Part shown: positions 1 through 64,000 of the stretch, in pieces
Layout: the number at the start of each line of letters is the position of its first letter
Numbering within the stretch: the stretch's first letter is position 1
NCBI RefSeq assembly: GCF_011039275.1
Contig: NZ_JAAKGB010000001.1
Coordinates: 1,240,001-1,304,000, forward strand
Direction: 5' to 3'
Origin: Streptococcus hyointestinalis
Lineage (GTDB): Bacteria; Bacillota; Bacilli; Lactobacillales; Streptococcaceae
DNA: 64,000 nucleotides
Translations under genes and position numbers: made by a program
The notes under the pieces: model-generated
What the model was told of the DNA's origin: nothing
Database searches by the model: none
The model's input: only the letters and a program-made list of their open reading frames with translations

Positions 1-901
1 ATATCTGCTTGAGCTCGTGAATGCCAAGCTCATCTGTCCACTCCTTGAAGGTCTTTTCAAGACTGCGACTGACCTCACCTTGATGAGTCACCTCTTGAAA
101 TGTCCCAAGGTGTTTTAAGTCTACCTGCCAAGAAAAAATATTGTGCTGACCGATACTAAAGGCGTCGCTAACCACTCGCTCTTTGGACTCAAGGTGCCAA
201 AGCATGATACCGACAATCGAGTCCTGCGGTAGATAACCTTGCACTTTGTCTTTGATATTGAGATAACCTTCTCTTGTGAGCATATACTCTTGGACACCTG
301 GGGAATCTAGCCAGATGATACGACTGACCTTGTCTTGCAAGTCCTTTGGTAGCTGAGTGCTAGCGTAGAGGGCAAGATTGCCCCCTTTTGAATGCCCAGA
401 TATGACAATTTCCCCCTCTAAATGTGGTAAGAGATGTTTGAGATAGCGAATGGCAGAGCGGTGCGATGGAATCTCACGCATATAAGTCAGCTTAAAGTCC
501 TCTTTCCAGCCTATCAGCGTGTCATCTGTCCCACGAAAAACGATTTGGTGATAGTTGCCGTCTGGCAAGGTAAACAAAGCTGCCGCAAACTGGCGCTCAA
601 ACTCAACGGTGATACTGCTGACATAGTGGCTAATGGTTAGGTTTTCAAAACGCTTTGAAATCGCCATGAGATAGCTCAAACGCAGACGATTTTCAGTGAT
701 GAGAGCCCCTACCTGCAGGTGCTCGACATTTTCCTCTAAAAAGTCAAATAAGGTCTGGCTATCAGACGTCGTCCAGCCAGCAAGCTCTCCAAAAGGGATG
801 TAGGCAAGTTCATTGATACAAATACGATCTAAGTCATTTAGTGGTAAATCGCCAAATGATAGGTCTTTTGCTGCTTTAAGATAGTTTAATAAATTTGGCA
901 T
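1..901 (-). CDS. DUF2974 (Mbeg1-like) alpha/beta hydrolase, C-terminus off the window
   Basis: The frame opens with ATG at 899-901 and stays open to the left edge, so about 300 residues are visible and the end is missing. It contains SGHSKGGNLA, the nucleophile elbow (GxSxGG) of alpha/beta hydrolases, and a preceding FRGTDDT segment. Together with the start MPNLLNYLKAA, this matches the DUF2974/Mbeg1-like family common in streptococci. The substrate is unknown; lipase or esterase activity is only inferred from the fold. It has its own strong promoter (944-972). No signal peptide is visible, so a cytosolic location is likely. Confidence 0.82.
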   Translation of the reverse strand, partial: MPNLLNYLKAAKDLSFGDLPLNDLDRICINELAYIPFGELAGWTTSDSQTLFDFLEENVEHLQVGALITENRLRLSYLMAISKRFENLTISHYVSSITVEFERQFAAALFTLPDGNYHQIVFRGTDDTLIGWKEDFKLTYMREIPSHRSAIRYLKHLLPHLEGEIVISGHSKGGNLALYASTQLPKDLQDKVSRIIWLDSPGVQEYMLTREGYLNIKDKVQGYLPQDSIVGIMLWHLESKERVVSDAFSIGQHNIFSWQVDLKHLGTFQEVTHQGEVSRSLEKTFKEWTDELGIHELKQI

Positions 902-943
902 AGTATTTACTCTTCTCATATTTTATTCATTTTAATTGCCTTT

Positions 944-972
944 ATTGTAGCGACTTTTGTGATAGCTGTCAA
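944..972 (-). promoter_or_regulatory. sigma-A promoter of the DUF2974 gene
   Basis: On the minus strand, TTGACA (967-972) is followed after 17 bases by TACAAT (944-949). The -35 is a perfect consensus. The start codon lies about 45 bases downstream. Confidence 0.75.
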
Positions 973-995
973 GTTTAGACAAGTGCTTGTTCGAC

Positions 996-1026
996 AAAAA
1001 CCCGCAAATGTACATTTGCGGGTTTT
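996..1026 (-). terminator. Rho-independent terminator after the racemase/HD/acetyltransferase operon
   Basis: A perfect 10-bp stem (CCCGCAAATG / CATTTGCGGG, 1001-1022) with a two-base loop is followed on the minus strand by five T residues. It starts 8 bases after the stop of the acetyltransferase gene. Confidence 0.85.
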
Positions 1027-1029
1027 CGC

Positions 1030-1497
1030 TTAGTCGATGATGTACTCGAGTTTGTATTCTTGCGGTTTTAGCCCTAGGCGTTCGTAAAAGCGTTTAGCAC
1101 CGTCGTTTCCTTCCCAGACATCTAGCGTAATGTTGTAGCAGCCTTGCTCTTTGGCAAAGGCTAGCGCAAACTGGTAAAACTGCTCGCCCAGCTTTTGCCC
1201 TCGTGCCTTTTCATCCACACACAAATCGTCAATAAACAAGGTCTTATGCGGTTTCTTTGGTACTTTTGCCTCCTCAATCACTGTAAAGAGATGCCCTAAA
1301 ATCTCACCGTTTTCCCCCTCGTAGACAAAGACAGGGCGCATGTCATCCTCCATGAGCGCTGTCAATTCTTCAGTGGTAAACTTGCTGCCCTTTACCTCAA
1401 AAATATCTGGACGGAGCTTGTGATGGTGTTCTAAAATCTGCGCCAGCAAGGCTTCAACTGCTGGAATATCTTCTTTTGTCGCACGACGAATCGGCAT
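1030..1497 (-). CDS. GNAT-family N-acetyltransferase
   Basis: A 155-residue single-domain GNAT. It starts MPIRRATKEDIPAVEALLAQ, typical of beta1/alpha1 of the fold. The acetyl-CoA pyrophosphate loop is visible as the DDLCVDEKARGQKLG stretch (R/Q-x-x-G-x-G/A type), and the C-terminal NDGAKRFYERLGLKP closes the fold. The acceptor substrate cannot be told. It is the last gene of a three-gene operon: the HD hydrolase ends 24 bases upstream and a strong terminator follows immediately. Confidence 0.85.
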   Translation of the reverse strand: MPIRRATKEDIPAVEALLAQILEHHHKLRPDIFEVKGSKFTTEELTALMEDDMRPVFVYEGENGEILGHLFTVIEEAKVPKKPHKTLFIDDLCVDEKARGQKLGEQFYQFALAFAKEQGCYNITLDVWEGNDGAKRFYERLGLKPQEYKLEYIID

Positions 1498-1521
1498 AAT
1501 ATCAGTTCCCTTCTTGATTTT

Positions 1522-2172
1522 TTAGGACTTGGCGTCCCATTCTGCTAAAAATTCCCCGAGGTAATCTTTTAAAAACTGATGACGATGAAGCGCTAAAGTC
1601 TTAGCGTAGTCGGTGTTCATCAGGTCTTTTAGCTTGAGCAATTTCTCGTAAAAATGCATGATAGCGGTATCTTGACCACTGCGGTAGTCACGAAGGGTAA
1701 GTAGCTCTCTGGCTGTCCTGTTAGGGTCGTGAATCGGGCGACCCTTAGCACCCGAGTAAGCAAACACCCGAGCAATCCCAATAGCACCGATAGCATCCAG
1801 CCTATCAGCGTCTTGAACGACCTGCCCCTCTAGTGTCGTCATAGGTGGGTTAGTGCCACCCTTAAAGGACATGGTTTTGATGATAGTCATCACATGCTGG
1901 CAGTCTTTTTCGGCTAAGCCCTGCTCAAGAAGCCAGAGATAAAGCTCTTCTTCTCTCTTTTTAGGGTCAGGCACCAACTTTTCATCTGCCACATCGTGAA
2001 GAAGCGCAGCCAGCTCACAGATAAAGACATCTGCTCCTTCTTTTTGCGCAATCGTGCCTGCAAGATTTCTCACCCGCACAATATGCCACCAATCATGACC
2101 ACTACTGTCACCCTCACAGCTCTCGTAAGCTAACTTTTCCGCCGCCAATAAGATATCCTTTTTATCACGCAT
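1522..2172 (-). CDS. HD-domain phosphohydrolase (YpgQ/YedJ-like)
   Basis: A 216-residue HD-superfamily metal-dependent phosphohydrolase. Metal ligands are visible: His26/His30 in GHDWWH, His59-Asp60 in ALLHDVADEK, and a later Asp in QDADRLDAIGAIG. This residue pattern and length match the YpgQ/YedJ group; Bacillus YpgQ is known as a Mn-dependent nucleotide pyrophosphohydrolase. Nucleotide clean-up is therefore a possible role, but that is inference. It lies between the racemase and the acetyltransferase genes with short gaps (36 and 24 bases), consistent with one transcript. Confidence 0.85.
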   Translation of the reverse strand: MRDKKDILLAAEKLAYESCEGDSSGHDWWHIVRVRNLAGTIAQKEGADVFICELAALLHDVADEKLVPDPKKREEELYLWLLEQGLAEKDCQHVMTIIKTMSFKGGTNPPMTTLEGQVVQDADRLDAIGAIGIARVFAYSGAKGRPIHDPNRTARELLTLRDYRSGQDTAIMHFYEKLLKLKDLMNTDYAKTLALHRHQFLKDYLGEFLAEWDAKS

Positions 2173-2208
2173 GTTTTCACCTCGGTCTCTATTGTACCAT
2201 AAAACGGT

Positions 2209-2907
2209 TTATGTGAGTGACCACTGAGCTGCTTTTTGGGCATGGATAAGGGTCGTGTCAAAGACAGGCAGGCTAGAATCTTCTGGCTTAATCAAGAGAC
2301 CAATCTCCGTACAGCCGAGGATAACTGCTTCTGCTCCCCTGTCTTTCAACTCTTGGATAATACGCTGATATTCTACACGTGACTTTTCCAAAACACGCCC
2401 CAAGCAAAGTTCTTGATAAATGACGTCATTAACCAGTTCAATGTCAGTGGCATTTGGTACTAAAGTCTCTAAGCCTTTTTGCGTCAGCACATCTTTGTAA
2501 AAATCTTGGGTCATAGTGTACTTGGTCCCTAGAAGCGCTACCTTTTGAATACCTTGGCTAAGCAGGCTATCTGCAGTCGCCTCGGCAATGTGTAAAATGG
2601 GAATGGTAAGCTCTTTTTCTATCTGTGGGGCGACCTTGTGCATGGTGTTGGTACAAATGACAATCACATCAGCACCAGCTTGCTCTAAGTTTTTAGCGGC
2701 TTTTGTCAAAATAGCTGCGCTCCTATCCCAGTCGCCACTAGACTGACACGCCTCAATCTCCGCAAAATCCACACTGTAGAGGAGAATTTTAGCCGAGTGC
2801 AAGCCACCTAGCGCTTCCTTGACCGTCTCATTGATGACTTGATAATAGGTTATCGTACTTTCCCAACTCATCCCGCCGATGAGCCCGATGACTTTTGTCT
2901 GATCCAT
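2209..2907 (-). CDS. Aspartate/glutamate racemase family protein
   Basis: A 232-residue Asp/Glu/hydantoin racemase-superfamily protein (YgeA/RacX type). The N-terminal IGLIGGMSWEST motif and two cysteine motifs, VICTNTMHK (Cys85) and LGCTEIG (Cys199), supply the two-base catalytic pair expected of a PLP-independent amino-acid racemase. Probable role: interconversion of L- and D-amino acids, substrate not predictable. It is not MurI, which has different motifs. The ribosome binding site AGGAGGG is 4 bases before ATG. First gene of a three-gene operon with a consensus promoter at 2939-2967. Confidence 0.85.
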   Translation of the reverse strand: MDQTKVIGLIGGMSWESTITYYQVINETVKEALGGLHSAKILLYSVDFAEIEACQSSGDWDRSAAILTKAAKNLEQAGADVIVICTNTMHKVAPQIEKELTIPILHIAEATADSLLSQGIQKVALLGTKYTMTQDFYKDVLTQKGLETLVPNATDIELVNDVIYQELCLGRVLEKSRVEYQRIIQELKDRGAEAVILGCTEIGLLIKPEDSSLPVFDTTLIHAQKAAQWSLT

Positions 2908-2938
2908 ACTGCCCTCCTAGAATAAATAAAGTAATTGT

Positions 2939-2967
2939 ATTATACGCTCATTGGTTACAACTGTCAA
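2939..2967 (-). promoter_or_regulatory. Consensus promoter of the racemase operon
   Basis: TTGACA (2962-2967, minus strand), 17 bases, TATAAT (2939-2944): both hexamers are perfect. The -35 box overlaps the TGA stop of the upstream DUF262-HNH gene, so the accessory module and the operon abut without spacer DNA. Confidence 0.88.
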
Positions 2968-4724
2968 TGCAAGAACTGCCATCCCTTTTGGTGGGTATTG
3001 ATAAAATCACTCACCAACTCTTCTATCTCTACTGTCATCCTGTCAATCTGGTCTTTATCCCAACCATTGCTGTCTGTGATTTTTGCCATCCATTGGAGTT
3101 TCAGACTTTGGCGGTTGAAAATTTCTTCCCATTGATTGTACTTAGCCGCTGGAGTTAGATTACTGAATTTTGAGTTTTGACTGCCTGTTGTAATGGCGAG
3201 ATTGCCAAAAGCGTGAAGCGTCTCATCATCCAAGCGTTCTAGCTTGGACTCTTTGTCTGGATTCTGCGGATACCAGTGCTCAATGGAACGGCGATAGGTA
3301 AATCTAAAATTGTCTGCGTCAAAAAAACGTTCTTTAAGTTCCTCACGATTGTCCCAAAGCACGTAATCCACAAAGTTAAAGGCATAGATAGGCACTTCTT
3401 GGTAAGACCTGATTTTAGTGCAAGCGTCATCGCTAAAGATACGAGACTTCTTAGCATAGGCAATAGCCATACTCTCTAGCTTGTTCACAAAGAGCTGACC
3501 AAGCTCCTCTTGGTCGAGGACACAGTCATCATGTTGGTACAGGAACTGCATGACCTCGTACAACCAACGGCTGTCACGATTAGCCGTGAACGTCACTGCA
3601 AACATAGACTGCAGCATGATAATCTTTTTGTTGAGTGAATCTTCAAAAAGATTCACTATTGACCGTTTTTTATTACCAATCTTTATTTTCTTCCTCAAAA
3701 CCCAATGCGTCTCGCCACTAGACGATATGTCTCTGTCATTTTTGATAATATAAGTGTCAAAAAGCTGACGTAAACACAAGAGCTCAGCTAAAAAATCCAT
3801 CACCCAGCTGCTTGATTTATCCTTCAAATCAAAGACCTGAAGCAACTTCTTGTCATCTAGCTGAACACTAGAGGCATCATCACCTTTGACGATACCTATA
3901 CAGTAGAGCAGAAGTGTTTCAAAATTGATAATTGGGGTGTAGTTGCTGAATTCTGCCTTCTCCTCTCGACCAACCACATCTCTATTTTGGTCCTCTTTTA
4001 AGGCGTCCAAAATAGAGAGCTTACTGTCACTCTCAAAAGAACTCTGTGCCGGAGAAGCATTGTCATCGTTCTTACTCTTGATGATTGGAATTTCTAGCTC
4101 TGAGCAGGCATCCCATATCTCGGCAAAGTTTTGAGCATAGTCTTCTTCTAGCTTTGCCATCATTTGCGCCTTGATAATCTCGTGAGCTTCCAGCTGCTCG
4201 CCTCGTGAGTTAAAGCGTTCAAAATAAAGATTGAGGTCTAGGTGCTCTGGCAAGATAGACTGAAAGATAGACACCTGATGAAGCAGATACTGTGTAAACT
4301 GCTCAATGTTTTCAACTTTTTTCAAGCCTTCCTTGGCATCGTGATAGCCTCGCTTAATCTCATCATCTTCCTCTGGAATCTCGCCCTTGTAGAGTTTTTG
4401 AAGCGTCTCGTTTGAGCCCTTTCTAGCAGGAAAGCTAATTGGGATGTGACTGAGAATGGCTTTCTCATAATCATTTTGCAAAGCCAAGGCAATAAGAGTC
4501 AGTGCTGTGCTTCTTTGCTGACCGTCGATGATATTATTTTTCGTATCCACCACCAAGGTACCGATATAATAGCGGTCTTTAGTGTCCTTACAAGAGTCCT
4601 CGATGTCTTGGATGAGTTGCTCGATTTCCTTATAAGTCCAAGCAAAATTTCTCTGATAAGGCGGAATATGATAGTTGCCTGCAAATAAATCACAGATGCG
4701 CAAGGTTTGATGGTCTTTTGTCAT
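2964..4724 (-). CDS. DUF262 + DUF1524 (GmrSD-type) protein with HNH nuclease motif
   Basis: A 586-residue protein. The N-terminal DUF262 (ParB/sulfiredoxin-like NTPase) domain shows IPPYQRNFAW (about 19-28) and IIDGQQRSTAL (about 65-75). The C-terminal DUF1524 domain carries the His-Me/HNH finger: IEHWYPQN with His483, then GNLAITTGSQN (Asn508, Asn517) and FSN (Asn522). In GmrSD type IV restriction enzymes, DUF262 uses NTP and DUF1524 cuts modified DNA, so this is a likely nuclease subunit. Its ATG overlaps the stop of the upstream DUF262-only gene (ATGA), implying translational coupling and probably a complex of the two products. Function against phage is inference. Confidence 0.85.
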   Translation of the reverse strand: MTKDHQTLRICDLFAGNYHIPPYQRNFAWTYKEIEQLIQDIEDSCKDTKDRYYIGTLVVDTKNNIIDGQQRSTALTLIALALQNDYEKAILSHIPISFPARKGSNETLQKLYKGEIPEEDDEIKRGYHDAKEGLKKVENIEQFTQYLLHQVSIFQSILPEHLDLNLYFERFNSRGEQLEAHEIIKAQMMAKLEEDYAQNFAEIWDACSELEIPIIKSKNDDNASPAQSSFESDSKLSILDALKEDQNRDVVGREEKAEFSNYTPIINFETLLLYCIGIVKGDDASSVQLDDKKLLQVFDLKDKSSSWVMDFLAELLCLRQLFDTYIIKNDRDISSSGETHWVLRKKIKIGNKKRSIVNLFEDSLNKKIIMLQSMFAVTFTANRDSRWLYEVMQFLYQHDDCVLDQEELGQLFVNKLESMAIAYAKKSRIFSDDACTKIRSYQEVPIYAFNFVDYVLWDNREELKERFFDADNFRFTYRRSIEHWYPQNPDKESKLERLDDETLHAFGNLAITTGSQNSKFSNLTPAAKYNQWEEIFNRQSLKLQWMAKITDSNGWDKDQIDRMTVEIEELVSDFINTHQKGWQFLH

Positions 4725-6088
4725 GTGTTAATCTCCTTTATTAAATCTTTTAAAGTGATATTTTCAAAATAATCTCTGTTGATTTTCTGTAAGAAATCAC
4801 TAGGTGTCAGCGAGTGATTGAGCACTTGAAAGAGTTTTTGAACTTCTTTTTTCTGAAATGTCCCACCTGCTGCATAGTTGGCTAGGGTTGAATCCATGAT
4901 ACGCTTGGCTTTTCTAGGATAGTAAGCCCAGGTCGCAAGCACTTCTAGGACTTCCTTATCTAGTGCTTCCTCACCGAAGCGGTCAATAAACAGCGCCAAA
5001 ATATTGTAAAAAAGATTTTTAGGACGCTCGTATTTACTAGCCTTTTGTTTTAAAAGTTCAGCGACTTCACTGTCTCTAACCAAGTCAAGCAGACGCCTTG
5101 ACACTGTTTCATCGTCACCTTCTTGCGACTTTGATGCGAGAAGTGTATCAGTCTTAATCAACTTGGCAAACTGCTCGTGCGCATGTTGGACATAGTCAAA
5201 GAAATAGTTGCCATTGATGATAGGCATGACCAAGGACTGAGGGAAGTCTCTGCCTGCTTCCTCCAGCAAGCAATAAAGTCTCAGATAAGGATAGGCTTGA
5301 TTGTTCCTATTCAAGTCAACACCCTTGAAATCATCAATAAAGGCGTTTGTGAAAGACAGGTAATTGCGACGTCCGCTTTTTGTCAAACCAGTTTCACCAC
5401 TTGTCCAACGACGCAAGCGAAACAAATGCCTATCAAACAAGTCTTTCAGCGGTAAGTTCTCATCTGTCACCAACTTTTCCCAGTTTTCAACGGCTTTCTC
5501 AACTGCCTTCTCAGACGATTTGTCGATACTCCTCAAGTGATACGCTTTGAGCAGGTCGTGAGGCTCAAGTGACTTGCCACGATTGTTTTGCGAATCAAAG
5601 AGCTGGAAAGCTTCTCCCAAACGCTTCTCTGGCAAGCTAATCACAGACAATGAGCACTTAGAAAGCAGAAAATCACAGATCTCGTCCGCTTTTTGTCTGC
5701 CATTTGTCTCGATGAGCTGCTGCCACTCTTGAGTGTTTTCCTTAGCGTACTGACGACTGAGCGCGCCGTAAGGTCTCGCTAAAAGATTGGTCGCTCCTCT
5801 ATAGTCCTCTAAACGCCCCAAAGCATGCAAGAAAAGCGAGATAGATATGAGACGTTGCTGTCCATCAACAATATCTAAATTTCCCTCATGCCGATGTAAA
5901 ATCAAAGACCCCAGCTGATAATCGTTCTTCTCACCCTCCACAATCTCCTTAATGTCGTAAAAGAGATTTCGGATATGGTGGCGTTGCCATTTGTAGGGAC
6001 GCTGATAAGGCGGGATAGTAAGCCTTTCGTCCTGTAAAATCTCGGCAACCGTCCTAGCAGAAAAAGTCACATCTTCTTTTGATTCCAT
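4721..6088 (-). CDS. DUF262-only protein, partner of the DUF262-HNH protein
   Basis: A 455-residue protein with the DUF262 signatures LTIPPYQRPYKW near the N-terminus and LDIVDGQQRLISI about 45 residues later. The conserved GxSLEPHDLLKAYHLR stretch sits in the helical middle part. Unlike its neighbour it lacks the IEHxxPQ/Asn HNH motif, so it looks like a GmrS-type NTPase or sensor without a nuclease domain. It is the first gene of the pair and ends in an ATGA overlap with the nuclease-bearing gene. The ribosome binding site AAGGAGAA precedes the ATG. A 17-bp inverted repeat (6141-6157) lies in its promoter region. Confidence 0.8.
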   Translation of the reverse strand: MESKEDVTFSARTVAEILQDERLTIPPYQRPYKWQRHHIRNLFYDIKEIVEGEKNDYQLGSLILHRHEGNLDIVDGQQRLISISLFLHALGRLEDYRGATNLLARPYGALSRQYAKENTQEWQQLIETNGRQKADEICDFLLSKCSLSVISLPEKRLGEAFQLFDSQNNRGKSLEPHDLLKAYHLRSIDKSSEKAVEKAVENWEKLVTDENLPLKDLFDRHLFRLRRWTSGETGLTKSGRRNYLSFTNAFIDDFKGVDLNRNNQAYPYLRLYCLLEEAGRDFPQSLVMPIINGNYFFDYVQHAHEQFAKLIKTDTLLASKSQEGDDETVSRRLLDLVRDSEVAELLKQKASKYERPKNLFYNILALFIDRFGEEALDKEVLEVLATWAYYPRKAKRIMDSTLANYAAGGTFQKKEVQKLFQVLNHSLTPSDFLQKINRDYFENITLKDLIKEINT

Positions 6089-6140
6089 GCTATTCTCCTT
6101 TTTATTTTCCTTATGTCTACGTTTATGATAACAGATAGGT

Positions 6141-6157
6141 TGGACGTTATGTGTCCA
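6141..6157. promoter_or_regulatory. 17-bp inverted-repeat operator before the DUF262 pair
   Basis: TGGAC-N7-GTCCA is a perfect 5-bp inverted repeat about 55 bases upstream of the DUF262-only gene. On the minus strand the repeat contains TGGACA, a plausible -35, with TGTTAT 18 bases later. The same design (GGAC-N7-GTCC, 12 of 17 bases identical) recurs at 9111-9127 before the AAA+ gene. Binding by the WYL protein is inferred from position only. Confidence 0.6.
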
Positions 6158-6163
6158 GCTTAG

Positions 6164-7114
6164 CTATTCTTCATAGCTTTTTGCCATTTTTTGCAAAATC
6201 TCCCTTATCTCACTCACAAGACTTTGTGGAGACAAAATAGTAAGTCCATCTGCTTGGCTGAGTAGCCAACGTTTCAGCCCAGGTGTGTCTTGGCTGACAA
6301 ACTCGATAATGTTTGCTTCCTCAGTCTGTTCCAAAACTTTTGCGGTGGGAAATTGATCTAAAACGATGGTGGGGTCGTAGCGAAAACGAACCTTGACTGT
6401 TACTTCCTTTCCCATAAAGGAATCCACTCGAAAATTGCGAATGTCCCCATCACGAAATTTCCTCCCATAAGAAAGGCTAGGCTTTTTCGCTTCAGAGAGT
6501 GACCAGTCCTCTATCCTATCTAGGCGCAAGGTCATGTAGGACTCATGCCTCAAGTGATAGACCACAGTGTAAAAGTAGTGACTGTCGTAAAAGAGCGACA
6601 CCGGAAGAATAGTATGCGCTTTCTTTTCTTGATAGGGCGTTTTGTAGGTAATCTCTAGCACTTGCTCCTTTCGGATAGCTTCTGACCAGTCCCAAATCTT
6701 GTCAATCCGATTTTGCCTGTCCGACAGCGGTGCATAGTTCAGTAGCTCACTTGCGATAATGCTTGAGATTTCCTTACGCTCTTCCTTAGAAAGCAAGGCT
6801 AAAAGGCTATCAATAAGCCCCTTATTTTCTGCCTCATTTAGAGCACGATTTTCTAGTAAAATCTTTGCAATAACCAAAATATCCTTTTTGTTAAAGAGTG
6901 ACTTGCCCTTAAGATACCGTGTGTGGTGCTTGCTATCATAAGCCAGCTCCGCTGCAATCGTCGGCTGCTCCTCTAGAAAGCTAGAGAGGAGTGCAAAATC
7001 TCGTTGAATCATTTTTTCACTAATCTCAAACTCATCTGCCAACTGACGCTTGGACAAATGAGCGCCCGCCTGCAAGCGTAAAAAAATCCTTAATAATCGT
7101 TCTTGACCGTTCAT
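6164..7114 (-). CDS. WYL-domain transcriptional regulator with N-terminal HTH
   Basis: A 316-residue protein. Residues 1-60 form a winged helix-turn-helix of the DeoR/HTH_11 kind (LSKRQLADEFEISEKMIQRD). The middle (about 145-230) is a WYL domain (LEITYKTPYQEKKAHTILPVSLFYDSHYFYTVVY), followed by a C-terminal WCX-like extension. WYL proteins such as BrxR and CapW are ligand-sensing regulators of anti-phage systems. It lies between the AAA+ gene and the DUF262 pair, all on one strand, with its own promoter at 7137-7166. It is the natural candidate to bind the shared inverted repeats at 6141 and 9111. No copy of the repeat was seen at its own promoter. Confidence 0.87.
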   Translation of the reverse strand: MNGQERLLRIFLRLQAGAHLSKRQLADEFEISEKMIQRDFALLSSFLEEQPTIAAELAYDSKHHTRYLKGKSLFNKKDILVIAKILLENRALNEAENKGLIDSLLALLSKEERKEISSIIASELLNYAPLSDRQNRIDKIWDWSEAIRKEQVLEITYKTPYQEKKAHTILPVSLFYDSHYFYTVVYHLRHESYMTLRLDRIEDWSLSEAKKPSLSYGRKFRDGDIRNFRVDSFMGKEVTVKVRFRYDPTIVLDQFPTAKVLEQTEEANIIEFVSQDTPGLKRWLLSQADGLTILSPQSLVSEIREILQKMAKSYEE

Positions 7115-7136
7115 AGTATACCTCGATTTCAGTTTT

Positions 7137-7166
7137 ATTATATCATCCTAAACAAGGACTCTTCAA
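7137..7166 (-). promoter_or_regulatory. Promoter of the WYL regulator gene
   Basis: TTGAAG (7161-7166), 18 bases, TATAAT (7137-7142) on the minus strand. The start codon is about 25 bases further, preceded by GAGG. No GGAC-N7-GTCC repeat occurs here, so this promoter may not be autoregulated by the same site. Confidence 0.6.
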
Positions 7167-7200
7167 TGGTGAGTTAGCCAAAGGACTACATTTATATACT

Positions 7201-9063
7201 CTACCTGCCAAAACCAATGACTCTCGTGGACTTTTTCTTAGAGTCTATCTCTTTTATAGCATGGACAATATCAGATTTTCTAATCTCTCTTAACTCTTTC
7301 TTGCTTAACCGGCTAATATCTCCTGCCATGAGCCTCTTTGCCTGCTGGTAAAGAGTTAGCTCTAACAATTTTCGGACATAGCGACCATTGCCAAAGTCTA
7401 TCTGATGAACTATCGTTGAAAAATGGGCTGATAAAATGTCCTTGCAAGCAGGTGTACAGATGTAGTCTCTCTTTGTGACCATTAACAAAAAGATGTCACA
7501 CAGTTCACAAATAGAATAGTCTTTAAAAGCAATCTCTCGTGAAATCCGAGACTGCAAACCGGGATTAGCTTTTACAAAGTCCCTCATCAAGTCAGGATAA
7601 CCAGCAAATATCACTAGCACCTCATCTCGTCTGTTTTCCATTTCTTGGATAAGAGCAGGAATCGCCTCAACAGCAAAATCACGCTCATTTTGTGGCGTCA
7701 AACTATAAGCTTCATCAATGAAAAGAACACCACCGCTTGCAGCGTCAAATGCCTTTCTTATCTTTGGTGCGGTCTGTCCGACATATTCTCCTATCAAGTC
7801 AGCTCGCCCAACCTCTACCAACTTATTGTCTTTGATAAGCTGGTGTTCAAACAAAATCTCTGTATACAGTCGTGCCACTTCTGTCTTTCCTGTACCGGGA
7901 TTTCCCGAAAAAACAAGATGATTATTGCTATCATCACTAGCCAAATCATTCTCTTTCCTTAGAGCTATGATACGTGCATAAGCTAACTGCTGCGCTAGCA
8001 AGTCCTTGACAGAGTGTAATCCTACCATTTCTGTCAACTTTTTATAAGCTTCTTTAGATGTCGATATTTTTGGCTTATCCTCTTGAAAGTCGCAAAGATT
8101 GATAAAGTTCTGTTCATCATATTCATAGTCAATAGCTACTACAAAGTGATAGAGCTCTTGCACTAGCTGACGAACTTCTTTGGCATTTTGGACCTTGAAA
8201 CGATTTTCTAAAAGTTCCTTCAGGTCTCTTGGTCGGATATGAATAGCTCTCTCTTGTAACATGCTATCTGCTATTTTGTACAGTTCCTCTTTGCTATATC
8301 TTGGGAAATCAACAATAGTTATCTGATAAAAATTGCTACTCAGTTCTTGCTTTAATTGATGTGCTTCCTCGCTAGAATGTGCGACAACAATACCAAACCT
8401 TGTACTCTCTTTTGATTTCAAAGCCTCCGCAAATGCGATTTTATCCTTTGTATCGATACTTGAAGTGTCATAAATAACAGGAAATTCCTTATCCCCTATC
8501 TCAGGAAAGCCATAGCGTCTAAAGTTTAAAATCATGGCAGATAAACCAAATAGGCGCTCTAAAAATGAAATCGCAAATTTTCTTCCAGAACCTTCCTTAC
8601 CATTGAAAATCCAAATGATAGGCTCTTTTGCTAGTGTTTCTGAAACGCTTGAAGCTTTCTCTTGCCGAGCTATATCCGCTAGTAAATACCTCACCTCACT
8701 TTTAAACGGTGTTAGCGAGATAATCTGATCCAATTCAGCTACTACGTCATCCTTTGGAGTCATCTGAGCAGACTTTCCTAACGTCTTCTGACTTAGTAAA
8801 AAATAACCAAAAATCCCCAGCTTATCCTTTCCGACCTCTTTTACAAATATTTCTTCAGAAACAGAGGCATAATGTTCTAGCTTAAAATCAAAACTGTTTA
8901 GCTTTTCTGTGATGTCCTCTTGACTACACTCATTAGAGGATACCAAGTACATGTCCTCCTCACTAGTCTGAAAATAAAGGAAATCTTGCTCAAAAACAGC
9001 ACCCTCATCTACTGTTTTCCTTTTTTCGCCAGTTATATCTAGCTTGATATGATAATAGTTCAT
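7201..9063 (-). CDS. CbbX/SpoVK-like AAA+ ATPase with tandem AAA modules
   Basis: 620 residues from ATG 9063, chosen because GAGGTG lies 6 bases upstream; a GTG three codons earlier is the alternative. The C-terminal AAA+ module has Walker A GNPGTGKT (about 387-394), pore loop GEYVGQTAPK, Walker B LFIDEAYSL (about 447-455) and a GLQSRISREIAF arginine-finger region, all of the CbbX/SpoVK/EccA clade. An earlier module has a decayed Walker A, NGKEGSGRK (about 154-162), so the protein is probably a two-ring remodelling ATPase with one active half. The first ~110 residues match nothing I recognise. It precedes the WYL gene, and its promoter region shares an inverted repeat with the DUF262 pair. 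Substrate unknown; disassembly of a DUF262 complex is speculation. Confidence 0.83.
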   Translation of the reverse strand: MNYYHIKLDITGEKRKTVDEGAVFEQDFLYFQTSEEDMYLVSSNECSQEDITEKLNSFDFKLEHYASVSEEIFVKEVGKDKLGIFGYFLLSQKTLGKSAQMTPKDDVVAELDQIISLTPFKSEVRYLLADIARQEKASSVSETLAKEPIIWIFNGKEGSGRKFAISFLERLFGLSAMILNFRRYGFPEIGDKEFPVIYDTSSIDTKDKIAFAEALKSKESTRFGIVVAHSSEEAHQLKQELSSNFYQITIVDFPRYSKEELYKIADSMLQERAIHIRPRDLKELLENRFKVQNAKEVRQLVQELYHFVVAIDYEYDEQNFINLCDFQEDKPKISTSKEAYKKLTEMVGLHSVKDLLAQQLAYARIIALRKENDLASDDSNNHLVFSGNPGTGKTEVARLYTEILFEHQLIKDNKLVEVGRADLIGEYVGQTAPKIRKAFDAASGGVLFIDEAYSLTPQNERDFAVEAIPALIQEMENRRDEVLVIFAGYPDLMRDFVKANPGLQSRISREIAFKDYSICELCDIFLLMVTKRDYICTPACKDILSAHFSTIVHQIDFGNGRYVRKLLELTLYQQAKRLMAGDISRLSKKELREIRKSDIVHAIKEIDSKKKSTRVIGFGR

Positions 9064-9110
9064 TTGTGTCACCTCTCTTGTTTTCTACAAGATTAGTCTA
9101 TAACATCTAG

Positions 9111-9127
9111 CGGACGTATACTGTCCA
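9111..9127. promoter_or_regulatory. 17-bp inverted-repeat operator before the AAA+ gene
   Basis: CGGAC-N7-GTCCA, about 50 bases upstream of the AAA+ start. Same architecture and mostly the same bases as 6141-6157: plus-strand GGACGT at the left and TGTCCA at the right are shared. On the minus strand it includes TGGACA, a one-mismatch -35 box, with TGTTAT 16 bases downstream. A regulator bound here would cover the promoter. Confidence 0.6.
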
Positions 9128-9149
9128 CCTTATCATAAAAATAAAAATA

Positions 9150-9176
9150 AAAACCTTGAAATGACTTCAAGGTTTT
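9150..9176 (-). terminator. Terminator of lepA
   Basis: An 11-bp stem (9150-9160 with 9166-9176) with a 5-base loop. On the minus strand it is followed by a T-rich stretch directly after the lepA stop. Confidence 0.8.
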
Positions 9177-9182
9177 ACGTGT

Positions 9183-11006
9183 TTATTCTTCATCCATAGA
9201 AAGCACGCTGAGGAAGGCTTCTTGTGGGACTTCGACAGAGCCGATAGCTTTCATGCGTTTTTTACCTGCTTTTTGCTTTTCGAGGAGCTTACGTTTACGA
9301 GAGACGTCACCACCATAACACTTGGCAAGGACGTTCTTACGCAAGGCTTTGATGTCTGTACGTGCCACGATTTTTTGACCGATGGCAGCTTGGATAGGCA
9401 CTTCAAACTGCTGACGAGGGATGATTTTCTTGAGTTTCTCAACGATGAGTTTCCCACGCTCATAGGCAAATTCCTTGTGCACGATAAAGCTGAGGGCGTC
9501 CACCTTGTCGCCATTGAGGAGAATATCCATCTTGACCAGCTGTGACTTGCGATACTCTGAAATCTCGTAGTCAAAGCTAGCGTAGCCACGAGTAGAGCTT
9601 TTAAGCTTGTCAAAGAAGTCAAAAACAATCTCAGCCAAAGGAATTTGGTAGATGACATTGACACGATTGTCGTCAATATAATCCATGGTCACAAAGTCGC
9701 CACGCTTACGCTGACAAAGCTCCATGACCGCTCCGACAAACTCCTGTGGGACCATGATTTGCGCCTTGACATAAGGCTCTTCGATGTAGTCGACACGTGT
9801 CGGGTCTGGAAATTCGCTCGGGTTAGACACTTCAAGCATTTCACCGTCTGTTGTCGTCACGTGGTAAACTACGGACGGCGCTGTCATGATGAGGTCAATG
9901 TTAAACTCACGCTCCAAGCGCTCTTGGATAACGTCCATGTGAAGGAGTCCCAAGAAACCACAGCGAAAACCAAAGCCCAAAGCCTGCGACGTCTCTGGCT
10001 CAAACTGAAGACTAGCGTCGTTGAGTTGCAACTTCTCAAGTGCTTCACGTAGGTCGTTGTATTTGTTGGACTCGATTGGGTAAAGCCCTGCAAAGACCAT
10101 TGGGTTCATCTGCTTGTAGCCGTGCAGTGGCTCTGCTGCTGGATTATTTGCCAGAGTCACGGTATCTCCGACACGAGTGTCCGCCACTGTCTTGATAGAA
10201 GCTGCAATGTAGCCAACGTCCCCTGTCGCAAGGAAATCACGTCCAACAGCCTTTGGTGTGAAAATACCGACCTCAGTCACGTCAAAAGTCTTGCCATTAC
10301 TCATGAGCTGAATGGTGTCCCCAGGTTTGACCATTCCGTTGACAATGCGCACCTGCAGGATAACCCCACGATAAGCGTCATAAACCGAATCAAAGATAAG
10401 GGCTTGAAGCGGTGCTTCCAAGTCACCAGCAGGTGCTGGGACTTTCTCAACGATTTGCTCCAAAATCTCCTCAATCCCAATACCAGCCTTGGCTGAAGCC
10501 AATACTGCCTCTGAAGCGTCCAGCCCAATCACATCCTCAATCTCGGTGCGCACACGCTCTGGGTCAGCTGCAGGCAGGTCGATTTTATTGATGACCGGCA
10601 GAATTTCAAGGTCATTGTCTAGTGCCAGATAGACGTTAGCTAAGGTCTGCGCTTCGATTCCTTGCGCTGCGTCAACGACCAAAATCGCACCTTCGCAGGC
10701 AGCCAGCGAACGAGATACCTCATAGGTAAAGTCCACGTGTCCTGGCGTGTCAATCAAGTGGAAAATATAGGTCTCGCCATCTTTTGATGTGTAGTTAAGC
10801 TCGATGGCGTTTAGCTTGATGGTAATCCCTCGCTCACGCTCCAAGTCCATGCTGTCAAGGAGCTGCGCCTGCATTTCACGGCTAGAAACGGTCTCTGTCG
10901 CCTCCAAGATACGGTCAGCCAGCGTCGACTTCCCGTGATCAATATGGGCAATAATCGAAAAATTGCGGATTTTTTCCTGTCGTTGTTTCAGTTCTTCAAT
11001 ATTCAT
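9183..11006 (-). CDS. lepA: Elongation factor 4 (LepA), ribosome back-translocating GTPase
   Basis: 607 residues, full family length. G1 AHIDHGKST (about 19-27), G3 DTPGHVDF, G4 NKIDLP and G5 ASAKAG are all present. The C-terminus has the LepA-specific lysine-rich tail ([19 protein letters not shown]). EF4 binds the ribosome and promotes back-translocation or remodelling of stalled complexes. It is transcribed alone from an extended -10 promoter at 11041-11049 and ends at the terminator 9150-9176. Nothing odd was seen. Confidence 0.97.
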
Positions 11007-11040
11007 GTCATCTTCCTATACTAATCTAGTCTTACCTACT

Positions 11041-11049
11041 ATTATACCA
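11041..11049 (-). promoter_or_regulatory. Extended -10 of the lepA promoter
   Basis: On the minus strand TGG precedes TATAAT (11041-11046), forming the streptococcal extended -10 (TGnTATAAT). No convincing -35 is seen 16-18 bases upstream. The start codon is about 35 bases downstream. Confidence 0.55.
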
Positions 11050-11100
11050 AAAAGCGCCACAGACAGAAAGAGACAAAGCCACTTCTTTATCTCTCAGCAA

Positions 11101-11120
11101 AAAAAGCCTAGCTTTGCTAG
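11101..11120 (-). terminator. Terminator of ndk
   Basis: CTAGC-AAA-GCTAG stem (11108-11120), followed on the minus strand by GC and a run of seven T residues. It lies 10 bases after the ndk stop. Confidence 0.75.
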
Positions 11121-11130
11121 ACCTTTCTCC

Positions 11131-11547
11131 TTATTTTCCAAGCCAGAGGGCAATCTCACGCTCTGCGGATTCTTTTGAGTCTGAGCCGTGAACCACGTTA
11201 AAGGTAGCGCCACCTTCAGCTGGTGCTTGGGCAAAGTCTCCACGGATACTGCCTAAAACAGCGTCCTTAGGGTTGGTTGCGCCCATCATAGTACGCCATG
11301 TTTGGATGACGTCATTGCCAGAAATAACGCCAATCACCACAGGACCGCTGGTCATATAGTCGACAATCTGCGGGAAAAACGGACGGTCAACCAAGTCCTC
11401 ATAGTGCTTGCGCAAAAGCTCCTCACTCGCCATGCGCACCTCTAAATGTTCAATGGTAAAGGTACGACGCTCAATGCGTGTCAAAATCTCTCCAACCAGC
11501 CCTCTTTTCACACCGTCAGGTTTGATGATAAAAAACGTTTGTTTCAA
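11131..11547 (-). CDS. ndk: Nucleoside diphosphate kinase, TTG start
   Basis: 138 residues. It carries the [14 protein letters not shown]-terminus, the [10 protein letters not shown] loop and the catalytic histidine in NVVHGSDS. Ndk transfers a phosphate from ATP to NDPs through phospho-His. Start choice: GTG at 11556 has its GAGGA Shine-Dalgarno directly adjacent, too close to use. TTG at 11547 has GAGGAG 8 bases upstream and gives [12 protein letters not shown], as in other streptococcal Ndk proteins. Monocistronic, with its own promoter (11578-11606). Confidence 0.95.
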
Positions 11548-11577
11548 AGTCGTCACTCCTCTTTTTTTAGTTACCTT

Positions 11578-11606
11578 ATTTTATCATATCCTGTGAAAAA
11601 TGTAAA
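11578..11606 (-). promoter_or_regulatory. Promoter of ndk
   Basis: TTTACA (11601-11606), 17 bases, TAAAAT (11578-11583) on the minus strand, with a TGA extension before the -10. Confidence 0.6.
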
Positions 11607-11647
11607 AAATTGAAAATCATAACATTCATTTTCACAAGATTAAGCTA

Positions 11648-11685
11648 AAAATAGCTGCAACCCAACAAGCGAGCCACAGCTATTT
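11648..11685 (-). terminator. Terminator of the 54-aa membrane-protein gene
   Basis: A 9-bp stem AAATAGCTG / CAGCTATTT with an 18-base loop, followed on the minus strand by TTTTTAGC. It starts 5 bases after the stop of the small gene. Confidence 0.65.
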
Positions 11686-11689
11686 CACC

Positions 11690-11854
11690 TTAATGACGAA
11701 GGGTAAAGCCCATCATCTCTAACAATTGGTCATGAAAAGGGAATCCAGCCTTCTTAAACGCCTGCATCTCCTCAACCAAATCCATAAGCTCTGGAATGAG
11801 AAAAACAGCAAGTAGTGCAAAAGCCAAAAGGCTCAACATCAGATATAACATCAT
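11690..11854 (-). CDS. 54-residue hypothetical membrane protein
   Basis: A small frame starting at tandem ATG codons (11849-11854), with an AAGGGGG Shine-Dalgarno 7 bases upstream and a terminator just after the stop. These signals support a real gene. The product is MMLYLMLSLLAFALLAVFLI (one hydrophobic helix) followed by a charged, amphipathic tail rich in E, M and F. I recognise no family. The shape fits a single-pass membrane peptide or small regulator. It lies between ndk and the DUF1461 gene, all on the minus strand. Confidence 0.6.
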   Translation of the reverse strand: MMLYLMLSLLAFALLAVFLIPELMDLVEEMQAFKKAGFPFHDQLLEMMGFTLRH

Positions 11855-11949
11855 AACGACACCCCCTTTTGCACAAAAGGACGATTAACGTCAAACCAAT
11901 CTTCTACACCTTTAGTATAGCAGATAAGAGGTAATTTTGCAAGCGGTTT

Positions 11950-12594
11950 CTAAGTTGCTGTTTCCAACCTTTTCTTGAGCTGATAGCGTGCTATCATCGC
12001 TAACCCCAAAAAGACCGACTCATAGAGGAGGAAAAAGGCCACAAAGCAATGTAAAAACAGATCCTCAGGTAGGATGTAGATGACAGGGTCGACTAGTGGA
12101 TCAAAGACCCAGCTTGTATCTCCTGGAAAGAGCAGCTGATGAAAATAAGTGAAAAAGCTGTCAAAGCCTACCAGCACCGCCATTAGCAAAAAAAGCAAGG
12201 GCAAAATCGCCAAAATCACAAAGGCTCTCTGATAGATGAACAGGCTCTTGTGCTTAAGCTGACGGTAGAAAAAGACCAGCGCAAGAGGGCTAAAAAGCAG
12301 TGCCACTCCTTGCGCTAGGTGAAATAGGTGCTTGACATCTAAAAAGTGCTTGAGCCCCATAGCAGACGAGGGAAAGTCATCCATAGTGAGTTTCCCTGCA
12401 AATAGGTTGGTCAGATAGGTCATGAGCTGGTTGAAATTGTGCCAGATATCCGCTTTACTGAGCTCTACGACATCAGTCAGGCGCAAAAAGTCTATCTCAA
12501 AAGGGTAGGCAAGCCAAGCAATGTAGATGGTCGCCACCACACAGAGCGCCAGCAACCAAAGGACACTAAAAGGAAAAAGCCACTTATCTCTCAT
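11950..12594 (-). CDS. TIGR01906/DUF1461 family integral membrane protein
   Basis: 214 residues from ATG 12594 ([10 protein letters not shown]). An ATG five codons upstream is possible but has no clear ribosome binding site. There are four to five hydrophobic helices: the N-terminal [18 protein letters not shown], then [33 protein letters not shown] and a C-terminal [18 protein letters not shown]. Length and layout match the TIGR01906 family, which follows the NagD-like gene in many streptococci. Function unknown. It overlaps the phosphatase gene by 11 bases and ends the hemW operon. Confidence 0.8.
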
Positions 12595-13363
12595 CAAAAT
12601 TCCACTCATCTAGGCTATCTAGGACAAAGTCCGGCTTGATAGGAAGCGTTGGCAGCTCCTCTTTTGTTGTAAATCCAGTCAGCACCAAAAGGGTAGCAAT
12701 GTCATTTTTAATACCTGCTGTGATGTCGGTCATGTAGTTGTCACCCACCATAATGGCTTTGGAGCGCTCAACACCGAGGTGCTCAAGGGCTTTATTCATG
12801 ATGACAGCTTCTGGTTTTCCGATGATGATAGGCTTCACTCGAGTGGCTGCCTCAAGGAGCGCCAAAAGACTGCCTGCACCTGGCATAAGCCCACGTTCTG
12901 TCGGAATATTGAGGTCTGGGTTGGTCCCGATAAAGACCGCTCCTTTTTGGATAGCAAGGGTCGCTGTGGCTAGCTTTTCATAAGTGACCTCCCAGTCCAG
13001 CCCGACAACGACATAGGCAGGATTTTCCGTGTCCTCCTCATAGCCAGCTGCAGAGATAGCTGACTTTAGCCCTTCGGCGCCGATGACATAGGCGGTCTTG
13101 CCACGGTTCATGTCATTCATATAGTCCACAGTCGCCATAGTGGCTGTGTAGATGGTCTCAAGCGGTGTGTTGACATGAAACTGACTTGACAGCATGTTTT
13201 GTATCATCTCTGGCGTGCGTGTCGTGTTATTGGTTACTAGCATATAGGGAATCTTGCGCTCCTGCAAACGCTCGATGAAGCGCTCACCTGCAGGAATGCG
13301 CTCACTGCCCTTATAAATCGTCCCATCCAAATCAATCAAATAACCCTGATACGTCATAGTCAC
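12584..13363 (-). CDS. HAD-superfamily phosphatase, TIGR01457/NagD type
   Basis: 259 residues. HAD motif I is [11 protein letters not shown] (DxDGT), motif II LVTNNTT, motif III around IIIGKPE, and motif [14 protein letters not shown]. The C2-type cap and length match the TIGR01457 group of NagD-like sugar- or nucleotide-phosphatases. The physiological substrate is not known. Third gene of the hemW - thioesterase - phosphatase - DUF1461 operon, 3 bases after the thioesterase stop and overlapping the DUF1461 gene. Confidence 0.9.
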
Positions 13364-13366
13364 TCC

Positions 13367-14098
13367 TTACTCTTTTTCTTGCCATTCGATAATGGCTTGC
13401 GCATGCACCGCACCGTCGGCTGTGATTTCATGCTTGGTTGTATTCTCAAGCGTCTCAACTCTTGAGACAATGTCGCTGCCATAGTGGATTTCCTTGACAT
13501 ACTTGAGGTCAATGGTCTTTGGCACATGCCCCTTTAGAAAGTCAAAGTCAACGACCTCAAACATCCACTCCAGATACTTGCTGTTATTGACATGCCCATT
13601 CATATCAAGGTCAAAATAACGCACATGATACAGCGTGTCGCTGGCGTTTTCTAACGCCTTGTAGCGTGGTCCACGGATGGCTTTTTTGATTTTCTCGCTT
13701 TCATAGACGCTGACAATATCCTCAACGACAGGGTGCACTTTTCTGGTCTCAAAGTCCATGAGGACAAAGACAGAAAAAATGGTCATAATCTTGTCGCCAT
13801 CCTCACCGTAGATGTAGAAATTGCGGTAGCAAAAGAGACGATTGTAAGAAATAGCCTCGGTCTCAATGCGAATCTTCTCAGCATAGCGTGGCAGACGGAT
13901 GATGTCCAAGTGATAGTCGGTAATCACCCAGACCAAGCCATACTGCTCAAAAATCGCCTCATCACTGACGCCGAGTTGTAGCGAATGCCTGCCAGACACC
14001 TGCAAAGCCAACGACAAGAGCTGCGGCAATTTCATATAATGATTGACATCTGTCTCATAAAAAGGTACTTGATACGGTTCACTGTATAATAAGCCCAT
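13367..14098 (-). CDS. Acyl-ACP thioesterase (FatA/FatB-like)
   Basis: 243 residues with two hotdog domains. The N-terminal hotdog begins YQVPFYETDVNHYMKLPQLLSLALQVSG. The second holds the conserved FDLDMNGHVNNSKYLEWMFE stretch, with the Asn/His catalytic region of acyl-ACP thioesterases. It is predicted to release fatty acids from acyl carrier protein. It starts 3 bases after hemW and ends 3 bases before the phosphatase gene, an arrangement conserved in streptococci. Confidence 0.9.
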   Translation of the reverse strand: MGLLYSEPYQVPFYETDVNHYMKLPQLLSLALQVSGRHSLQLGVSDEAIFEQYGLVWVITDYHLDIIRLPRYAEKIRIETEAISYNRLFCYRNFYIYGEDGDKIMTIFSVFVLMDFETRKVHPVVEDIVSVYESEKIKKAIRGPRYKALENASDTLYHVRYFDLDMNGHVNNSKYLEWMFEVVDFDFLKGHVPKTIDLKYVKEIHYGSDIVSRVETLENTTKHEITADGAVHAQAIIEWQEKE

Positions 14099-14101
14099 AG
14101 T

Positions 14102-15232
14102 TCACTCCAAAATAAATTTTTCTGCAACGGTATCCCCTAAAAACAACCCCTTTTTCGTCATGCGAACATTGTCCTTCTCCACAATGAGAAGCCCGTCACG
14201 CTCAAGATCTTTAACGACTTGACCATAGCGTGTCCAAAAGGACAGCCCAAACTTCTCCTCAAAGCGTGCGGTTGAGACACCTGTTTTTTTTCTCAGTCCC
14301 AAAAAGAGCTCTTCTTCCATCTTCTCATCTAAGGTCAAGACCTCCTCAGACAGCCTTGCATTGCCACTAGCGACACCTTTTAGGTAGTGCTGGATAGGTC
14401 CTCGGTTGCGATAGCGCACGCCATTTAGATAACCTGAAGCGCCTGCTCCCACACCATAATACTCGGCATTGTCCCAATACATGAGGTTGTGGCGGCTCTC
14501 AAAGCCAGGCTTTGTGAAGTTTGAAATCTCGTAGTGCTCAAAGCCACTTTGCTCCAGCTGGTTGATGATGTAGTCAAACATCTCCGCTTCCAAGTCCTCG
14601 GTCGGCAGATTTAATTTGCCTCTGCGCATGCGGTTCATGAAAACTGTGTGATGTTCGAGGATGAGACTGTAGAGACTCAGGTGCGGAATGTCAAGTGCTA
14701 GCGCTTTTTGGACATTGTCACGCACATCCTCCATGGTCTGCCCTGGAAGCGCATAAATCAAGTCAATCGAGATATTGTCAAAGCCTGCTTGTTTGAGAGC
14801 GTCGATACTTTCATAGATCTGTGCTTCATTGTGGCTGCGCCCGATTTTCTTGAGATGACGGTCGTTAAAGGTCTGCACACCGAGCGACACTCGGTTGACA
14901 GCTGAGTTTTTGAGTACAGCGATTTTATCCGCCGTCAAGTCCCCAGGATTTGCCTCGATGGTGAACTCCTCTAAACTTGATACATCTAGGTTTTTGGTCA
15001 AATTGTCCAAGAGATAAGCCAGCTGCTCGGCGCTGATAGCAGTTGGCGTCCCACCACCGATATAGAGGGTCTTTAGTGTTTTAATACCATAGCTGTCCCA
15101 TTCAGCAATAAGCGCCCTCAGATAGTCATCAACAGGCTGATTTTTGATGAAAACTTTTGAAAAATCACAATAATAACAAATTTGTGTGCAAAAAGGGATG
15201 TGCACATAAGCGGATGTTGGTTGTTTAAACAT
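14102..15232 (-). CDS. hemW: HemW-type radical SAM protein (coproporphyrinogen oxidase-like)
   Basis: 376 residues. The radical SAM cluster motif is CTQICYYCDF (CxxxCxxC). GGGTPTA follows, and the C-terminal HemN domain (MEEELFLGLRKKTGVS) completes the protein. HemW proteins bind heme and act as chaperones rather than as true HemN oxidases; the shorter length here and the lack of other heme-synthesis genes favour HemW. First gene of a tightly packed four-gene operon. Confidence 0.93.
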   Translation of the reverse strand: MFKQPTSAYVHIPFCTQICYYCDFSKVFIKNQPVDDYLRALIAEWDSYGIKTLKTLYIGGGTPTAISAEQLAYLLDNLTKNLDVSSLEEFTIEANPGDLTADKIAVLKNSAVNRVSLGVQTFNDRHLKKIGRSHNEAQIYESIDALKQAGFDNISIDLIYALPGQTMEDVRDNVQKALALDIPHLSLYSLILEHHTVFMNRMRRGKLNLPTEDLEAEMFDYIINQLEQSGFEHYEISNFTKPGFESRHNLMYWDNAEYYGVGAGASGYLNGVRYRNRGPIQHYLKGVASGNARLSEEVLTLDEKMEEELFLGLRKKTGVSTARFEEKFGLSFWTRYGQVVKDLERDGLLIVEKDNVRMTKKGLFLGDTVAEKFILE

Positions 15233-15273
15233 AAAACTATTGTAACATTTTCAAGGATAAAAAGGGAGACTTT

Positions 15274-15861
15274 TTAATCTCTTAGCCTTTTCATCAGTTT
15301 GGGGTTGTCGCTTTCTTTCTGGTAACCTCGCTTTTCCATAAAAGTCTGTAAAAGGTTAACGCTCGTCAAAATGCAAAGTCTCTTAGTCTCATAGTACTCT
15401 GTAGCATAACTTTCAATAGCTTGGTAAAATCCCTCACCGAGACCTTGTCCTAGTCTGTCTGGACGCAGTGCAAAGCGCAACATAAGCTCATCGCCTGTCA
15501 CATCAAAATGACACAGTCCGACAAAAGCACCGTTGTAGATGACCTCAAAAGTCTGTTCATCTATTGTGCTGAGCAGACGAGAGAGCTCCTCTTCATCACA
15601 CAGAGGATAGTTTGTGGGGTATTGCCAGCAAGTAGCTTCCTGCGCTCGCTTCTTTGCCAAAGGCTGGATGTAAAAGTAAGGCTGCTCCAGCAAGCGCAAA
15701 AAGCACTTGGTCAGGTACTTGATACGACGCTTTTGCGTTGCAGGATTTTCTGTCTCGTGGACATAGTCCCTGTAGCGTTCTTGGTACTCTGGTATCATCT
15801 GCGTCAAAATGTTCTTAGCCTTCCCACTAAAGCGCTCTGAAAATGCTTCTATCGTCTCCAT
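15274..15861 (-). CDS. GNAT-like acetyltransferase
   Basis: 195 residues from ATG 15861, which has GAAAGGTGAAC just upstream. A longer frame starting at 15894 would begin inside the glmM terminator and is rejected. The N-terminal half (about 1-90) is helical and unassigned. The C-terminal half shows a GNAT core (GLCHFDVTGDELMLRFALRPDRLGQGLGEGFYQAIE), with the acetyl-CoA loop as RLGQGLG. Substrate unknown. It sits between glmM and hemW with a 41-base gap to hemW. Confidence 0.75.
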   Translation of the reverse strand: METIEAFSERFSGKAKNILTQMIPEYQERYRDYVHETENPATQKRRIKYLTKCFLRLLEQPYFYIQPLAKKRAQEATCWQYPTNYPLCDEEELSRLLSTIDEQTFEVIYNGAFVGLCHFDVTGDELMLRFALRPDRLGQGLGEGFYQAIESYATEYYETKRLCILTSVNLLQTFMEKRGYQKESDNPKLMKRLRD

Positions 15862-15876
15862 GTTCACCTTTCTTCT

Positions 15877-15904
15877 AAAAAAGAGGTTGTACAACCTCTT
15901 TTTA
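15877..15904 (-). terminator. Terminator of the cdaA-cdaR-glmM operon
   Basis: A perfect 20-bp palindrome (15881-15900, AAGAGGTTGT / ACAACCTCTT) flanked by A on one side and T on the other. It starts right after the glmM stop, so it could act in both directions. Confidence 0.8.
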
Positions 15905-15905
15905 T

Positions 15906-17258
15906 CTATTCAATACCGATTTCTTTTCGGACAACATCTGCAATGGTGTCAACGTAATAGTCTACTTCCTCGTGCGTTGGCGCTTCTGCCATGACACGAA
16001 GGAGCGGCTCTGTACCACTTGGACGGACCAAGATACGACCGTTGCCCGCCATTTCATCCTCCATCTTATGGATAATGTCTGCGATAGCTGGCACTTCCAT
16101 GGCATTGTGCTTCATGCTGTTTTCCACACGGATATTGACCAGTTTTTGTGGGTAAATAGTCACCTCAGCAGCAAGCTCTGACAGTGTTTTACCACTTTCT
16201 TTGACCACTTTTGCCAGCTGAATGGCAGTCAATTGCCCATCTCCTGTGGTGTTGTAGTCCATGATGATGACATGCCCTGACTGCTCACCACCGAGATTGT
16301 AGCCAAACTTGCGCATTTCCTCAACCACATAGCGGTCACCAACAGCGGTAATGGCTTTTTCAATGCCTTCACGCTCAAGCGCCTTGTGGAAACCAAGGTT
16401 GGACATGACGGTTGTGACAATGGTGTTTTTCGCCAACTGCCCTTTTTGAGAGAGGTATTTGCCGATGATGTACATGATTTTATCACCATCAACCAGCTCA
16501 CCATTTTCATCAACAGCAATCAAGCGGTCGCTATCGCCGTCAAAGGCAAGTCCCATTTGACAATCGGATTTTTTGACCAATTCTTGGAGATTTTCAGGAT
16601 GGGTTGAGCCCACACCGTCATTGATGTTGAGACCATTTGGCTGGTCACCCATGACAGTGATGTCTGCACCAAGGTCTAAAAAGACATCACGAGCAGAGGC
16701 AGACGCAGCACCATTTGCCATATCCAGTGCAATCGGCATGCCGTCTAGGTCAATCCCTGTAGACACTAGGAACTTGACGTACTTACGTAAGCCCTCTGGA
16801 TAGTCAACAACTGTCCCAAGCCCTTCTGCTGATGGTCTAGGGAGTGTATCCTCATCAGCGTCTAAGAGTTCTTCGATCTCAAACTCACGCTCATCATCCA
16901 GCTTAAAGCCGTCTGCACCAAAGAACTTGATACCATTGTCAAGAGCTGGGTTGTGACTAGCTGAAATCATGACACCAGCGCTCGCTTTTTCCGTGCGAAC
17001 TAAGTAAGACACACCAGGTGTCGCCACCACACCAAGCAGGTAAACCTCGATACCAACGGACAAAAGCCCAGCGACCAAGGCTGACTCCAAAAGCTGACCT
17101 GAGATACGTGTGTCACGCCCAACAAAGACACGTGGACGTTCATTTTCATGCTGACTAAGGACGTAGCCACCAAAACGTCCTAGTTTAAAGGCTAATTCAG
17201 GGGTTAATTCAACATTTGCTTCACCACGGACACCGTCCGTTCCAAAATATTTTCCCAT
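15906..17258 (-). CDS. glmM: Phosphoglucosamine mutase
   Basis: 450 residues, full length. The active-site serine lies in [15 protein letters not shown], the metal-binding loop is FDGDSDRLI, and the phosphate-binding C-terminal loop is [12 protein letters not shown]. It converts glucosamine-6-phosphate to glucosamine-1-phosphate for UDP-GlcNAc and peptidoglycan synthesis. It forms an operon with cdaA and cdaR upstream. In other Firmicutes GlmM binds CdaA and damps c-di-AMP synthesis, so the gene order couples wall precursors to this messenger. Confidence 0.97.
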
Positions 17259-17309
17259 AATAATTTGCGAGTTTTCGCTTCCTCCATGTCTAATCTTGTC
17301 TATTATCTA

Positions 17310-18275
17310 CTATTTTTTAGTGGTTGTCAACTGAACAGTCACTAGAGCTGGTGTGATGGTCACTTTATCTGCGGATAAGGTGATGGTCTTTGAGGTATCC
17401 TTTGTGATATGCGAGATATCAAGGTTAGCTGTAATCTCTGAAGTCGCATCTAGCGCTTCCTTACTACCAGAAATCGTCACCGTATCTTGGCTGAGTTTGT
17501 AGTCAATCTTACTAAGACTATCGCTCATAGTTCCTGTCAGATTGAGCTTGACAGGGACTTGCTTGGTGAGTTTTGTGACAGAAACACTCAATTTTGCTTT
17601 TGACGGGCTGATAATGCCTGCAAGCACCGTACCGTCCTTGGCAACCGCCTGCAGATTGACCTTGCCACTGTAATCACCTGTCAATACTTCATCCTCTGGT
17701 AGGCTTGCCTCCACGTGGTCGATTCGACTGATGATGGACTCGTCACTTGTGACCTGAGCGGTTTTGAGGCTGGTCTCCACTTTAGTCACCTCATATCCCT
17801 CTGCCACTTGGCTAGTAGGGACATTGCTGACCACATCAAAGGTTTTAGTCTTTTTCTTGCCAATCGTGACCGAGATAGCCTTTGGCTCAACGGTAGCTGT
17901 GACATCGCTTGGTAGATTGGTGATTTTGAGCTTGACGGTTTGGGTACCTGTCTTGACATTGGATAAGTCAGCAACAACCTTAAATTGACGGGTGTCACTG
18001 TTAATCTCAGAATCCAGCTTAACCCGATTGACCGAGCTGAGATAGACCTTTGCTTCATAGGAATAGCCGCTCACAAAATACTTGTCATTGTCATACTTGA
18101 GGTCAATCGGAACATTGGTTAGCGTGTGGGTGTAGGTCTCCGTCGCTCCTGAAATCTGCGTGCCGACCTTGTTGGTTGTATTGACCGTCGCTGTCAAAAA
18201 GAGCAAAAGCGCCAGAAAAAAGGAGATGAGGATGAGCCAGCCTTTATTGCTTAGAAAATCTATTTTTTTTCTCAT
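17310..18275 (-). CDS. cdaR: CdaR (YbbR-domain regulator of diadenylate cyclase)
   Basis: 321 residues from ATG 18275. This start overlaps the cdaA stop as ATGA and has GGGGAGAAAG upstream; a longer frame begins at 18305 inside cdaA. One N-terminal membrane helix (GWLILISFFLALLLFLTATV) is followed by repeated YbbR domains rich in V/T/S outside the membrane. CdaR binds and modulates CdaA at the cell surface. The middle gene of the cdaA-cdaR-glmM operon, 51 bases before glmM. Confidence 0.93.
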   Translation of the reverse strand: MRKKIDFLSNKGWLILISFFLALLLFLTATVNTTNKVGTQISGATETYTHTLTNVPIDLKYDNDKYFVSGYSYEAKVYLSSVNRVKLDSEINSDTRQFKVVADLSNVKTGTQTVKLKITNLPSDVTATVEPKAISVTIGKKKTKTFDVVSNVPTSQVAEGYEVTKVETSLKTAQVTSDESIISRIDHVEASLPEDEVLTGDYSGKVNLQAVAKDGTVLAGIISPSKAKLSVSVTKLTKQVPVKLNLTGTMSDSLSKIDYKLSQDTVTISGSKEALDATSEITANLDISHITKDTSKTITLSADKVTITPALVTVQLTTTKK

Positions 18276-19120
18276 TTCTTTCTCCCCATTATCTTTTGCA
18301 GCCAAGTCATGTCGGTCTTATCGTTTTGGATAAGCTCTGCTCTGAGGACGGACTCAAAGTTTTCCTTGGTCAAATCGTGCATAAACTCACCACGCACCGC
18401 AATGGAGATACCACCTGTTTCCTCAGAGACGACCACTGTCAGAGCGTCTGAGTTTTCAGACAGACCGATAGCGGCACGGTGGCGTGTTCCAAATTCTTTT
18501 GAAATCCCCATAGACTCTGTCAAAGGCAGGTAAGAGCAGGCTGTCGCAATCTTATCGTCACGAATGATGACAGCTCCGTCATGGAGCGGTGTATTGGGGA
18601 TGAAAATATTGATGAGCAATTCACTAGAGATGTCTGCGTCTAGCGGAATACCTGTTGCGATGTATTCTTGTAGCGTTTGCGTTTGCTCAATCGAAATCAA
18701 AGCGCCAATCTTACGAGGGCTCATGTAAGCTACTGCTTTTAAGAGAGCGTCCACCAACTTTTCGTCCTTACTTTGCTGCGGGCGTTGGCGAAAAACCTGC
18801 GTGGTGCGCCCAAACTTTTCAAGACCTGTGCGAATCTCAGGCGCAAAAATCACAACAGCTGCGATAACACCGTAAGTGATGACTTGATTCATCAAATAAG
18901 TGATGGTCGTCAGCCCAATCCACTCCGCCACTAAACGTAGAAGCACAAAGAGGATGACCCCTTGAATAAGCGACATAATCTTGGTCCCAGCTAGCGCCTT
19001 AATCAAACGATAGATGAGATAGGTCACAATCCCAATATCCAAGGCATGAATGACAATCAGCCAAGGATTTTCAATCAGATTTTGCCAAAAGGTATTATTA
19101 AACATTTCTAAAAAGTTCAT
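18272..19120 (-). CDS. cdaA: Diadenylate cyclase CdaA (c-di-AMP synthase)
   Basis: 282 residues. Three N-terminal membrane helices are followed by a DAC domain with both active-site motifs, LHDGAVIIRDD (DGA) and GTRHRAAIG (RHR). It makes c-di-AMP from two ATP, controlling potassium/osmolyte transport and wall homeostasis. First gene of the operon, with an extended -10 about 95 bases upstream and an ATGA overlap with cdaR. Confidence 0.96.
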   Translation of the reverse strand: MNFLEMFNNTFWQNLIENPWLIVIHALDIGIVTYLIYRLIKALAGTKIMSLIQGVILFVLLRLVAEWIGLTTITYLMNQVITYGVIAAVVIFAPEIRTGLEKFGRTTQVFRQRPQQSKDEKLVDALLKAVAYMSPRKIGALISIEQTQTLQEYIATGIPLDADISSELLINIFIPNTPLHDGAVIIRDDKIATACSYLPLTESMGISKEFGTRHRAAIGLSENSDALTVVVSEETGGISIAVRGEFMHDLTKENFESVLRAELIQNDKTDMTWLQKIMGRKK

Positions 19121-19212
19121 TCATTTACTTCACAATCTTAACTGTACTTTGTTCCACTTTTTTTAATTTTCCATAAACTCAAGCAAAAACAGTCCAAAAG
19201 CGGAATACTTTT

Positions 19213-19221
19213 ATTATACCA
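19213..19221 (-). promoter_or_regulatory. Extended -10 of the cdaA operon promoter
   Basis: TGG-TATAAT on the minus strand (TATAAT at 19213-19218). The -35 is weak. The predicted leader is about 85 bases. Confidence 0.5.
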
Positions 19222-19279
19222 CAAATCAAAAGCAATGTTTCAACTATCCATTTAAATTATTTTTTGGTAGAATGAGGAT

Positions 19280-20623
19280 ATGAAATTTAAGACTTTTATG
19301 GGAATTACAGCTGGGAAATCAGCGCATTTTGTGTTAAATAAGCTAGGACGTGGCTCTACTTATCCTGGGCGTCTAGCGCTCAAATGCGACCCTGATATTT
19401 TGGATACAATTGCTAAAGATTATGAGATTGTGGTCGTGACAGGTACTAACGGCAAGACCTTGACCACAGCGCTTACCGTCGGTATTTTAAAGGAAGCCTT
19501 TGGTGAGGTCACTACTAACCCGAGCGGTGCCAATATGATAACGGGTATCGTCTCGACTTTTTTGACCGCTAAAAAAGCCAAATCTGGCAAGAAAATTGCA
19601 GTGCTTGAGATAGACGAGGCGAGCCTGCCAAAAATCACCAAGTACATCACACCAAGCCTTTTTGTCTTTACCAATATCTTTCGTGACCAGATGGACCGCT
19701 ACGGTGAGATTTACACGACTTATCAGATGATTTTGGACGGTGCCGCTAACGCTCCAAGAGCGACTATTCTAGCAAATGGTGACAGCCCCCTCTTTAACTC
19801 CAAGGAGGTGGTCAATCCTGTACAGTTTTACGGTTTTGACACGGAAAAAACTGCTCCACAGCTCGCTCACTACAACACCGAGGGTGTGCTTTGCCCACGT
19901 TGCCAAAGTATCCTCAACTACCGCCTCAATACCTATGCAAACCTAGGCGACTACACTTGTCTTAACTGCGACTTTGAGCGACCAAAGCTGGACTACGCTC
20001 TTACAGAGCTTACCGAAATCACAAACACTTCATCACGCTTTGTCATTGATGGTCAAGACTACAAGATTAACGTCGGTGGTCTCTACAATATCTACAATGC
20101 CCTAGCTGCCGTTGCTGTTGCTGAGTACTTTGGGGTGGAGCCTAGCCAGATAAAAGCTGGTTTTGACAAGAGCCGTGCTGTCTTTGGGCGTCAGGAAACC
20201 TTTACCATTGGGGATAAGAGCTGTACCCTTGTCCTCATCAAAAATCCTGTCGGTGCCTCTCAAGCACTGGACATGATTAAGCTTGCGCCTTATCCATTCA
20301 CTCTTTCGGTGCTTCTCAACGCCAACTACGCTGACGGGATTGATACCAGCTGGATTTGGGATGCCAATTTTGAGGCGATTTTAGATATGGATATTCCAGA
20401 GATTTTTGCAGGTGGGGTGAGACACTCGGAAATCGCACGGCGTCTACGTGTCACAGGCTATCCTGAGGACAAGATTAGACAGGCAGATAAGCTTGCAGAT
20501 ATTATGACCATGATTGAAAAACAAGAGACCAAGCATGCTTATATCCTTGCGACTTATACTGCTATGCTGGAGTTTCGTGAGATGCTCGCTGAGCGCCACG
20601 CTGTGAAAAAGGAGATGAACTAA
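19280..20623 (+). CDS. murT: MurT, lipid II isoglutaminyl synthase subunit
   Basis: 447 residues. The Mur-ligase P-loop is [13 protein letters not shown] (about 53-65). A four-cysteine zinc ribbon (CPRCQS ... CLNC), typical of MurT and absent from ordinary Mur ligases, and the C-terminal DUF1727 domain are present. With GatD it amidates D-Glu of lipid II to D-isoglutamine. GAGG lies 4 bases upstream of ATG. The stop overlaps the gatD start (TAATG), implying coupled translation of the two subunits. Confidence 0.96.
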
Positions 20624-21408
20624 TGACCTATACTTCTCTACAATCGTCTGCTCAAAAGAACTTTCCCTACAGCTTACGCATCGCCCATCTCTATGGTAAT
20701 CTCATGAATACCTACGGCGACAATGGCAATATTCTCATGATGAAATACGTCGCTGAAAAACTGGGAGCGCACGTGACCGTTGACATCGTGTCTATAGGCG
20801 ATGACTTTGACGACGCTGCCTACAATCTCGTCTTTTTCGGAGGTGGTCAGGACTACGAGCAGTCTATCGTGGCAAAAGACCTGCCTCAAAAACACGACGC
20901 TATTGAGCGCTATATCCAAAATGACGGCGTTATCCTTGCTATCTGTGGTGGATTTCAGCTCCTCGGGCAATACTATGTTCAAGCTAACGGCGAGAAAATC
21001 AATGGCATCGGTGTCATGGGTCACTACACCCTCAACCAGCAAAACAACCGCTACATCGGCGACATCAAGATTCATAACGACGAGTTTGACGAGACCTACT
21101 ATGGTTTTGAAAATCACCAAGGGCGCACCTTCCTCTCAGACGATGAAAAACCACTTGGCAAGGTCGTCTATGGCAATGGCAATAATAAGGAAGATGGCGG
21201 CGAGGGCGTCCACTACAAAAACGTCTTTGGCTCTTATTTCCACGGACCTATCCTCTCACGCAATGCTAATCTTGCCTACCGCCTTGTCACAACGGCTCTC
21301 AAAAACAAATACGGCAAGGACATCAAACTCCCCAGCTACGAGGACATCCTCTCTGCTGAAACTCCTGAGGAATACAGCGATGTCAAAAGCAAAGCTGAAT
21401 TTCAATAG
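20623..21408 (+). CDS. gatD: GatD, glutamine amidotransferase subunit of lipid II isoglutaminyl synthase
   Basis: 261 residues, class I (CobB/CobQ-like) glutaminase. The catalytic cysteine is Cys108 in [20 protein letters not shown] loop precedes it and the catalytic His is in GSYFHGPIL. It releases ammonia from glutamine for MurT. The start overlaps the murT stop, and a strong terminator follows 3 bases after the stop. Confidence 0.96.
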
Positions 21409-21410
21409 AC

Positions 21411-21436
21411 AAAAAAGCTTCCACAAGGAAGCTTTT
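21411..21436. terminator. Terminator of murT-gatD
   Basis: AAAAAAGCTTCC-ACAA-GGAAGCTTTTTT, a 12-bp stem with A and T runs on either side, so it can work in both directions. It ends murT-gatD on the plus strand. Confidence 0.88.
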
Positions 21437-21443
21437 TTGTGTG

Positions 21444-21998
21444 TTATTTTTTCTGCAACTGTCTGATACGCTCAGCATAGCCGCCACGTTCAAATTCAGT
21501 TTTTGGAAATGGATAGGGTGATGTTGGGCTTTTTAGAAGCCCGTAGCCTATTTTCATCATAAAGCCAGCCACAAAGAGCATGAGATAAACAACACCAAAT
21601 ACGACATCAAGTAGTGTTAACTATCCTTTTGTTATGGTATAGTAGAACCAATAACAAGCGATAAGCACATGCCCTAAAATGACAGCGCCTAGACCTGGTG
21701 AGTAAAAGCGGTTGCCGATTTTCTTAGGAGTGATGATAGCATGCCCGACAAACTGCAAGAGCCCAAAGACTACAGGCGCAAAGCTAAGCCAAAGGACATT
21801 TGGAAAGAAAACAGGTAAAAAGTAAAAGATAAGACTAGCTAGGATATTGATGAGCATGGCATTGTTTTGATTGAGCGGATAGCGGTCGCTCGGTCCTTCA
21901 TCACTTGGCTGCATGGCGAGATTGGTAATAGCAGCCTCACCTCCTGGCAGGCGGTATTCCTCGAACTGATGCCACCAAATCACAAAGAAAAAGTCAAA
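21444..21998 (-). pseudogene. HXXEE-domain membrane protein, 5'-truncated and with an internal TAG
   Basis: Reading the minus strand, HQFEEY (the HXXEE motif) comes right at the beginning, followed by three hydrophobic helices (MLINILASLIFYFLPVFF; VLWLSFAPVVFGLLQF; GAVILGHVLIACYWFYY). The frame stops at TAG (21621-21623). The same frame then continues with no frameshift for 58 more codons (hydrophobic VVFGVVYLMLFVAGFMMK, tail to QLQKK) until TAA at 21444-21446. Homologues I know have more sequence before HXXEE. Here an in-frame TGA lies at 22038 and no good start or ribosome binding site exists; GTG 21983 is the nearest. The gene appears broken at both ends. Confidence 0.65.
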
Positions 21999-22189
21999 TG
22001 GTTGAGGCTTGCTTGCTGATGCTTTCAGACAAACCGCTCACTCGAGCCAAGCGACACTACCAAGCCCACTTTATGGCAAACGCTATCTTTGGAACGCTGC
22101 AATACTACCTCACACTAGACTACGACCGCCCCTCACAGGAAGTCGCCGCTATCATCGCAGAACTTGTCGCAAAGCTCAATATACTCTAA
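21998..22189 (+). pseudogene. TetR/AcrR regulator remnant (C-terminal part only)
   Basis: 63 codons encode AHFMANAIFGTLQYYL and SQEVAAIIAELVAKLN, resembling the last helices of a TetR-family ligand-binding domain. The N-terminal DNA-binding helix-turn-helix is absent. The frame can be followed left only to a TGA inside the HXXEE sequence. It stands head-to-head with the truncated HXXEE gene, so one deletion probably removed both 5' ends and the shared promoter region. Confidence 0.6.
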
Positions 22190-22217
22190 AAGCCCTCTAC
22201 ACAAGTAGAGAGCTTTT
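22187..22217. terminator. Terminator between the TetR remnant and lplA
   Basis: AAAAGCCCTCTAC-ACAA-GTAGAGAGCTTTT, a stem with one mismatch and flanking A/T runs. It directly follows the lplA stop on the minus strand. Confidence 0.75.
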
Positions 22218-22219
22218 CG

Positions 22220-23212
22220 TTAAGCTTCGACAATGGCTTTTGCTACTTCTTCGGTGGTCATGCGTGAGAAATACTGGGTAGTGTCGATGGTTTTGAGCTT
22301 GGCCAGCACATCGCTGTATTCGTAGCGCACGCCTTTTAGGAGCTCCTCGATATCCTCAACTCCACGCACGCCAAAGAAATCCCCGTAAATCTTGAGCGAC
22401 TTGATGATGGAATTTTCCACATCAGCATAGGTCGTGATTTTCCCAGCTGGGTAGCGCACGCTACGCTCAATAGTGTATTCTGGCGCTTGCCCGTAGGTCC
22501 AATCCCATGTCGCAAACTGCTCATCACGCATCTTTTGAATGGCGACAAGGTCCTCGTCTGTCAGGACATACTCATCCATATCAGGATACTCTTTTTTCAT
22601 CTGATTAAGCAAATCGTCGCTGAACTCCTGCACTGTGATTTTCTCTGGCAATTCGTCAACGATATTGGTCACACGGGCACGCACTGACTTGACCCCTTTA
22701 GACTCAATCTTGTCTTTTGACACCTTGAGGGCTTGCCCAAGAACAGACATATCCACGTCAAAAAGGAGACAACCATGGTGCATCATGCGCCCTTTATAGT
22801 AGGCTTGCGCATTGCCACAGAACTTTTTGCCGTCAATCTCAAGGTCATTGCGCCCTGTGAACTCCGCCTTAACACCGAGATTTGCCAGCGTATCAATGAC
22901 CGGTTTTGAGAAGGTCTTAAAATCAAAAGCTCCTTCGTCGGATTTATTAGAAATGATGGTGTAGTTGAGGTTATTCAAATCATGGTAAACCGCACCGCCA
23001 CCGGACAGCCGACGAACCACGTGGATACCGTGCTCATCGGTGAAAGCTTTGTTAATCTCCTCAATGGTGTTTTGGTGCTTGCCGATGATGATGGCAGGTT
23101 CATTGATCCAAAGGATAAAAATCTCATCCAGCGCCGTCAACTCACGAAAAGCGTAAGCTTCAAGGGCGATATTATAAGCAGGGTCATGACTGTTATTAAC
23201 GATATATTTCAT
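22220..23212 (-). CDS. lplA: Lipoate-protein ligase A
   Basis: 330 residues. The BPL/LplA catalytic fold shows RRLSGGGAVYHDLNNLNYTII (lipoate/AMP binding), KFCGNAQAYYKGRMMHHGCLLFD, and the C-terminal accessory domain. It activates lipoate as lipoyl-AMP and attaches it to lysines of lipoyl domains. The targets are next door: the E2 and E3 proteins at 24283-27609 each carry a lipoyl domain. Promoter at 23270-23298. Confidence 0.95.
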   Translation of the reverse strand: MKYIVNNSHDPAYNIALEAYAFRELTALDEIFILWINEPAIIIGKHQNTIEEINKAFTDEHGIHVVRRLSGGGAVYHDLNNLNYTIISNKSDEGAFDFKTFSKPVIDTLANLGVKAEFTGRNDLEIDGKKFCGNAQAYYKGRMMHHGCLLFDVDMSVLGQALKVSKDKIESKGVKSVRARVTNIVDELPEKITVQEFSDDLLNQMKKEYPDMDEYVLTDEDLVAIQKMRDEQFATWDWTYGQAPEYTIERSVRYPAGKITTYADVENSIIKSLKIYGDFFGVRGVEDIEELLKGVRYEYSDVLAKLKTIDTTQYFSRMTTEEVAKAIVEA

Positions 23213-23269
23213 AAAAACGCACTCTTTCTAAAAGGTTTTTGAGATGTTTTTCAACACCTAACCGCTTTC

Positions 23270-23298
23270 ATTATAGCATAAAGCCGCACACAGCCCAA
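23270..23298 (-). promoter_or_regulatory. Promoter of lplA
   Basis: TTGGGC (23293-23298), 17 bases, TATAAT (23270-23275) on the minus strand, with a TGC extension of the -10. Confidence 0.6.
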
Positions 23299-23463
23299 AT
23301 AATATAACTCCATATAATGACAAGACCATAAAAAGCCTTACCACCATCCAAAGTTCATTAGAAAAGAGACAAAATACGCTTTTTATTGTTGTCAAAAATT
23401 GATATAACAACAGTATAGAAGAGTTGGGATTCCAACAATGATGAATGGTGAGGGAGTACAATA

Positions 23464-23643
23464 ATGAAATACATTTTGACTTTGGCTTTTTGCCTTTTAG
23501 TTTATCTTTGGATTAGTAGAGATAATAGCCGTAACAACAATGAAAGCACGTACAGTAGACCTATTACAAGACGAAAACGTCAAAACAAGCACCATAAACA
23601 AGGGCGCAAATATCCCGTTCACAACAGTCAGCAACCAAAGTAA
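23464..23643 (+). CDS. 59-residue basic membrane peptide
   Basis: A small frame with GAGGGAG 7 bases before ATG. Residues 1-18 are hydrophobic (KYILTLAFCLLVYLWI) and the rest is strongly basic and hydrophilic (RRKRQNKHHKQGRK). It looks like a membrane-tethered peptide or a secreted basic peptide with a signal anchor. An extended -10 (TGATATAAC, 23400-23408) lies about 55 bases upstream. It is followed after 24 bases by the alarmone synthetase-like gene on the same strand, so the two probably form one transcript. Family unknown. A toxin-antitoxin relation with the next gene is possible but unproven. Confidence 0.55.
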   Translation: MKYILTLAFCLLVYLWISRDNSRNNNESTYSRPITRRKRQNKHHKQGRKYPVHNSQQPK

Positions 23644-23667
23644 ACGCTGCAGTTACTAATAGAAATA

Positions 23668-24225
23668 ATGTCAAAAATGATTGAAAAAGTCGAACGCTTA
23701 GTTGCTGAAATCAATAAGATACATGAACAATACGCAAAAGATTATTTTGAGACCAGTAAAGTTGAAAAAGTCAATTTTTCTAGGACATTTAGCAAAGTTC
23801 CTACAGAGCATATTTTGGCGTATCGCTTACATTTGCATGAATCTATCAATGATTATCTGTATAAAGCTGACATCAAAGACATCAATTTTTATTACAGAGT
23901 CAAGACATCTGAAAGTATCTTAGACAAAATCGACTACCACAGGAAAAAAGAGACAAAATATCCCGTCAACACCATTTTAAACGACATTTTTGGGGTGAGG
24001 GTGATACTTGATTCTCATGATGTCAATGCTGTCTTAAACAAGATAGATGATTGGACAGATAATTACAAACTTAATAATTGGTACTTGAAAGACGCTGACG
24101 GTTATATTGGTGTTCATGCTTATTTCGCTCCTAATGGTAACTTTCCTTGGGAGTTACAGATTTGGGATGAAAAAGATGCTAAACAAAACATTGAAAGTCA
24201 TAAGCAAGCTCTTGCTTCAAAATGA
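23668..24225 (+). CDS. Small RelA/SpoT-domain protein (putative alarmone synthetase or toxSAS)
   Basis: 185 residues, one domain. Motifs of the (p)ppGpp synthetase fold are in order: YRVKTSESILDKI (Arg77, Lys79, Ser81, Lys87; ATP side), NDIFGVRVIL (Asp106, Gly109, Arg111), GYIGVHAYF (Tyr146, His150) and ELQIWDEKDA (Glu162, catalytic acid). No HD hydrolase, TGS or ACT domain is present, and it is not the usual RelQ or RelP by sequence. It could be a housekeeping-type small synthetase or a toxic one (toxSAS). Its ribosome binding site is weak, so translation may couple to the 59-aa gene. The DNA is visibly A+T-richer than its neighbours and lies opposite to them between the E3 gene and lplA, suggesting acquisition. 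Confidence 0.7.
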   Translation: MSKMIEKVERLVAEINKIHEQYAKDYFETSKVEKVNFSRTFSKVPTEHILAYRLHLHESINDYLYKADIKDINFYYRVKTSESILDKIDYHRKKETKYPVNTILNDIFGVRVILDSHDVNAVLNKIDDWTDNYKLNNWYLKDADGYIGVHAYFAPNGNFPWELQIWDEKDAKQNIESHKQALASK

Positions 24226-24240
24226 CTTTCATATAAAAAT

Positions 24241-24278
24241 AAACAAATAGAAGCCCTTAATCAGGCTTCTATTTGTTT
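24241..24278. terminator. Bidirectional terminator between the alarmone synthetase-like gene and the E3 gene
   Basis: A perfect 15-bp stem (24241-24255 with 24264-24278) with an 8-base loop, flanked by A/T-rich ends. The convergent genes end 15 and 5 bases away. Confidence 0.85.
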
Positions 24279-24282
24279 ATCA

Positions 24283-26037
24283 TTATTTACGTTTTGGTGG
24301 GTTATGAATGGCTTCGCCAAGGACGTCCATAACGGCTTCGTAGAGAACTTCTGAAAAGGTTGGGTGTCCGTGGATGGATTGGGCAACCTCGTCGATGGTG
24401 AGCTCCATTTCCATGATGGTGGCTGCTTCGTTGATGATTTCAGCGGCAGCTGGTCCGATGATGTGGACACCTAGGATTTCGTGGTATTTTGGCTCGGAGA
24501 TGACTTTGACAAAGCCTTCTGCTTCGTTTGAAGCGATGGCACGACCGTTTCCGGCAAAGCTATTTTTGCCGACCAAAATCTCGCCGTACTGCTCACGGGC
24601 TTGGTCTTCGGTCAAGCCGACCATTGCCACTTCTGGGTGGGTGTAAACAGCTGCTGGTGTGAAGTCGAGGTGGGCTTTTCTTGTATTGCCACGCAGCGCA
24701 TTTTCAGCCGCAATCTCACCCATACGATAAGCAGCGTGGGCAAGCATTTTGGTACCGTTGACATCACCTGGGGCGTAGATACCCTTGATAGATGTTTCTT
24801 GGTAAGCGTCGACCTTGATACGTCCACGCTCAAGCTCAAGGTCAAGATTTTCAAGCCCCTTGAGCTGTGGCACACGACCGATAGAAAGCAGTGCCTTGTC
24901 AGCGACAATTTCAGTACCGTCCGCTAATTTCAGTGTCAGCTGGTTGCCGTGCTCGACAATTTCGCTTAGAGAAGTAGAGGTCAAGAACTTCATGCCGTGC
25001 TTTTTAGCGAGGATACGTTGAAGCTCAAGCGACACTTCCTTGTCCATAGCGGGAATGATACGGTCTGCCATCTCAATAACGGTCACTTCTGTGCCGTAAG
25101 CCGCATAAACCAACCCCAGCTCAACCCCGACAACGCCACCACCGATAACAGCCAGTGAACTTGGGATTTCTTTCAAGTCAAGGATATCGTCAGATGTGAG
25201 GACAAGCGGTGAGTCGATACCTGGGATGTTGATACGAGAGACTTTTGAGCCTGTGGCAAGGATGATATGGCGTCCTTTGATGACCTTATCACCGATAACT
25301 ACGGTCTTGTCTGGGTTGACTTGCCCCAAACCGTTGAAAATCTCGACCTTATTGGCTTTCAAAAGCCCACGCACACCGCCGGTCAAGGTCTTAACCACAC
25401 CGTCTTTGAAAGCTACAGTCTTGTCCATATCAATGCTGTAGTTGGTTGAGGCGAGGTTAATTCCACGACCCGCTGCAATTTTCAGACCATCGAGAATCTC
25501 TGCGTTTTTGAGGTAAGTCTTGGTTGGAATACAGCCTTTGTTGAGGCAGGTGCCACCAAACTCTGACTTTTCGACGATGGCAATCTTGCCACCCAACTGA
25601 GCGCCACGGATGGCTGCGTAGTAACCAGCAGGACCACCGCCGACGACCACGATATCGTACTCATCCGCACCGAGCGCTTCTTTTGGCTGGGCTGCCACTT
25701 CTGCGACGGCTTCTTTACTTGGTTGTGCTGGTGCTGTGACAGACTGACCGTCTGCTGCAGTGATAATCGCACTTGCGCTTGGCGCTTCTACACTCTCGCC
25801 CTCGGCACCGATGTAGGCGATAACCTCGGTGACAGGCACCGTCTCACCTGCTTGGTGCACAATTTTCAAAAGCACACCTGAGTCCTCTGCCTCAAGCTCC
25901 ATATTTGTCTTGTCCGACATGATCTCAAGGAGAATGTCGCCCTCGTTGACCACATCACCTTCTTGTTTTTTCCACTCGAGGATCTCGCCTTCCTGCATAT
26001 CCACCCCGAGTTTTGGCATAATCACTTCAACTGCCAT
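24283..26037 (-). CDS. lpdA: Dihydrolipoamide dehydrogenase (E3) with N-terminal lipoyl domain
   Basis: 584 residues. Residues 1-80 are a lipoyl domain (target Lys in MSDKTNME). A linker follows, then the flavoprotein core: FAD loop VVVGGGPAGYYAAI, redox-active disulfide GGTCLNKGCIPTK, NAD loop VIGGGVVGVELG and C-terminal dimer His in HIIGPAAAEI ... HGHPTFSE. It reoxidises dihydrolipoamide of E2 using NAD. It is the last gene of the E1a-E1b-E2-E3 cluster, 195 bases after E2. Its lipoyl domain is about 71/81 identical to that of E2. Confidence 0.95.
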   Translation of the reverse strand: MAVEVIMPKLGVDMQEGEILEWKKQEGDVVNEGDILLEIMSDKTNMELEAEDSGVLLKIVHQAGETVPVTEVIAYIGAEGESVEAPSASAIITAADGQSVTAPAQPSKEAVAEVAAQPKEALGADEYDIVVVGGGPAGYYAAIRGAQLGGKIAIVEKSEFGGTCLNKGCIPTKTYLKNAEILDGLKIAAGRGINLASTNYSIDMDKTVAFKDGVVKTLTGGVRGLLKANKVEIFNGLGQVNPDKTVVIGDKVIKGRHIILATGSKVSRINIPGIDSPLVLTSDDILDLKEIPSSLAVIGGGVVGVELGLVYAAYGTEVTVIEMADRIIPAMDKEVSLELQRILAKKHGMKFLTSTSLSEIVEHGNQLTLKLADGTEIVADKALLSIGRVPQLKGLENLDLELERGRIKVDAYQETSIKGIYAPGDVNGTKMLAHAAYRMGEIAAENALRGNTRKAHLDFTPAAVYTHPEVAMVGLTEDQAREQYGEILVGKNSFAGNGRAIASNEAEGFVKVISEPKYHEILGVHIIGPAAAEIINEAATIMEMELTIDEVAQSIHGHPTFSEVLYEAVMDVLGEAIHNPPKRK

Positions 26038-26232
26038 GATGTCTCCTATTCTTTTTATGATAATCGTTTGAAATAGATGTTCACAAACTTATATTTATGT
26101 AAACTTTTTTTGTTTTCCCATTTTTCAAAAAACAACTGAGTTTGCTCGAAACACTTTGGAAAAAAGATAAAGTCGTCTTGGGACTTGCAGTCCCTGCGCC
26201 GCTTTCCTATTTTTTCTTCGTTTTTTACGCTC

Positions 26233-27609
26233 TTATATCAGTAGTTCCATTGGGTTTTCGAGTAGGTTTTTGAGGTCAACCATGAATTTGGCGCCGTTCA
26301 TGCCGTCAACGATACGGTGGTCGATGGTCAGGCACATTGCCATGATTGGTCGGATAACGACTTCACCGTCAAGCGCTACAGGCGTTGGCACGGTCCCTGC
26401 TACCCCTAGGATAGCTGAGTTTGGCTGATTGATGATTGGGTTAAAGCTCTTGGTGCCAAACATACCAAGGTTGGTAATAGAGAAGGTTGAACCAGACATT
26501 TCAGCAGCTTTTAGCTTGCCGGTCTGTGCTTTTTTGATAACGTCTTTTGAGGCTGTGACAAACTCAGACAGGCTCATCTTGTCCGCACCATGCACAACTG
26601 GCACGACCAAACCATCATCAAGTCCAACAGCAATTCCCAGATTGACAAACTGGTGCAGCTCGATTTCTTGAGCGTCATTGATGAGAGAGGCGTTTAGATA
26701 GCGGTGCTCTGGCTTCATCAGCGTCTTAACCACCGCAAGCCCAATCAAATCGGTAAAGGTCACTTTGTTGCCGGTCTTATTCATGATAGGCTCAATGACT
26801 TGCTTACGCAGGGCAATAAGATTGGTCATGTCAATGTCATAGTTGAGCGTAAAGGTCGGTGCCGTCAGGTAAGAATGGGTCATGCCTTTTGCAATCGCCT
26901 TACGCATAGCACTCATCTTGATGATTTCAACGCCCTCAGGCAAGGCTGGTTTTTCCTCAATCGCTGGTGCTGGCGCTGCTTGTTCAGCCACAGCTGGCTT
27001 AATGGCAGCTAGAACATCTGCTTTCATAATCTTGCCATTAGTCCCTGTACCTGTGATGGTTGCTAGGTCCAGTCCGTGGTCAAGCGCAATCTTAGCTGCC
27101 AGTGGACTGACCTTAGGCTGTGCACCCTTGAAGTTATCAACGTCGTCTTTGTGAATGCGTCCCTTGGCACCACTGCCTGGGATAACCTCAAGGTCAAGTC
27201 CGAGCTTGCGAGCGGTGGCACGTGCGGCTGGCGTGGCACGAACCTTTTCACCTGCTGAACGCTTGATAGCCACTTCTTGAACTGGCTCATTAGCAGGCGC
27301 TGATTTTACCTGTTCTTGTGGTGTAGGCTGAGCTGGCGCTTGGGTTGTAGTCTTTTCTGCGACCACTTCGCCCTCAGCCCCTAGATAGCCGATGACTTCT
27401 GTGACAGGCACGACATCGCCATTGCCATGGACAATCTTAATCAAAACACCAGAATCCTCAGCTTCTAGCTCCATATTGGTCTTGTCCGACATGATTTCAA
27501 GGAGGATATCGCCTTCACTCACCACATCGCCCTCTTGTTTTTTCCACTCGATGATTTCGCCTTCTTGCATGTCCACACCGAGCTTTGGCATTATAATTTC
27601 GACAGCCAT
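26233..27609 (-). CDS. Dihydrolipoamide acyltransferase (E2) of pyruvate/acetoin dehydrogenase
   Basis: 458 residues. One lipoyl domain (1-80, Lys in MSDKTNME) and an Ala/Pro linker come first. Two peripheral-subunit-binding domains follow in tandem, one beginning ATPAARATARKLG and the other VSPLAAKIALDHG; a single copy is more usual. The catalytic acyltransferase core ends in TIDHRIVDGMNGAKF (His and Asp of HxxxDG). It forms the core of the complex, passing acetyl groups to CoA. The ribosome binding site is AAAGGAG. E1b lies 29 bases upstream. A 195-base gap with a small GGGACT-TGC-AGTCCC hairpin separates it from E3. Confidence 0.93.
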   Translation of the reverse strand: MAVEIIMPKLGVDMQEGEIIEWKKQEGDVVSEGDILLEIMSDKTNMELEAEDSGVLIKIVHGNGDVVPVTEVIGYLGAEGEVVAEKTTTQAPAQPTPQEQVKSAPANEPVQEVAIKRSAGEKVRATPAARATARKLGLDLEVIPGSGAKGRIHKDDVDNFKGAQPKVSPLAAKIALDHGLDLATITGTGTNGKIMKADVLAAIKPAVAEQAAPAPAIEEKPALPEGVEIIKMSAMRKAIAKGMTHSYLTAPTFTLNYDIDMTNLIALRKQVIEPIMNKTGNKVTFTDLIGLAVVKTLMKPEHRYLNASLINDAQEIELHQFVNLGIAVGLDDGLVVPVVHGADKMSLSEFVTASKDVIKKAQTGKLKAAEMSGSTFSITNLGMFGTKSFNPIINQPNSAILGVAGTVPTPVALDGEVVIRPIMAMCLTIDHRIVDGMNGAKFMVDLKNLLENPMELLI

Positions 27610-27638
27610 ATTCTACTTTGTGCTCCTTTCTGTCAGAC

Positions 27639-28637
27639 TCATTTTCCCTTTGCCATCATTTTGTAAATGGCGTCTTTAATCTTAGGCACATCAGGCAGGA
27701 TAGCTTCTTCTAACACACGTGAGTAAGGCACTGGCACATCCTCGCTAGCTAGGCGCACGATAGGATAGTCGAGATAATCAAAGGCTTCACTTTCAGCTAT
27801 TTGCGCAGCGATTTCGCCGATAAAGCCACCTGTCTTGTAAGCGTCGTTGACAAGGAGAAGCTTGCCTGTTTTCTTGACCGAGTTAATAATAAGCTCTTTG
27901 TCAAGCGGGATAAGCGTACGTGGGTCAACGACCTCGACATTGATACCGTCCGCTGCCAGCTCGTCTGCTGCTTGAAGCACACGCTCCAGCATGCGACCAT
28001 AAGAGACAACGGTCACATCAGTCCCCTCACGCTTGATGTCGCCCTTGCCAAGCGGCAGGTAAAAGTCGGGGTCGAGATTGACCTCTTCTTTCTTACCATA
28101 AAGCGCCTTTGGTTCTAGGAAAATAACAGGGTTGTTGTCCAGAATAGAGGATTTTAGAAGGGCTTTAGCGTCATTGACTGTCCCTGGTGCGACCACTTTT
28201 AGCCCTGGGATGTGAGTCAGCCACGCTTCTAGCGACTGAGAATGCTGAGCAGCGGAGCCAATTCCCCCACCAGACGCCATACGGAAAGTAACTGGCGTCT
28301 TTAAGCCGCCACCAAACATGTAGTTGGTCTTAGCCCCTTGATTGACAATAGCGTCCATGGCAATAGTCACAAAGTCCATAAAGGTCAGATCCACAATCGG
28401 GCGCAATCCTGTCTGTGCAGCACCGATGGCAGCCCCTGCAATCGCTGCCTCTGAAATCGGTGTATCACGCACACGCTTGTCGCCAAACTCAGCCAGCATA
28501 CCAACGGAAGTCCCAAAGTCACCACCGTAGATACCGACATCCTCACCCATCAAAAATACCTTGTCGTCTTTTCGCATTTCCTCGCTCATAGCAAGGTTAA
28601 TCGCTTCACGCAAAGCCATTACTTTTGTTTCTGTCAT
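27639..28637 (-). CDS. Pyruvate/acetoin dehydrogenase E1 component, beta subunit
   Basis: 332 residues from ATG 28637, which has GGAGGAAATC before it; a longer frame from 28649 would swallow the ribosome binding site. Transketolase-type pyrimidine-binding domain: VFLMGEDVGIYGG, DTPISEAAIAGAAIGAA and HSQSLEAW are all E1-beta hallmarks. The C-terminal domain (GKLLLVNDAYKTGGFIGEIAA) is also present. With E1-alpha it decarboxylates the 2-oxo acid (pyruvate most likely) using thiamine diphosphate. The acetoin and pyruvate versions cannot be told apart from sequence alone; streptococci use this type as their PDH. Confidence 0.93.
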   Translation of the reverse strand: MTETKVMALREAINLAMSEEMRKDDKVFLMGEDVGIYGGDFGTSVGMLAEFGDKRVRDTPISEAAIAGAAIGAAQTGLRPIVDLTFMDFVTIAMDAIVNQGAKTNYMFGGGLKTPVTFRMASGGGIGSAAQHSQSLEAWLTHIPGLKVVAPGTVNDAKALLKSSILDNNPVIFLEPKALYGKKEEVNLDPDFYLPLGKGDIKREGTDVTVVSYGRMLERVLQAADELAADGINVEVVDPRTLIPLDKELIINSVKKTGKLLLVNDAYKTGGFIGEIAAQIAESEAFDYLDYPIVRLASEDVPVPYSRVLEEAILPDVPKIKDAIYKMMAKGK

Positions 28638-28675
28638 GATTTCCTCCACATCTTTTAATTTCTAGCTGGTAATGA

Positions 28676-29641
28676 TTAGTCCACATAGACATCCTCAAAA
28701 GCAACGGACAAGTCTGGGTAGGGACTGTCTTGGGCAAAGGTAACGCCCTGCTCGACTTCTTCCTTGACTTGGCTGACAATAGCGTCCAGCTCTTCTTCTG
28801 TTGCGATAGCGTTGTCAAGCAGATACTTGCGGTATTTTTTGAGCGGGTCTTTAGCTTTCCATTCTTCGACCTCTTCTTTTGAGCGATAAGCGCCAGCGTC
28901 CGCTGTTGAATGCCCAAACCAACGGTAAGACTCCACTTCGATAATAGCTGGACCATTGCCCGCACGCACAGAATCCACCACTTCTTTCATCTTGTCGTAG
29001 ACAGCGATGACGTCATTGCCATCCTCGACATAATGCCCAGGAATGCCGTAAGCATCCGCACGCAGATAGAGGTGAGGGATTTTCGTCGAGTAGCTGATGT
29101 CTGTCGAGATACCGTAGCGATTATTGATGATAAAGAAAATCACCGGCAAATTCCAAACGGCAGCTAGATTGACCGACTCATGGAAAGACCCTTCGTTGGT
29201 CGCAGAATCACCCGAAAAAGCCACCACGATATTGCCTGTATTTTCATACTGCTGTGTCAGCGCAGCTCCAACGGCTAGGGCGTAGCCACCCCCAACGATA
29301 CCGTTGGTACCGTAGTTGCCTTTTTCGATGTTTGCAAGGTGCATAGAGCCACCACGCCCTTTGGACGTTCCTGTCGCCTTGCCAGCAAGCTCAGCAAACA
29401 TGCCGCCGATGTCAATGCCCTTAGCGATGGTTTGCCCGTGTCCACGGTGGTTTGAAAAGATGATGTCCTCATCTGTCAGCGCATGAATAGCCCCAACTGA
29501 AGCTGCCTCCTCACCAACTGAAAAGTGCGTCATGCCCTGCACAAAGCCACGGCGCACCAATTTATTAAAGGTCATATCTATATCACGGATACGTTGCATT
29601 TTCAAAAACATATCCAAGTAATCTTCTTTTGATAAACTCAT
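28676..29641 (-). CDS. Pyruvate/acetoin dehydrogenase E1 component, alpha subunit
   Basis: 321 residues. The thiamine diphosphate motif runs from SGDSATNEGSFHESVN to IINN, with GDS replacing the common GDG. The phosphorylation-loop-like region is YRWFGHSTADAGAYRSKEE. First gene of the dehydrogenase cluster, with a good promoter at 29704-29732, 38 bases ahead of E1-beta. The complex converts pyruvate to acetyl-CoA and depends on lipoylation by LplA encoded at 22220-23212. Confidence 0.94.
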   Translation of the reverse strand: MSLSKEDYLDMFLKMQRIRDIDMTFNKLVRRGFVQGMTHFSVGEEAASVGAIHALTDEDIIFSNHRGHGQTIAKGIDIGGMFAELAGKATGTSKGRGGSMHLANIEKGNYGTNGIVGGGYALAVGAALTQQYENTGNIVVAFSGDSATNEGSFHESVNLAAVWNLPVIFFIINNRYGISTDISYSTKIPHLYLRADAYGIPGHYVEDGNDVIAVYDKMKEVVDSVRAGNGPAIIEVESYRWFGHSTADAGAYRSKEEVEEWKAKDPLKKYRKYLLDNAIATEEELDAIVSQVKEEVEQGVTFAQDSPYPDLSVAFEDVYVD

Positions 29642-29703
29642 AGCGAGCCTCCTAACTGTTTTTCCTAAACTGATAACCTTTTATCAATCTCTTGATTGCT
29701 TTC

Positions 29704-29732
29704 ATTTTATCGTTTTTTTTCACAAACTGCAA
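29704..29732 (-). promoter_or_regulatory. Promoter of the dehydrogenase operon
   Basis: TTGCAG (29727-29732), 17 bases, TAAAAT (29704-29709) on the minus strand, about 60 bases ahead of the E1-alpha start. Confidence 0.6.
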
Positions 29733-29815
29733 GCAATTGAACTCGCTTTCAACTAGCGCTACAATGAGCTTTTTAATGCTTGTCTCGTTCGTTTTTTCAC
29801 AAAGTTTATGCTAGC

Positions 29816-29841
29816 AAAAAAACACCTCCTTGAGGTGTTTT
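29816..29841 (-). terminator. Terminator of the ABC-F gene
   Basis: AACACCTC-CTT-GAGGTGTT stem (29821-29839), followed on the minus strand by a run of T. It lies just after the ABC-F stop. Confidence 0.82.
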
Positions 29842-29844
29842 CAT

Positions 29845-31761
29845 CTAGTCTTCTAGCTGTTCGCTGAGCTCTTCCCACTCGAGCATAAGGGCTTCGCTTT
29901 TTTGCGTCAGCTCGTCAAGCTCTGCCTGCAAATCCATGAGCTCGGTCGTGTCGTTGGTGGTGTGCATGCGCTCGGTGACGCTTGCTTGCTTATCCTCAAC
30001 GCCCTCTAGCTCGGCTTCGATTTGCTCAACTCGGCGTTTGAGCTTGCGTTGCTCTTTCTGGTTGGTCTTTTGCGCTTGGTAGTCCATAGCGCCAGCTGAC
30101 GGTTTTGGCTCGTCTTTTGGAGTAGTTTTTTCCTCCTCTAAGCGCTGCAATTCCTCAAGTTCAGCTTTTTTGGTCACATAGTAGTCATAGTCGCCTAAGT
30201 AAAGGGTCGAGCCATCCTCTGAAATCTCCAGCACCTTGGTCGCCACACGGTTGATGAAGTAGCGGTCGTGACTGACAAAAAGTAGTGTCCCATCAAAGTC
30301 AATCAGAGCATTCTCCAGAACTTCCTTGCTGTCGATGTCTAGGTGGTTGGTCGGCTCATCCAGTATGAGAAAGTTATTGTCCTCCATGGAGAGCTTAGCC
30401 AGCAAAACACGAGCTCGCTCGCCACCAGACAGCATACTGATAGACTTTTTGACGTCATCACCGGAAAAGAGAAAGGCACCCAGACGGTTGCGAATCTCCA
30501 CTTCTGGTGTCGTTGGAAAGGCATTCCACAGCTCATCGAGCACTGTGTTGGTTCTGGTGAGGTTGGTTTGGTTCTGGTCATAGTAGCCAGTCTCGACATT
30601 AGCACCGTAGCTCGCCTGCCCTTTGATAAAAGGAATCTGCCCCACAACCGACTTGATAAAGGTTGATTTGCCGACACCGTTTGGTCCAACGATAGCGATA
30701 GCGTCAAACTTTTTCACCGCAAGGTCAATCGGCTCAGCTAAAATCTCGCCGTCGTAGCCGATAGCCGCATCCTCGACAGTGAGGACGACGTTGCCCGAGA
30801 CCTTACCAGCGTGAAAGGTCATGTGGGCTGACTTTTGAGCGCTTTGTGGCTTGTCGAGGCGCTCCATTTTTTCTAACTGCTTGCGTCTTGCCTGCGCTCG
30901 CTTGGTCGTTGAGGCTCGGACGATATTGCGGTTGACAAAGTCCTCTAATTTAGCAATTTCCTTGGCTTGCTTTTCGTAGTTTTTCGCCTCGGTGGCAAGC
31001 TTTTCTGCCTTCAAGTCCATAAACTGCGAGTAATTGCCCACATAGCGGTCTAGCGAATGCGGCGTCAAATCATAAGTCACGGTTGCGACCTTATCCAGAA
31101 AATAGCGGTCGTGACTGACGATGATAAGAGCGCCTTGATAGTTGGTCAGGTAATTTTCCAGCCAAGCGATAGTCTCAATGTCAAGGTGGTTGGTCGGCTC
31201 ATCCAGCACCAAAAGCTCTGGCTTCTCAAGCAACATCTTAGCAAGAGCTAGGCGGGTGTTTTGCCCACCAGACAGCTCAGAAATAGGCATCTGCCACATG
31301 CTCTCGTCAAACTTAAAGCCGTTCAAAATCGCCTTGACATCCGACTCGTAGCTAAAGCCACCTTTTTTGCGAAAATCCTCAGACAGCTGGTCGTAAGCTG
31401 ACATGAGCTGCTCTAGCTCCGCTCCAGAGAGCTCTGCCATTTGCATCTCCATGCTGCGCAAGCGCTTTTCCATCTGACGCAAATCGTCAAAAACCAAAAG
31501 CATCTCCTCAAAGATGGTATTGCTGGACTCAAAGCGACTATCCTGCGCCAAATAAGAGAGACTCAAATCTTTTTTGGTGTTAATCTCACCAGATGTTGGT
31601 GCCTCCTCACCAACTAAAATCTTGAGCAGAGTCGACTTGCCCGCACCGTTACGCCCGACAAGCGCAATCCGGTCACGCTCATCCACCTGAATCGAAATAT
31701 TATCAAAAAGCACATCACCTGAAAATGAGCGCTCTAGCTTGTTTCCCTGTAGTATAATCAT
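29845..31761 (-). CDS. ABC-F family ATPase (YdiF-like), ribosome-associated
   Basis: 638 residues with two ABC domains and no membrane segment. Walker A1 is GRNGAGKST (about 36-44), signature LSGGQNTRL, then Walker B LLVLDEPTNHLD. Walker A2 is GPNGVGKST, with LSGGERARV and LILDEPTNHLD. The charged inter-domain linker and a C-terminal coiled coil (KLKRRVEQIEAELEG) are the YdiF-type layout. ABC-F proteins bind the ribosomal E site and relieve stalling. Antibiotic resistance is not implied by sequence. A TATAAT lies 6 bases upstream of ATG and no Shine-Dalgarno is seen, so the mRNA may be leaderless. Confidence 0.9.
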   Translation of the reverse strand: MIILQGNKLERSFSGDVLFDNISIQVDERDRIALVGRNGAGKSTLLKILVGEEAPTSGEINTKKDLSLSYLAQDSRFESSNTIFEEMLLVFDDLRQMEKRLRSMEMQMAELSGAELEQLMSAYDQLSEDFRKKGGFSYESDVKAILNGFKFDESMWQMPISELSGGQNTRLALAKMLLEKPELLVLDEPTNHLDIETIAWLENYLTNYQGALIIVSHDRYFLDKVATVTYDLTPHSLDRYVGNYSQFMDLKAEKLATEAKNYEKQAKEIAKLEDFVNRNIVRASTTKRAQARRKQLEKMERLDKPQSAQKSAHMTFHAGKVSGNVVLTVEDAAIGYDGEILAEPIDLAVKKFDAIAIVGPNGVGKSTFIKSVVGQIPFIKGQASYGANVETGYYDQNQTNLTRTNTVLDELWNAFPTTPEVEIRNRLGAFLFSGDDVKKSISMLSGGERARVLLAKLSMEDNNFLILDEPTNHLDIDSKEVLENALIDFDGTLLFVSHDRYFINRVATKVLEISEDGSTLYLGDYDYYVTKKAELEELQRLEEEKTTPKDEPKPSAGAMDYQAQKTNQKEQRKLKRRVEQIEAELEGVEDKQASVTERMHTTNDTTELMDLQAELDELTQKSEALMLEWEELSEQLED

Positions 31762-31767
31762 GGTCTT

Positions 31768-31776
31768 ATTATAGCA
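31768..31776 (-). promoter_or_regulatory. Extended -10 directly before the ABC-F start (possible leaderless mRNA)
   Basis: TGC-TATAAT on the minus strand (TATAAT at 31768-31773), with only 6 bases between the hexamer and the ATG at 31761. Transcription would begin at or next to the A of the start codon. Confidence 0.55.
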
Positions 31777-31947
31777 TATTTGCTAGCGTATAGGCTAGTG
31801 GGGGAAAATTGTTGCTATGATAGAAAATGCTCACAGCCTTCCTTATTTGATTTTTTGAGCTAAAAAAGGAAAACCTTCTTACAATGCTACATATTTATTT
31901 ATGTACACCTAGTATTTTCCGCTTCTTTTACCACGATTTTTGCTAGA

Positions 31948-31975
31948 TTACATTCCCCTCTAAAAGTGGTATAAT
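31948..31975 (+). promoter_or_regulatory. Promoter of mnmE
   Basis: TTACAT (31948-31953), 16 bases, TATAAT (31970-31975), with TGG in front of the -10. Confidence 0.65.
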
Positions 31976-32010
31976 GAAAGAACTGAAAAAAGATGACAAA
32001 GGAAGAGCTT

Positions 32011-33387
32011 ATGCCAATTACAAAAGATTTTGATACTATCGCTGCTATCTCAACGCCGCTTGGTGAGGGGGCGATTGGTATCGTTCGTATCTCAGGAAGC
32101 GACGCTATTACCATCAGCAAGCGTATTTTTAAAGGAAAGGACTTGGCGAATGTCGCCAGCCACACGCTCAACTACGGGCATATCATCGATCCAGAGCGAG
32201 ACGAAGTGCTCGATGAGGTCATGGTCGGCGTCATGCACGCCCCAAAGACTTTCACCCGTGAGACTGTCGTTGAGATTAACACCCACGGCGGTATCGCTGT
32301 GACCAATGAAATCCTGCAGCTCGTGCTACGCTCTGGCGCACGCATGGCAGAGCCTGGTGAGTTTACCAAGCGTGCCTTTCTCAACGGTCGCATGGATCTA
32401 ACGCAAGCCGAGGCGGTAATGGACATCATCCGAGCAAAGACCGATAAAGCCATGAATATCGCCGTCAAACAGCTGGACGGCTCCCTCAAAGACTTGATTA
32501 ACAACACCCGTCAGGAAATCCTCAACACTCTCGCTCAAGTCGAGGTCAATATCGACTACCCAGAGTATGACGACGTCGAGGAGATGACCACTGCTCTCAT
32601 GCGTGAAAAGACCAAGGAATTTCAAACCCTCCTTGAAAACCTCCTCAAAACGGCTAGACGTGGCAAGATTCTGCGTGAGGGCTTGTCTACTGCTATCATC
32701 GGACGCCCAAATGTCGGCAAGTCAAGCCTGCTCAATAATCTCCTGCGTGAGGACAAAGCCATTGTCACAGATATTGAGGGGACGACACGAGATGTCATCG
32801 AGGAGTATGTCAATATCAAGGGCGTGCCGCTAAAACTCATCGATACTGCTGGTATCCGTGAGACTGATGATGTCGTTGAAAAGATTGGGGTTGAACGCTC
32901 CAGAAAAGCACTAAGCGAAGCTGACCTTATCCTCCTTGTGCTCAACAGCGCAGAAGCACTCACCCAGCAGGATAGAGATTTGCTAGCTTTGAGTGACATG
33001 ACCAACCGTATCATTTTGCTCAATAAAACCGACCTTCCGGAAGCTATTGAGCGTGACCAACTGCCTGAGGACGTCATCCCTATCTCCGTCCTCAACAACC
33101 AAAATATCGACAAAATCGAAGAACGTATCAATCAACTCTTCTTTGACAATGCTGAGGCGGTCGAAAAAGACGCCACCTACCTCTCCAACGCCCGCCACAT
33201 CTCACTGATTGAGAATGCGCTTGACAGTCTCAAGTCTGTCAATGAAGGTTTGGAGCTAGGTATGCCTGTTGACCTGCTCCAAGTCGATATGACCCGCTGT
33301 TGGGAGATTTTGGGCGAGATTACAGGAGACGCTGCACCAGACGAGCTCATCACCCAGCTCTTTAGCCAATTTTGCCTTGGTAAATAG
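32011..33387 (+). CDS. mnmE: tRNA uridine-5-carboxymethylaminomethyl modification GTPase MnmE
   Basis: 458 residues from ATG 32011, which has AAGGAAG upstream; an ATG six codons earlier is less likely. It has a TrmE N-terminal folate-binding domain ([12 protein letters not shown]), a G domain with [14 protein letters not shown] and NKTD, and the family C-terminal CxGK motif (FCLGK). With MnmG it modifies U34 of several tRNAs. Convergent with the uracil-DNA glycosylase-like gene and separated by a shared terminator. Confidence 0.97.
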
Positions 33388-33388
33388 C

Positions 33389-33418
33389 AAAAAGACACTG
33401 CCTAAGCAGTGTCTTTTT
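33389..33418. terminator. Bidirectional terminator between mnmE and the UDG-like gene
   Basis: A 13-bp perfect stem (33389-33401 with 33406-33418), CTAA loop, with A and T runs. The stop codon of the minus-strand gene (33417-33419) lies inside the end of the stem. Confidence 0.88.
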
Positions 33419-34007
33419 AGTCCTCTAAAATCTTGGTCACACGTTCCTTTAGCTCTGGCAGCACTTCTGTCGCAAACCAAGGGTTCTTTTTTTGCCAGAT
33501 TTGATTTCTCGGTGAGGGGTGAACGATTGGGAAAAAGTCTGGGAGGAAATCTCGAAACTGGCGGACATTATCTGTCAGTTTGACCGAGCTTTTCTGGTGC
33601 AGATAGTAGTGCTGAGCGTAGCTTCCGATGAGCAAGGTCAGCTCAATGTCTGGCAGCAAACGTAAAATCTGCGGGTGCCATTTTTTAGCAAAGCCAACCC
33701 GAGGCGGTAAGTCGCCAGACTTGCCCTTTCCTGGATAGTAAAAGTCCATAGGAATGACAGCAATCTTGTCCGACTGGTAAAAGGTCTCCTCATCCACACC
33801 CAGCCAGTCCCGCAGACGGTCCCCTGACTTGTCCTTCCAGTAGAGCCCTGCTTCTTGGGTCTTGAGTCCTGGAGCTTGTCCAATGATATTGATTTTAGCT
33901 GTCGTGGGTGCGGCAAAGAGTGGCTCGATACCAGCTTTGGTGTAGGCTTGATTTGCCTCATCTGCCATAATGGCAGTCCTTATCTCCTCAATCGTCTCAA
34001 ACACCAT
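33417..34007 (-). CDS. Uracil-DNA glycosylase family protein
   Basis: 196 residues. UDG-superfamily motifs are visible: IIGQAPGLKTQE (motif I, GxAPG), LLIGSYAQHYYL (middle strand) and FFPIVHPSPRNQIW (motif II, HPSPRN). This matches the small streptococcal UDG-like proteins. Role is probably removal of uracil or another damaged base, but the exact specificity is unknown; it is not the main Ung. It starts 11 bases after pepV stops, with AAAGGAG before the ATG, so it is likely co-transcribed with pepV. Confidence 0.85.
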   Translation of the reverse strand: MVFETIEEIRTAIMADEANQAYTKAGIEPLFAAPTTAKINIIGQAPGLKTQEAGLYWKDKSGDRLRDWLGVDEETFYQSDKIAVIPMDFYYPGKGKSGDLPPRVGFAKKWHPQILRLLPDIELTLLIGSYAQHYYLHQKSSVKLTDNVRQFRDFLPDFFPIVHPSPRNQIWQKKNPWFATEVLPELKERVTKILED

Positions 34008-34018
34008 AAGTCGCTCCT

Positions 34019-35425
34019 TTACTTGATGAGCTCGTAGATAGCTTCGGCGTAGATAGCCGCTGCACGGTAGAGATCCTCAACGTCAGCAAATTCATTGGCT
34101 TGGTGCATGGTATTGACATAGTCTGGGAACATAGCACCGTAAGCGACACCACGCTCTAGGAGACGACCAAAGGTACCGCCACCGATGACTTGCTCATGTC
34201 CTTTGAGCCCTGTTTGTTTTTCGTAAACAGATAGCAAAGTCACAACCAACGGGTCATCCACTGGGACATAGTGTGGTGTGTGCTCGTGTTCAGACAGAGT
34301 GACTTTTGTCACACCTGCTAGCTTCTCAAGTTCTGCTTGGATAGTTTTTGCGTCTGTGCCTTGTGGGTAGCGGAAGTTGAGAGCAATGGTATTGTCATCA
34401 GAATTAGCGTCAAAGTTAAAGACACCAGCATTCATAGACAGCGCACCCATCTTAGCGTCTGTGTAGGCAACACCTAGTTTTTTACCGTCAAAGTCGTCGT
34501 GTAAAACGTCAGCTGTTAGGGCGATAAAGTCTTTGGCTGCGCCTTCAAAGGCATACTCCTTGAGGAAGTTAGCGAGATAAGTCGCTCCGTTAATCCCTTC
34601 TTCTGGAGTTGAACCGTGAGCTGATTTTCCATAGACAGTCACGCTGAACTGTCCGTTTTCCTCGCTCACTTCTGCTGTGACTGGATGTTGGCTGGTAAAT
34701 GCCTCTAGGTCTTTTTGCAGAGCAGCTAGGCTGCTATTTGCTGTAAAGACAGCTGTAGCAGACTCTGGTACCATATTTTCACGCAAACCACCTGTAAAGC
34801 TGATAAGCGTAAAGTCACCAGCATTTTTGCCAGCAAAATGGAGATACTCTGTGATATTTCCTTTTTCCCCATTGATGATAGGAAACTCAGCGTCAGGAGA
34901 AAAACCAAAATCTGGCTTTTTCAAACCGCTATTGGCAAAGTAATACTCCATATCGCCCCAGCCAGACTCCTCGTCTGTCCCCACGATAAAGCGGACTTTT
35001 TTAGACACAGGAAGCCCTAGGTCTTTGATGATTTTCAAGCCATAGTAGCAAGCCATAGTTGGCCCCTTGTCGTCAGACGAACCACGAGCATAGAGACGAC
35101 CATCCTTGATAACAGGCTCATAAGGGTCTGTATCCCAGCCGCTACCTGCTGGCACAACGTCCAAGTGCGCAAAGATACCGAGTTCTTCGTCCCCTTCACC
35201 AAAGGTAAAGTGCCCAGCGTAGTTGTCGATATTGGCTGTTTCATAGCCGTCACGCTCTGCCATTTTCAAGAAATGCTCCAAAGCTTTAACTGGTCCAGGT
35301 CCAAATGGATGTTCCTTGTCTGCCTTGCTATCGTCACGCTCTGAGTTGATACGCAAGAGGCTAAACAAGTCCTCCATCATATCACTTTTACGTTTTTCGA
35401 CTTCTGCGTTAAAATCTACTGTCAT
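34019..35425 (-). CDS. pepV: Dipeptidase PepV (M20 family)
   Basis: 468 residues from ATG 35425, chosen because GAGAGGAAGAACA precedes it and MTVDFNAEVEKRK matches PepV starts. Di-zinc site residues: the His-Asp of GIFAHLDVVPAG, Asp of RGSSDDKGP, Glu-Glu of GTDEESGWGD, Asp of SPDAEFP and a late His. It cleaves dipeptides in the cytosol to feed amino-acid nutrition. The nitroreductase gene lies 34 bases upstream and the UDG gene 11 bases downstream. Confidence 0.94.
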   Translation of the reverse strand: MTVDFNAEVEKRKSDMMEDLFSLLRINSERDDSKADKEHPFGPGPVKALEHFLKMAERDGYETANIDNYAGHFTFGEGDEELGIFAHLDVVPAGSGWDTDPYEPVIKDGRLYARGSSDDKGPTMACYYGLKIIKDLGLPVSKKVRFIVGTDEESGWGDMEYYFANSGLKKPDFGFSPDAEFPIINGEKGNITEYLHFAGKNAGDFTLISFTGGLRENMVPESATAVFTANSSLAALQKDLEAFTSQHPVTAEVSEENGQFSVTVYGKSAHGSTPEEGINGATYLANFLKEYAFEGAAKDFIALTADVLHDDFDGKKLGVAYTDAKMGALSMNAGVFNFDANSDDNTIALNFRYPQGTDAKTIQAELEKLAGVTKVTLSEHEHTPHYVPVDDPLVVTLLSVYEKQTGLKGHEQVIGGGTFGRLLERGVAYGAMFPDYVNTMHQANEFADVEDLYRAAAIYAEAIYELIK

Positions 35426-35459
35426 TGTTCTTCCTCTCAAGTGTGTTTTTTCCTATGCT

Positions 35460-36062
35460 TTAGCGTTCTTCCAAAATCTCGTCCACTGGCAAGCGGTAAG
35501 TCGGCTCTGGCTTGTCGTCGCTATAGCCAACCGTTATCAAGAGCTCAGGACGAAAGCGCTCATCAATCGCCAAAATAGCGTTAGTCGCGCTCTTGTCAAA
35601 GCCCAAAATCATGTTGGAGCTAAGCCCTTGGTCCGTCAACGCAAGCACCAAGTTCATAGCGACAAGCCCAGCATTGAGCGCTAGATATTCACCTTTTGTC
35701 ACCTCATCAAAGCCCTTAAAACGAGCTGGCATGGTCTCCATGAAATAGCTAAGCTGTCCATCAGACAAGTCCTTACGCCCAATGCGGGCGATTTTACGCG
35801 CGCGCTTTTCCAAGTCCGTGTCAGAAAACAAGGCAATCACATAAGCTGCTGACTGGACTTGCTCCTTGTTTGCAGCTGGCAGGCTATCTGCAAGCTCTTC
35901 TTTTTTACTATCAACCAGCACAAACTTCCACGGTTGGATATTGTGGGCAGATGGGGAAAGGCTTGCGATTTCAATGGCTGTACGCACATCCTTTTTATCG
36001 ACAGGCTTCTCATTAAAGTGCTTAATGGCACGGCGTTTTTTACTTAAATCCAGAAACTTCAT
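35460..36062 (-). CDS. Nitroreductase family protein
   Basis: 200 residues from ATG 36062 (MKFLDLSKKRRAIKHFNEKP). A longer frame from 36128 has no support. FMN-binding nitroreductase features: KKRRAIKHF at the N-terminus, SPSAHNIQPWKFVLVDS, and MNLVLALTDQGLSSNMILGFD. It is likely an NAD(P)H-dependent FMN oxidoreductase with unknown substrate. It shares its direction with pepV and the UDG-like gene, probably as the first gene of that operon. Confidence 0.88.
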   Translation of the reverse strand: MKFLDLSKKRRAIKHFNEKPVDKKDVRTAIEIASLSPSAHNIQPWKFVLVDSKKEELADSLPAANKEQVQSAAYVIALFSDTDLEKRARKIARIGRKDLSDGQLSYFMETMPARFKGFDEVTKGEYLALNAGLVAMNLVLALTDQGLSSNMILGFDKSATNAILAIDERFRPELLITVGYSDDKPEPTYRLPVDEILEER

Positions 36063-36152
36063 GGCAAAATCGTCCTCTCTAGTGATAACTACTGCTATTT
36101 TACCATTTTTTGAAATGGTTTTCAGCACTTTGTTACATTTTCACAAAGTCTT

Positions 36153-36989
36153 TTATGGACTCGTCTCCAAGCGAGCGATGTGAATGGTGAGGTAGACTTG
36201 CTCATCATAGCTCATGTCAAAGTCATAAGACGACAGCACGTAGGCCTTTATCTTTTGCGTACAAGAAAAGGCTTGTGGGTAGTTGAGCTTAACCTGCTCG
36301 TAGAGAAAACTGTCGTTTTTCCCTTGGACAAGACCGCTACTGACACGCTGGGCAAAGTACTGGATATGCGTGACAAAGCGGTTGTAGCTGATGGAGTCCT
36401 CGTCTGTGACCTGCCCATAGTAGAGACGGACAATGCCTAGAATATCCCGCACAATCTTAGTCACCCGATAGCTCTCTGAGCTGATGGACTTTTCCTTTTG
36501 GGCATTGATAAAATGCAGAGCGATAGAGGAAATCTCATCCTCTGGAAGTAACAACTGCAAACGCTCAAAAATCATCTGAACAGCCTTTCTGCCTAACTGG
36601 TACTCTTTGGGATAAAACTTTCTGATTTCCCAGTTCAGCGGATTTTGGACAGGGAGATTATTGCGATTGCGCTCTATGGCATAGTGAATGTGATCAGCTA
36701 GCCCGATATAAAAGCTAGTCTCAAAAGTCACATCAAGCTCCTCCTTGGCATAAGCAATCAACTCTAGCACTAGGTCAATCTCAGCTTCTGGCAAAGTATG
36801 ATAAAGTTGTGAAAAGTCCTCTACCTTATCACTATCATAGAGCACAAAGGTCTTTTCAATCCGACTCTCGTCCAGCTCATCACCTGCACGCTTTTGAAAA
36901 CCAAGCCCAGCACCCATGAGGATAATCTCATCACCAGATGAACTCTTAGCCTGCACAACATTGTTATTATACACTTTTTCGATCTTCAT
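36153..36989 (-). CDS. licT: BglG/LicT-family transcription antiterminator
   Basis: 278 residues from ATG 36989 (MKIEKVYNNNVVQ, the usual LicT start); AGGAG is a little far (13 bases) upstream. The CAT RNA-binding domain (1-55) is followed by PRD1 (His in LADHIHYAIERN and ALHFINAQK) and PRD2 (His in FVTHIQYFAQR and LTIHIARLE). All four PRD histidines expected for PTS phosphorylation are present. Such proteins bind a RAT hairpin in leader RNA of beta-glucoside PTS operons. No PTS or glucosidase gene and no obvious RAT is near, so it must act on a distant operon. Confidence 0.9.
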   Translation of the reverse strand: MKIEKVYNNNVVQAKSSSGDEIILMGAGLGFQKRAGDELDESRIEKTFVLYDSDKVEDFSQLYHTLPEAEIDLVLELIAYAKEELDVTFETSFYIGLADHIHYAIERNRNNLPVQNPLNWEIRKFYPKEYQLGRKAVQMIFERLQLLLPEDEISSIALHFINAQKEKSISSESYRVTKIVRDILGIVRLYYGQVTDEDSISYNRFVTHIQYFAQRVSSGLVQGKNDSFLYEQVKLNYPQAFSCTQKIKAYVLSSYDFDMSYDEQVYLTIHIARLETSP

Positions 36990-37044
36990 GGCACTAACTG
37001 TACTCCTTATCCTCATGACCAACCAGCCACTTGTTCCTCTTGCT

Positions 37045-37053
37045 ATTATAGCA
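37045..37053 (-). promoter_or_regulatory. Extended -10 of licT
   Basis: TGC-TATAAT on the minus strand (TATAAT at 37045-37050), about 55 bases before the chosen start. No clear -35 is seen. Confidence 0.5.
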
Positions 37054-37096
37054 TAGATAGGCAGATTATTCGATGGGTTAAAGGATTTTACGACAT

Positions 37097-37123
37097 AAAA
37101 AGAGAACCCTAAAGGGTTCTCTT
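37097..37123 (-). terminator. Terminator of the adhesin gene
   Basis: AAGAGAACCC-TAAA-GGGTTCTCTT stem with T residues following on the minus strand, 55 bases after the adhesin stop. Confidence 0.83.
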
Positions 37124-37177
37124 CTCAACTACACATGAGAGACATCTCTGCTAGTATAGAAGCTAGGCTAATGACAA

Positions 37178-40100
37178 TTAGTCATCATCTTTCTTGCGAC
37201 CTTTTCCAATTCCGAAAAGTCCAAGTGCAGAAAGGACGCTACCTATAGCGGTTGCTAGGATACCACTATCGCTACCTGTCTTAGGCAAGGCTTTATCAGA
37301 TTGAGCGGATTCCGCCTTGGCTGTGGTAGTTTTTGCTGCTGGAGGTGTTTGCGTAGCTGGTTCTACTTTCGTGTAGATGTGAGTCACATTGCCATCTTTA
37401 TCTACTGTTGTAGTGATGAACTTGTAACCTGGGATATCTTTATTTGGCTGGTTACCATCTTCACTTGGTGCAACTGGGTTGCCATCTCCATCTACATAAG
37501 ACGTTGTTGTCTTAGTTTCTGGTGTTACTGGTGTGTAGACATGAATTGTCTTACCACCTTCAGTCTTAGTGGTTACATAAGTGTAGCCTGGGATATCTTT
37601 ATTAGTTTGGGTACCGTCTTCATCTGGTGCGATTGGGTTACCGTTGTTGTCTACATAAGAAGTTGTTGTCTTAGCGTAGACGTGTTCTACATTACCTTTT
37701 TCGTCAACGTTAGTTGTGATGTAAGTGTAGCCATCGATATCCTTCTTAGGCTTGTTACCTTCTTCTTCTGGTGATACGGTGTTGCCGTCTTCATCTACGA
37801 AGGTTGTCTTAGTGACCTCAACTGGAGTGTAGACGTGGATAGTCTTACCACCTTCAGTCTTAGTGGTTACATAAGTGTAGCCTGGGATATCTTTATTAGT
37901 TTGGGTACCGTCTTCATCTGGTGCGATTGGGTTACCGTTGTTGTCTACATAAGAAGTTGTGGTCTTAGCGTAGACGTGTTCTACATTACCTTTTTCGTCA
38001 ACGTTAGTTGTGATGTAAGTGTAGCCATCGATATCCTTCTTAGGCTTGTTACCTTCTTCTGGTGATACGGTGTTGCCGTCTTCATCTACGAAGGTTGTCT
38101 TAGTGACCTCAACTGGAGTGTAGACGTGGATAGTCTTACCACCTTCAGTCTTAGTGGTTACATAAGTGTAGCCATCGATATCCTTCTTAGGCTTGTTACC
38201 TTCTTCTTCTGGTGATACGGTGTTGCCGTCTTCATCTACGAAGGTTGTCTTAGTGACCTCAACTGGAGTGTAGACGTGGATAGTCTTACCACCTTCAGTC
38301 TTAGTGGTTACATAAGTGTAGCCTGGGATATCTTTATTAGTTTGGGTACCGTCTTCATCTGGTGCGATTGGGTTACCGTTGTTGTCTACATAAGAAGTTG
38401 TTGTCTTAGCGTAGACGTGTTCTACATTACCTTTTTCGTCAACGTTGGTTGTGATGTAAGTGTAGCCATCGATATCCTTCTTAGGCTGGTTACCTTCTTC
38501 TTCTGGTGATACGGTGTTGCCGTCTTCATCCACGAAGGTAGTCTTAGTGACCTCAACTGGAGTGTAGACGTGGATGGTCTTACCACCTTCAGTCTTAGTG
38601 GTTACGTAAGTGTAGCCTGGGATTTCTTTGTTCGTTTGGGTACCGTCTTCATCTGGTGCGATTGGGTTACCGTTGTTGTCTACATAAGAAGTTGTGGTCT
38701 TAGCGTAAACGTGTTCTACATTACCTTTTTCGTCAACGTTAGTTGTGATGTAAGTGTAGCCATCGATATCCTTCTTAGGCTGGTTACCTTCTTCTTCTGG
38801 TGATACGGTGTTGCCGTCTTCATCTACGAAGGTAGTTACGGTTGTTGCGGTCGTCACAACAGTCGCAGTGGCGGTGTCTGTAAGACCATCTGAATCGGTG
38901 ATAGTCGCTGTTACCACATAAGTACCTGGGTTAGCTGAAATGTAACTGTTCAACTCTTCAACACTTGAAGCTGTTACGGCATTACCAGAAGCGTCTACAG
39001 CCGTGTAAGTGACCGTTGAAGTCTTAGCGTCTGTGGTTGAAGCGTCGTCTTCTTTATCGCTACCGCCATCAAAGAGACTTGTCACATCAACAGAAGCCCC
39101 CTTAGTGATGGTGGTTACTGGAACAGTGGTTTCAATAACCGGTGGCGTATTTGTGATGACATCACTTGATGTCGTGCTGTTGCCGGCTGCGTCTGTTGCA
39201 GTTGCGGTGATTGGGCTGGTTGTGTAGCCATCGCCTGTCGCTTGCAAGTCAGCGTCTGCTGGGACTTTAACCGTCAATGTCACCGTACCGTCACCATTAG
39301 CTACTGGTGTGTAAGTATTACCATCAGTACCAGTGTAAGAACCATCTGTGTTCTTGGTAAGAGTTACAGTTGTTGTACCCGTTGTTGTAGATGTCGTACC
39401 AGTGTTGGTTGATACTGGGAAGGTGACATCTACTTTTTCAGCGTCATCTGAAACAGTTACGGCAACTTCTGTAGCGGCTGTGCTAACATTTTCAATTGCC
39501 ACACTTGGTGAGGTGGTATCTTTAGTCGTGATGAGAGCAGTCGCTGTTGCGCTCTTACCGTCAGAATCAGTGATGGTCGCTGTCACTGTGTAGTCACCTG
39601 GGTTTGCAGCGACCTGTTCAGGAGTGACAACATTGCCTTCAGAGTCGGTCATCACATATGTGACGGTTGAGGTCTTGCTGTCTGTGGTTGAGGCATCGTC
39701 TTCCTTATCGCTACCGCCATCAAAGAGCGCTGCAATTTGAGCTTCTGTCAATGGCGTGCTGCCTTTTTCAATAACTGTCGTTGGAGTTACAGTTGTGATA
39801 ACAGGTGGCTCGTTAGAAATCACATCACTAGATGTCGTACTGTTGCCAGCTGCGTCTGTTGCAGTTGAGGTGATTGGGCTGGTTGTGTAGCCGTCTCCTG
39901 TCGCTTGCAAGTCAGCCTCTGCTGGGACTTTCACGGTCAATGTCACCGTACCGTCACCATTATCCACTGGTGTGTAGGTGTTACCATCCGTACCTGTGTA
40001 AGAGCCGTCTGCGTTCTTAGTAAGAGTTACGGTTGTTGTTCCAGTTGTTGTCGAGCTGGTATCGGTATTGGTTGAGATTGGGAAGTTGACGTCCACTTTG

Positions 40101-43100
40101 GTTGAATCACTAGATACCTTCACTGCAACTTCTGTAGCAGCAGTATTGACATCTTCTACTGTAACTACCGGTGCAGACTTATCTTCTGTGGTAAATACGG
40201 TTGAAGCTGTTGCAGTCTTACCATCAGAATCGGTAATGGTCGCAACTACAGTGTAAGTACCTGGGTTAGCTGAGATATAAGCATTGATAGCTGCTTCATC
40301 AGTCAATACTGTATCGCCCACAGTCAAGCTGTAAGTAACAGTTGAGGTCTTGTTGTCTGTAGCTGATGCGTCATCTTCAAGGTCTGATGAGGTGAACTTA
40401 GCAGCAACATCGACACTGTCACCTTGAGCAAGCGTTGTGCTCTCTACAGTAGCTGTGATGACTGGTGCTTCATTGGTGATGATGTCTGTGGATGTAGCAG
40501 TATTTCCTGCGGCGTCACGAGCAGTCACTGTGATTGGGCTAGTGGTGTAGCCATTTCCTGTCGCTTGCAAGTCCGCTGTGGCTGGTACTTTGACGGTCAA
40601 TGACACCGTACCATCTCCGTTAGCTGTTGTGGTGTAAGTATTGCCATTACTACCTGTGTAAGAACCATCCGCATTCTTAGTAAGGGTCACCGCAACCGTT
40701 GAAGCGGTGCTTGAGCTGGTGTCTGTGTTGCTTGAGACTGGGAAGTTCACGGTCAACTCGGTTACATCATCAGAAACGGTCAATGTAACGTCAGTCGCAT
40801 CTGTACGAACATCCGCAACATCTACAGTTGGTGCTGTTGTGTCTTTTGTGACAAGGACAGAAACAGCCGTGTCTGTCTTACCATCAGAATCAGTGATAGT
40901 AGCTGTGACAGTATAGTTGCCTGGGTTCGCAGCTGCTTGTTCAGGGGTGACCACACTACCACTAGCGTCTGTAATGACGTAAGTCACTGTTGAGGTCTTG
41001 CTGTCCGTTGCAGACGTATCATCTTCCTTATCGCTACCACCATCAAAGAGGGCTGCAAGAACCGCTTCGGTCAAGCTTGAGCCTTTTTCGATTTCCTTAA
41101 CCGCTGTTACAGTCGTAATCACTGGCGCTTGGTTGGTGATGACATCTTTAGCAGAAGCTTTCGTGGTATTTGCGCCATCTGTGTAGCTAGCTTCTACAGT
41201 GATTGGGCTGGTTGTATAGCCGTCTCCTGTTGCTTGCAAGTCTGCTGTAGCTGGCACTTTGACGGTAAAGGTAGTAAGACCATCTGTACCTGTTGTCGCT
41301 GTGTAAGTGTTGCCATCTGCGTCTGTCCAAGTACCATCTGTGCCTTTAGTAAGCGTTACAGAAACGGTAGAAGATGTGGTTGAGCTGGTGTCTGTATTGG
41401 TTGAGACTGGGAAGGTCACTTCCAAGCTTGTTACCATACCGATTGATTCTGTTGGAACACCGACGGTAACAGTGGTTGCTGCAGTGTTCACATCTTCGAT
41501 AGTTGGTGTTGTTGCAAGAACCGTTGGAGTGTAGGTCGCAGTCGCTGTGGCTGTTACAGCATTGCCATCTTCATCCGTACCTACAGAAGTTTCTAATTGA
41601 ACCGTAACACCTGTCGCTACACCTGTAAAGGTTTCTACTGGGGTGAAGGTCACAACACCTGTTGATGGGTCAATAGTGTACGTTCCCTCACCAGCGATGC
41701 TAATAGAATCAGTTAATTTCCCGTCTGAATCCACTAACTTAGCTGGGTAAGTAGCGCTAGCAGCTACAGCATTGCCATTAGAGTCGGTAAAGGTTGGTGT
41801 GCCTGTTTGTGTCACATTTTGGAGACCTGTAGAGGTCACATCCTTACCAGAAATGGTTGGAGCAACAACGGTTGGGATGTAGACAGAGTCCATGGTGTAG
41901 GTTGTTTGGATTTGTTGGACATTTTCAAGACCGTTTGTAGCCGTATCTGCTGTCCAGCCTGTGCTAGCTCCATTCTTATCCCAAGCACGTACAACGATAC
42001 CAGTAGCTGTGCCGACAAAGTCTGCTTCAGGCGTAAAGGTCACTTCACCTGTGGTGTTATTAAGAGTGTAGGTTCCTTGTCCAGCAACAGTAAGTGTGGT
42101 GTCATCTACTTCATTACCATCTACAACGAGCTTGTAGACCTTACTTGTGTCAATCGTATTGACTGTTGTAAAGTCGTAGTCAATTTGACCATAAGCAGTG
42201 AAGGTCACTTGGCTGGTTTGTGTTTCCCCTTTGTTACCACTTGTTGTTACTTTTGAACCACGTGGTGGGAAGGTTTGTTGGATAGTGCTATCTTCCACTT
42301 CACCGGTAAATGCCATACCTGTAGCTTCTGCAATATCTGCGGCGTTTGAAGAGATACGCACACGGAATCCCAGTTGAGTAGCACTGGTGTCCACGCTTTG
42401 TGAAATGTCAGACCAAGTCAAGGTCACAAGACCGGGTTCAGAATTGGTCGTTTCTACAATATCAGAACCTTCACCCTCGTCAAAGACACCGTTGTTGTTA
42501 AAGTCGATGAAACCGTGAACATAGGCAACACCAGACGTGTCACCAGCTGTTGCAAGGACACTAATCTGATAAGTGCCGTCTGTTGCCTTGTGGAGAGTCA
42601 ACTCTGTTCCATTGTGGATTTCGCTCTCACCAACCAACTGCAGATTGCCTTCATCGGCAAAGGCAGCTTTGCCATCTTCTACTGGGTTGATATTGTCATC
42701 AAGTACCCAACCACTACCCACTTTCGTCTCGTCTTCAAGAGTTGTACTCGTGTAGTTATCAGCGTCAGGTTTTATTGTACCAAGGTAAGGCAACTCATTA
42801 GCGTTTGTAATGGCGTGGCTGGCTGAACCATAGCTATCTGGCGCATCCCCCGTATCCAAAACGATGAATCCAATAGAAGCACGCTGCATACCTGTAGACA
42901 TGATGTAGAGACCGATGTTCTCTGCATTACGTGACATAACGATTGGTACAGAATAGGTGTTTTGTTTGTTAGAAACAGGACCAAAGACTTGGGTACCAAG
43001 ACCATCTGTTACGATGAGAGACAGGTCTTCCTCTTCATTGCCATCTTGGGCAATGACAAACTGGTGCGCACGAACGGTAGAGTCGGTCAACTCACGGCTG

Positions 43101-44953
43101 ACCCAATATTTCGCGTTCTCAGCAGTTACCCCTTGAACCTCTGGACCACCTTGAGATGTGGTTAGTGGGTCTGATTTTTCAGAAAGGTAATGACCATCTT
43201 TGTCCTTGAAGTAACGAAGCGAGTAGTCCACGCCCATCGTCGCTCCATATTCAGAGAGACCTAGACGGGTACCTAGTGGCGTGTAAGATCCTACAACATT
43301 TTCATTTGACAATTCATAAATAAGCTCCCAACCTTCACCATCTGTCGTGTAAGCTGTAAACTCATTGGTCCCTGCTTCTTCATTATCCATCATGATAATG
43401 TTGGCTGGTACTTGCTCACCTGCGGCATTGTAGGCTTTGATGTTAAGTTGGATACCGACAGCACCACCGTCACCACCAACTACAGAGCCCGTAGGACTAC
43501 CGACACCAATTGCTGTCCAGTCTGTACGGTTACCGTCTCCATCAAGGTCACCAGTATCATAGCCGTAAGTACGTGCTGAAGAGTAAGAGTCTGGAGTACT
43601 CAAGATAACTGGTGCTTCTACTGAGTAGTTCTTATCGTCAGAGTCTTTCATCAATACAGCATAACGGTTGTAGTCATCTGGGTCATAACCTGTTCTTGCA
43701 CGAACCTCTGGATCGTCTGGGTCAAGCCCAGCATCAATCAAACGTTGACGGAAAACATCACTGGCTTGGAATGGTTGTAGACCCGTAACCGTCACAACAA
43801 CCGTATAACCTGGAACAAGTTCCTGAGTAAAGGTCATACCAACAGACAAAGTATTGACAGTACCTGGCTCAATGCTGTTACCATTTGCGTCTGTAATGGT
43901 AACAGATGCGTCATTCAAGTTCAGCCAAGCGATTTGTTGTTTCAAATCGTTAAGATTGTAGTCAGCATACTTGGTATAGTGGTCATTGTTAAGTGTTGGG
44001 TTTGTGGCTGTTACAGCAGCGATTTCCTCGACCGTTTCTGTAATGATTGCCTTATCTGTACGGTAGTCATTGTCCGTTGTTCCTGATGTTGTCGCACTGC
44101 TTGTTGTAGCTGTTGCGCTTGTAGCGGCTACTTCTAGCGCATTGCTATCATCTAAAGCCATGATTACGTTTGTAGCGTCTAGAGCCACCATGGTTTGTTC
44201 TGTAGCGTCTTGCTCTATGGTAGCCTGCACTGTTGTGACTTCCTCTGCTTTTAGCACATTAGAAACGCTTACATTTTCAAGTGTTGTCGTTTCTGTAGCG
44301 GTTTCAGTAGCAGTCTCTTCGGTAGCTACTTCCTCCGCTTCTAGCGCAGTTGTTTCAGAAGATTCCGACTTTTTAGCGGTTACACTATAGGTTTCAGTAT
44401 CTTTATTGCCATCTGCATCGTAAGCTTCTACTGTCACAGTGTAAGTGGCATCCGTTGTACCATTAGATATAAAGGACACTGTTGTCCCTGTAATGACAAA
44501 AGTACCACCATCTACTGGATAAGTCGTTGCCCCACCATTAAGGGTTACTGTCTGAACAGCTGTGCCATCCGTAAAGGTCACAACACCTGAAGCAGATACT
44601 TCAGCGTCTAGCCTTTTATCCGCCGTTGTGTCAGTAGCCGTTTCTTCGTTTGAGGTCGAAGCTGTCGTATCGGCTACTTCAGCTGCTGGAGTTGATGAGC
44701 TAGCTGCTGTTTCAGTTGCTTCAGCGATAATTTCTTGACTACTACTTGCAGTCGTTGTGTCATTATCGTCAACGGTAAGAACTGGAGTTTCTGGATTAGA
44801 TGTTGCTGTTGTTTCAGATGCTTTTGCAACTACTCCTGGACTAAAGAGCAAGCCTGTCTCAATCAAAACAGAGGCTACGCCATACTTAAATTTTCGAATT
44901 GAAAAGTGATCTTGCCTTTTCAAATTCGTGCGTTTTGGATCAAATGTTTTCAT
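37178..44953 (-). CDS. Giant CshA-like LPXTG surface adhesin
   Basis: 2591 residues from ATG 44953 (MKTFDPKRTNLKRQDHFSIRK); ATG 44965 is an alternative. Order: YSIRK-type signal (FSIRKFKYGVAS); Ser/Thr/Ala-rich stalk (about 45-300); CshA-type non-repetitive domain (about 300-750); GEVED domain (FIDFNNNGVFDEGEG ... GEVED, about 750-895); two CshA-type fibril repeats (YTIDPSTGVVTFTP type, about 900-1150); four Ig-like repeats of about 217 residues (1150-2024); ten MucBP-like ~49-residue repeats (2034-2531); LPKTGSDSG sorting signal, membrane helix and KGRKKDDD tail. A sortase should link it to peptidoglycan. CshA of S. gordonii binds fibronectin and other bacteria, so adhesion is the expected job. 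Own promoter at 45047-45074. Confidence 0.92.
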   Translation of the reverse strand: MKTFDPKRTNLKRQDHFSIRKFKYGVASVLIETGLLFSPGVVAKASETTATSNPETPVLTVDDNDTTTASSSQEIIAEATETAASSSTPAAEVADTTASTSNEETATDTTADKRLDAEVSASGVVTFTDGTAVQTVTLNGGATTYPVDGGTFVITGTTVSFISNGTTDATYTVTVEAYDADGNKDTETYSVTAKKSESSETTALEAEEVATEETATETATETTTLENVSVSNVLKAEEVTTVQATIEQDATEQTMVALDATNVIMALDDSNALEVAATSATATTSSATTSGTTDNDYRTDKAIITETVEEIAAVTATNPTLNNDHYTKYADYNLNDLKQQIAWLNLNDASVTITDANGNSIEPGTVNTLSVGMTFTQELVPGYTVVVTVTGLQPFQASDVFRQRLIDAGLDPDDPEVRARTGYDPDDYNRYAVLMKDSDDKNYSVEAPVILSTPDSYSSARTYGYDTGDLDGDGNRTDWTAIGVGSPTGSVVGGDGGAVGIQLNIKAYNAAGEQVPANIIMMDNEEAGTNEFTAYTTDGEGWELIYELSNENVVGSYTPLGTRLGLSEYGATMGVDYSLRYFKDKDGHYLSEKSDPLTTSQGGPEVQGVTAENAKYWVSRELTDSTVRAHQFVIAQDGNEEEDLSLIVTDGLGTQVFGPVSNKQNTYSVPIVMSRNAENIGLYIMSTGMQRASIGFIVLDTGDAPDSYGSASHAITNANELPYLGTIKPDADNYTSTTLEDETKVGSGWVLDDNINPVEDGKAAFADEGNLQLVGESEIHNGTELTLHKATDGTYQISVLATAGDTSGVAYVHGFIDFNNNGVFDEGEGSDIVETTNSEPGLVTLTWSDISQSVDTSATQLGFRVRISSNAADIAEATGMAFTGEVEDSTIQQTFPPRGSKVTTSGNKGETQTSQVTFTAYGQIDYDFTTVNTIDTSKVYKLVVDGNEVDDTTLTVAGQGTYTLNNTTGEVTFTPEADFVGTATGIVVRAWDKNGASTGWTADTATNGLENVQQIQTTYTMDSVYIPTVVAPTISGKDVTSTGLQNVTQTGTPTFTDSNGNAVAASATYPAKLVDSDGKLTDSISIAGEGTYTIDPSTGVVTFTPVETFTGVATGVTVQLETSVGTDEDGNAVTATATATYTPTVLATTPTIEDVNTAATTVTVGVPTESIGMVTSLEVTFPVSTNTDTSSTTSSTVSVTLTKGTDGTWTDADGNTYTATTGTDGLTTFTVKVPATADLQATGDGYTTSPITVEASYTDGANTTKASAKDVITNQAPVITTVTAVKEIEKGSSLTEAVLAALFDGGSDKEDDTSATDSKTSTVTYVITDASGSVVTPEQAAANPGNYTVTATITDSDGKTDTAVSVLVTKDTTAPTVDVADVRTDATDVTLTVSDDVTELTVNFPVSSNTDTSSSTASTVAVTLTKNADGSYTGSNGNTYTTTANGDGTVSLTVKVPATADLQATGNGYTTSPITVTARDAAGNTATSTDIITNEAPVITATVESTTLAQGDSVDVAAKFTSSDLEDDASATDNKTSTVTYSLTVGDTVLTDEAAINAYISANPGTYTVVATITDSDGKTATASTVFTTEDKSAPVVTVEDVNTAATEVAVKVSSDSTKVDVNFPISTNTDTSSTTTGTTTVTLTKNADGSYTGTDGNTYTPVDNGDGTVTLTVKVPAEADLQATGDGYTTSPITSTATDAAGNSTTSSDVISNEPPVITTVTPTTVIEKGSTPLTEAQIAALFDGGSDKEDDASTTDSKTSTVTYVMTDSEGNVVTPEQVAANPGDYTVTATITDSDGKSATATALITTKDTTSPSVAIENVSTAATEVAVTVSDDAEKVDVTFPVSTNTGTTSTTTGTTTVTLTKNTDGSYTGTDGNTYTPVANGDGTVTLTVKVPADADLQATGDGYTTSPITATATDAAGNSTTSSDVITNTPPVIETTVPVTTITKGASVDVTSLFDGGSDKEDDASTTDAKTSTVTYTAVDASGNAVTASSVEELNSYISANPGTYVVTATITDSDGLTDTATATVVTTATTVTTFVDEDGNTVSPEEEGNQPKKDIDGYTYITTNVDEKGNVEHVYAKTTTSYVDNNGNPIAPDEDGTQTNKEIPGYTYVTTKTEGGKTIHVYTPVEVTKTTFVDEDGNTVSPEEEGNQPKKDIDGYTYITTNVDEKGNVEHVYAKTTTSYVDNNGNPIAPDEDGTQTNKDIPGYTYVTTKTEGGKTIHVYTPVEVTKTTFVDEDGNTVSPEEEGNKPKKDIDGYTYVTTKTEGGKTIHVYTPVEVTKTTFVDEDGNTVSPEEGNKPKKDIDGYTYITTNVDEKGNVEHVYAKTTTSYVDNNGNPIAPDEDGTQTNKDIPGYTYVTTKTEGGKTIHVYTPVEVTKTTFVDEDGNTVSPEEEGNKPKKDIDGYTYITTNVDEKGNVEHVYAKTTTSYVDNNGNPIAPDEDGTQTNKDIPGYTYVTTKTEGGKTIHVYTPVTPETKTTTSYVDGDGNPVAPSEDGNQPNKDIPGYKFITTTVDKDGNVTHIYTKVEPATQTPPAAKTTTAKAESAQSDKALPKTGSDSGILATAIGSVLSALGLFGIGKGRKKDDD
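37360..38850 (-). repeat. Ten tandem MucBP-like ~147-bp repeats in the adhesin
   Basis: Two unit types alternate: A (VDEDGNTVSPEEEGN ... VEHVYAK) and B (VDNNGNPIAPDEDGT ... IHVYTPVEV), so the DNA period is about 294 bp. Unit 5 is a hybrid: A at its start, B at its end. Unit 6 lacks one Glu codon (EEG for EEEG, near 38050-38066). The last unit is more divergent (VDGDGNPVAPSEDGN). The near-identity at DNA level points to recent recombination or slippage; unit number may differ between strains. Confidence 0.88.
38860..41500 (-). repeat. Four Ig-like ~650-bp repeats in the adhesin
   Basis: Each unit of about 217 residues contains a TNTDTSS-like segment, VTLTK..DG.., TVKVPA.ADLQATG.GYTTSPIT, a DxITN/S.xPVI boundary, a SDKEDD-type loop and a TVTATITDSDGK end. 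Units 1, 3 and 4 share FDGGSDKEDD. Unit 2 has SSDLEDD instead and is the most divergent. Probably stacked beta-sandwich spacers. Confidence 0.8.
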
Positions 44954-45046
44954 GTCAAACGCCATCCTTCCTTTTCTATTCCAACACACCGTACCTAACG
45001 CCATCTGTACTTTATCACATTTGGTTTTGGTATGTTTATATGTCAT

Positions 45047-45074
45047 ATTGTAACATAACACATTATTAAAACAA
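45047..45074 (-). promoter_or_regulatory. Promoter of the adhesin gene
   Basis: TTGTTT (45069-45074), 16 bases, TACAAT (45047-45052) on the minus strand, with TGT before the -10. The predicted leader is about 90 bases. Long A/T runs upstream (45080-45120) may serve as an UP-like element. Confidence 0.65.
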
Positions 45075-45147
45075 AACGAAATGGTCTTTTTTTTTAATAT
45101 TTTTATTTTTATCTTTTCATTTATTAAGGATAAACCAGTGTATGATT

Positions 45148-45178
45148 AAAAAAAGCTGAGAAAAATCTCAGCTTTTTT
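45148..45178 (-). terminator. Terminator of the LtrA operon
   Basis: GCTGAGA-AAAA-TCTCAGC stem (45155-45172), with seven A on one side and six T on the other. The stem covers the stop codon of the LtrA gene. Confidence 0.87.
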
Positions 45179-46280
45179 GGATATTATGTCTGACCATGAG
45201 CACAGCCATTAACAGGGTACTGATGAAGGTTGTAAGGATGATGACTTCCACATTTCGACCAAGCACAGTAAGTACTAGACTGATGAGGTAGATGAGAAGC
45301 AACTGCCAGCGTAAAAGGCTTTCGATACGGTGGCTGGTTTTATTGTAGCAATTGTGTAGCAATGTCCCTAGCAGGACTAAGCCAATCCCAAGATACAAAA
45401 CACTTGTTGCAAAGATAAGATTGACCCCGCTTTGCTCTAAAAAGCTCAGTGCTACCGTGATAAAGCTAAGCCCAAAGAAGATAAGGTAGTGAAAATAAAT
45501 AGCACGATTGCCCGTCAGCTCCTTGCGGTTAGTGTCTATCAAATGGTCTATCTCTACGATATAAACCATAAACAAACTCGCCACAATCATGAAAATCAAA
45601 ACTGACCAGATCGACAGCACCTCTTCCTTGAAAAAGGGCGCAATGCCGATAATCATCTCCCCAAAAGTGATAATCACAAGCAAGGACAGACGCTCGATGA
45701 GATGGGGAAAATTAAGCTGCGTGGATTTAGCATTGATGGCATGCCCTCTAGCACCCAAGACTCCCGGCAAAATCCAAGTCCCCACAACACCAACCGCAGC
45801 ACATAAAAGTCCTAAGTGATAGGGCAAGAAGACCGAAACGGCTAGAACCAAGGTACGAACACCTAAAATGACAAAGAAATTCTTGATAAAGACTTTGTCA
45901 GCAGGATTGTCCGTTTGATAATAGCTCACCGCATACTGCAGTAAGAGCAAACCTGAAATGGCAGCCATAGGGAGCATGATCGTTGCAAAGTTTTCCTGCC
46001 AATCCAGCGACATAGCTGTCGCAGAAATCATCAGAAGAATCATCTGAGCCAGCATAAAGCAGATATTGACCAGCGAATTGCTCCCAAAACGGTTGGTGTA
46101 GACAGTTTGCACCATCCAGGAATTGACAAAAATAATCAAGCCCAAGGCAAAGCTAAAAAAGGCATAAGGTGCAACCACGCCGTGGTGCAGGTGATGAATG
46201 AGGCCAGTAATCTGACTGATAGCATAGACATAAACGAGGTCATAAAACAACTCTGTCAACTCAACTTTTTTATGCTTCAC
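45168..46280 (-). CDS. LtrA-family (low temperature requirement) membrane protein, GTG start
   Basis: 370 residues with about ten hydrophobic helices. The N-terminal VELTELFYDLVYVYAISQITGLIHH is the family's hallmark. ERLSLLVIITFGEMIIGI and the repeated EIDHLIDTNRKEL region are also LtrA-like. The role in most bacteria is unknown; the name comes from a Listeria cold-growth mutant. The GTG start overlaps the stop of the monooxygenase gene (GTGA), and GAGG lies 6 bases upstream. Last gene of a three-gene operon. Confidence 0.88.
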   Translation of the reverse strand: MKHKKVELTELFYDLVYVYAISQITGLIHHLHHGVVAPYAFFSFALGLIIFVNSWMVQTVYTNRFGSNSLVNICFMLAQMILLMISATAMSLDWQENFATIMLPMAAISGLLLLQYAVSYYQTDNPADKVFIKNFFVILGVRTLVLAVSVFLPYHLGLLCAAVGVVGTWILPGVLGARGHAINAKSTQLNFPHLIERLSLLVIITFGEMIIGIAPFFKEEVLSIWSVLIFMIVASLFMVYIVEIDHLIDTNRKELTGNRAIYFHYLIFFGLSFITVALSFLEQSGVNLIFATSVLYLGIGLVLLGTLLHNCYNKTSHRIESLLRWQLLLIYLISLVLTVLGRNVEVIILTTFISTLLMAVLMVRHNIQKS

Positions 46281-46951
46281 GCTAGACCTCCTTCAAAAGA
46301 AAGCCCGCCCTTGCTAATAAGAAACTCAGCAGATAGAGGAAAAAGGGATTTTTGGCTGACAAGTTCTAGCGACTCTGTGATGTAGTCTTTAAAATGCGCT
46401 GTCTCTCTGTGGAGGTCGTAAGCCTCTTGACTGCTATAAATTTCAAAAAAGTACCAAGTAGACAAGTCAGAAACGTCCCTTGCAGCCATCAAGGAGAGAA
46501 CACCATCCTCTACGGCAACTGCCTTTTTCATCTCTCTCGCCACAATCGCTTCAAATGCTTTAGCATGGGCTGGGTTGAACTTTAGACGGGCTAGTCGCAT
46601 ATCTACAGCCACTTCCGATAAAAAGGCTTTCTCGCCATGCTTTTCCACTAAAATCTGCGGAGAAAGCTCCACGACTCGACGCTCTTTCAAGTTGTCTTTG
46701 GCAAAAGAGGCAAATGCTTTGAAATGCTGTGAGGCAGCGTGCGTTTGATAAGCAACTGCATCCTCATACACCTCAAAGACAATCTTTTTAGCTGGATTGT
46801 TCTTTTCATGCGCACACGCCATAAAAAGCGTTCCCTCTTCTTTCTCTAAAGACGAGGAAAAATTATTTCGCCCCAAACGTGAAAACTCTTGAATCTTGTC
46901 CTCAAAAGGCTCTAGAAAAAATAATCGCATCATTGGTGGTTGTGTTAACAT
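46277..46951 (-). CDS. Antibiotic-biosynthesis-monooxygenase (ABM) domain protein, two domains
   Basis: 224 residues made of two similar ABM ferredoxin-like halves. Each has the pattern KKIVFEVYEDAVAYQTHAASQHFKAF / WYFFEIYSSQEAYDLHRETAHFKDY (xxxE.Y....A...H....HF). The halves suggest an internal duplication forming a pseudo-dimer. Such proteins act as quinol monooxygenases or cofactor-free oxygenases; the substrate is unknown. The start overlaps the amidohydrolase stop by 7 bases, and it is itself coupled to the LtrA gene. Confidence 0.82.
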   Translation of the reverse strand: MLTQPPMMRLFFLEPFEDKIQEFSRLGRNNFSSSLEKEEGTLFMACAHEKNNPAKKIVFEVYEDAVAYQTHAASQHFKAFASFAKDNLKERRVVELSPQILVEKHGEKAFLSEVAVDMRLARLKFNPAHAKAFEAIVAREMKKAVAVEDGVLSLMAARDVSDLSTWYFFEIYSSQEAYDLHRETAHFKDYITESLELVSQKSLFPLSAEFLISKGGLSFEGGLA

Positions 46952-47862
46952 CTCTTTCTCCTTACTAAGCGCTCGATATTAGTCTTGAAAATAGCTTCCT
47001 TGTCTTGGGATGACAAAGGCAGCTGTTCAATAGCTGCTATAATCTCCTTGGTCGCACCAGCTGGCGCAATCCCGAGCAGTGCATCTGTCCCAAACAGGAC
47101 ATGCTCAACACCAAAATAATCTACAGCAAGCTCTAACGCTTTGCTATTTCCCAAAAGTGCCGTGTCCACATAAAACTTTTTAAAGTCAGCCGCCAGCTCC
47201 TTTGGTAAAATATGCTCAATCCTGCCTGCAAAATAAGGTGCCATCGCTCCTGCATGGTGAACGATGATTTTTAAATCTGGAAACTCTTGAAAATAACCCG
47301 CTTGAACCAGCTGCAACATCGCCTGCGACTGCTCATATTCCCACGAAAATACGACATTATTATCCGGCTTACGCTCATCAAAAACAGGATGCAACCAAAT
47401 AGGAATGCCTAGCTTAGCACAAGCGCTGATAATAGGACGAAATGCCTCACCTGCAACAGATTTACCCAAATGGCGTGTAAAGAGCTGAACACCAAGCATT
47501 TCCTTGTGCGCTAGCACAGTATCCTCTAGTATGTTCAAACTCTCATCAATATTGTTGAGCGCCAGCATGGCAACAGCACCGTAAAAGAGGTCGTCATTTA
47601 CTTTGACAGTCTTTAGCAACTCTTCATTTGCCTTTCGCACAAGCAGCGCAGCCATTTTCCCTGCCATATAATCCTCTGGATTGGTGTTGATATAAGACAC
47701 AATCTGCCGTACATCCGATTGAGCATGCTCCCTACGCAAAGCTAAATTATCTAAATCAGGATGCCTAGCAAAAGGATACTTAGCCAGCAAATCGTCATCC
47801 AACATCAACATCCGCTTCTTAAACTCCGGCAACCACACATGCGCAAACACATCTATCTTCAT
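46945..47862 (-). CDS. Amidohydrolase family 2 (ACMSD-like) metal-dependent hydrolase
   Basis: 305 residues from ATG 47862, which has GGAGGGAAAGAG before it. TIM-barrel amidohydrolase_2 signs: MKIDVFAHVWLPEF (metal-binding His region), WLHPVFDERKPDN, LKIIVHHAGAMAPYFAGRIEHI (metal His) and VLFGTDALLGIAP (catalytic Asp). The family contains decarboxylases and hydrolases of aromatic acids. Together with the ABM monooxygenase it suggests a small aromatic- or quinone-handling operon, which is inference. Confidence 0.83.
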   Translation of the reverse strand: MKIDVFAHVWLPEFKKRMLMLDDDLLAKYPFARHPDLDNLALRREHAQSDVRQIVSYINTNPEDYMAGKMAALLVRKANEELLKTVKVNDDLFYGAVAMLALNNIDESLNILEDTVLAHKEMLGVQLFTRHLGKSVAGEAFRPIISACAKLGIPIWLHPVFDERKPDNNVVFSWEYEQSQAMLQLVQAGYFQEFPDLKIIVHHAGAMAPYFAGRIEHILPKELAADFKKFYVDTALLGNSKALELAVDYFGVEHVLFGTDALLGIAPAGATKEIIAAIEQLPLSSQDKEAIFKTNIERLVRRKRC

Positions 47863-47892
47863 CTCTTTCCCTCCAAAACCATTCAAACACAT

Positions 47893-48194
47893 GTTATGCC
47901 TATTATAGCATAAGTAGACGCTTTAGGGTATTGTGTGGAAGAAAGGTTATAAATAGCATACCTACACCAATAACTTATCTTATTAGATATAATCAAGATG
48001 ACCATTACCAGCCTTGAATGACAAAATGTTCTAAATATTCGATTTTTTATTTACAAATGGATTTTAAAATGGTATCATAAATATATTATTCGAATATCAC
48101 AACCCTAAACATAATATATTAATTGAAAACTAAATACTTTAACCGTATAGCAATTAATTTTATATTATGCAACTAAAAATGATTGGAGATTTTT
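47893..48194. other. A+T-rich intergenic region before the TIR/deoxyribosyltransferase-like gene
   Basis: 302 bases without a convincing gene. It holds the start side of the amidohydrolase operon (a TATAAT-like sequence at about 47900) and, on the plus strand, an extended -10 candidate TGG-TATCAT (48070-48078). Short A/T palindromes occur around 48085-48100. No direct repeat of the nearby tRNA-Arg end was found. Confidence 0.4.
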
Positions 48195-48799
48195 ATGCCT
48201 AAAAAAAAACTTGCTTTGTTGTTTCAGCTATTGGCGAAGAGGGAACTGAAATTCGTAAACACGCAGATACAGTCCTTGAACACATCATCAAACCAGCGCT
48301 TGAATCAGGATTTGATGTTAAGCGAGTAGATGAAATCTATCATTCTGACAAAATTGACGAAAAAATATTTGAATTACTTATCAATTCTGATTTAGTATTA
48401 GTTGATATCACAGACAATAATCCAAATGTCTTTTTGGAACTAGGTTATAGAATAGCTTTAAATAAGCCGACAATTTATATCCGACAGGAAACTCCTGAGA
48501 ATATTCCATTTGACATCCGAACGATCAATATCATCTCCTACAATATCAAAGATGGTGGAGAAAAGACTCTGGCAAATGTGAAAATTGCAAAAGAAAGAAT
48601 ATCCAACACAGCTAATAATTTAGAATATTCTCCCCATAATGACCTTGAGCAAGGGACTTTAGAGGAAAGACTTTATCATGATATCCTCGAAATAAAGACA
48701 ATCGTTAACAATATATTTAATGATTTGAACAAGTTTCCCTCACCCGATGATGATAAAGAAGATACATCATCACAATTCATTATCAAGAAAAACTACTAA
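48195..48799 (+). pseudogene. TIR / nucleoside-deoxyribosyltransferase-like protein, frameshifted at an A9 tract
   Basis: ATG 48195 has GGAGA 5 bases upstream and reads MPKKK into a run of nine A (48201-48209). With one more A the frame becomes MPKKKTCFVVSAIGEEGTE and runs on for 201 residues to TAA 48797. It includes SDLVLVDITDNNPNVFLELG, the Asp and catalytic-Glu signature of TIR-like/N-deoxyribosyltransferase proteins, then IALNKPTIYI. Read as it stands, the frame breaks right after the start. Proteins of this type often serve as NAD- or nucleotide-cleaving effectors in phage defence. The break could be an assembly error, decay, phase variation, or be bypassed by polymerase slippage on A9. 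No partner gene is adjacent. The C-terminal half is A+T-rich. Confidence 0.65.
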
Positions 48800-48930
48800 C
48801 CATGGCAATAGATAATTCCAATAAATTAAATAATTTCAAAAGATTTTAATAACTATCAAAATTATCTTATCTGATTGCAAACAATATCCCTATACTATTC
48901 AAATCATTTTAAAAAATGGACAAGATAATT

Positions 48931-48956
48931 AAAAACCCTTGGTATATCAAGGGTTT
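48931..48956 (-). terminator. Terminator of tRNA-Arg
   Basis: AAACCCTTG-GTATAT-CAAGGGTTT, a 9-bp stem followed by TTTAATT on the minus strand, 15 bases after the tRNA 3' end. Confidence 0.78.
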
Positions 48957-48970
48957 AGAGCGTCATATTA

Positions 48971-49042
48971 TCCACCTTGAGGGAATCGAACCCCCATCTC
49001 AAGAACCGGAATCTTACGTGATATCCATTACACTAAAGGTGG
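48971..49042 (-). tRNA. tRNA-Arg (anticodon CCG)
   Basis: 72 bases. The acceptor stem CCACCTT / AAGGTGG, D arm with GG, anticodon stem TAAGA / TTCTT with loop TTCCGGT, and T loop TTCGATT all pair. Anticodon CCG reads CGG. The CCA end is not encoded. It has its own extended -10 promoter and terminator, although it follows rpsA in the same direction. Confidence 0.92.
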
Positions 49043-49053
49043 CAACAGATATC

Positions 49054-49062
49054 ATTATACCA
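49054..49062 (-). promoter_or_regulatory. Extended -10 of the tRNA-Arg promoter
   Basis: TGG-TATAAT on the minus strand (TATAAT at 49054-49059), 11 bases before the tRNA 5' end. It lies between the rpsA terminator and the tRNA. Confidence 0.6.
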
Positions 49063-49078
49063 CATTTCAAGCAAAAAT

Positions 49079-49109
49079 AAAAAGATTTATCATCTTGATA
49101 AATCTTTTT
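49079..49109 (-). terminator. Terminator of rpsA
   Basis: A 14-bp A/T-rich stem (49079-49092 with 49096-49109), TCT loop and flanking A/T runs, just after the rpsA stop. Confidence 0.8.
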
Positions 49110-49114
49110 TGTTA

Positions 49115-50317
49115 TTATAATTCAATATCGCCAAACAAGTCAGCCATTGAGAAACCACTTTGAGTTTCTGGAAGTTCGTAATCACGTTTTTCTTGACGGC
49201 GTGGACGACGTGGACGTGATTGACGTTTTTCGTTGTTGTTATCTTCAGATTGTGCTGGACGTTCTTCAAGTGCTTTGATAGAAAGTGATACACGTTCATC
49301 AGCAGCATTCACATCAAGAACTTTAACAGTAACGTCTTGACCTACTGAAAGAACATCTTTTGGATTTTCGACACGTTTGTGTGAAATTTGTGAGATGTGA
49401 ACAAGTCCATCGATACCTGGCAATACTTCAACGAAAGCACCAAAGTCAGTCAAACGTTTTACTTTACCTTCGATAACATCACCAGCAGCAAGTTTTTGTT
49501 CAACACCATCCCAAGGTCCAGGTGTAGTTGCTTTCAATGACAATGATACACGACCTGCTTCTTCATCGATAGCAAGTACTTTAACTTCGATTTCTTCACC
49601 AACAGAAACAACTGATTTTGGTGACACGTTACGTTCGTGAGACAACTCAGTCACGTGAACAAGTCCGTCAACACCACCAAGGTCAACGAAAGCACCAAAG
49701 CTAGTCAAACGAGCAACAGTTCCTTTAACGATAGAACCAACTTCAAGTTTAGAGAAGACTTCTTTACGTGCAGCTTCTGCAGCTTCTTCTACAACGTCAC
49801 GACGTGATAGGATGAAGCGGTTTTCTGATGGGTCGATTTCTTTGATTTTAGCTTCAAATTCTTCGCCAACAAATTTTTCAGTGTTACGTACAAAACGAGT
49901 ATCGATCATTGAAGCCGGGATGAAACCACGCACACCTTCGAACTCAACTGAAAGTCCGCCTTTAACAGCACGTGTTCCTTTAACAGTAACAACTTCACCT
50001 TCACGACCAACAAGTTTATCCCATGCTTTGCGAGCTTCCAAACGTTTTTTAGAGACAAGGAAAGTTACAGTATCTGTATCTTTACCTACAACTTGACGAA
50101 GAACAAGCACTTCAACAGTGTCACCAGCTTTAACAAAATCATTGATATCAGCATCACGATCGTTAGTCAATTCACGAAGTGTCAAGACACCTTCAACACC
50201 TGTTCCTTCAATAACAACGTTTGCTTGATTATTATCAACTGTTAAAACTTCCGCAGTGACAACATCACCAGGGTTAACATCGCTAACACTGTTTAGCAAA
50301 TCTTCAAATTCATTCAT
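49115..50317 (-). CDS. rpsA: 30S ribosomal protein S1 (four S1 domains)
   Basis: 400 residues. Four OB-fold S1 domains can be seen, starting near [15 protein letters not shown] (about 17), the [18 protein letters not shown] region (about 103), [21 protein letters not shown] (about 192) and [20 protein letters not shown] (about 277). The basic, Arg/Gln-rich C-terminus ([15 protein letters not shown]) follows. Four domains is the Firmicutes layout; E. coli has six. It helps recruit mRNA to the ribosome. A 10-bp stem-loop lies directly before its Shine-Dalgarno (CGGAGGA). It is co-directional with tRNA-Tyr and tRNA-Gln upstream and no terminator separates them, so the three may share a transcript. 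Confidence 0.95.
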
Positions 50318-50334
50318 TCTAAAAAATCCTCCGA

Positions 50335-50359
50335 CAAAAGTTAGCCTAACTAACTTTTG
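50335..50359 (-). promoter_or_regulatory. Stem-loop in the rpsA leader, next to the Shine-Dalgarno
   Basis: A perfect 10-bp inverted repeat, CAAAAGTTAG / CTAACTTTTG, with a 5-base loop, ending 1-2 bases before the CGGAGGA ribosome binding site. No T run follows, so it is not a terminator. It could modulate translation or mRNA processing. Confidence 0.45.
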
Positions 50360-50440
50360 ATAACAATATATTTTTCAAGGTAACCCGCAAGGACAATGAC
50401 TATCGCTTTTACGGTGTCAAACTAAGTTTGATACCTTTGA

Positions 50441-50512
50441 CTGGGGTAGCTGGATTCGAACCAACGCATGAGGGAGTCAAAGTCCCTTGCCTTACCGCTT
50501 GGCTATACCCCA
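50441..50512 (-). tRNA. tRNA-Gln (anticodon TTG)
   Basis: 72 bases. Acceptor TGGGGTA / TACCCCA with discriminator G, anticodon loop CTTTGAC and T loop TTCGAAT. Anticodon TTG reads CAA/CAG. Downstream on the minus strand a 10-bp hairpin (50413-50435) without a T run precedes the rpsA leader. Confidence 0.94.
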
Positions 50513-50556
50513 AGATGTATTTTAATTTAAATACTACCCGTTTAGTATCTAAAAAA

Positions 50557-50637
50557 TGGAAGGGGAGGGATTCGAACCCCCGAACCCGAAGGAGCGGATT
50601 TACAGTCCGCCGCGTTTAGCCTCTTCGCTACCCTTCC
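50557..50637 (-). tRNA. tRNA-Tyr (anticodon GTA)
   Basis: 81 bases with a long variable arm, as expected for bacterial tRNA-Tyr. Acceptor GGAAGGG / CCCTTCC, discriminator A, anticodon loop CTGTAAA. First gene of the tRNA-Tyr - tRNA-Gln - rpsA series, with a strong promoter 13 bases upstream. Confidence 0.95.
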
Positions 50638-50650
50638 AAAAACAAATACT

Positions 50651-50679
50651 ATTCTAACATAGTTTTTGTTAGTGTGCAA
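50651..50679 (-). promoter_or_regulatory. Promoter of the tRNA-Tyr / tRNA-Gln unit
   Basis: TTGCAC (50674-50679), 17 bases, TAGAAT (50651-50656) on the minus strand, with TGT extending the -10. About 13 bases separate the -10 from the tRNA-Tyr 5' end. Confidence 0.78.
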
Positions 50680-50745
50680 GCCTTTTTCACCATTTCTCAT
50701 CTTTTCAGGCTCATTTTTTCACAAATGCCTGTTTCGATGTATTTA

Positions 50746-50976
50746 TTAGTGATTGAGGTTATAATCTTCGATGATACTCTCGATGGCTTGGTCAAGTGTT
50801 TTGTAAAAGCTAGCCACTTGTTCGTTTTTAATAACAGCAAACTTACCATCTAGCTCTGCGATGTTGCCGACAATGCGCTTTCCAATCACTAATTGACTGC
50901 CATCAACAGATGTGGCATTGACAGTAACCTTAGCATCTACAAGTTGAATTTCAATTTTTTTATCTTTTTTTGCCAT
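50746..50976 (-). CDS. DUF2969 family protein
   Basis: 76 residues: MAKKDKKIEIQLVDAKV, then IGKRIVGNIAELDGKFAV and a C-terminal helix. It matches the small DUF2969 family found next to ilvE in streptococci. Function unknown; there is no membrane segment and the N-terminus is charged. AAAGGAG precedes ATG by 8 bases. It follows ilvE in the same direction after a terminator-like hairpin. Confidence 0.85.
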   Translation of the reverse strand: MAKKDKKIEIQLVDAKVTVNATSVDGSQLVIGKRIVGNIAELDGKFAVIKNEQVASFYKTLDQAIESIIEDYNLNH

Positions 50977-51011
50977 AACATGCTCCTTTCACTCGTTCTA
51001 TTGTACACAAA

Positions 51012-51038
51012 AAGAAGAGAGCTTGCAAGAGCAAGCTC
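51012..51038 (-). terminator. Terminator of ilvE
   Basis: GAGCTTGC-AAGA-GCAAGCTC stem (51019-51038), followed on the minus strand by TCTTCTTTTTG. It lies 6 bases after the ilvE stop. Confidence 0.75.
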
Positions 51039-51044
51039 ATTTTC

Positions 51045-52067
51045 TTAGTCTACTTTGACAATCCAGCCTTCTGGTGCTTCAATATCACCAAATTGAATGC
51101 CTGTCAATTCATCATAAAGTTTACGTGTAACTGGTCCAACCTCTGTCTCACTGTAAAAGACGTGGAAATCATCGCGGTACTGGATACCACCGATAGGTGA
51201 GATAACGGCTGCTGTGCCACAAGCTCCTGCTTCAGCAAACTTATCCAGCTCATCAATCTTCACATCACCCTCAATAGCTTCCATACCAAATCTTTCTTTA
51301 GCCAAGTAAAGCAGTGAATACTTGGTCACAGATGGCAAGATAGATGGGCTTAGTGGTGTGATGAATTGATTGTCCCTTGTGATACCAAAGAAATTGGCTG
51401 ATCCGACTTCTTCAATCTTAGTGTGAGTGGCAGGATCTAGGTAAATAACGTCTGAGAACTGATGGTCGTGAGCGTACTTACCAGGCAAGAGACTAGCGGC
51501 ATAGTTACCACCAACCTTAGCGGCACCCGTTCCGTAAGGGGCTGCACGGTCGTAATGTTCAGAAACGATAAAGTTTGTCGGTGCCAAGCCACCCTTAAAA
51601 TAATTGCCAACAGGCATGGCAAAGATGGTAAAGATATACTCATCGGCAGGCTTAACGCCGATAATATCCCCCACACCAATCAACAATGGACGTAGATAAA
51701 GGGTCGCACCTGTGCCGTAAGGCGGCACAAACTCTTCGTTTGCTCGAACGACCTGCTTAGCTGCGTCGATGAATTTTTCCGTTGGTACTTGCGGCATGAG
51801 AAGGCGGTCTGCTGTTCTTTGCAGGCGCTCTGCATTTTTATCTGGGCGGAAAAGCTGAATAGAGCCATCCTTGGTACGATAAGCCTTCAGGCCTTCAAAA
51901 GCTTGTTGTCCATAGTGAAGGGCTGGTGAGCTCTCAGACAAATGAAGGGTGGCATCTTCTGTTAATTGTCCATCGTCCCATTTGCCGTCCTTATAGTAAG
52001 AAATATAACGAAATGGTAATTTGCGATAAGAAAAACCTAGATTTTCCCAGTCAAGTTCTACTGTCAT
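51045..52067 (-). CDS. ilvE: Branched-chain amino-acid aminotransferase
   Basis: 340 residues from ATG 52067 (MTVELDWENLGF), with AGAGGA upstream; longer in-frame starts lack support. PLP-dependent class IV fold: LHYGQQAFEGLKAYRTKDGSIQLFRP, the PLP lysine in GAAKVGGNYAASLLPG, EVGSANFFGI and the ACGTAAVISPIGGI loop. It transfers amino groups between Val/Leu/Ile and 2-oxoglutarate. Own promoter at 52100-52127 and terminator at 51012. Confidence 0.96.
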   Translation of the reverse strand: MTVELDWENLGFSYRKLPFRYISYYKDGKWDDGQLTEDATLHLSESSPALHYGQQAFEGLKAYRTKDGSIQLFRPDKNAERLQRTADRLLMPQVPTEKFIDAAKQVVRANEEFVPPYGTGATLYLRPLLIGVGDIIGVKPADEYIFTIFAMPVGNYFKGGLAPTNFIVSEHYDRAAPYGTGAAKVGGNYAASLLPGKYAHDHQFSDVIYLDPATHTKIEEVGSANFFGITRDNQFITPLSPSILPSVTKYSLLYLAKERFGMEAIEGDVKIDELDKFAEAGACGTAAVISPIGGIQYRDDFHVFYSETEVGPVTRKLYDELTGIQFGDIEAPEGWIVKVD

Positions 52068-52099
52068 GGCGTGTCCTCTTTCCTGTTTACTTGTATTAT

Positions 52100-52127
52100 A
52101 TTGTACGCTTTTTTCACGGTTTTTCAA
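52100..52127 (-). promoter_or_regulatory. Promoter of ilvE
   Basis: TTGAAA (52122-52127), 16 bases, TACAAT (52100-52105) on the minus strand, about 35 bases before the start. An 8-bp hairpin (52164-52183) lies further upstream, right after the pabBC stop; it lacks a clear T run. Confidence 0.65.
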
Positions 52128-52186
52128 GTGTTTTTCTAAAAATTCAGAAAATTTTCTTTGGTCACATCTCTAAAGAGAGATGTTTC

Positions 52187-53905
52187 CTAGCTTTTCAAGC
52201 ATAATTCATAAAGACCTCTGACGCTGTTGCAAGCATAGATAGCGTCAGCTTTTTTGAGGCTACTGAGTGTCAATTGTTTCTCAATGATTTGCCCTTTGTC
52301 AATAAGGAACCTGCGGTAAATGCCGTCTACGATACCAACATCAACAGGCGGTGTATAGTAGCTATCACCATATTTCAAAACGATATTACCAATTGACGTT
52401 TCCTGTAAAAAGCCATCTGGTGAGATGAAAATCTGCTCATGAGACACACTTGGAATATGCTTGCGGTAAGTGGTTTTAAAATAATAAAAGGGAGTATCAG
52501 CTGGTTTCTCTCGCTGGACAAGCACAGCCTCTGTCATGCTAGCTGCTAGCGGCAGCAATTCCTCACAGTCAACCGTGAACTGCCCTAGCTTATCGAGACG
52601 CATGCGGCAGCGATAGATCTTTTGCACATCTAGCTGCTCACACAAGGCTGATAGCTGCGCACAGATAGTCTCCTCATCAAAGGGATAAGCAAAATAACGA
52701 CTGGCTTCGCTTAGACGCTCTAGGTGTTGGTCACGAAAAGTCACTTGAGCATTTTCAATCTTAGCTGTTGTCAAAAGCTCAAAGCTAGGCTTGGTGTGGG
52801 TGAGCACAGCGCTTTTTTGCTGAGTTTCTATGTACTCGTCCTGCCACTGGCTGTCCCATGTGATACCTCCTCCAACACCGTAGTAAGCTTTTCTACCCGC
52901 TATCTGAAGCGTCCTGATGGCAACGTTGAAGAGCGCATCGCCATTTGGCAGACAAAGACCAATCGTCCCGCAATAGACACCTCGTGCCTGCGTTTCAAGC
53001 TTCTCAATAATCGCCATGGTCGCAATCTTGGGCGCTCCTGTGATAGACCCGCAGGGAAAAAGAGCTTCAAAAATAGCAGGCAGTCTCTTATCTTTTTGGA
53101 GTTTGCTTTCGATAGTGGAGGTCATCTGCCAGACGGTCGAGTACTGCTCCACTTGGCACAGTTTAGCGACTTGAACGCTATCAATCTCTGAAATGCGCCC
53201 CATATCGTTACGCAGTAAATCAACAATCATCAGATTTTCCGCACGATTTTTCGTATCTTTCTTGAGCCATTCCTTGTTTTCGAGGTCACTTGCTGCTGTT
53301 AGTCCTCGCTTAGTTGTCCCTTTCATGGGGCGTGTGATAAGTTTTTGCCCTCGCTTTTCAAAAAAGAGCTCTGGACTGACAGACACCACAGCAAAGTCAT
53401 CATGGGCAATGTAAGCATTGTAAGAAGCGCCCTGCTCAATCACGAGACGATTGTAAACAGCGAGGGAATCAGCTGCCAAATCTGCACTCAAACAAGTCGT
53501 GTAGTTGACTTGATAGGTATTGCCTTGTCTAATCTGCTCGTGAATGGCACTGATAGCCGCTTGGTAGGCAGCTTCTGTGACAGCATTGTCCCACTGAGTC
53601 GGCATAGTGACTGACTCGTAACTGCTTGGAAAAGGGACTTCTTTTGCAGACTTGTGAACGGTGAAATAAGCCAAATATTCTTGTGATAAACCTTCTTTTT
53701 TGACCGCAAAATGAGCTTCAAAAGCTGGTGCCGCTTCGTAGCTGACATAGCCTACGACATAGTAGCCTTTATCTTGATAGGCCTGCACCGCATCAAGCAC
53801 TTGCTTCACATCGCTGAGTTTTCTCGCTACAAGCTCTGCTATTGGTTCAGTAAAAATGAGACGTTTGCCTAAGGCCTTAAAATCAATAATGGTCTTTTTA
53901 TGCAT
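52187..53905 (-). CDS. pabB: Aminodeoxychorismate synthase component I fused to aminodeoxychorismate lyase
   Basis: 572 residues from ATG 53905 (AGGAAG 5 bases upstream). The first ~370 residues are the PabB chorismate-binding enzyme (IRQGNTYQVNYT, PMKGTTKRG, LLRNDMGRI, PCGSITGAPKIATM). The last ~190 are a class IV aminotransferase/lyase domain (FRDQHLERLSEASRYFAYPF ... ETSIGNIVLKYGD), the PabC activity. The fusion makes 4-aminobenzoate for folate synthesis from chorismate. A separate glutaminase (PabA) is not in this window. Starts 9 bases after the HIRAN gene. Confidence 0.92.
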   Translation of the reverse strand: MHKKTIIDFKALGKRLIFTEPIAELVARKLSDVKQVLDAVQAYQDKGYYVVGYVSYEAAPAFEAHFAVKKEGLSQEYLAYFTVHKSAKEVPFPSSYESVTMPTQWDNAVTEAAYQAAISAIHEQIRQGNTYQVNYTTCLSADLAADSLAVYNRLVIEQGASYNAYIAHDDFAVVSVSPELFFEKRGQKLITRPMKGTTKRGLTAASDLENKEWLKKDTKNRAENLMIVDLLRNDMGRISEIDSVQVAKLCQVEQYSTVWQMTSTIESKLQKDKRLPAIFEALFPCGSITGAPKIATMAIIEKLETQARGVYCGTIGLCLPNGDALFNVAIRTLQIAGRKAYYGVGGGITWDSQWQDEYIETQQKSAVLTHTKPSFELLTTAKIENAQVTFRDQHLERLSEASRYFAYPFDEETICAQLSALCEQLDVQKIYRCRMRLDKLGQFTVDCEELLPLAASMTEAVLVQREKPADTPFYYFKTTYRKHIPSVSHEQIFISPDGFLQETSIGNIVLKYGDSYYTPPVDVGIVDGIYRRFLIDKGQIIEKQLTLSSLKKADAIYACNSVRGLYELCLKS

Positions 53906-53914
53906 GCTCACTTC

Positions 53915-54265
53915 CTACTTCTTACGTCCATCCTTTAGGCGCACCAGCACTCGAAATTGGCGCTCTGGATGGGTATCTAGCTTTGCCATTTGTATCTGTG
54001 CTTCCAAGATATCCGCATAGCCAAAATAGATGAGCTGAAAGAGACGTTTGTTTTTGCCTTGTGGTACATAGCCAATCTTGGTGTCGCCGTAAAAGACAGC
54101 GACAGCTTCTGGGTCGTGGATGTTGTTTGGTTCAGCCTTTAGAGAGACTGGTGCTCCCAAGGTCAACTCGCTAATCACGTCAAGCCCGTCATGGTAGGTA
54201 AATCCTGCCAAATGAAAATCACAAAAATGCCTGCTCAGCTCAAATCCTTTTACAATATCAGTCAT
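53915..54265 (-). CDS. Stand-alone HIRAN-domain protein
   Basis: 116 residues from ATG 54265 (GGAGGATAACC just upstream). The HIRAN core is present: FHLAGFTYHDGLDVISELTLGAPVSLKAEPNNIHDPEAVAVFY and KIGYVPQGKNKRL. HIRAN domains bind DNA ends or damaged forks in larger helicases. Free-standing ones in streptococci have no established role. It precedes pabBC with a 9-base gap, so it is probably in one transcript. Promoter at 54291-54320. Confidence 0.85.
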   Translation of the reverse strand: MTDIVKGFELSRHFCDFHLAGFTYHDGLDVISELTLGAPVSLKAEPNNIHDPEAVAVFYGDTKIGYVPQGKNKRLFQLIYFGYADILEAQIQMAKLDTHPERQFRVLVRLKDGRKK

Positions 54266-54290
54266 GGTTATCCTCCTACTTCTATCTGAC

Positions 54291-54320
54291 ATTATAGCAA
54301 AAAGACAAATGAAAAACCAA
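54291..54320 (-). promoter_or_regulatory. Promoter of the HIRAN-pabBC transcript
   Basis: TTGGTT (54315-54320), 18 bases, TATAAT (54291-54296) on the minus strand with TGC before the -10. The -35 is built from the T-rich tail of the parC terminator. Confidence 0.55.
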
Positions 54321-54340
54321 GTAGAATCCTACTACTTGGT
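54311..54340 (-). terminator. Terminator of parC, overlapping its stop codon
   Basis: CCAAGTAG (54317-54324) pairs with CTACTTGG (54332-54339) and T residues follow on the minus strand. The parC TAG stop is part of the stem. Confidence 0.75.
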
Positions 54341-56806
54341 CACAAAAGTATCGTTGATAATGCGAGCAGACAGCACTTCCTCGTCTGAGATAGTCTCTGA
54401 GATGAAGCTACCATTGCTTGTGCGCTCTGAGAGCGATAAGTCTGACAGCACGACACGGTAAACTTGTCCTGTGGTCGAGAGGATTTCAAGTTCTTGTGGA
54501 GCATTTGTGCTATTTTCTGCGGTAAATAAATCAAGCGCTGCGTCGTCAGCTCGTAGGCTACCTGCCTTAAAGACACGGTGCGGTTTTGACTTGAGCTCAC
54601 GTAGAACGAGAAGTCCACGCTTGGCTCTGCTAGTTGGGGCAATGACATCAACTGCCATGCGCTTGAGACTACCACGCTGGGTCAAAAGATAAAAACTATC
54701 TGTCACAACAAGAAAGGCACTGTTGATGACGTCCCCGTCTTTGAGATTCATGGCTTTGACACCAGCCGCTTTGTTGCTGACAATGGGCACTTCCGAGCTA
54801 TTAAAGCGCAGAGCGTAACCTTTTTGCGATACCAGCATGACATCCTCATCATTTGCAAAAGTCAATAGCACCACACGGTCTTTGTCGTCTTTTAGCTTAG
54901 CGTATTTGAGTGCTTTTGACTTGTAAGTACGCCACGGTGCGATGTCTGAGCGCTCAAAGCGCTTGATTTGTCCGTGAGCAGTGACTGCCATGTAAACTGC
55001 TGATGTCTCAAAGTCGTCGACAAGCTCCGCATGAATAATCTCCTCCTCAACGCCGTAAGTAGTAATAGTCTGCGACAAATGCTCACCGATTTCCTTCCAG
55101 CGAATGTCAGCCAGTTCATGCACAGGACGGTAGATGACATTGCCAAGGTTGGTAAAGAGCAGCAAGTGCTGCGTGGTCTTTGCCTGCGCAAGGAAAATCA
55201 GCTCATCATCCTCACGCTTGCCGAGTTCTTCTAGCGTCGACGCCGAATAAGAACGTGGGCTAGTGCGCTTGAGGTAACCGCCACGCGTCACGCTGACATA
55301 GGTGTCCTCAGTCACGATAAGGCTGGCGCTGTCAATCTCAATGACCTCTGCTTGGTCTTGCAGTTCAGACAGACGTGGGCTGGCAAATTTTTTCTTGACC
55401 TCACGCAGTTCTTTTTTCATGACATTGTACATGGTCCGCTCATCACCGATAATGGCTTGCAGGAGCGTAATGCGCTCACGAAGGCTCGCTTCTTCTTCCT
55501 CAAGCGTGACAATATCGGTATTGGTCAGGCGATAGAGTTGAAGCGTCACGATAGCTTCTGCCTGTGCCTCGGTAAAGTCGTAGCTGACCTTGAGGTTTTC
55601 TTTGGCGTCCGCTTTATTTTCAGACGCTCGGATAGTCGCAATCACCTCATCCAAGATGGAAATGACACGAATCAGCCCCTCAACGATGTGCAGGCGTTTT
55701 TCTGCCTTTTCCTTGTCAAAGCGAGAACGGGAAATGATGATATCCTTGCGGTGTGCGATGTAGCTGGACAGCATAGCAATCAAGCCCACCTGACGAGGCG
55801 TGTAGTGGTCGATAGCTACCATATTGAAGTTATAGTTGATTTGCAAGTCGGTGTATTTGAGCAGGTAGTTGAGGATGGTCTCTTGGTCTGCGTCTTTCTT
55901 TAGCTCAATGGCAATGCGAAGCCCTGTACGGTCAGACTCATCACGCACTTCTGCAATACCAGGTACCTTGTTATTGAGGCAAATCTCGTCGATTTTTTTC
56001 ACCAGCGTGGCTTTATTGACCTCGTAAGGAATCTCGGTCACGACAATCTGCGATTTACCACCTTTTAGCGTTTCAATCGCTGTGCGAGAACGCACCACGA
56101 CACGACCTTTGCCGGTCTCGTAGGCTTTCTTAATCTCGTCACGCCCTTGGATAATAGCGCCTGTCGGAAAATCTGGTCCTGGCAAAAACTCCATGAGCTT
56201 GTCTAGCTTCGCCTTTGGATGGTCAATCAGATAAACCACAGCGTCAATGACTTCCGCTAAATTGTGCGGTGGAATGTCCGTGGCATAACCAGCAGAAATC
56301 CCTGTCGCACCATTGACTAGAAGGTTTGGAAAGGCAGCGGGAAGAACGGTCGGTTCTTTTTCCGTATCGTCAAAGTTCCAAGCAAAAGGCACGGTCTCCT
56401 TGTCAATGTCCTGCAAGAGATATCCCGCAATCTCAGATAGACGCGCCTCGGTATAACGCATAGCCGCAGGCGGGTCACCGTCCATGGAACCATTGTTCCC
56501 GTGCATTTCCACTAAAATCTCACGGTTTTTCCAGTCCTGAGACATGCGCACCATAGCGTCGTAGATGGAGCTATCACCGTGCGGGTGAAAATTCCCCATG
56601 ATATTTCCGACGGATTTCGCTGACTTGCGGTAGCCCTTGTCAAAGGTATTGCCGTCCTTGTTCATGGAGTAGAGAATACGACGCTGAACAGGCTTTAGCC
56701 CATCACGAATGTCAGGCAGCGCCCGCTCTTGAATAATGTACTTGGAGTAGCGCCCAAAGCGCTCTCCCATGATGTCCTCTAGGGACATGTGTTGAATGTT
56801 GGTCAT
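54332..56806 (-). CDS. parC: DNA topoisomerase IV subunit A
   Basis: 824 residues. The catalytic tyrosine is Tyr118 in AAMRYTEARLS. The quinolone-resistance region reads HPHGDSSIYDAM with Ser79 and Asp83, the residues usually mutated in resistant pneumococci, here wild type. The C-terminal domain holds the beta-pinwheel repeats. It decatenates chromosomes together with ParE, encoded upstream. Unusually, three genes (two acetyltransferases and a hydrolase) lie between parE and parC. Confidence 0.97.
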   Translation of the reverse strand: MTNIQHMSLEDIMGERFGRYSKYIIQERALPDIRDGLKPVQRRILYSMNKDGNTFDKGYRKSAKSVGNIMGNFHPHGDSSIYDAMVRMSQDWKNREILVEMHGNNGSMDGDPPAAMRYTEARLSEIAGYLLQDIDKETVPFAWNFDDTEKEPTVLPAAFPNLLVNGATGISAGYATDIPPHNLAEVIDAVVYLIDHPKAKLDKLMEFLPGPDFPTGAIIQGRDEIKKAYETGKGRVVVRSRTAIETLKGGKSQIVVTEIPYEVNKATLVKKIDEICLNNKVPGIAEVRDESDRTGLRIAIELKKDADQETILNYLLKYTDLQINYNFNMVAIDHYTPRQVGLIAMLSSYIAHRKDIIISRSRFDKEKAEKRLHIVEGLIRVISILDEVIATIRASENKADAKENLKVSYDFTEAQAEAIVTLQLYRLTNTDIVTLEEEEASLRERITLLQAIIGDERTMYNVMKKELREVKKKFASPRLSELQDQAEVIEIDSASLIVTEDTYVSVTRGGYLKRTSPRSYSASTLEELGKREDDELIFLAQAKTTQHLLLFTNLGNVIYRPVHELADIRWKEIGEHLSQTITTYGVEEEIIHAELVDDFETSAVYMAVTAHGQIKRFERSDIAPWRTYKSKALKYAKLKDDKDRVVLLTFANDEDVMLVSQKGYALRFNSSEVPIVSNKAAGVKAMNLKDGDVINSAFLVVTDSFYLLTQRGSLKRMAVDVIAPTSRAKRGLLVLRELKSKPHRVFKAGSLRADDAALDLFTAENSTNAPQELEILSTTGQVYRVVLSDLSLSERTSNGSFISETISDEEVLSARIINDTFVTK

Positions 56807-56849
56807 AAGATTCCTCTTAATTTTCTAATCGACTCCTATTTCCCTTTTC

Positions 56850-57599
56850 CTAACTCTCCACCCAATGACAGATGTAGTCTGCCACGTCCTGCCAACCTGT
56901 TTGGTTGAGGGTATTGTGGGTTCTTTCATCAAAGCACTTGTAGTCTACTTGGCTGTTTTTGTCCGTGTAGGCTTTGGCGTTTTTGAGGTTAATCTTGGCG
57001 GGCTGTGACTTGTCAGCCCCTCCTGCGATAAAGAGCAGCGGCGCATGCGGTTTTGCAAAATCAATGGCTTCGATAGTTTTTGCCACTTGCTTACTGCTTG
57101 GTAGCGTGTAGCTCTCTCTAAAAACCTTGGTCTCCTCAAAGGTGAGGTCGTTGGTCACATAGGTGTGGTACCACTTATCCGACATCCAAACCGTAGGCGC
57201 TTTTGACAATGGGTTTAATAACTGAAGGTTAGAAACGATAAAGTTCCAATCCAAAATCGCTAGGCCTTTTGGCGGACCAGAGTTGACACAAACCGCCTTT
57301 GCAGCACAATCCAACTCTACTAGTTTTTGGACAATAACGCCACCCAAGGAATGCCCGATGAGAATCGGCTTTTCAGTGAGTTTTGCGATGTAGTCTTGAT
57401 AATAGCTGACCACATCAGAAAAAATCAGCTGCGCTAAAGCAGGATTTGGAGATTGTTGCAGCTCTGCTATTCTTCCGTCCAAGTAAGGCCATGACGGCGC
57501 ATGTACCGTGTAACCTCGCTCCTCAAAAAAGCTCTTCCAGTCCGTCCAGACCTTATTGTTATTCATAAAGCCATGAATAAACACAATCGTTTTCGTCAT
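56850..57599 (-). CDS. Alpha/beta-hydrolase
   Basis: 249 residues. FIHGFMNNNKVW (oxyanion region), nucleophile GHSLGGVIV, a late Asp region and the catalytic His in DERTHNTLNQTGW are visible. No signal peptide. Esterase or lipase-like enzyme of unknown substrate. It lies between parE and parC, 16 bases after a GNAT gene, and parC follows 43 bases later, so all probably share one transcript. Confidence 0.85.
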   Translation of the reverse strand: MTKTIVFIHGFMNNNKVWTDWKSFFEERGYTVHAPSWPYLDGRIAELQQSPNPALAQLIFSDVVSYYQDYIAKLTEKPILIGHSLGGVIVQKLVELDCAAKAVCVNSGPPKGLAILDWNFIVSNLQLLNPLSKAPTVWMSDKWYHTYVTNDLTFEETKVFRESYTLPSSKQVAKTIEAIDFAKPHAPLLFIAGGADKSQPAKINLKNAKAYTDKNSQVDYKCFDERTHNTLNQTGWQDVADYICHWVES

Positions 57600-57615
57600 A
57601 CTCTCTCTTTTCCCT

Positions 57616-58095
57616 CTAAAGCTCTAGCAAAAACAAGAGCGAATCCCTGTCGGGATAATCATACTGCACTGGCAAATCATCTTTTTCGATGCGGACAAAT
57701 CCTTTTTTCTCGTAGAAACGATGAGCAGCGTGACAGTTGGCTGGCGTGTCTAGCACGATAGCGTCCAGCTCTTTTTCCTTTGCCGTCTCAATTAGCTTGT
57801 CATAAAGCGGCGTTGAGACGCCCTTGTCACGCCCGCGGTAGTCTGGATGAACGAAAAATTTCTTGAGCACACCGGTCTTTCCCTTGACTAGAAAACCAAT
57901 AGTGCCTACCACCAAGTCCTCGTCGTTGACCACAATCCAGAAATTGCCACCCGTCTCAAAATAGTAACGAGGAATGGCATTCATATCTGGCTGTTCCTCT
58001 AGCGACAAGTCTACCTTGTTGTCATAGTTTTGCAGGTAGAGAATAAGCGCAATAACTTGATTTTTATATTTATCTTCGTAGGGTTTTAGTTGCAT
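57616..58095 (-). CDS. GNAT-family acetyltransferase
   Basis: 159 residues. GNAT core: FWIVVNDEDLVVGTIGFLVKG and the acetyl-CoA loop FVHPDYRGRDKGVSTPLYDKL, with AAHRFYEKKGFVRI at the end. Substrate unknown. Middle of the three-gene insertion between parE and parC, 12 bases after the previous GNAT gene and 16 before the hydrolase. Confidence 0.87.
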   Translation of the reverse strand: MQLKPYEDKYKNQVIALILYLQNYDNKVDLSLEEQPDMNAIPRYYFETGGNFWIVVNDEDLVVGTIGFLVKGKTGVLKKFFVHPDYRGRDKGVSTPLYDKLIETAKEKELDAIVLDTPANCHAAHRFYEKKGFVRIEKDDLPVQYDYPDRDSLLFLLEL

Positions 58096-58107
58096 TTTGC
58101 TTTACTC

Positions 58108-58488
58108 CTATCTTTTCCGAAAGCCATGACCGATAAAGGAAAAGCCGACAGCCTTGTAAAAGTCGTCTTCTTCTGAGACCAGCTCCAGCCGTGTCTTGGG
58201 ATGACGAGCGCTTATCTCCTCTATCAAGCGCCTGCCTAGACCTTGCCTGCGGTAGTTTTTGGAGACAATCAACTCCCCGATAAAGGTCATCTCAACCTCG
58301 TCCGTCATATAACGGGCAAAGCCGACAATCTCCTCATCGTCTACCAAAACCAAGTAAATAGACAGGGGAGCGGCTAACATCTTTGCGACCTTGTCTTTAC
58401 TAAAGTTTGTCCATCCCTCAGCCTCGTAAAGCACAAAAATCCCATCTAGGTCACTAGGCTTCCCAAAACGTAGTGTAATATCAGCCAT
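58108..58488 (-). CDS. Short GNAT-family acetyltransferase
   Basis: 126 residues from ATG 58488, preceded by AGGAGG 7-8 bases away; a start 3 codons earlier would lie in the ribosome binding site. Acetyl-CoA loop VSKNYRRQGLGRRLIEE is clear, the C-terminus ends FYKAVGFSFIGHGFRKR. Substrate unknown. The ribosome binding site touches the parE stop, which implies coupling to parE. Confidence 0.87.
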   Translation of the reverse strand: MADITLRFGKPSDLDGIFVLYEAEGWTNFSKDKVAKMLAAPLSIYLVLVDDEEIVGFARYMTDEVEMTFIGELIVSKNYRRQGLGRRLIEEISARHPKTRLELVSEEDDFYKAVGFSFIGHGFRKR

Positions 58489-58500
58489 TGCAAACACCTC

Positions 58501-60450
58501 CTAAAACACTGTATTTTCCTCCAAGGTAAACTTGACATTGTCTTCAATCCACTTGCGACGTGGGGCGACTTTATCTCCCATGAGGGTATTGACACGGCGC
58601 TCAGCACGTGCAAGGTCATCAATAGTCACCTGAATGAGCGTACGGCTCTCTGGATTCATGGTCGTCTCCCAGAGTTGGTCGGCATTCATCTCACCGAGCC
58701 CTTTGTAGCGCTGCAGACTCGCTCCCTTGCCAAAGCTCTTGCGCAATTCCTCAAGCTCGCCATCTGTCCAAGCATAAGCGATTTTCTCAGACTTGCCTTT
58801 GCCTTTACTCATCTTATAGAGTGGCGGCAAGGCGATGTAGACGTGCCCCTTTTCAACCAGCGGACGCATGTAGCGGTAGAAAAAGGTCAACAGCAGCGTC
58901 TGGATGTGCGCACCGTCCGTATCCGCATCGGTCATGATGATAATCTTGTCGTAGTTGATGTCCTCAATTTTAAAATCACTCCCCACACCAGCACCTATGG
59001 TGTAAATCATGGTGTTGATTTCCTCGTTTTTGAGAATGTCTGCCATCTTAGCTTTAGCGGTGTTGAGTACCTTACCACGTAGCGGTAAAATGGCTTGGAA
59101 CTTGCGGTCACGTCCTTGCTTGGCTGAACCTCCCGCAGAGTCTCCTTCGACCAGATAGAGTTCATTTTTAGCTGGATTTTTAGACTGGGCTGGGGTCAAT
59201 TTTCCAGACAACAAGCCCTTGTCTTTCTTGTTTTTCTTGCCATTGCGACTAGCGTCACGGGCTTTTCGTGCCGCCTCACGAGCATCACGGGCTTTAATGG
59301 CTTTTTTGATGAGGTTGGTCGCCACCTCACCATTTTCTAAAAGGAAAAAGGTCAGCTTTTCAGCGACAATGCCCTCAACAATGGGACGAGCAAGAGGACT
59401 GCCTAGCTTGTCCTTAGTCTGCCCTTCAAACTGCAAATACTCCTCAGGCACGAGGATAGACAGCACGGCAGACAGCCCCTCCCGGTAGTCAGCACCCTCT
59501 AGATTTTTGTCTTTTTCTTTTAAAAGCCCCGTTTTTCTGGCGTAGTCGTTCATAGCTTTTGTCAGGGCTGACTTGAGACCTGTCTCATGCGTCCCGCCAT
59601 CCTTGGTTCTGACGTTATTGACAAAGGAGAGGATATTGTCAGAAAAGCCGTCGTTATACTGTAGTGCCACCTGCACTTGAAACTCCTGCTCACTGCCCTC
59701 GATAAAGATAACAGGCGTTAGCGTTTCCTTGTCCTCGTTGAGGTAGCTGACAAAGTCCTCAACACCATTTTCATAGTGGAAGGTTTCCTTGACCGGCTCG
59801 TCACCTCGCAAATCCGTCAGCGTCATGGTGACGTCCTTTAAGAGAAAAGCAGACTCTTTCAAGCGCTCACAAATGGTATTGAATTTAAACTCCGTTGTTG
59901 AAAAAATGCTGGCGTCTGGCAGGAAGGTTACTTTTGTCCCTGTCTGATTTTTAGGCACTTTGCCGATTTTTTCAAGCGTTGTGACAGGTTTTCCGCCCAT
60001 TTCAAAGCGCTGCTTGTAGAGATTGCCGTCACGTTTGATTTCTACTTCAAGCCATGTTGAGAGGGCATTGACAACAGATGAGCCGACACCGTGAAGACCA
60101 CCAGAGGTCTTGTAGCCACCTTGACCAAACTTCCCTCCAGCGTGAAGCACAGTAAAAATCACCTCAACAGTAGGGATTCCCATAGCGTGCATGCCAGTTG
60201 GCATTCCACGACCGCTGTCTGCGACACTGACAGAACCATCCGCATTTAGCGTCACATCAATCTGCTGACCAAAGCCAGACAGTGCTTCGTCAACTGCATT
60301 GTCGACAATCTCCCAAACCAAGTGATGCAGACCTGTGCTATCGGTGGAGCCGATATACATCCCAGGGCGCTTGCGAACCGCATCAAGCCCCTCTAGCACC
60401 TGAATAGCGTCATCACCATAATTTGTTATATTAATATCATTTTTAGGCAT
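58501..60450 (-). CDS. parE: DNA topoisomerase IV subunit B
   Basis: 649 residues. GHKL ATPase motifs EIVDNAVDEA, DSGRGMPTG and GLHGVGSSVVNALS; TOPRIM motifs VEGDSAGGSAKQGRDR and MTDADTDGAHI; the C-terminal YKGLGEMNADQLWETTM. It supplies ATP hydrolysis and the metal-binding part of the topoisomerase IV with ParC. Promoter at 60480-60508, divergent from plsY, the usual streptococcal order. Confidence 0.97.
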   Translation of the reverse strand: MPKNDINITNYGDDAIQVLEGLDAVRKRPGMYIGSTDSTGLHHLVWEIVDNAVDEALSGFGQQIDVTLNADGSVSVADSGRGMPTGMHAMGIPTVEVIFTVLHAGGKFGQGGYKTSGGLHGVGSSVVNALSTWLEVEIKRDGNLYKQRFEMGGKPVTTLEKIGKVPKNQTGTKVTFLPDASIFSTTEFKFNTICERLKESAFLLKDVTMTLTDLRGDEPVKETFHYENGVEDFVSYLNEDKETLTPVIFIEGSEQEFQVQVALQYNDGFSDNILSFVNNVRTKDGGTHETGLKSALTKAMNDYARKTGLLKEKDKNLEGADYREGLSAVLSILVPEEYLQFEGQTKDKLGSPLARPIVEGIVAEKLTFFLLENGEVATNLIKKAIKARDAREAARKARDASRNGKKNKKDKGLLSGKLTPAQSKNPAKNELYLVEGDSAGGSAKQGRDRKFQAILPLRGKVLNTAKAKMADILKNEEINTMIYTIGAGVGSDFKIEDINYDKIIIMTDADTDGAHIQTLLLTFFYRYMRPLVEKGHVYIALPPLYKMSKGKGKSEKIAYAWTDGELEELRKSFGKGASLQRYKGLGEMNADQLWETTMNPESRTLIQVTIDDLARAERRVNTLMGDKVAPRRKWIEDNVKFTLEENTVF

Positions 60451-60479
60451 TTGAACCTCCAGAATAAGTCATCTTTTCT

Positions 60480-60508
60480 ATCTTACAAGTTTTTGGCGAT
60501 TTTTGCAA
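60480..60508 (-). promoter_or_regulatory. Promoter of parE
   Basis: TTGCAA (60503-60508), 17 bases, TAAGAT (60480-60485) on the minus strand; the leader is about 25 bases and contains CTGGAGG. Confidence 0.65.
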
Positions 60509-60555
60509 AATAAATTGCTATTTTTCAAAAAGAATTTAGCTAAAAGGGCTTTATG

Positions 60556-60564
60556 TGATATACT
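60556..60564 (+). promoter_or_regulatory. Extended -10 directly before the plsY start (possible leaderless mRNA)
   Basis: TGA-TATACT (TATACT at 60559-60564), 6 bases before the plsY ATG at 60571. A weak -35 (TTAGCT) lies 17 bases upstream. The start point would coincide with the ATG. Confidence 0.55.
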
Positions 60565-60570
60565 AGAAAC

Positions 60571-61209
60571 ATGAGAGTTTTCGTTTTTATTTTAATCGCT
60601 TATTTATTAGGATCCATTCCTAGTGGGCTTTGGATTGGAAAGATTTTTTACCACACAAACCTTAGAGAGCACGGCTCTGGCAATACAGGAACCACCAACA
60701 CTTTTCGTATCTTAGGTGCCAAGGCTGGTATCACCACTTTTGTTATCGATGCTCTAAAAGGGACTATCGCCACTTGCCTGCCTGCCCTTTTTGGCGTTAG
60801 CGTCAATCCGCTTTTGTTTGGTTTTTTTGCCATCATCGGGCATACTTTTCCGATATTTGCAGGCTTTAAGGGAGGAAAAGCCGTTGCTACTAGTGCTGGG
60901 GTACTGCTGGGCTATTCACCGATTTTCCTCATCTTCTTGCTGATTATTTTTGGCATTGTGCTGTATTTGTACAGCATGATTTCGCTAGCCAGTGTCGCTG
61001 CAGCTAGTGTCGGTATTATTGGCGTTTTGGTCTTTCCTGCCTGCCACTTTATCCTGACCAGCTACGACCCACTCTTTATGATAATAACGCTAGCCATTGC
61101 CACACTTATCATTGTCAGACACCGAGAAAATCTGAGCCGTATCCGTCAGAAAAAAGAAAATATCGTACCTTTTGGGCTCAACCTCAGCCATCAAAAGCCA
61201 AGTAAATAA
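60571..61209 (+). CDS. plsY: Glycerol-3-phosphate acyltransferase PlsY
   Basis: 212 residues, integral membrane with about five helices. Family motifs: [12 protein letters not shown], the [15 protein letters not shown] loop, [21 protein letters not shown] and the C-terminal RHREN. It moves an acyl group from acyl-phosphate to glycerol-3-phosphate in the first step of phospholipid synthesis. No Shine-Dalgarno is seen and a -10 box lies 6 bases before ATG, so translation may be leaderless. Divergent from parE. Confidence 0.96.
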
Positions 61210-61224
61210 TTCTAGCTAGACACA

Positions 61225-61257
61225 AAACGCTGAAACACAAAAGTTTCAGCGTTTTTT
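61225..61257. terminator. Terminator of plsY, probably bidirectional
   Basis: A 12-bp stem (61225-61236 with 61243-61254), 6-base loop and T run. It also closes the convergent VOC gene. Confidence 0.85.
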
Positions 61258-61268
61258 TATGTACTATT

Positions 61269-61688
61269 CTAGCTTTCTGCGACTTCAGCCGAAATTTGCC
61301 ACATGACACCAAACTTATCTACCAAGTTGGCATAAGCAGGCGTCCAAAAGGTTTCCTGCAACTCCATAAAAATTTCCTTGGCATCCACAGACAAGGCAGC
61401 ATAAAGCTTTTTAGCCGTTTCAACTGAGTCAACAATCAAGGTTGGCACAACATTTTTACCTGCTTGATAGGCATAGTCTGGACTTTCGTCAGAGATTTGC
61501 AAAAGTAAGCCATCAAAAGCTAACTGAGCATTTAGCACCAAGTGCTTTCTGTCTTCGGGGCAGTCTGGCACCATCTCACCCCAGAGTTTGAGACTCACAA
61601 GCTCTGCGTCAAATACATTTTTGTAAAACTCAACTGCTTCTTGACCGTTGCCGTCTGTCACGATATAGGTGTCAATACGTTTAATCAT
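61269..61688 (-). CDS. VOC/PhnB-like (glyoxalase-superfamily) protein
   Basis: 139 residues with two beta-alpha-beta halves of the VOC fold: IDTYIVTDGNGQEAVEFYKNVFDAELVS at the start and MELQETFWTPAYANLVDKFGVMWQIS at the end. The latter is the PhnB/3-demethylubiquinone methyltransferase-like signature. No function can be assigned from sequence. A TATAAT about 30 bases upstream probably drives it alone. Confidence 0.8.
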   Translation of the reverse strand: MIKRIDTYIVTDGNGQEAVEFYKNVFDAELVSLKLWGEMVPDCPEDRKHLVLNAQLAFDGLLLQISDESPDYAYQAGKNVVPTLIVDSVETAKKLYAALSVDAKEIFMELQETFWTPAYANLVDKFGVMWQISAEVAES

Positions 61689-61758
61689 ACTAGCTCCTTT
61701 TATTTTCCTTATGTTTCCATTATACTGAAAATCAGAAAATAAGACGAGCTATATGCTC

Positions 61759-62358
61759 CTAGAGCCTAGCTGATGTAAAGCCTGTTTTGTCCGCTTCAGT
61801 AATCTCTCGAATAACACGGCAAGGCACGCCAGCAGCAATGACGTTGGCTGGGATGTCCTTGGTGACAACGCTACCAGAGCCTATGATGGTATTGTCTCCG
61901 ATAGTGACGCCTTGATTAATATGCACACCTGCACCGACCCAGACTTTATTGCCAATCGTGACTCTCTTTGCGTAGCAAGCGCCTGCTGCTCGCTCACTAG
62001 CGTCAGTAGCATGATTTGATGTGTAAATACCGACACGTGGACCAAACAGCACATCATCACCAATCTCAATCCCACCACCATCTAGCAGCACACAGTCAAA
62101 GTTAGCATAGAAATTTTTACCGATAGCGATGTTGTAGCCAAACTCACAGCGAAAGTTGGGCTCAAAATAACAATTGTCTCCAACGGACTTCAGAAGCTTT
62201 TTGAGTAAGTCTTGTCTAATCTTTTCATCTTGACCAAAGGCTTGATTGTAGGCATTTGTCAATAAAACAGCTGCTTGTCTTGCCTTGATGAGTTCAGGTG
62301 TTAGGTCATCATAGACCGCTCCTGATAGGATATCTTGTCTTTGTTCTTCTAAGGTCAT
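61759..62358 (-). CDS. Hexapeptide-repeat O-acetyltransferase (maltose/galactoside type)
   Basis: 199 residues. The Mac domain lies at the N-terminus (EEQRQDILSGAVYDDLTPEL). The left-handed beta-helix has NFYANFDCVLLDGGGIEIGDDV and catalytic His in YTSNHAT, ending GVPCRVIREI. It acetylates sugars or glycosides with acetyl-CoA. The exact acceptor is unknown. It lies alone between the VOC gene and the 5'-nucleotidase gene. Confidence 0.88.
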   Translation of the reverse strand: MTLEEQRQDILSGAVYDDLTPELIKARQAAVLLTNAYNQAFGQDEKIRQDLLKKLLKSVGDNCYFEPNFRCEFGYNIAIGKNFYANFDCVLLDGGGIEIGDDVLFGPRVGIYTSNHATDASERAAGACYAKRVTIGNKVWVGAGVHINQGVTIGDNTIIGSGSVVTKDIPANVIAAGVPCRVIREITEADKTGFTSARL

Positions 62359-62384
62359 CGTTTTCTCTCCTTGTGTGATTAGGC

Positions 62385-62408
62385 AAAAAGCCCCAAAACT
62401 GGGGCTTT
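62385..62408 (-). terminator. Terminator of the 5'-nucleotidase gene
   Basis: AAAGCCCC-AAAACT-GGGGCTTT stem followed on the minus strand by TT and GCC, 5 bases after the stop. Confidence 0.8.
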
Positions 62409-62412
62409 GATG

Positions 62413-64000
62413 TTAATGACGTTTTCTACGAACACCGATAAGACCAACTAACAAGAGGACAAATCCAACCAAAACTGCTGCAATAGAGCGATTGCTTGCT
62501 GTCAACGGCAGCGTCAATAAGTCCCCATCAGCAAATGCTAAGGCTTGTCCAAAATAGAGATTGTCTTTTACCTTGTTTTGCCCATGTGCTACTTGCGCTT
62601 TGGGCCTAAAGGCTGCTGTCTGATAGCTGACTGTTATGGTCTTCGTTTGACCACTAGGACTGAGCTCTAGTGTTGTAGTGGTCGTTGTGTTTTGTGTTGT
62701 TCGTTGCGTATTGTTTTTTGTCGGTTTTGTCTCTTCTGGTGTTAGGTATGTTGCAAGCTCACTTGCTTTTATAGAGATAGTGCGTGAGTTTGGATTGATA
62801 ACAGCGTACTTGGTGAGGTCTGCTTTTGCCAAGAAGTCTGCAAAAACACCATCCATGGAAGGACCTTCCTCACGACTACCACCAAGCATGGTGTAGCCGT
62901 CACCGCCAGCAGCTAGGAAGTCATTTGTCGCTAGATAATAAACCTTATCAAGCACCAAGTCTTTATAAGTCTGGCTTTCATGGTCTAGGATTTGTATAGC
63001 TAGAACACGCTGGTCAGCTGGTAAAGTTGTGTCATAATAAACTCGTGCACCAGAAATTTGCAAGAAACCGCCACTTGGCTCAAGTAAAGGCTGTCCATTT
63101 TCATCTAGGACGACATTGCCGTTGCTGTCGACTTGATTGATAGAGCCTAGAGACTTGATGAACATGTCTTTGGTTTGCTGACCGGTCACTTCAATCTGTG
63201 AGATGATATTGCCAAAAGGAAGAACAGCGATGATGTCGCCTTTTGTGATTGGCTTATCTTTTTGGATGGTCTCACGCAAGCCACCACCGTTTGTCACAGC
63301 GAGGTCAGTTGGGTGTGAGAAGCCTGTTTGACCGTAGTCGTAGAGAGCGTCAGCAACGATATTTCCAAGATTGGTCTCACGAACACGAACGTTTTCACGT
63401 TGCCCATTGAGCTCCACTGGGCTCTTGTCTAGGACAACAACGGCATTTTCAGCCGCATACTTTTCTTGGATGGTCTTGACAAGTGCTGCTACAGTCTCGT
63501 CTTCCTTTAGAGCCTTGCCGGCTTCTGTTGTGATGAGGCTGTTTTCAAGCACTTTTTCAGAATTCAGCACAATCTTCCCAATGTGATTGAGGTAGCTACC
63601 TGTTTGGTTGTAGGTGACATTGCCATAGGTATCAACCTTTGCTGTATGCGAATGCCCATCTAAAACCAGCACATTTTTTCCAGAAAGTAGAGCATTTTGC
63701 GATAAAGCTTCAGCCAATGTAGAGCCTTGCCACTCAGCTGGTGTCGTTGTGTCCACACCTAGGTGAGCAAGGATGATGTATTTATTGTAGCTCTTACCCT
63801 CTGCCTTAGCCCTTGCTTCAATTTCAGCGATGACAGATGTCACCTCTGCAATTGGGTCGCTAAAGGTCACACCGACAACATTTCTAGGGTGCGTTTTGGT
63901 AGCAGTCTCAGGTGTCGTCACTCCGATAACCACCACTTCATCGCCCACAACTTCTTTATTTTTATCAATAATCGTTGAGGCTTCAAACAAACGTGCACCG
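62413..64000 (-). CDS. Wall-anchored 5'-nucleotidase / UDP-sugar hydrolase-like protein, N-terminus off the window
   Basis: At least 529 residues are visible; the frame stays open to the right edge. The left part ends a metallophosphatase domain (YIILAHLGVDTTTPAEW, LVLDGHSHTAKVDTYGN, the GHSH motif). A 5'-nucleotidase C-terminal domain follows (NLGNIVADALYD, AVTNGGGLRETI, KGDIIAVLPFGN, FLAAGGDGY). A Thr-rich linker leads to LPLTASN, a hydrophobic helix and RRKRH, a variant sorting signal (LPxTA in place of LPxTG). It should hydrolyse extracellular nucleotides, with possible dampening of host ATP/AMP signalling. Start not visible. Confidence 0.85.
   Translation of the reverse strand, partial: GARLFEASTIIDKNKEVVGDEVVVIGVTTPETATKTHPRNVVGVTFSDPIAEVTSVIAEIEARAKAEGKSYNKYIILAHLGVDTTTPAEWQGSTLAEALSQNALLSGKNVLVLDGHSHTAKVDTYGNVTYNQTGSYLNHIGKIVLNSEKVLENSLITTEAGKALKEDETVAALVKTIQEKYAAENAVVVLDKSPVELNGQRENVRVRETNLGNIVADALYDYGQTGFSHPTDLAVTNGGGLRETIQKDKPITKGDIIAVLPFGNIISQIEVTGQQTKDMFIKSLGSINQVDSNGNVVLDENGQPLLEPSGGFLQISGARVYYDTTLPADQRVLAIQILDHESQTYKDLVLDKVYYLATNDFLAAGGDGYTMLGGSREEGPSMDGVFADFLAKADLTKYAVINPNSRTISIKASELATYLTPEETKPTKNNTQRTTQNTTTTTTLELSPSGQTKTITVSYQTAAFRPKAQVAHGQNKVKDNLYFGQALAFADGDLLTLPLTASNRSIAAVLVGFVLLLVGLIGVRRKRH

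Follow-up and report, generated by a model that had tools for sequence, protein, structure and literature searches.

The window, by which we mean the whole 64-kb stretch of Streptococcus hyointestinalis DNA analyzed here, contains four genes encoded in the same direction on the minus strand. An ORF check of the window confirmed all four open reading frames, and Pfam searches confirmed the gene identities assigned to them by an earlier sequence-only reading. The genes and associated sites, listed by window coordinate, are as follows.

2964..4724, minus strand: TgvB-like DUF262-HNH gene (586 aa; GmrSD_N and GmrSD_C)
4721..6088, minus strand: TgvA-like DUF262 gene (455 aa; GmrSD_N and DUF7834)
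6125..6130, minus strand: TATCAT, -10-like hexamer at the family-wide fixed distance from op2, putative promoter element
6141..6157, minus strand: op2, palindrome TGGACA-N5-CGTCCA between the WYL gene and the DUF262 pair (1 mismatch to the family consensus)
6164..7114, minus strand: WYL-WCX regulator gene, BrxR-like (316 aa)
7137..7166, minus strand: promoter-like site of the WYL gene, TTGAAG-18-TATAAT with TG before the second hexamer (consensus match only)
7201..9063, minus strand: tandem AAA+ ATPase gene, CbbX/SpoVK-like (620 aa)
9095..9100, minus strand: TAGACT, -10-like hexamer at the same fixed distance from op1, putative promoter element
9111..9127, minus strand: op1, palindrome TGGACA-N5-CGTCCG upstream of the ATPase gene (2 mismatches to the family consensus)

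The block is flanked by ORFs at 9183-11006, which we take to be lepA, and 2209-2907, presumably an aspartate-racemase-like gene (both named from their sequences). The two DUF262 genes share a 4-base overlap. Compact as it is, the block is probably not one operon, since a promoter-like site precedes the WYL gene and palindromes precede the ATPase gene and the first DUF262 gene. The ATPase gene most likely starts at ATG 9063 (MNYY) rather than GTG 9072, because this position is an invariant methionine in 21 of 21 aligned relatives. The lepA loci of 12 other genomes of the genus were compared with flanks of up to 1.5 kb and no empty site was seen near lepA; these loci aligned over lepA, in some cases also upstream of it, and over at most about 35 bases downstream. 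A search for flanking repeats returned nothing convincing as attachment sites.

Both DUF262 proteins matched Pfam GmrSD_N (109 and 101 bits), and the GmrSD_C (DUF1524) nuclease half was found in the second protein (2964-4724) only. The QR, DGQQR and FxxxN motifs, as defined in PMC11411939, are present in both proteins, and the H..N..N/H residues of the His-Me motif in the second. Specifically, the 4721-6088 protein carries PYQR, DGQQR and FDSQN without an HNH half, and the 2964-4724 protein carries PYQR, DGQQR and FERFN, with likely His-Me residues H483 (in EHWYP), N508 (in GNL) and N522. Judged on these domains and motifs, the pair is very probably a type IV restriction effector. Compared by layout and motifs alone, it resembles TgvAB of the Vibrio cholerae island VPI-2, which likewise consists of two adjacent DUF262 proteins, of which only the second has the DUF1524/HNH half, with the same four motifs. 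TgvAB differs in that it sits inside a type I RM operon, and the main text of PMC11411939 contains neither the word WYL nor AAA; VPI-2 does have a WYL gene (VC1772), located upstream of ddmDE on the same island as TgvAB. A match was found in 918 plasmid records, with 30-34% identity among the 20 relatives listed, and an IMG/VR scan with the DUF262 protein returned no viral relative.

The pair itself is not new, as the two-protein GmrSD-like systems TgvAB and GrwAB have been published. As for a named system with the complete four-gene set, PADLOC-DB of 2023, a version that would miss later systems, gave only partial matches (HEC-06, Orf5 and SspE to the DUF262 parts, a generic WYL entry and a weak match of IetA to the ATPase). 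In open-access PMC literature, which takes in few preprints and no subscription papers, no title or abstract among the papers listed described a WYL-AAA-DUF262 set or the association with a DnaA core.

The proposal that the WYL protein is a BrxR-like regulator is supported by its domains and by the boxes near its gene. WYL and WCX were above the Pfam cut-off and HTH_11 was sub-threshold (23.0 bits against a cut-off of 25). Among BrxR structures the sole match was 7qfz (295 aa), a weak one (E 0.002); the BrxR paper (PMC9122601) names 7QFZ four times, gives BrxR as 295 aa and describes two boxes with 5-base spacers and repression. Features shared with BrxR/CapW are an HTH-WYL-WCX layout, a pair of inverted-repeat boxes, each spaced by 5 bases, around the gene of the regulator, and association with various defense systems, including the GmrSD-type BrxU. 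The window protein differs from BrxR/CapW in its weak sequence similarity, in the lack of a box directly before its own promoter and in the adjacent ATPase gene. No operator-like palindrome lies at the WYL promoter-like site (7137..7166), and promoter-consensus matches of this kind numbered 15 in the region versus 12.1 in shuffles.

The ATPase consists of a small N-terminal alpha/beta domain, a degenerate first AAA domain and a CbbX/SpoVK-like second AAA domain, which carries Walker A, Walker B and an EYVGQTAPK segment that we take, by analogy, to be the pore loop. An IGFG near the C-terminus is conserved in the alignment of 21 sequences. Pfam AAA and AAA_lid_6 were found in ORF 7201-9072, and the CbbX/SpoVK likeness noted from sequence was upheld by profile matches of the AAA domain (E 7e-79 for the second domain against CbbX). 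The protein is none of SpoVK, CbbX or EccA by name, because it scores below the NCBIfam equivalog cut-offs for all three. Traits of the CbbX/SpoVK/EccA clade given in PMC10659427 are GY in sensor 1 and an asparagine conserved four residues before the first arginine finger. G488-Y489 is invariant in 21 of 21 ATPases; on one reading of the arginine-finger motif, all 21 have Q, S or A directly after NPGL, in contrast to the NPGFR of CbbX, and N500 and the next arginine, R506, are both invariant. The ATPase was filed as CbbX-like and not as a clade member because this motif differs. It shares with the clade the GY in sensor 1 and NPG before a conserved arginine, and differs in its tandem build, in which the first AAA domain is degenerate and a small N-terminal domain is present. 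No defense role for the clade was listed in a search of the open-access literature. The structure model of the ATPase had a pTM of 0.46, and only domain-level statements were therefore drawn from it. An McrBC-like reading was considered and rejected: the second AAA domain is CbbX-like and no other gene of the block could be McrC.

Related loci were collected in two ways, with many genomes common to both sets. A set of 48 loci (840,923 bases) was gathered through the WYL family using two peptide patterns, so that its counts are conditional on WYL and incomplete; a search of 127 genomes of the genus by the ATPase was not conditional on WYL. Labels were assigned by hand from the locus map: loci with both an AAA and a DnaA-like gene (e.g. 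L099, L100, L104, L107 and L108) were labeled AAA, the remnant at L102 was counted as EVE-type, and L132, with two divergent GmrSD_N proteins, was counted as a pair. Sequences for alignment (21 ATPases, 9 nucleases, 12 DnaA-like proteins) were chosen by length and completeness. A WYL tree was built by a quick method from 45 of the 48 rows, leaving out L112, L113 and L134 (broken or short WYL frames), and left 16 inner branches out of 42 open. Two-state ATPase labels were available for 35 rows and four-state effector labels for 44; label changes were compared with 300 shuffles over the same 35 rows, in which the effector label has three states.

ATPase, WYL protein and pair are combined in four of the 127 genomes of the genus, and ten of the 48 WYL loci have the same combination. 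The sequence-only reading had asked whether the ATPase gene is found near the DUF262 pair in other genomes: among the 127 it forms one block with the WYL gene and the pair in three others and a split arrangement in a fourth. Because the same set recurs in other genomes, the neighborhood is beyond chance. A full-length or nearly full-length ATPase was found in 10 of 127 genomes, with the WYL gene adjacent or one gene away in nine; the tenth ATPase gene (G014) is split. A close DUF262 homologue was found in 19 of 127 genomes, with a WYL gene within 2 kb on the same strand in 15 and no match to the WYL protein in two (G030, G101). Only 4 of these 19 pairs have the ATPase in the same block; many loci that carry this WYL family and the pair lack it, which indicates that the pair does not need it in general. 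The effector at the 20 loci with the ATPase is the DUF262 pair in 10, an EVE/YTH-PD-(D/E)XK-like nuclease in nine (one a remnant) and Nmad2/Nmad3 proteins in one. The ATPase is associated with the WYL gene, its constant partner, rather than with the nuclease. On the WYL tree the ATPase label changes 2 times versus 7-16 in shuffles, and the effector label 5 times versus 6-9. Within Streptococcus suis, L093 is 95-96% identical in DNA to L094 and L096 from a 176-aa membrane-like ORF through the ATPase gene, c24 and the WYL gene; its effector differs from theirs, and remnants of an ATPase 5' end and an HNH 3' end lie downstream.

The replacement effectors are, by prediction, also modified-DNA enzymes. 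One representative (L074) of the nuclease found at nine loci matches PADLOC PDC-S02 over its length, which together with the GmrSD-family pair sustains the earlier defense reading. This EVE-PD-(D/E)XK nuclease is absent from the window; it replaces the pair and is no part of the block. Its structure model was of middling quality (pLDDT 65), and its fold matches (Z about 5 to 8) may reflect chance similarity; unrelated folds such as RPB5 (Z 6.8) are among them. Other loci carry a truncated DnaA core in the ATPase position, or DnaA- and DnaB-like domains, and c24, of a 187-aa family, may tentatively be related to DnaA (profile probability 72%). The locus is better put as a WYL-ATPase backbone with an exchangeable effector than as a four-gene system.

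These distributions bear on two alternatives. The sequence-only reading had the ATPase dedicated to the DUF262 nuclease complex, as a CbbX-type remodeller loading, separating or resetting the nuclease. CbbX, SpoVK and EccA are indeed described, in PMC10659427, as dedicated chaperones with narrow targets, an operator-like site precedes both the ATPase gene and the pair in the window, and the IGFG and EYVGQTAPK segments are conserved. We nevertheless consider direct action on the complex unlikely: half of the ATPase loci have another effector, most pairs lack the ATPase, and the ATPase label agrees more closely with the WYL tree than the effector label. The second alternative, that a WYL-ATPase unit with a function of its own merely adjoins an independent TgvAB-like pair, would account for five WYL-ATPase loci in the 127 genomes without an adjacent pair (G126, G002, G025, G122 and contig 17 of G003, a genome with its pair on a different contig), for the many pairs without the ATPase, and for two plasmid pairs inspected among the 918 records, which have no annotated WYL or AAA neighbors in an incomplete annotation. 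It is somewhat less probable still, given that each unit has a similar palindrome ahead of it in the window and at 11 further loci of the 48, that WYL so often lies close to the pair, and that the replacement effectors are of a like predicted kind.

The palindromes, one ahead of the ATPase gene and the other following the WYL gene, are of the family consensus type TGGACA-N5-TGTCCA. Sites with 0, 1 and 2 mismatches numbered 25, 32 and 41 in the 48 loci, against 0, 3 and 27 in one pass of a Markov control. In 19 of 20 ATPase loci (exception L108), the ATPase gene has a site with no more than 2 mismatches at its start. Under strict placement rules, op1 was called in 32 of the 48 loci and op2 in 22; 12 loci, among them the window, have both, and 42 have at least one. 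Op1 escapes these rules at L100 and L104, whose start codon was set too far upstream, and at L113, whose WYL is broken, although the mismatch scan does find operator-like sites there; the six loci with no strict call (L098, L111, L112, L113, L134 and L137) have a 1-mismatch site (L134: 2) elsewhere in the locus. Among oral streptococci, most of the polC loci have the pair starting within about 10 bases after the WYL gene, with no op2. The distance from palindrome to -10-like hexamer is fixed at 10 bases family-wide, and three hexamer columns are invariant across 45 distinct sites. Compared with the family consensus, the two sites in the window are weaker; op1 is one of only two GGACN7GTCC in the 64-kb window, and TGGACN7GTCC is at background, with 14 matches on both strands of the window's genome versus 12 for the reversed pattern, so that a genome-wide regulon was considered and rejected. 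The operator case therefore rests on conserved position. Separately, a further operator candidate was seen at G000:C1:1111203, inside what by eye appears to be coding sequence.

Control of both promoters by the WYL protein through op1 and op2 is, in our assessment, highly probable, and repression is its likely mode, since a palindrome covering the -35 region at a fixed 10 bases from the hexamer would fit a repressor better. The WYL protein might instead be a PafBC/DriD-like activator of a DNA-damage or stress response, with restriction secondary; its WYL-WCX architecture, the DnaA-/DnaB-like domains of some loci and three loci (L133, L135, L137) where a gene for a ClpB-like protein, rather than a nuclease, comes after a WYL gene of this family agree with this. 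Besides the palindrome position, the predominance of restriction-type effectors speaks against it, and we regard it as the least probable of the alternatives.

Our preferred reading, to which we assign a probability of roughly 0.7, is that of a modification-dependent (type IV) restriction locus under WYL control, with a co-controlled ATPase. The WYL protein, made from its own promoter, would bind op1 and op2, covering the -35 regions of the ATPase and restriction-operon promoters and, by analogy with BrxR, holding both low. During infection it would be released by a ligand, which is probably a fragment of nucleic acid. The two DUF262 proteins would then act jointly as a TgvAB-like nucleotide-dependent enzyme recognizing modified phage DNA, with cleavage by the HNH (His-Me) domain of the second, as intact motifs and published relatives suggest. 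The ATPase would be a co-controlled remodeller whose client is common to the locus versions, for example the WYL protein or a shared nucleoprotein; since the ATPase stays constant while effectors change, we lean slightly toward a client other than the DUF262 complex. A broader, rather doubtful extension is that WYL and ATPase form a general, effector-independent control cassette for interchangeable modified-DNA enzymes, its ATPase slot filled by a CbbX-like protein or a truncated DnaA core (sometimes with a DnaB core), that would read or mimic the state of the replication machinery to time nuclease release.

What is new here are the palindromic sites, the ATPase-WYL partnership with effector exchange, and the truncated DnaA core in the ATPase position. 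To our knowledge, the control of type IV restriction enzymes is poorly known. One regulator family and its operator-like site are found alongside two or more unrelated kinds of nuclease predicted to act on modified DNA, and an effector exchange that occurred naturally within one species leaves regulator and ATPase almost unchanged, which raises the testable question of what WYL and the ATPase sense, or do, for nucleases of this sort in general. Should the ATPase take part, phage defense would become a role of a CbbX/SpoVK-like protein, and orphan DnaA cores would gain a setting.

Four minus-strand genes, lying between a presumed racemase-like gene (2209-2907) and a presumed lepA (9183-11006), make up the block that the sequence-only reading described, and the only two GGACN7GTCC sites in the 64 kb accompany them:

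9111-9127, operator-like palindrome before the ATPase gene
7201-9063, minus strand, AAA+ ATPase gene (AAA)
6164-7114, minus strand, WYL regulator gene
6141-6157, operator-like palindrome just after the WYL gene
4721-6088, minus strand, first DUF262 gene
2964-4724, minus strand, second DUF262 gene

In the window, G+C content is 37-41% in the AAA gene, 41-44% in the remaining block and 45-50% in lepA; such lowering is common for accessory DNA. The two DUF262 genes (the pair) are joined by a 4-base overlap, and the GmrSD_C/HNH half is present in the second protein only. PYQR, DGQQR and FxxxN are kept in both proteins, and EHWYP, GNL and N522 in the second, as expected of a His-Me nuclease. This layout is the same as that of TgvAB, a two-protein GmrSD-family type IV system which is reported to require both proteins and to restrict phages with modified cytosines (PMC11411939; PMC12409362). 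Judged by its architecture, the pair belongs to a type IV class that has been described before, and with TgvAB-like layout and motifs the block is likely to be a defence locus, as had been proposed.

Of 127 genus members searched, 19 encode a close homologue of the first DUF262 protein (E below 1e-140), 24 the second DUF262 protein (E up to 1e-10) and 10 the AAA protein, full-length or nearly so. AAA, WYL and pair lie within one block in four (G000, G016, G046 and G048, with one small gene intervening in G016); the AAA gene therefore does stand near the pair in other genomes, on which the sequence-only reading had made its claim depend. WYL is adjacent to AAA or one gene away in nine of the 10 AAA genomes. 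In the tenth, G014, a fifth carrier of the set, the AAA gene is split, with a piece matching the last 103 residues near WYL and the rest ~27 kb off. Each piece has a DDE-transposase-type ORF pair close by; an insertion element probably caused the split. WYL lies within 2 kb of the pair on the same strand in 15 of the 19 genomes, ~4 kb away in opposite orientation in G111, and on another contig end in G020; G030 and G101 gave no match to the WYL protein, though the pair is present. Full-length AAA protein was found in 5/295 genomes of the order, all of the same genus.

A WYL alignment scan of an 84,980-species collection yielded 47 loci (43 Streptococcus, 2 Floricoccus, 1 Gemella, 1 MAG contig), to which the window was added. 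The AAA gene is present in 20 of these 48: with the pair in 10 (window, L092, L094, L096, L097, L099, L100, L108, L110, L129), with c14, a predicted nuclease family (~300 aa) replacing the pair, in nine (L093, L095, L101, L102, L103-L106, L113; a 53-aa remnant in L102), and in L107 (Streptococcus entericus) with nucleotide-modification-associated Nmad2 and Nmad3 in effector position (L107:10680-12176). Another 16 carry a short DnaA-like protein and the pair without AAA. Neither ATPase was recognised in 12, some of which have the pair alone; among them L109 retains a 45-aa AAA remnant and L098 stops at a contig edge. Three more of the 12, L133, L135 and L137, have a ClpB-like protein after WYL in place of a nuclease; these ATPases share 63-67% mutual identity, each beside a 176-179-aa neighbour. 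An ORF of ~40 residues (M.EWIVVDQFGN...) follows WYL in 21/48 loci (e.g. L092:10036-10155), standing between WYL and effector whichever the effector type; it was not found in the window. The polC to pepS (M29-peptidase gene) interval is a recurrent site of the WYL-DUF262 module in oral streptococci (L058, L059, L063, L064, L066-L072, L109, L110, L117-L128, L130, L138), often also with a RelB-YafQ toxin-antitoxin pair. L079 (G041:C1:350000-366000) has a WYL of the same family near lepA without the remaining block, adjoining an acetyltransferase-like ORF that resembles window 1030-1497.

When upstream regions were compared side by side, all 10 AAA genes inspected and most DnaA-like genes proved to be preceded by a palindrome. 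TGGACA-N5-TGTCCA occurs in the 48 loci at 25/32/41 sites with 0/1/2 mismatches, against 0/3/27 in one Markov control, and a site (<=2 mismatches) stands at the AAA gene start in 19/20 AAA loci, the exception being L108. Under strict placement rules (op1, before the first gene; op2, just after WYL), op1 is present in 32 loci, op2 in 22, both in 12 (window included) and at least one in 42/48. Across 45 distinct sites, a -10-like hexamer begins 10 bases past the palindrome; T at position one, A at position two and T at the last position never vary. For the two GGACN7GTCC sites of the window, 0.40 were expected in 64 kb, and two were reached in 8/100 shuffles. The site pattern alone was not informative in a genome-wide scan. 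The 5-base spacing is shared with the two boxes of E. fergusonii BrxR, which is reported to repress its island (PMC9122601).

The AAA protein consists of a small alpha/beta N-terminal domain and two AAA domains, the first with degraded Walker A (GSGRK or GTGKK), the second CbbX-like (E 7e-79 to CbbX; 39-40% identity in fold alignment). It has the GY sensor of the CbbX clade but lacks, in 21/21 sequences, the first of the two arginines after NPG in CbbX; members of this clade are described as dedicated chaperones (PMC10659427). Stand-alone DnaA-type ATPase cores (~150-205 aa) adjoin WYL genes in streptococci (L059, L067, L069, L116-L128, L130, L138 and others). The DnaA-like proteins hit the AAA+ domain of DnaA with E 1e-35; judging by their length, they would end before the lid and DNA-binding domain. 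Over ~160 residues, the single one compared shares 49-50% identity with longer proteins that are presumably the DnaA of the hosts themselves. The c15 subfamily (L064, L068, L070-L072) is without Walker A. In the polC-pepS interval, AAA occupies in one S. sanguinis locus (L110) the place before WYL that a DnaA core takes in mitis-group loci; since other loci contain both AAA and DnaA core, the two do not strictly exclude each other. A DnaB C-terminal domain alone (273 aa) adjoins WYL at L077:10025-10846 and L136:8088-8909.

In a WYL tree built from 45 proteins, the ATPase label switches twice over the 35 rows that have one (7-16 in 300 shuffles) and the effector label five times over the same rows (shuffles 6-9), a contrast to be read as a guide rather than a test since the effector has three states and the ATPase two. 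In S. suis YS161 (L093), ~4.2-4.7 kb running through AAA, a c24 gene (187-aa family) and WYL as far as into the small ORF shares 95-96% identity with L096 and L094, yet c14 is the effector. Further downstream, two stretches recur: 359 bases of the AAA 5' end including its operator (98%), and 357 bases of the HNH 3' end (96-98%). It looks as though a c14 form of the locus had been superimposed on an earlier DUF262 form. The ATPase therefore goes with the regulator and not the nuclease, which speaks against the suggestion that it remodels the nuclease complex, in so far as its role is tied to the DUF262 complex alone.

One c14 representative had no Pfam match and matches PADLOC candidate PDC-S02 across its length (E 1.4e-52). 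In its model (pLDDT 65), the first half would resemble YTH/EVE-like domains and VcaM4I (Z about 6) and the second half MspJI (Z 8.1, rmsd 3.6, 127 residues) and FokI (Z 6.5). All nine aligned c14 sequences have ECE and QVK without variation. EVE-PD-(D/E)XK proteins are predicted to be modification-dependent enzymes (PMC7641849). On comparative sequence grounds, the new part of the locus appears to be a WYL-operator-ATPase backbone with exchangeable effectors, for most of which, given the likeness of c14 to such enzymes and by prediction only, modified DNA would be the common theme.
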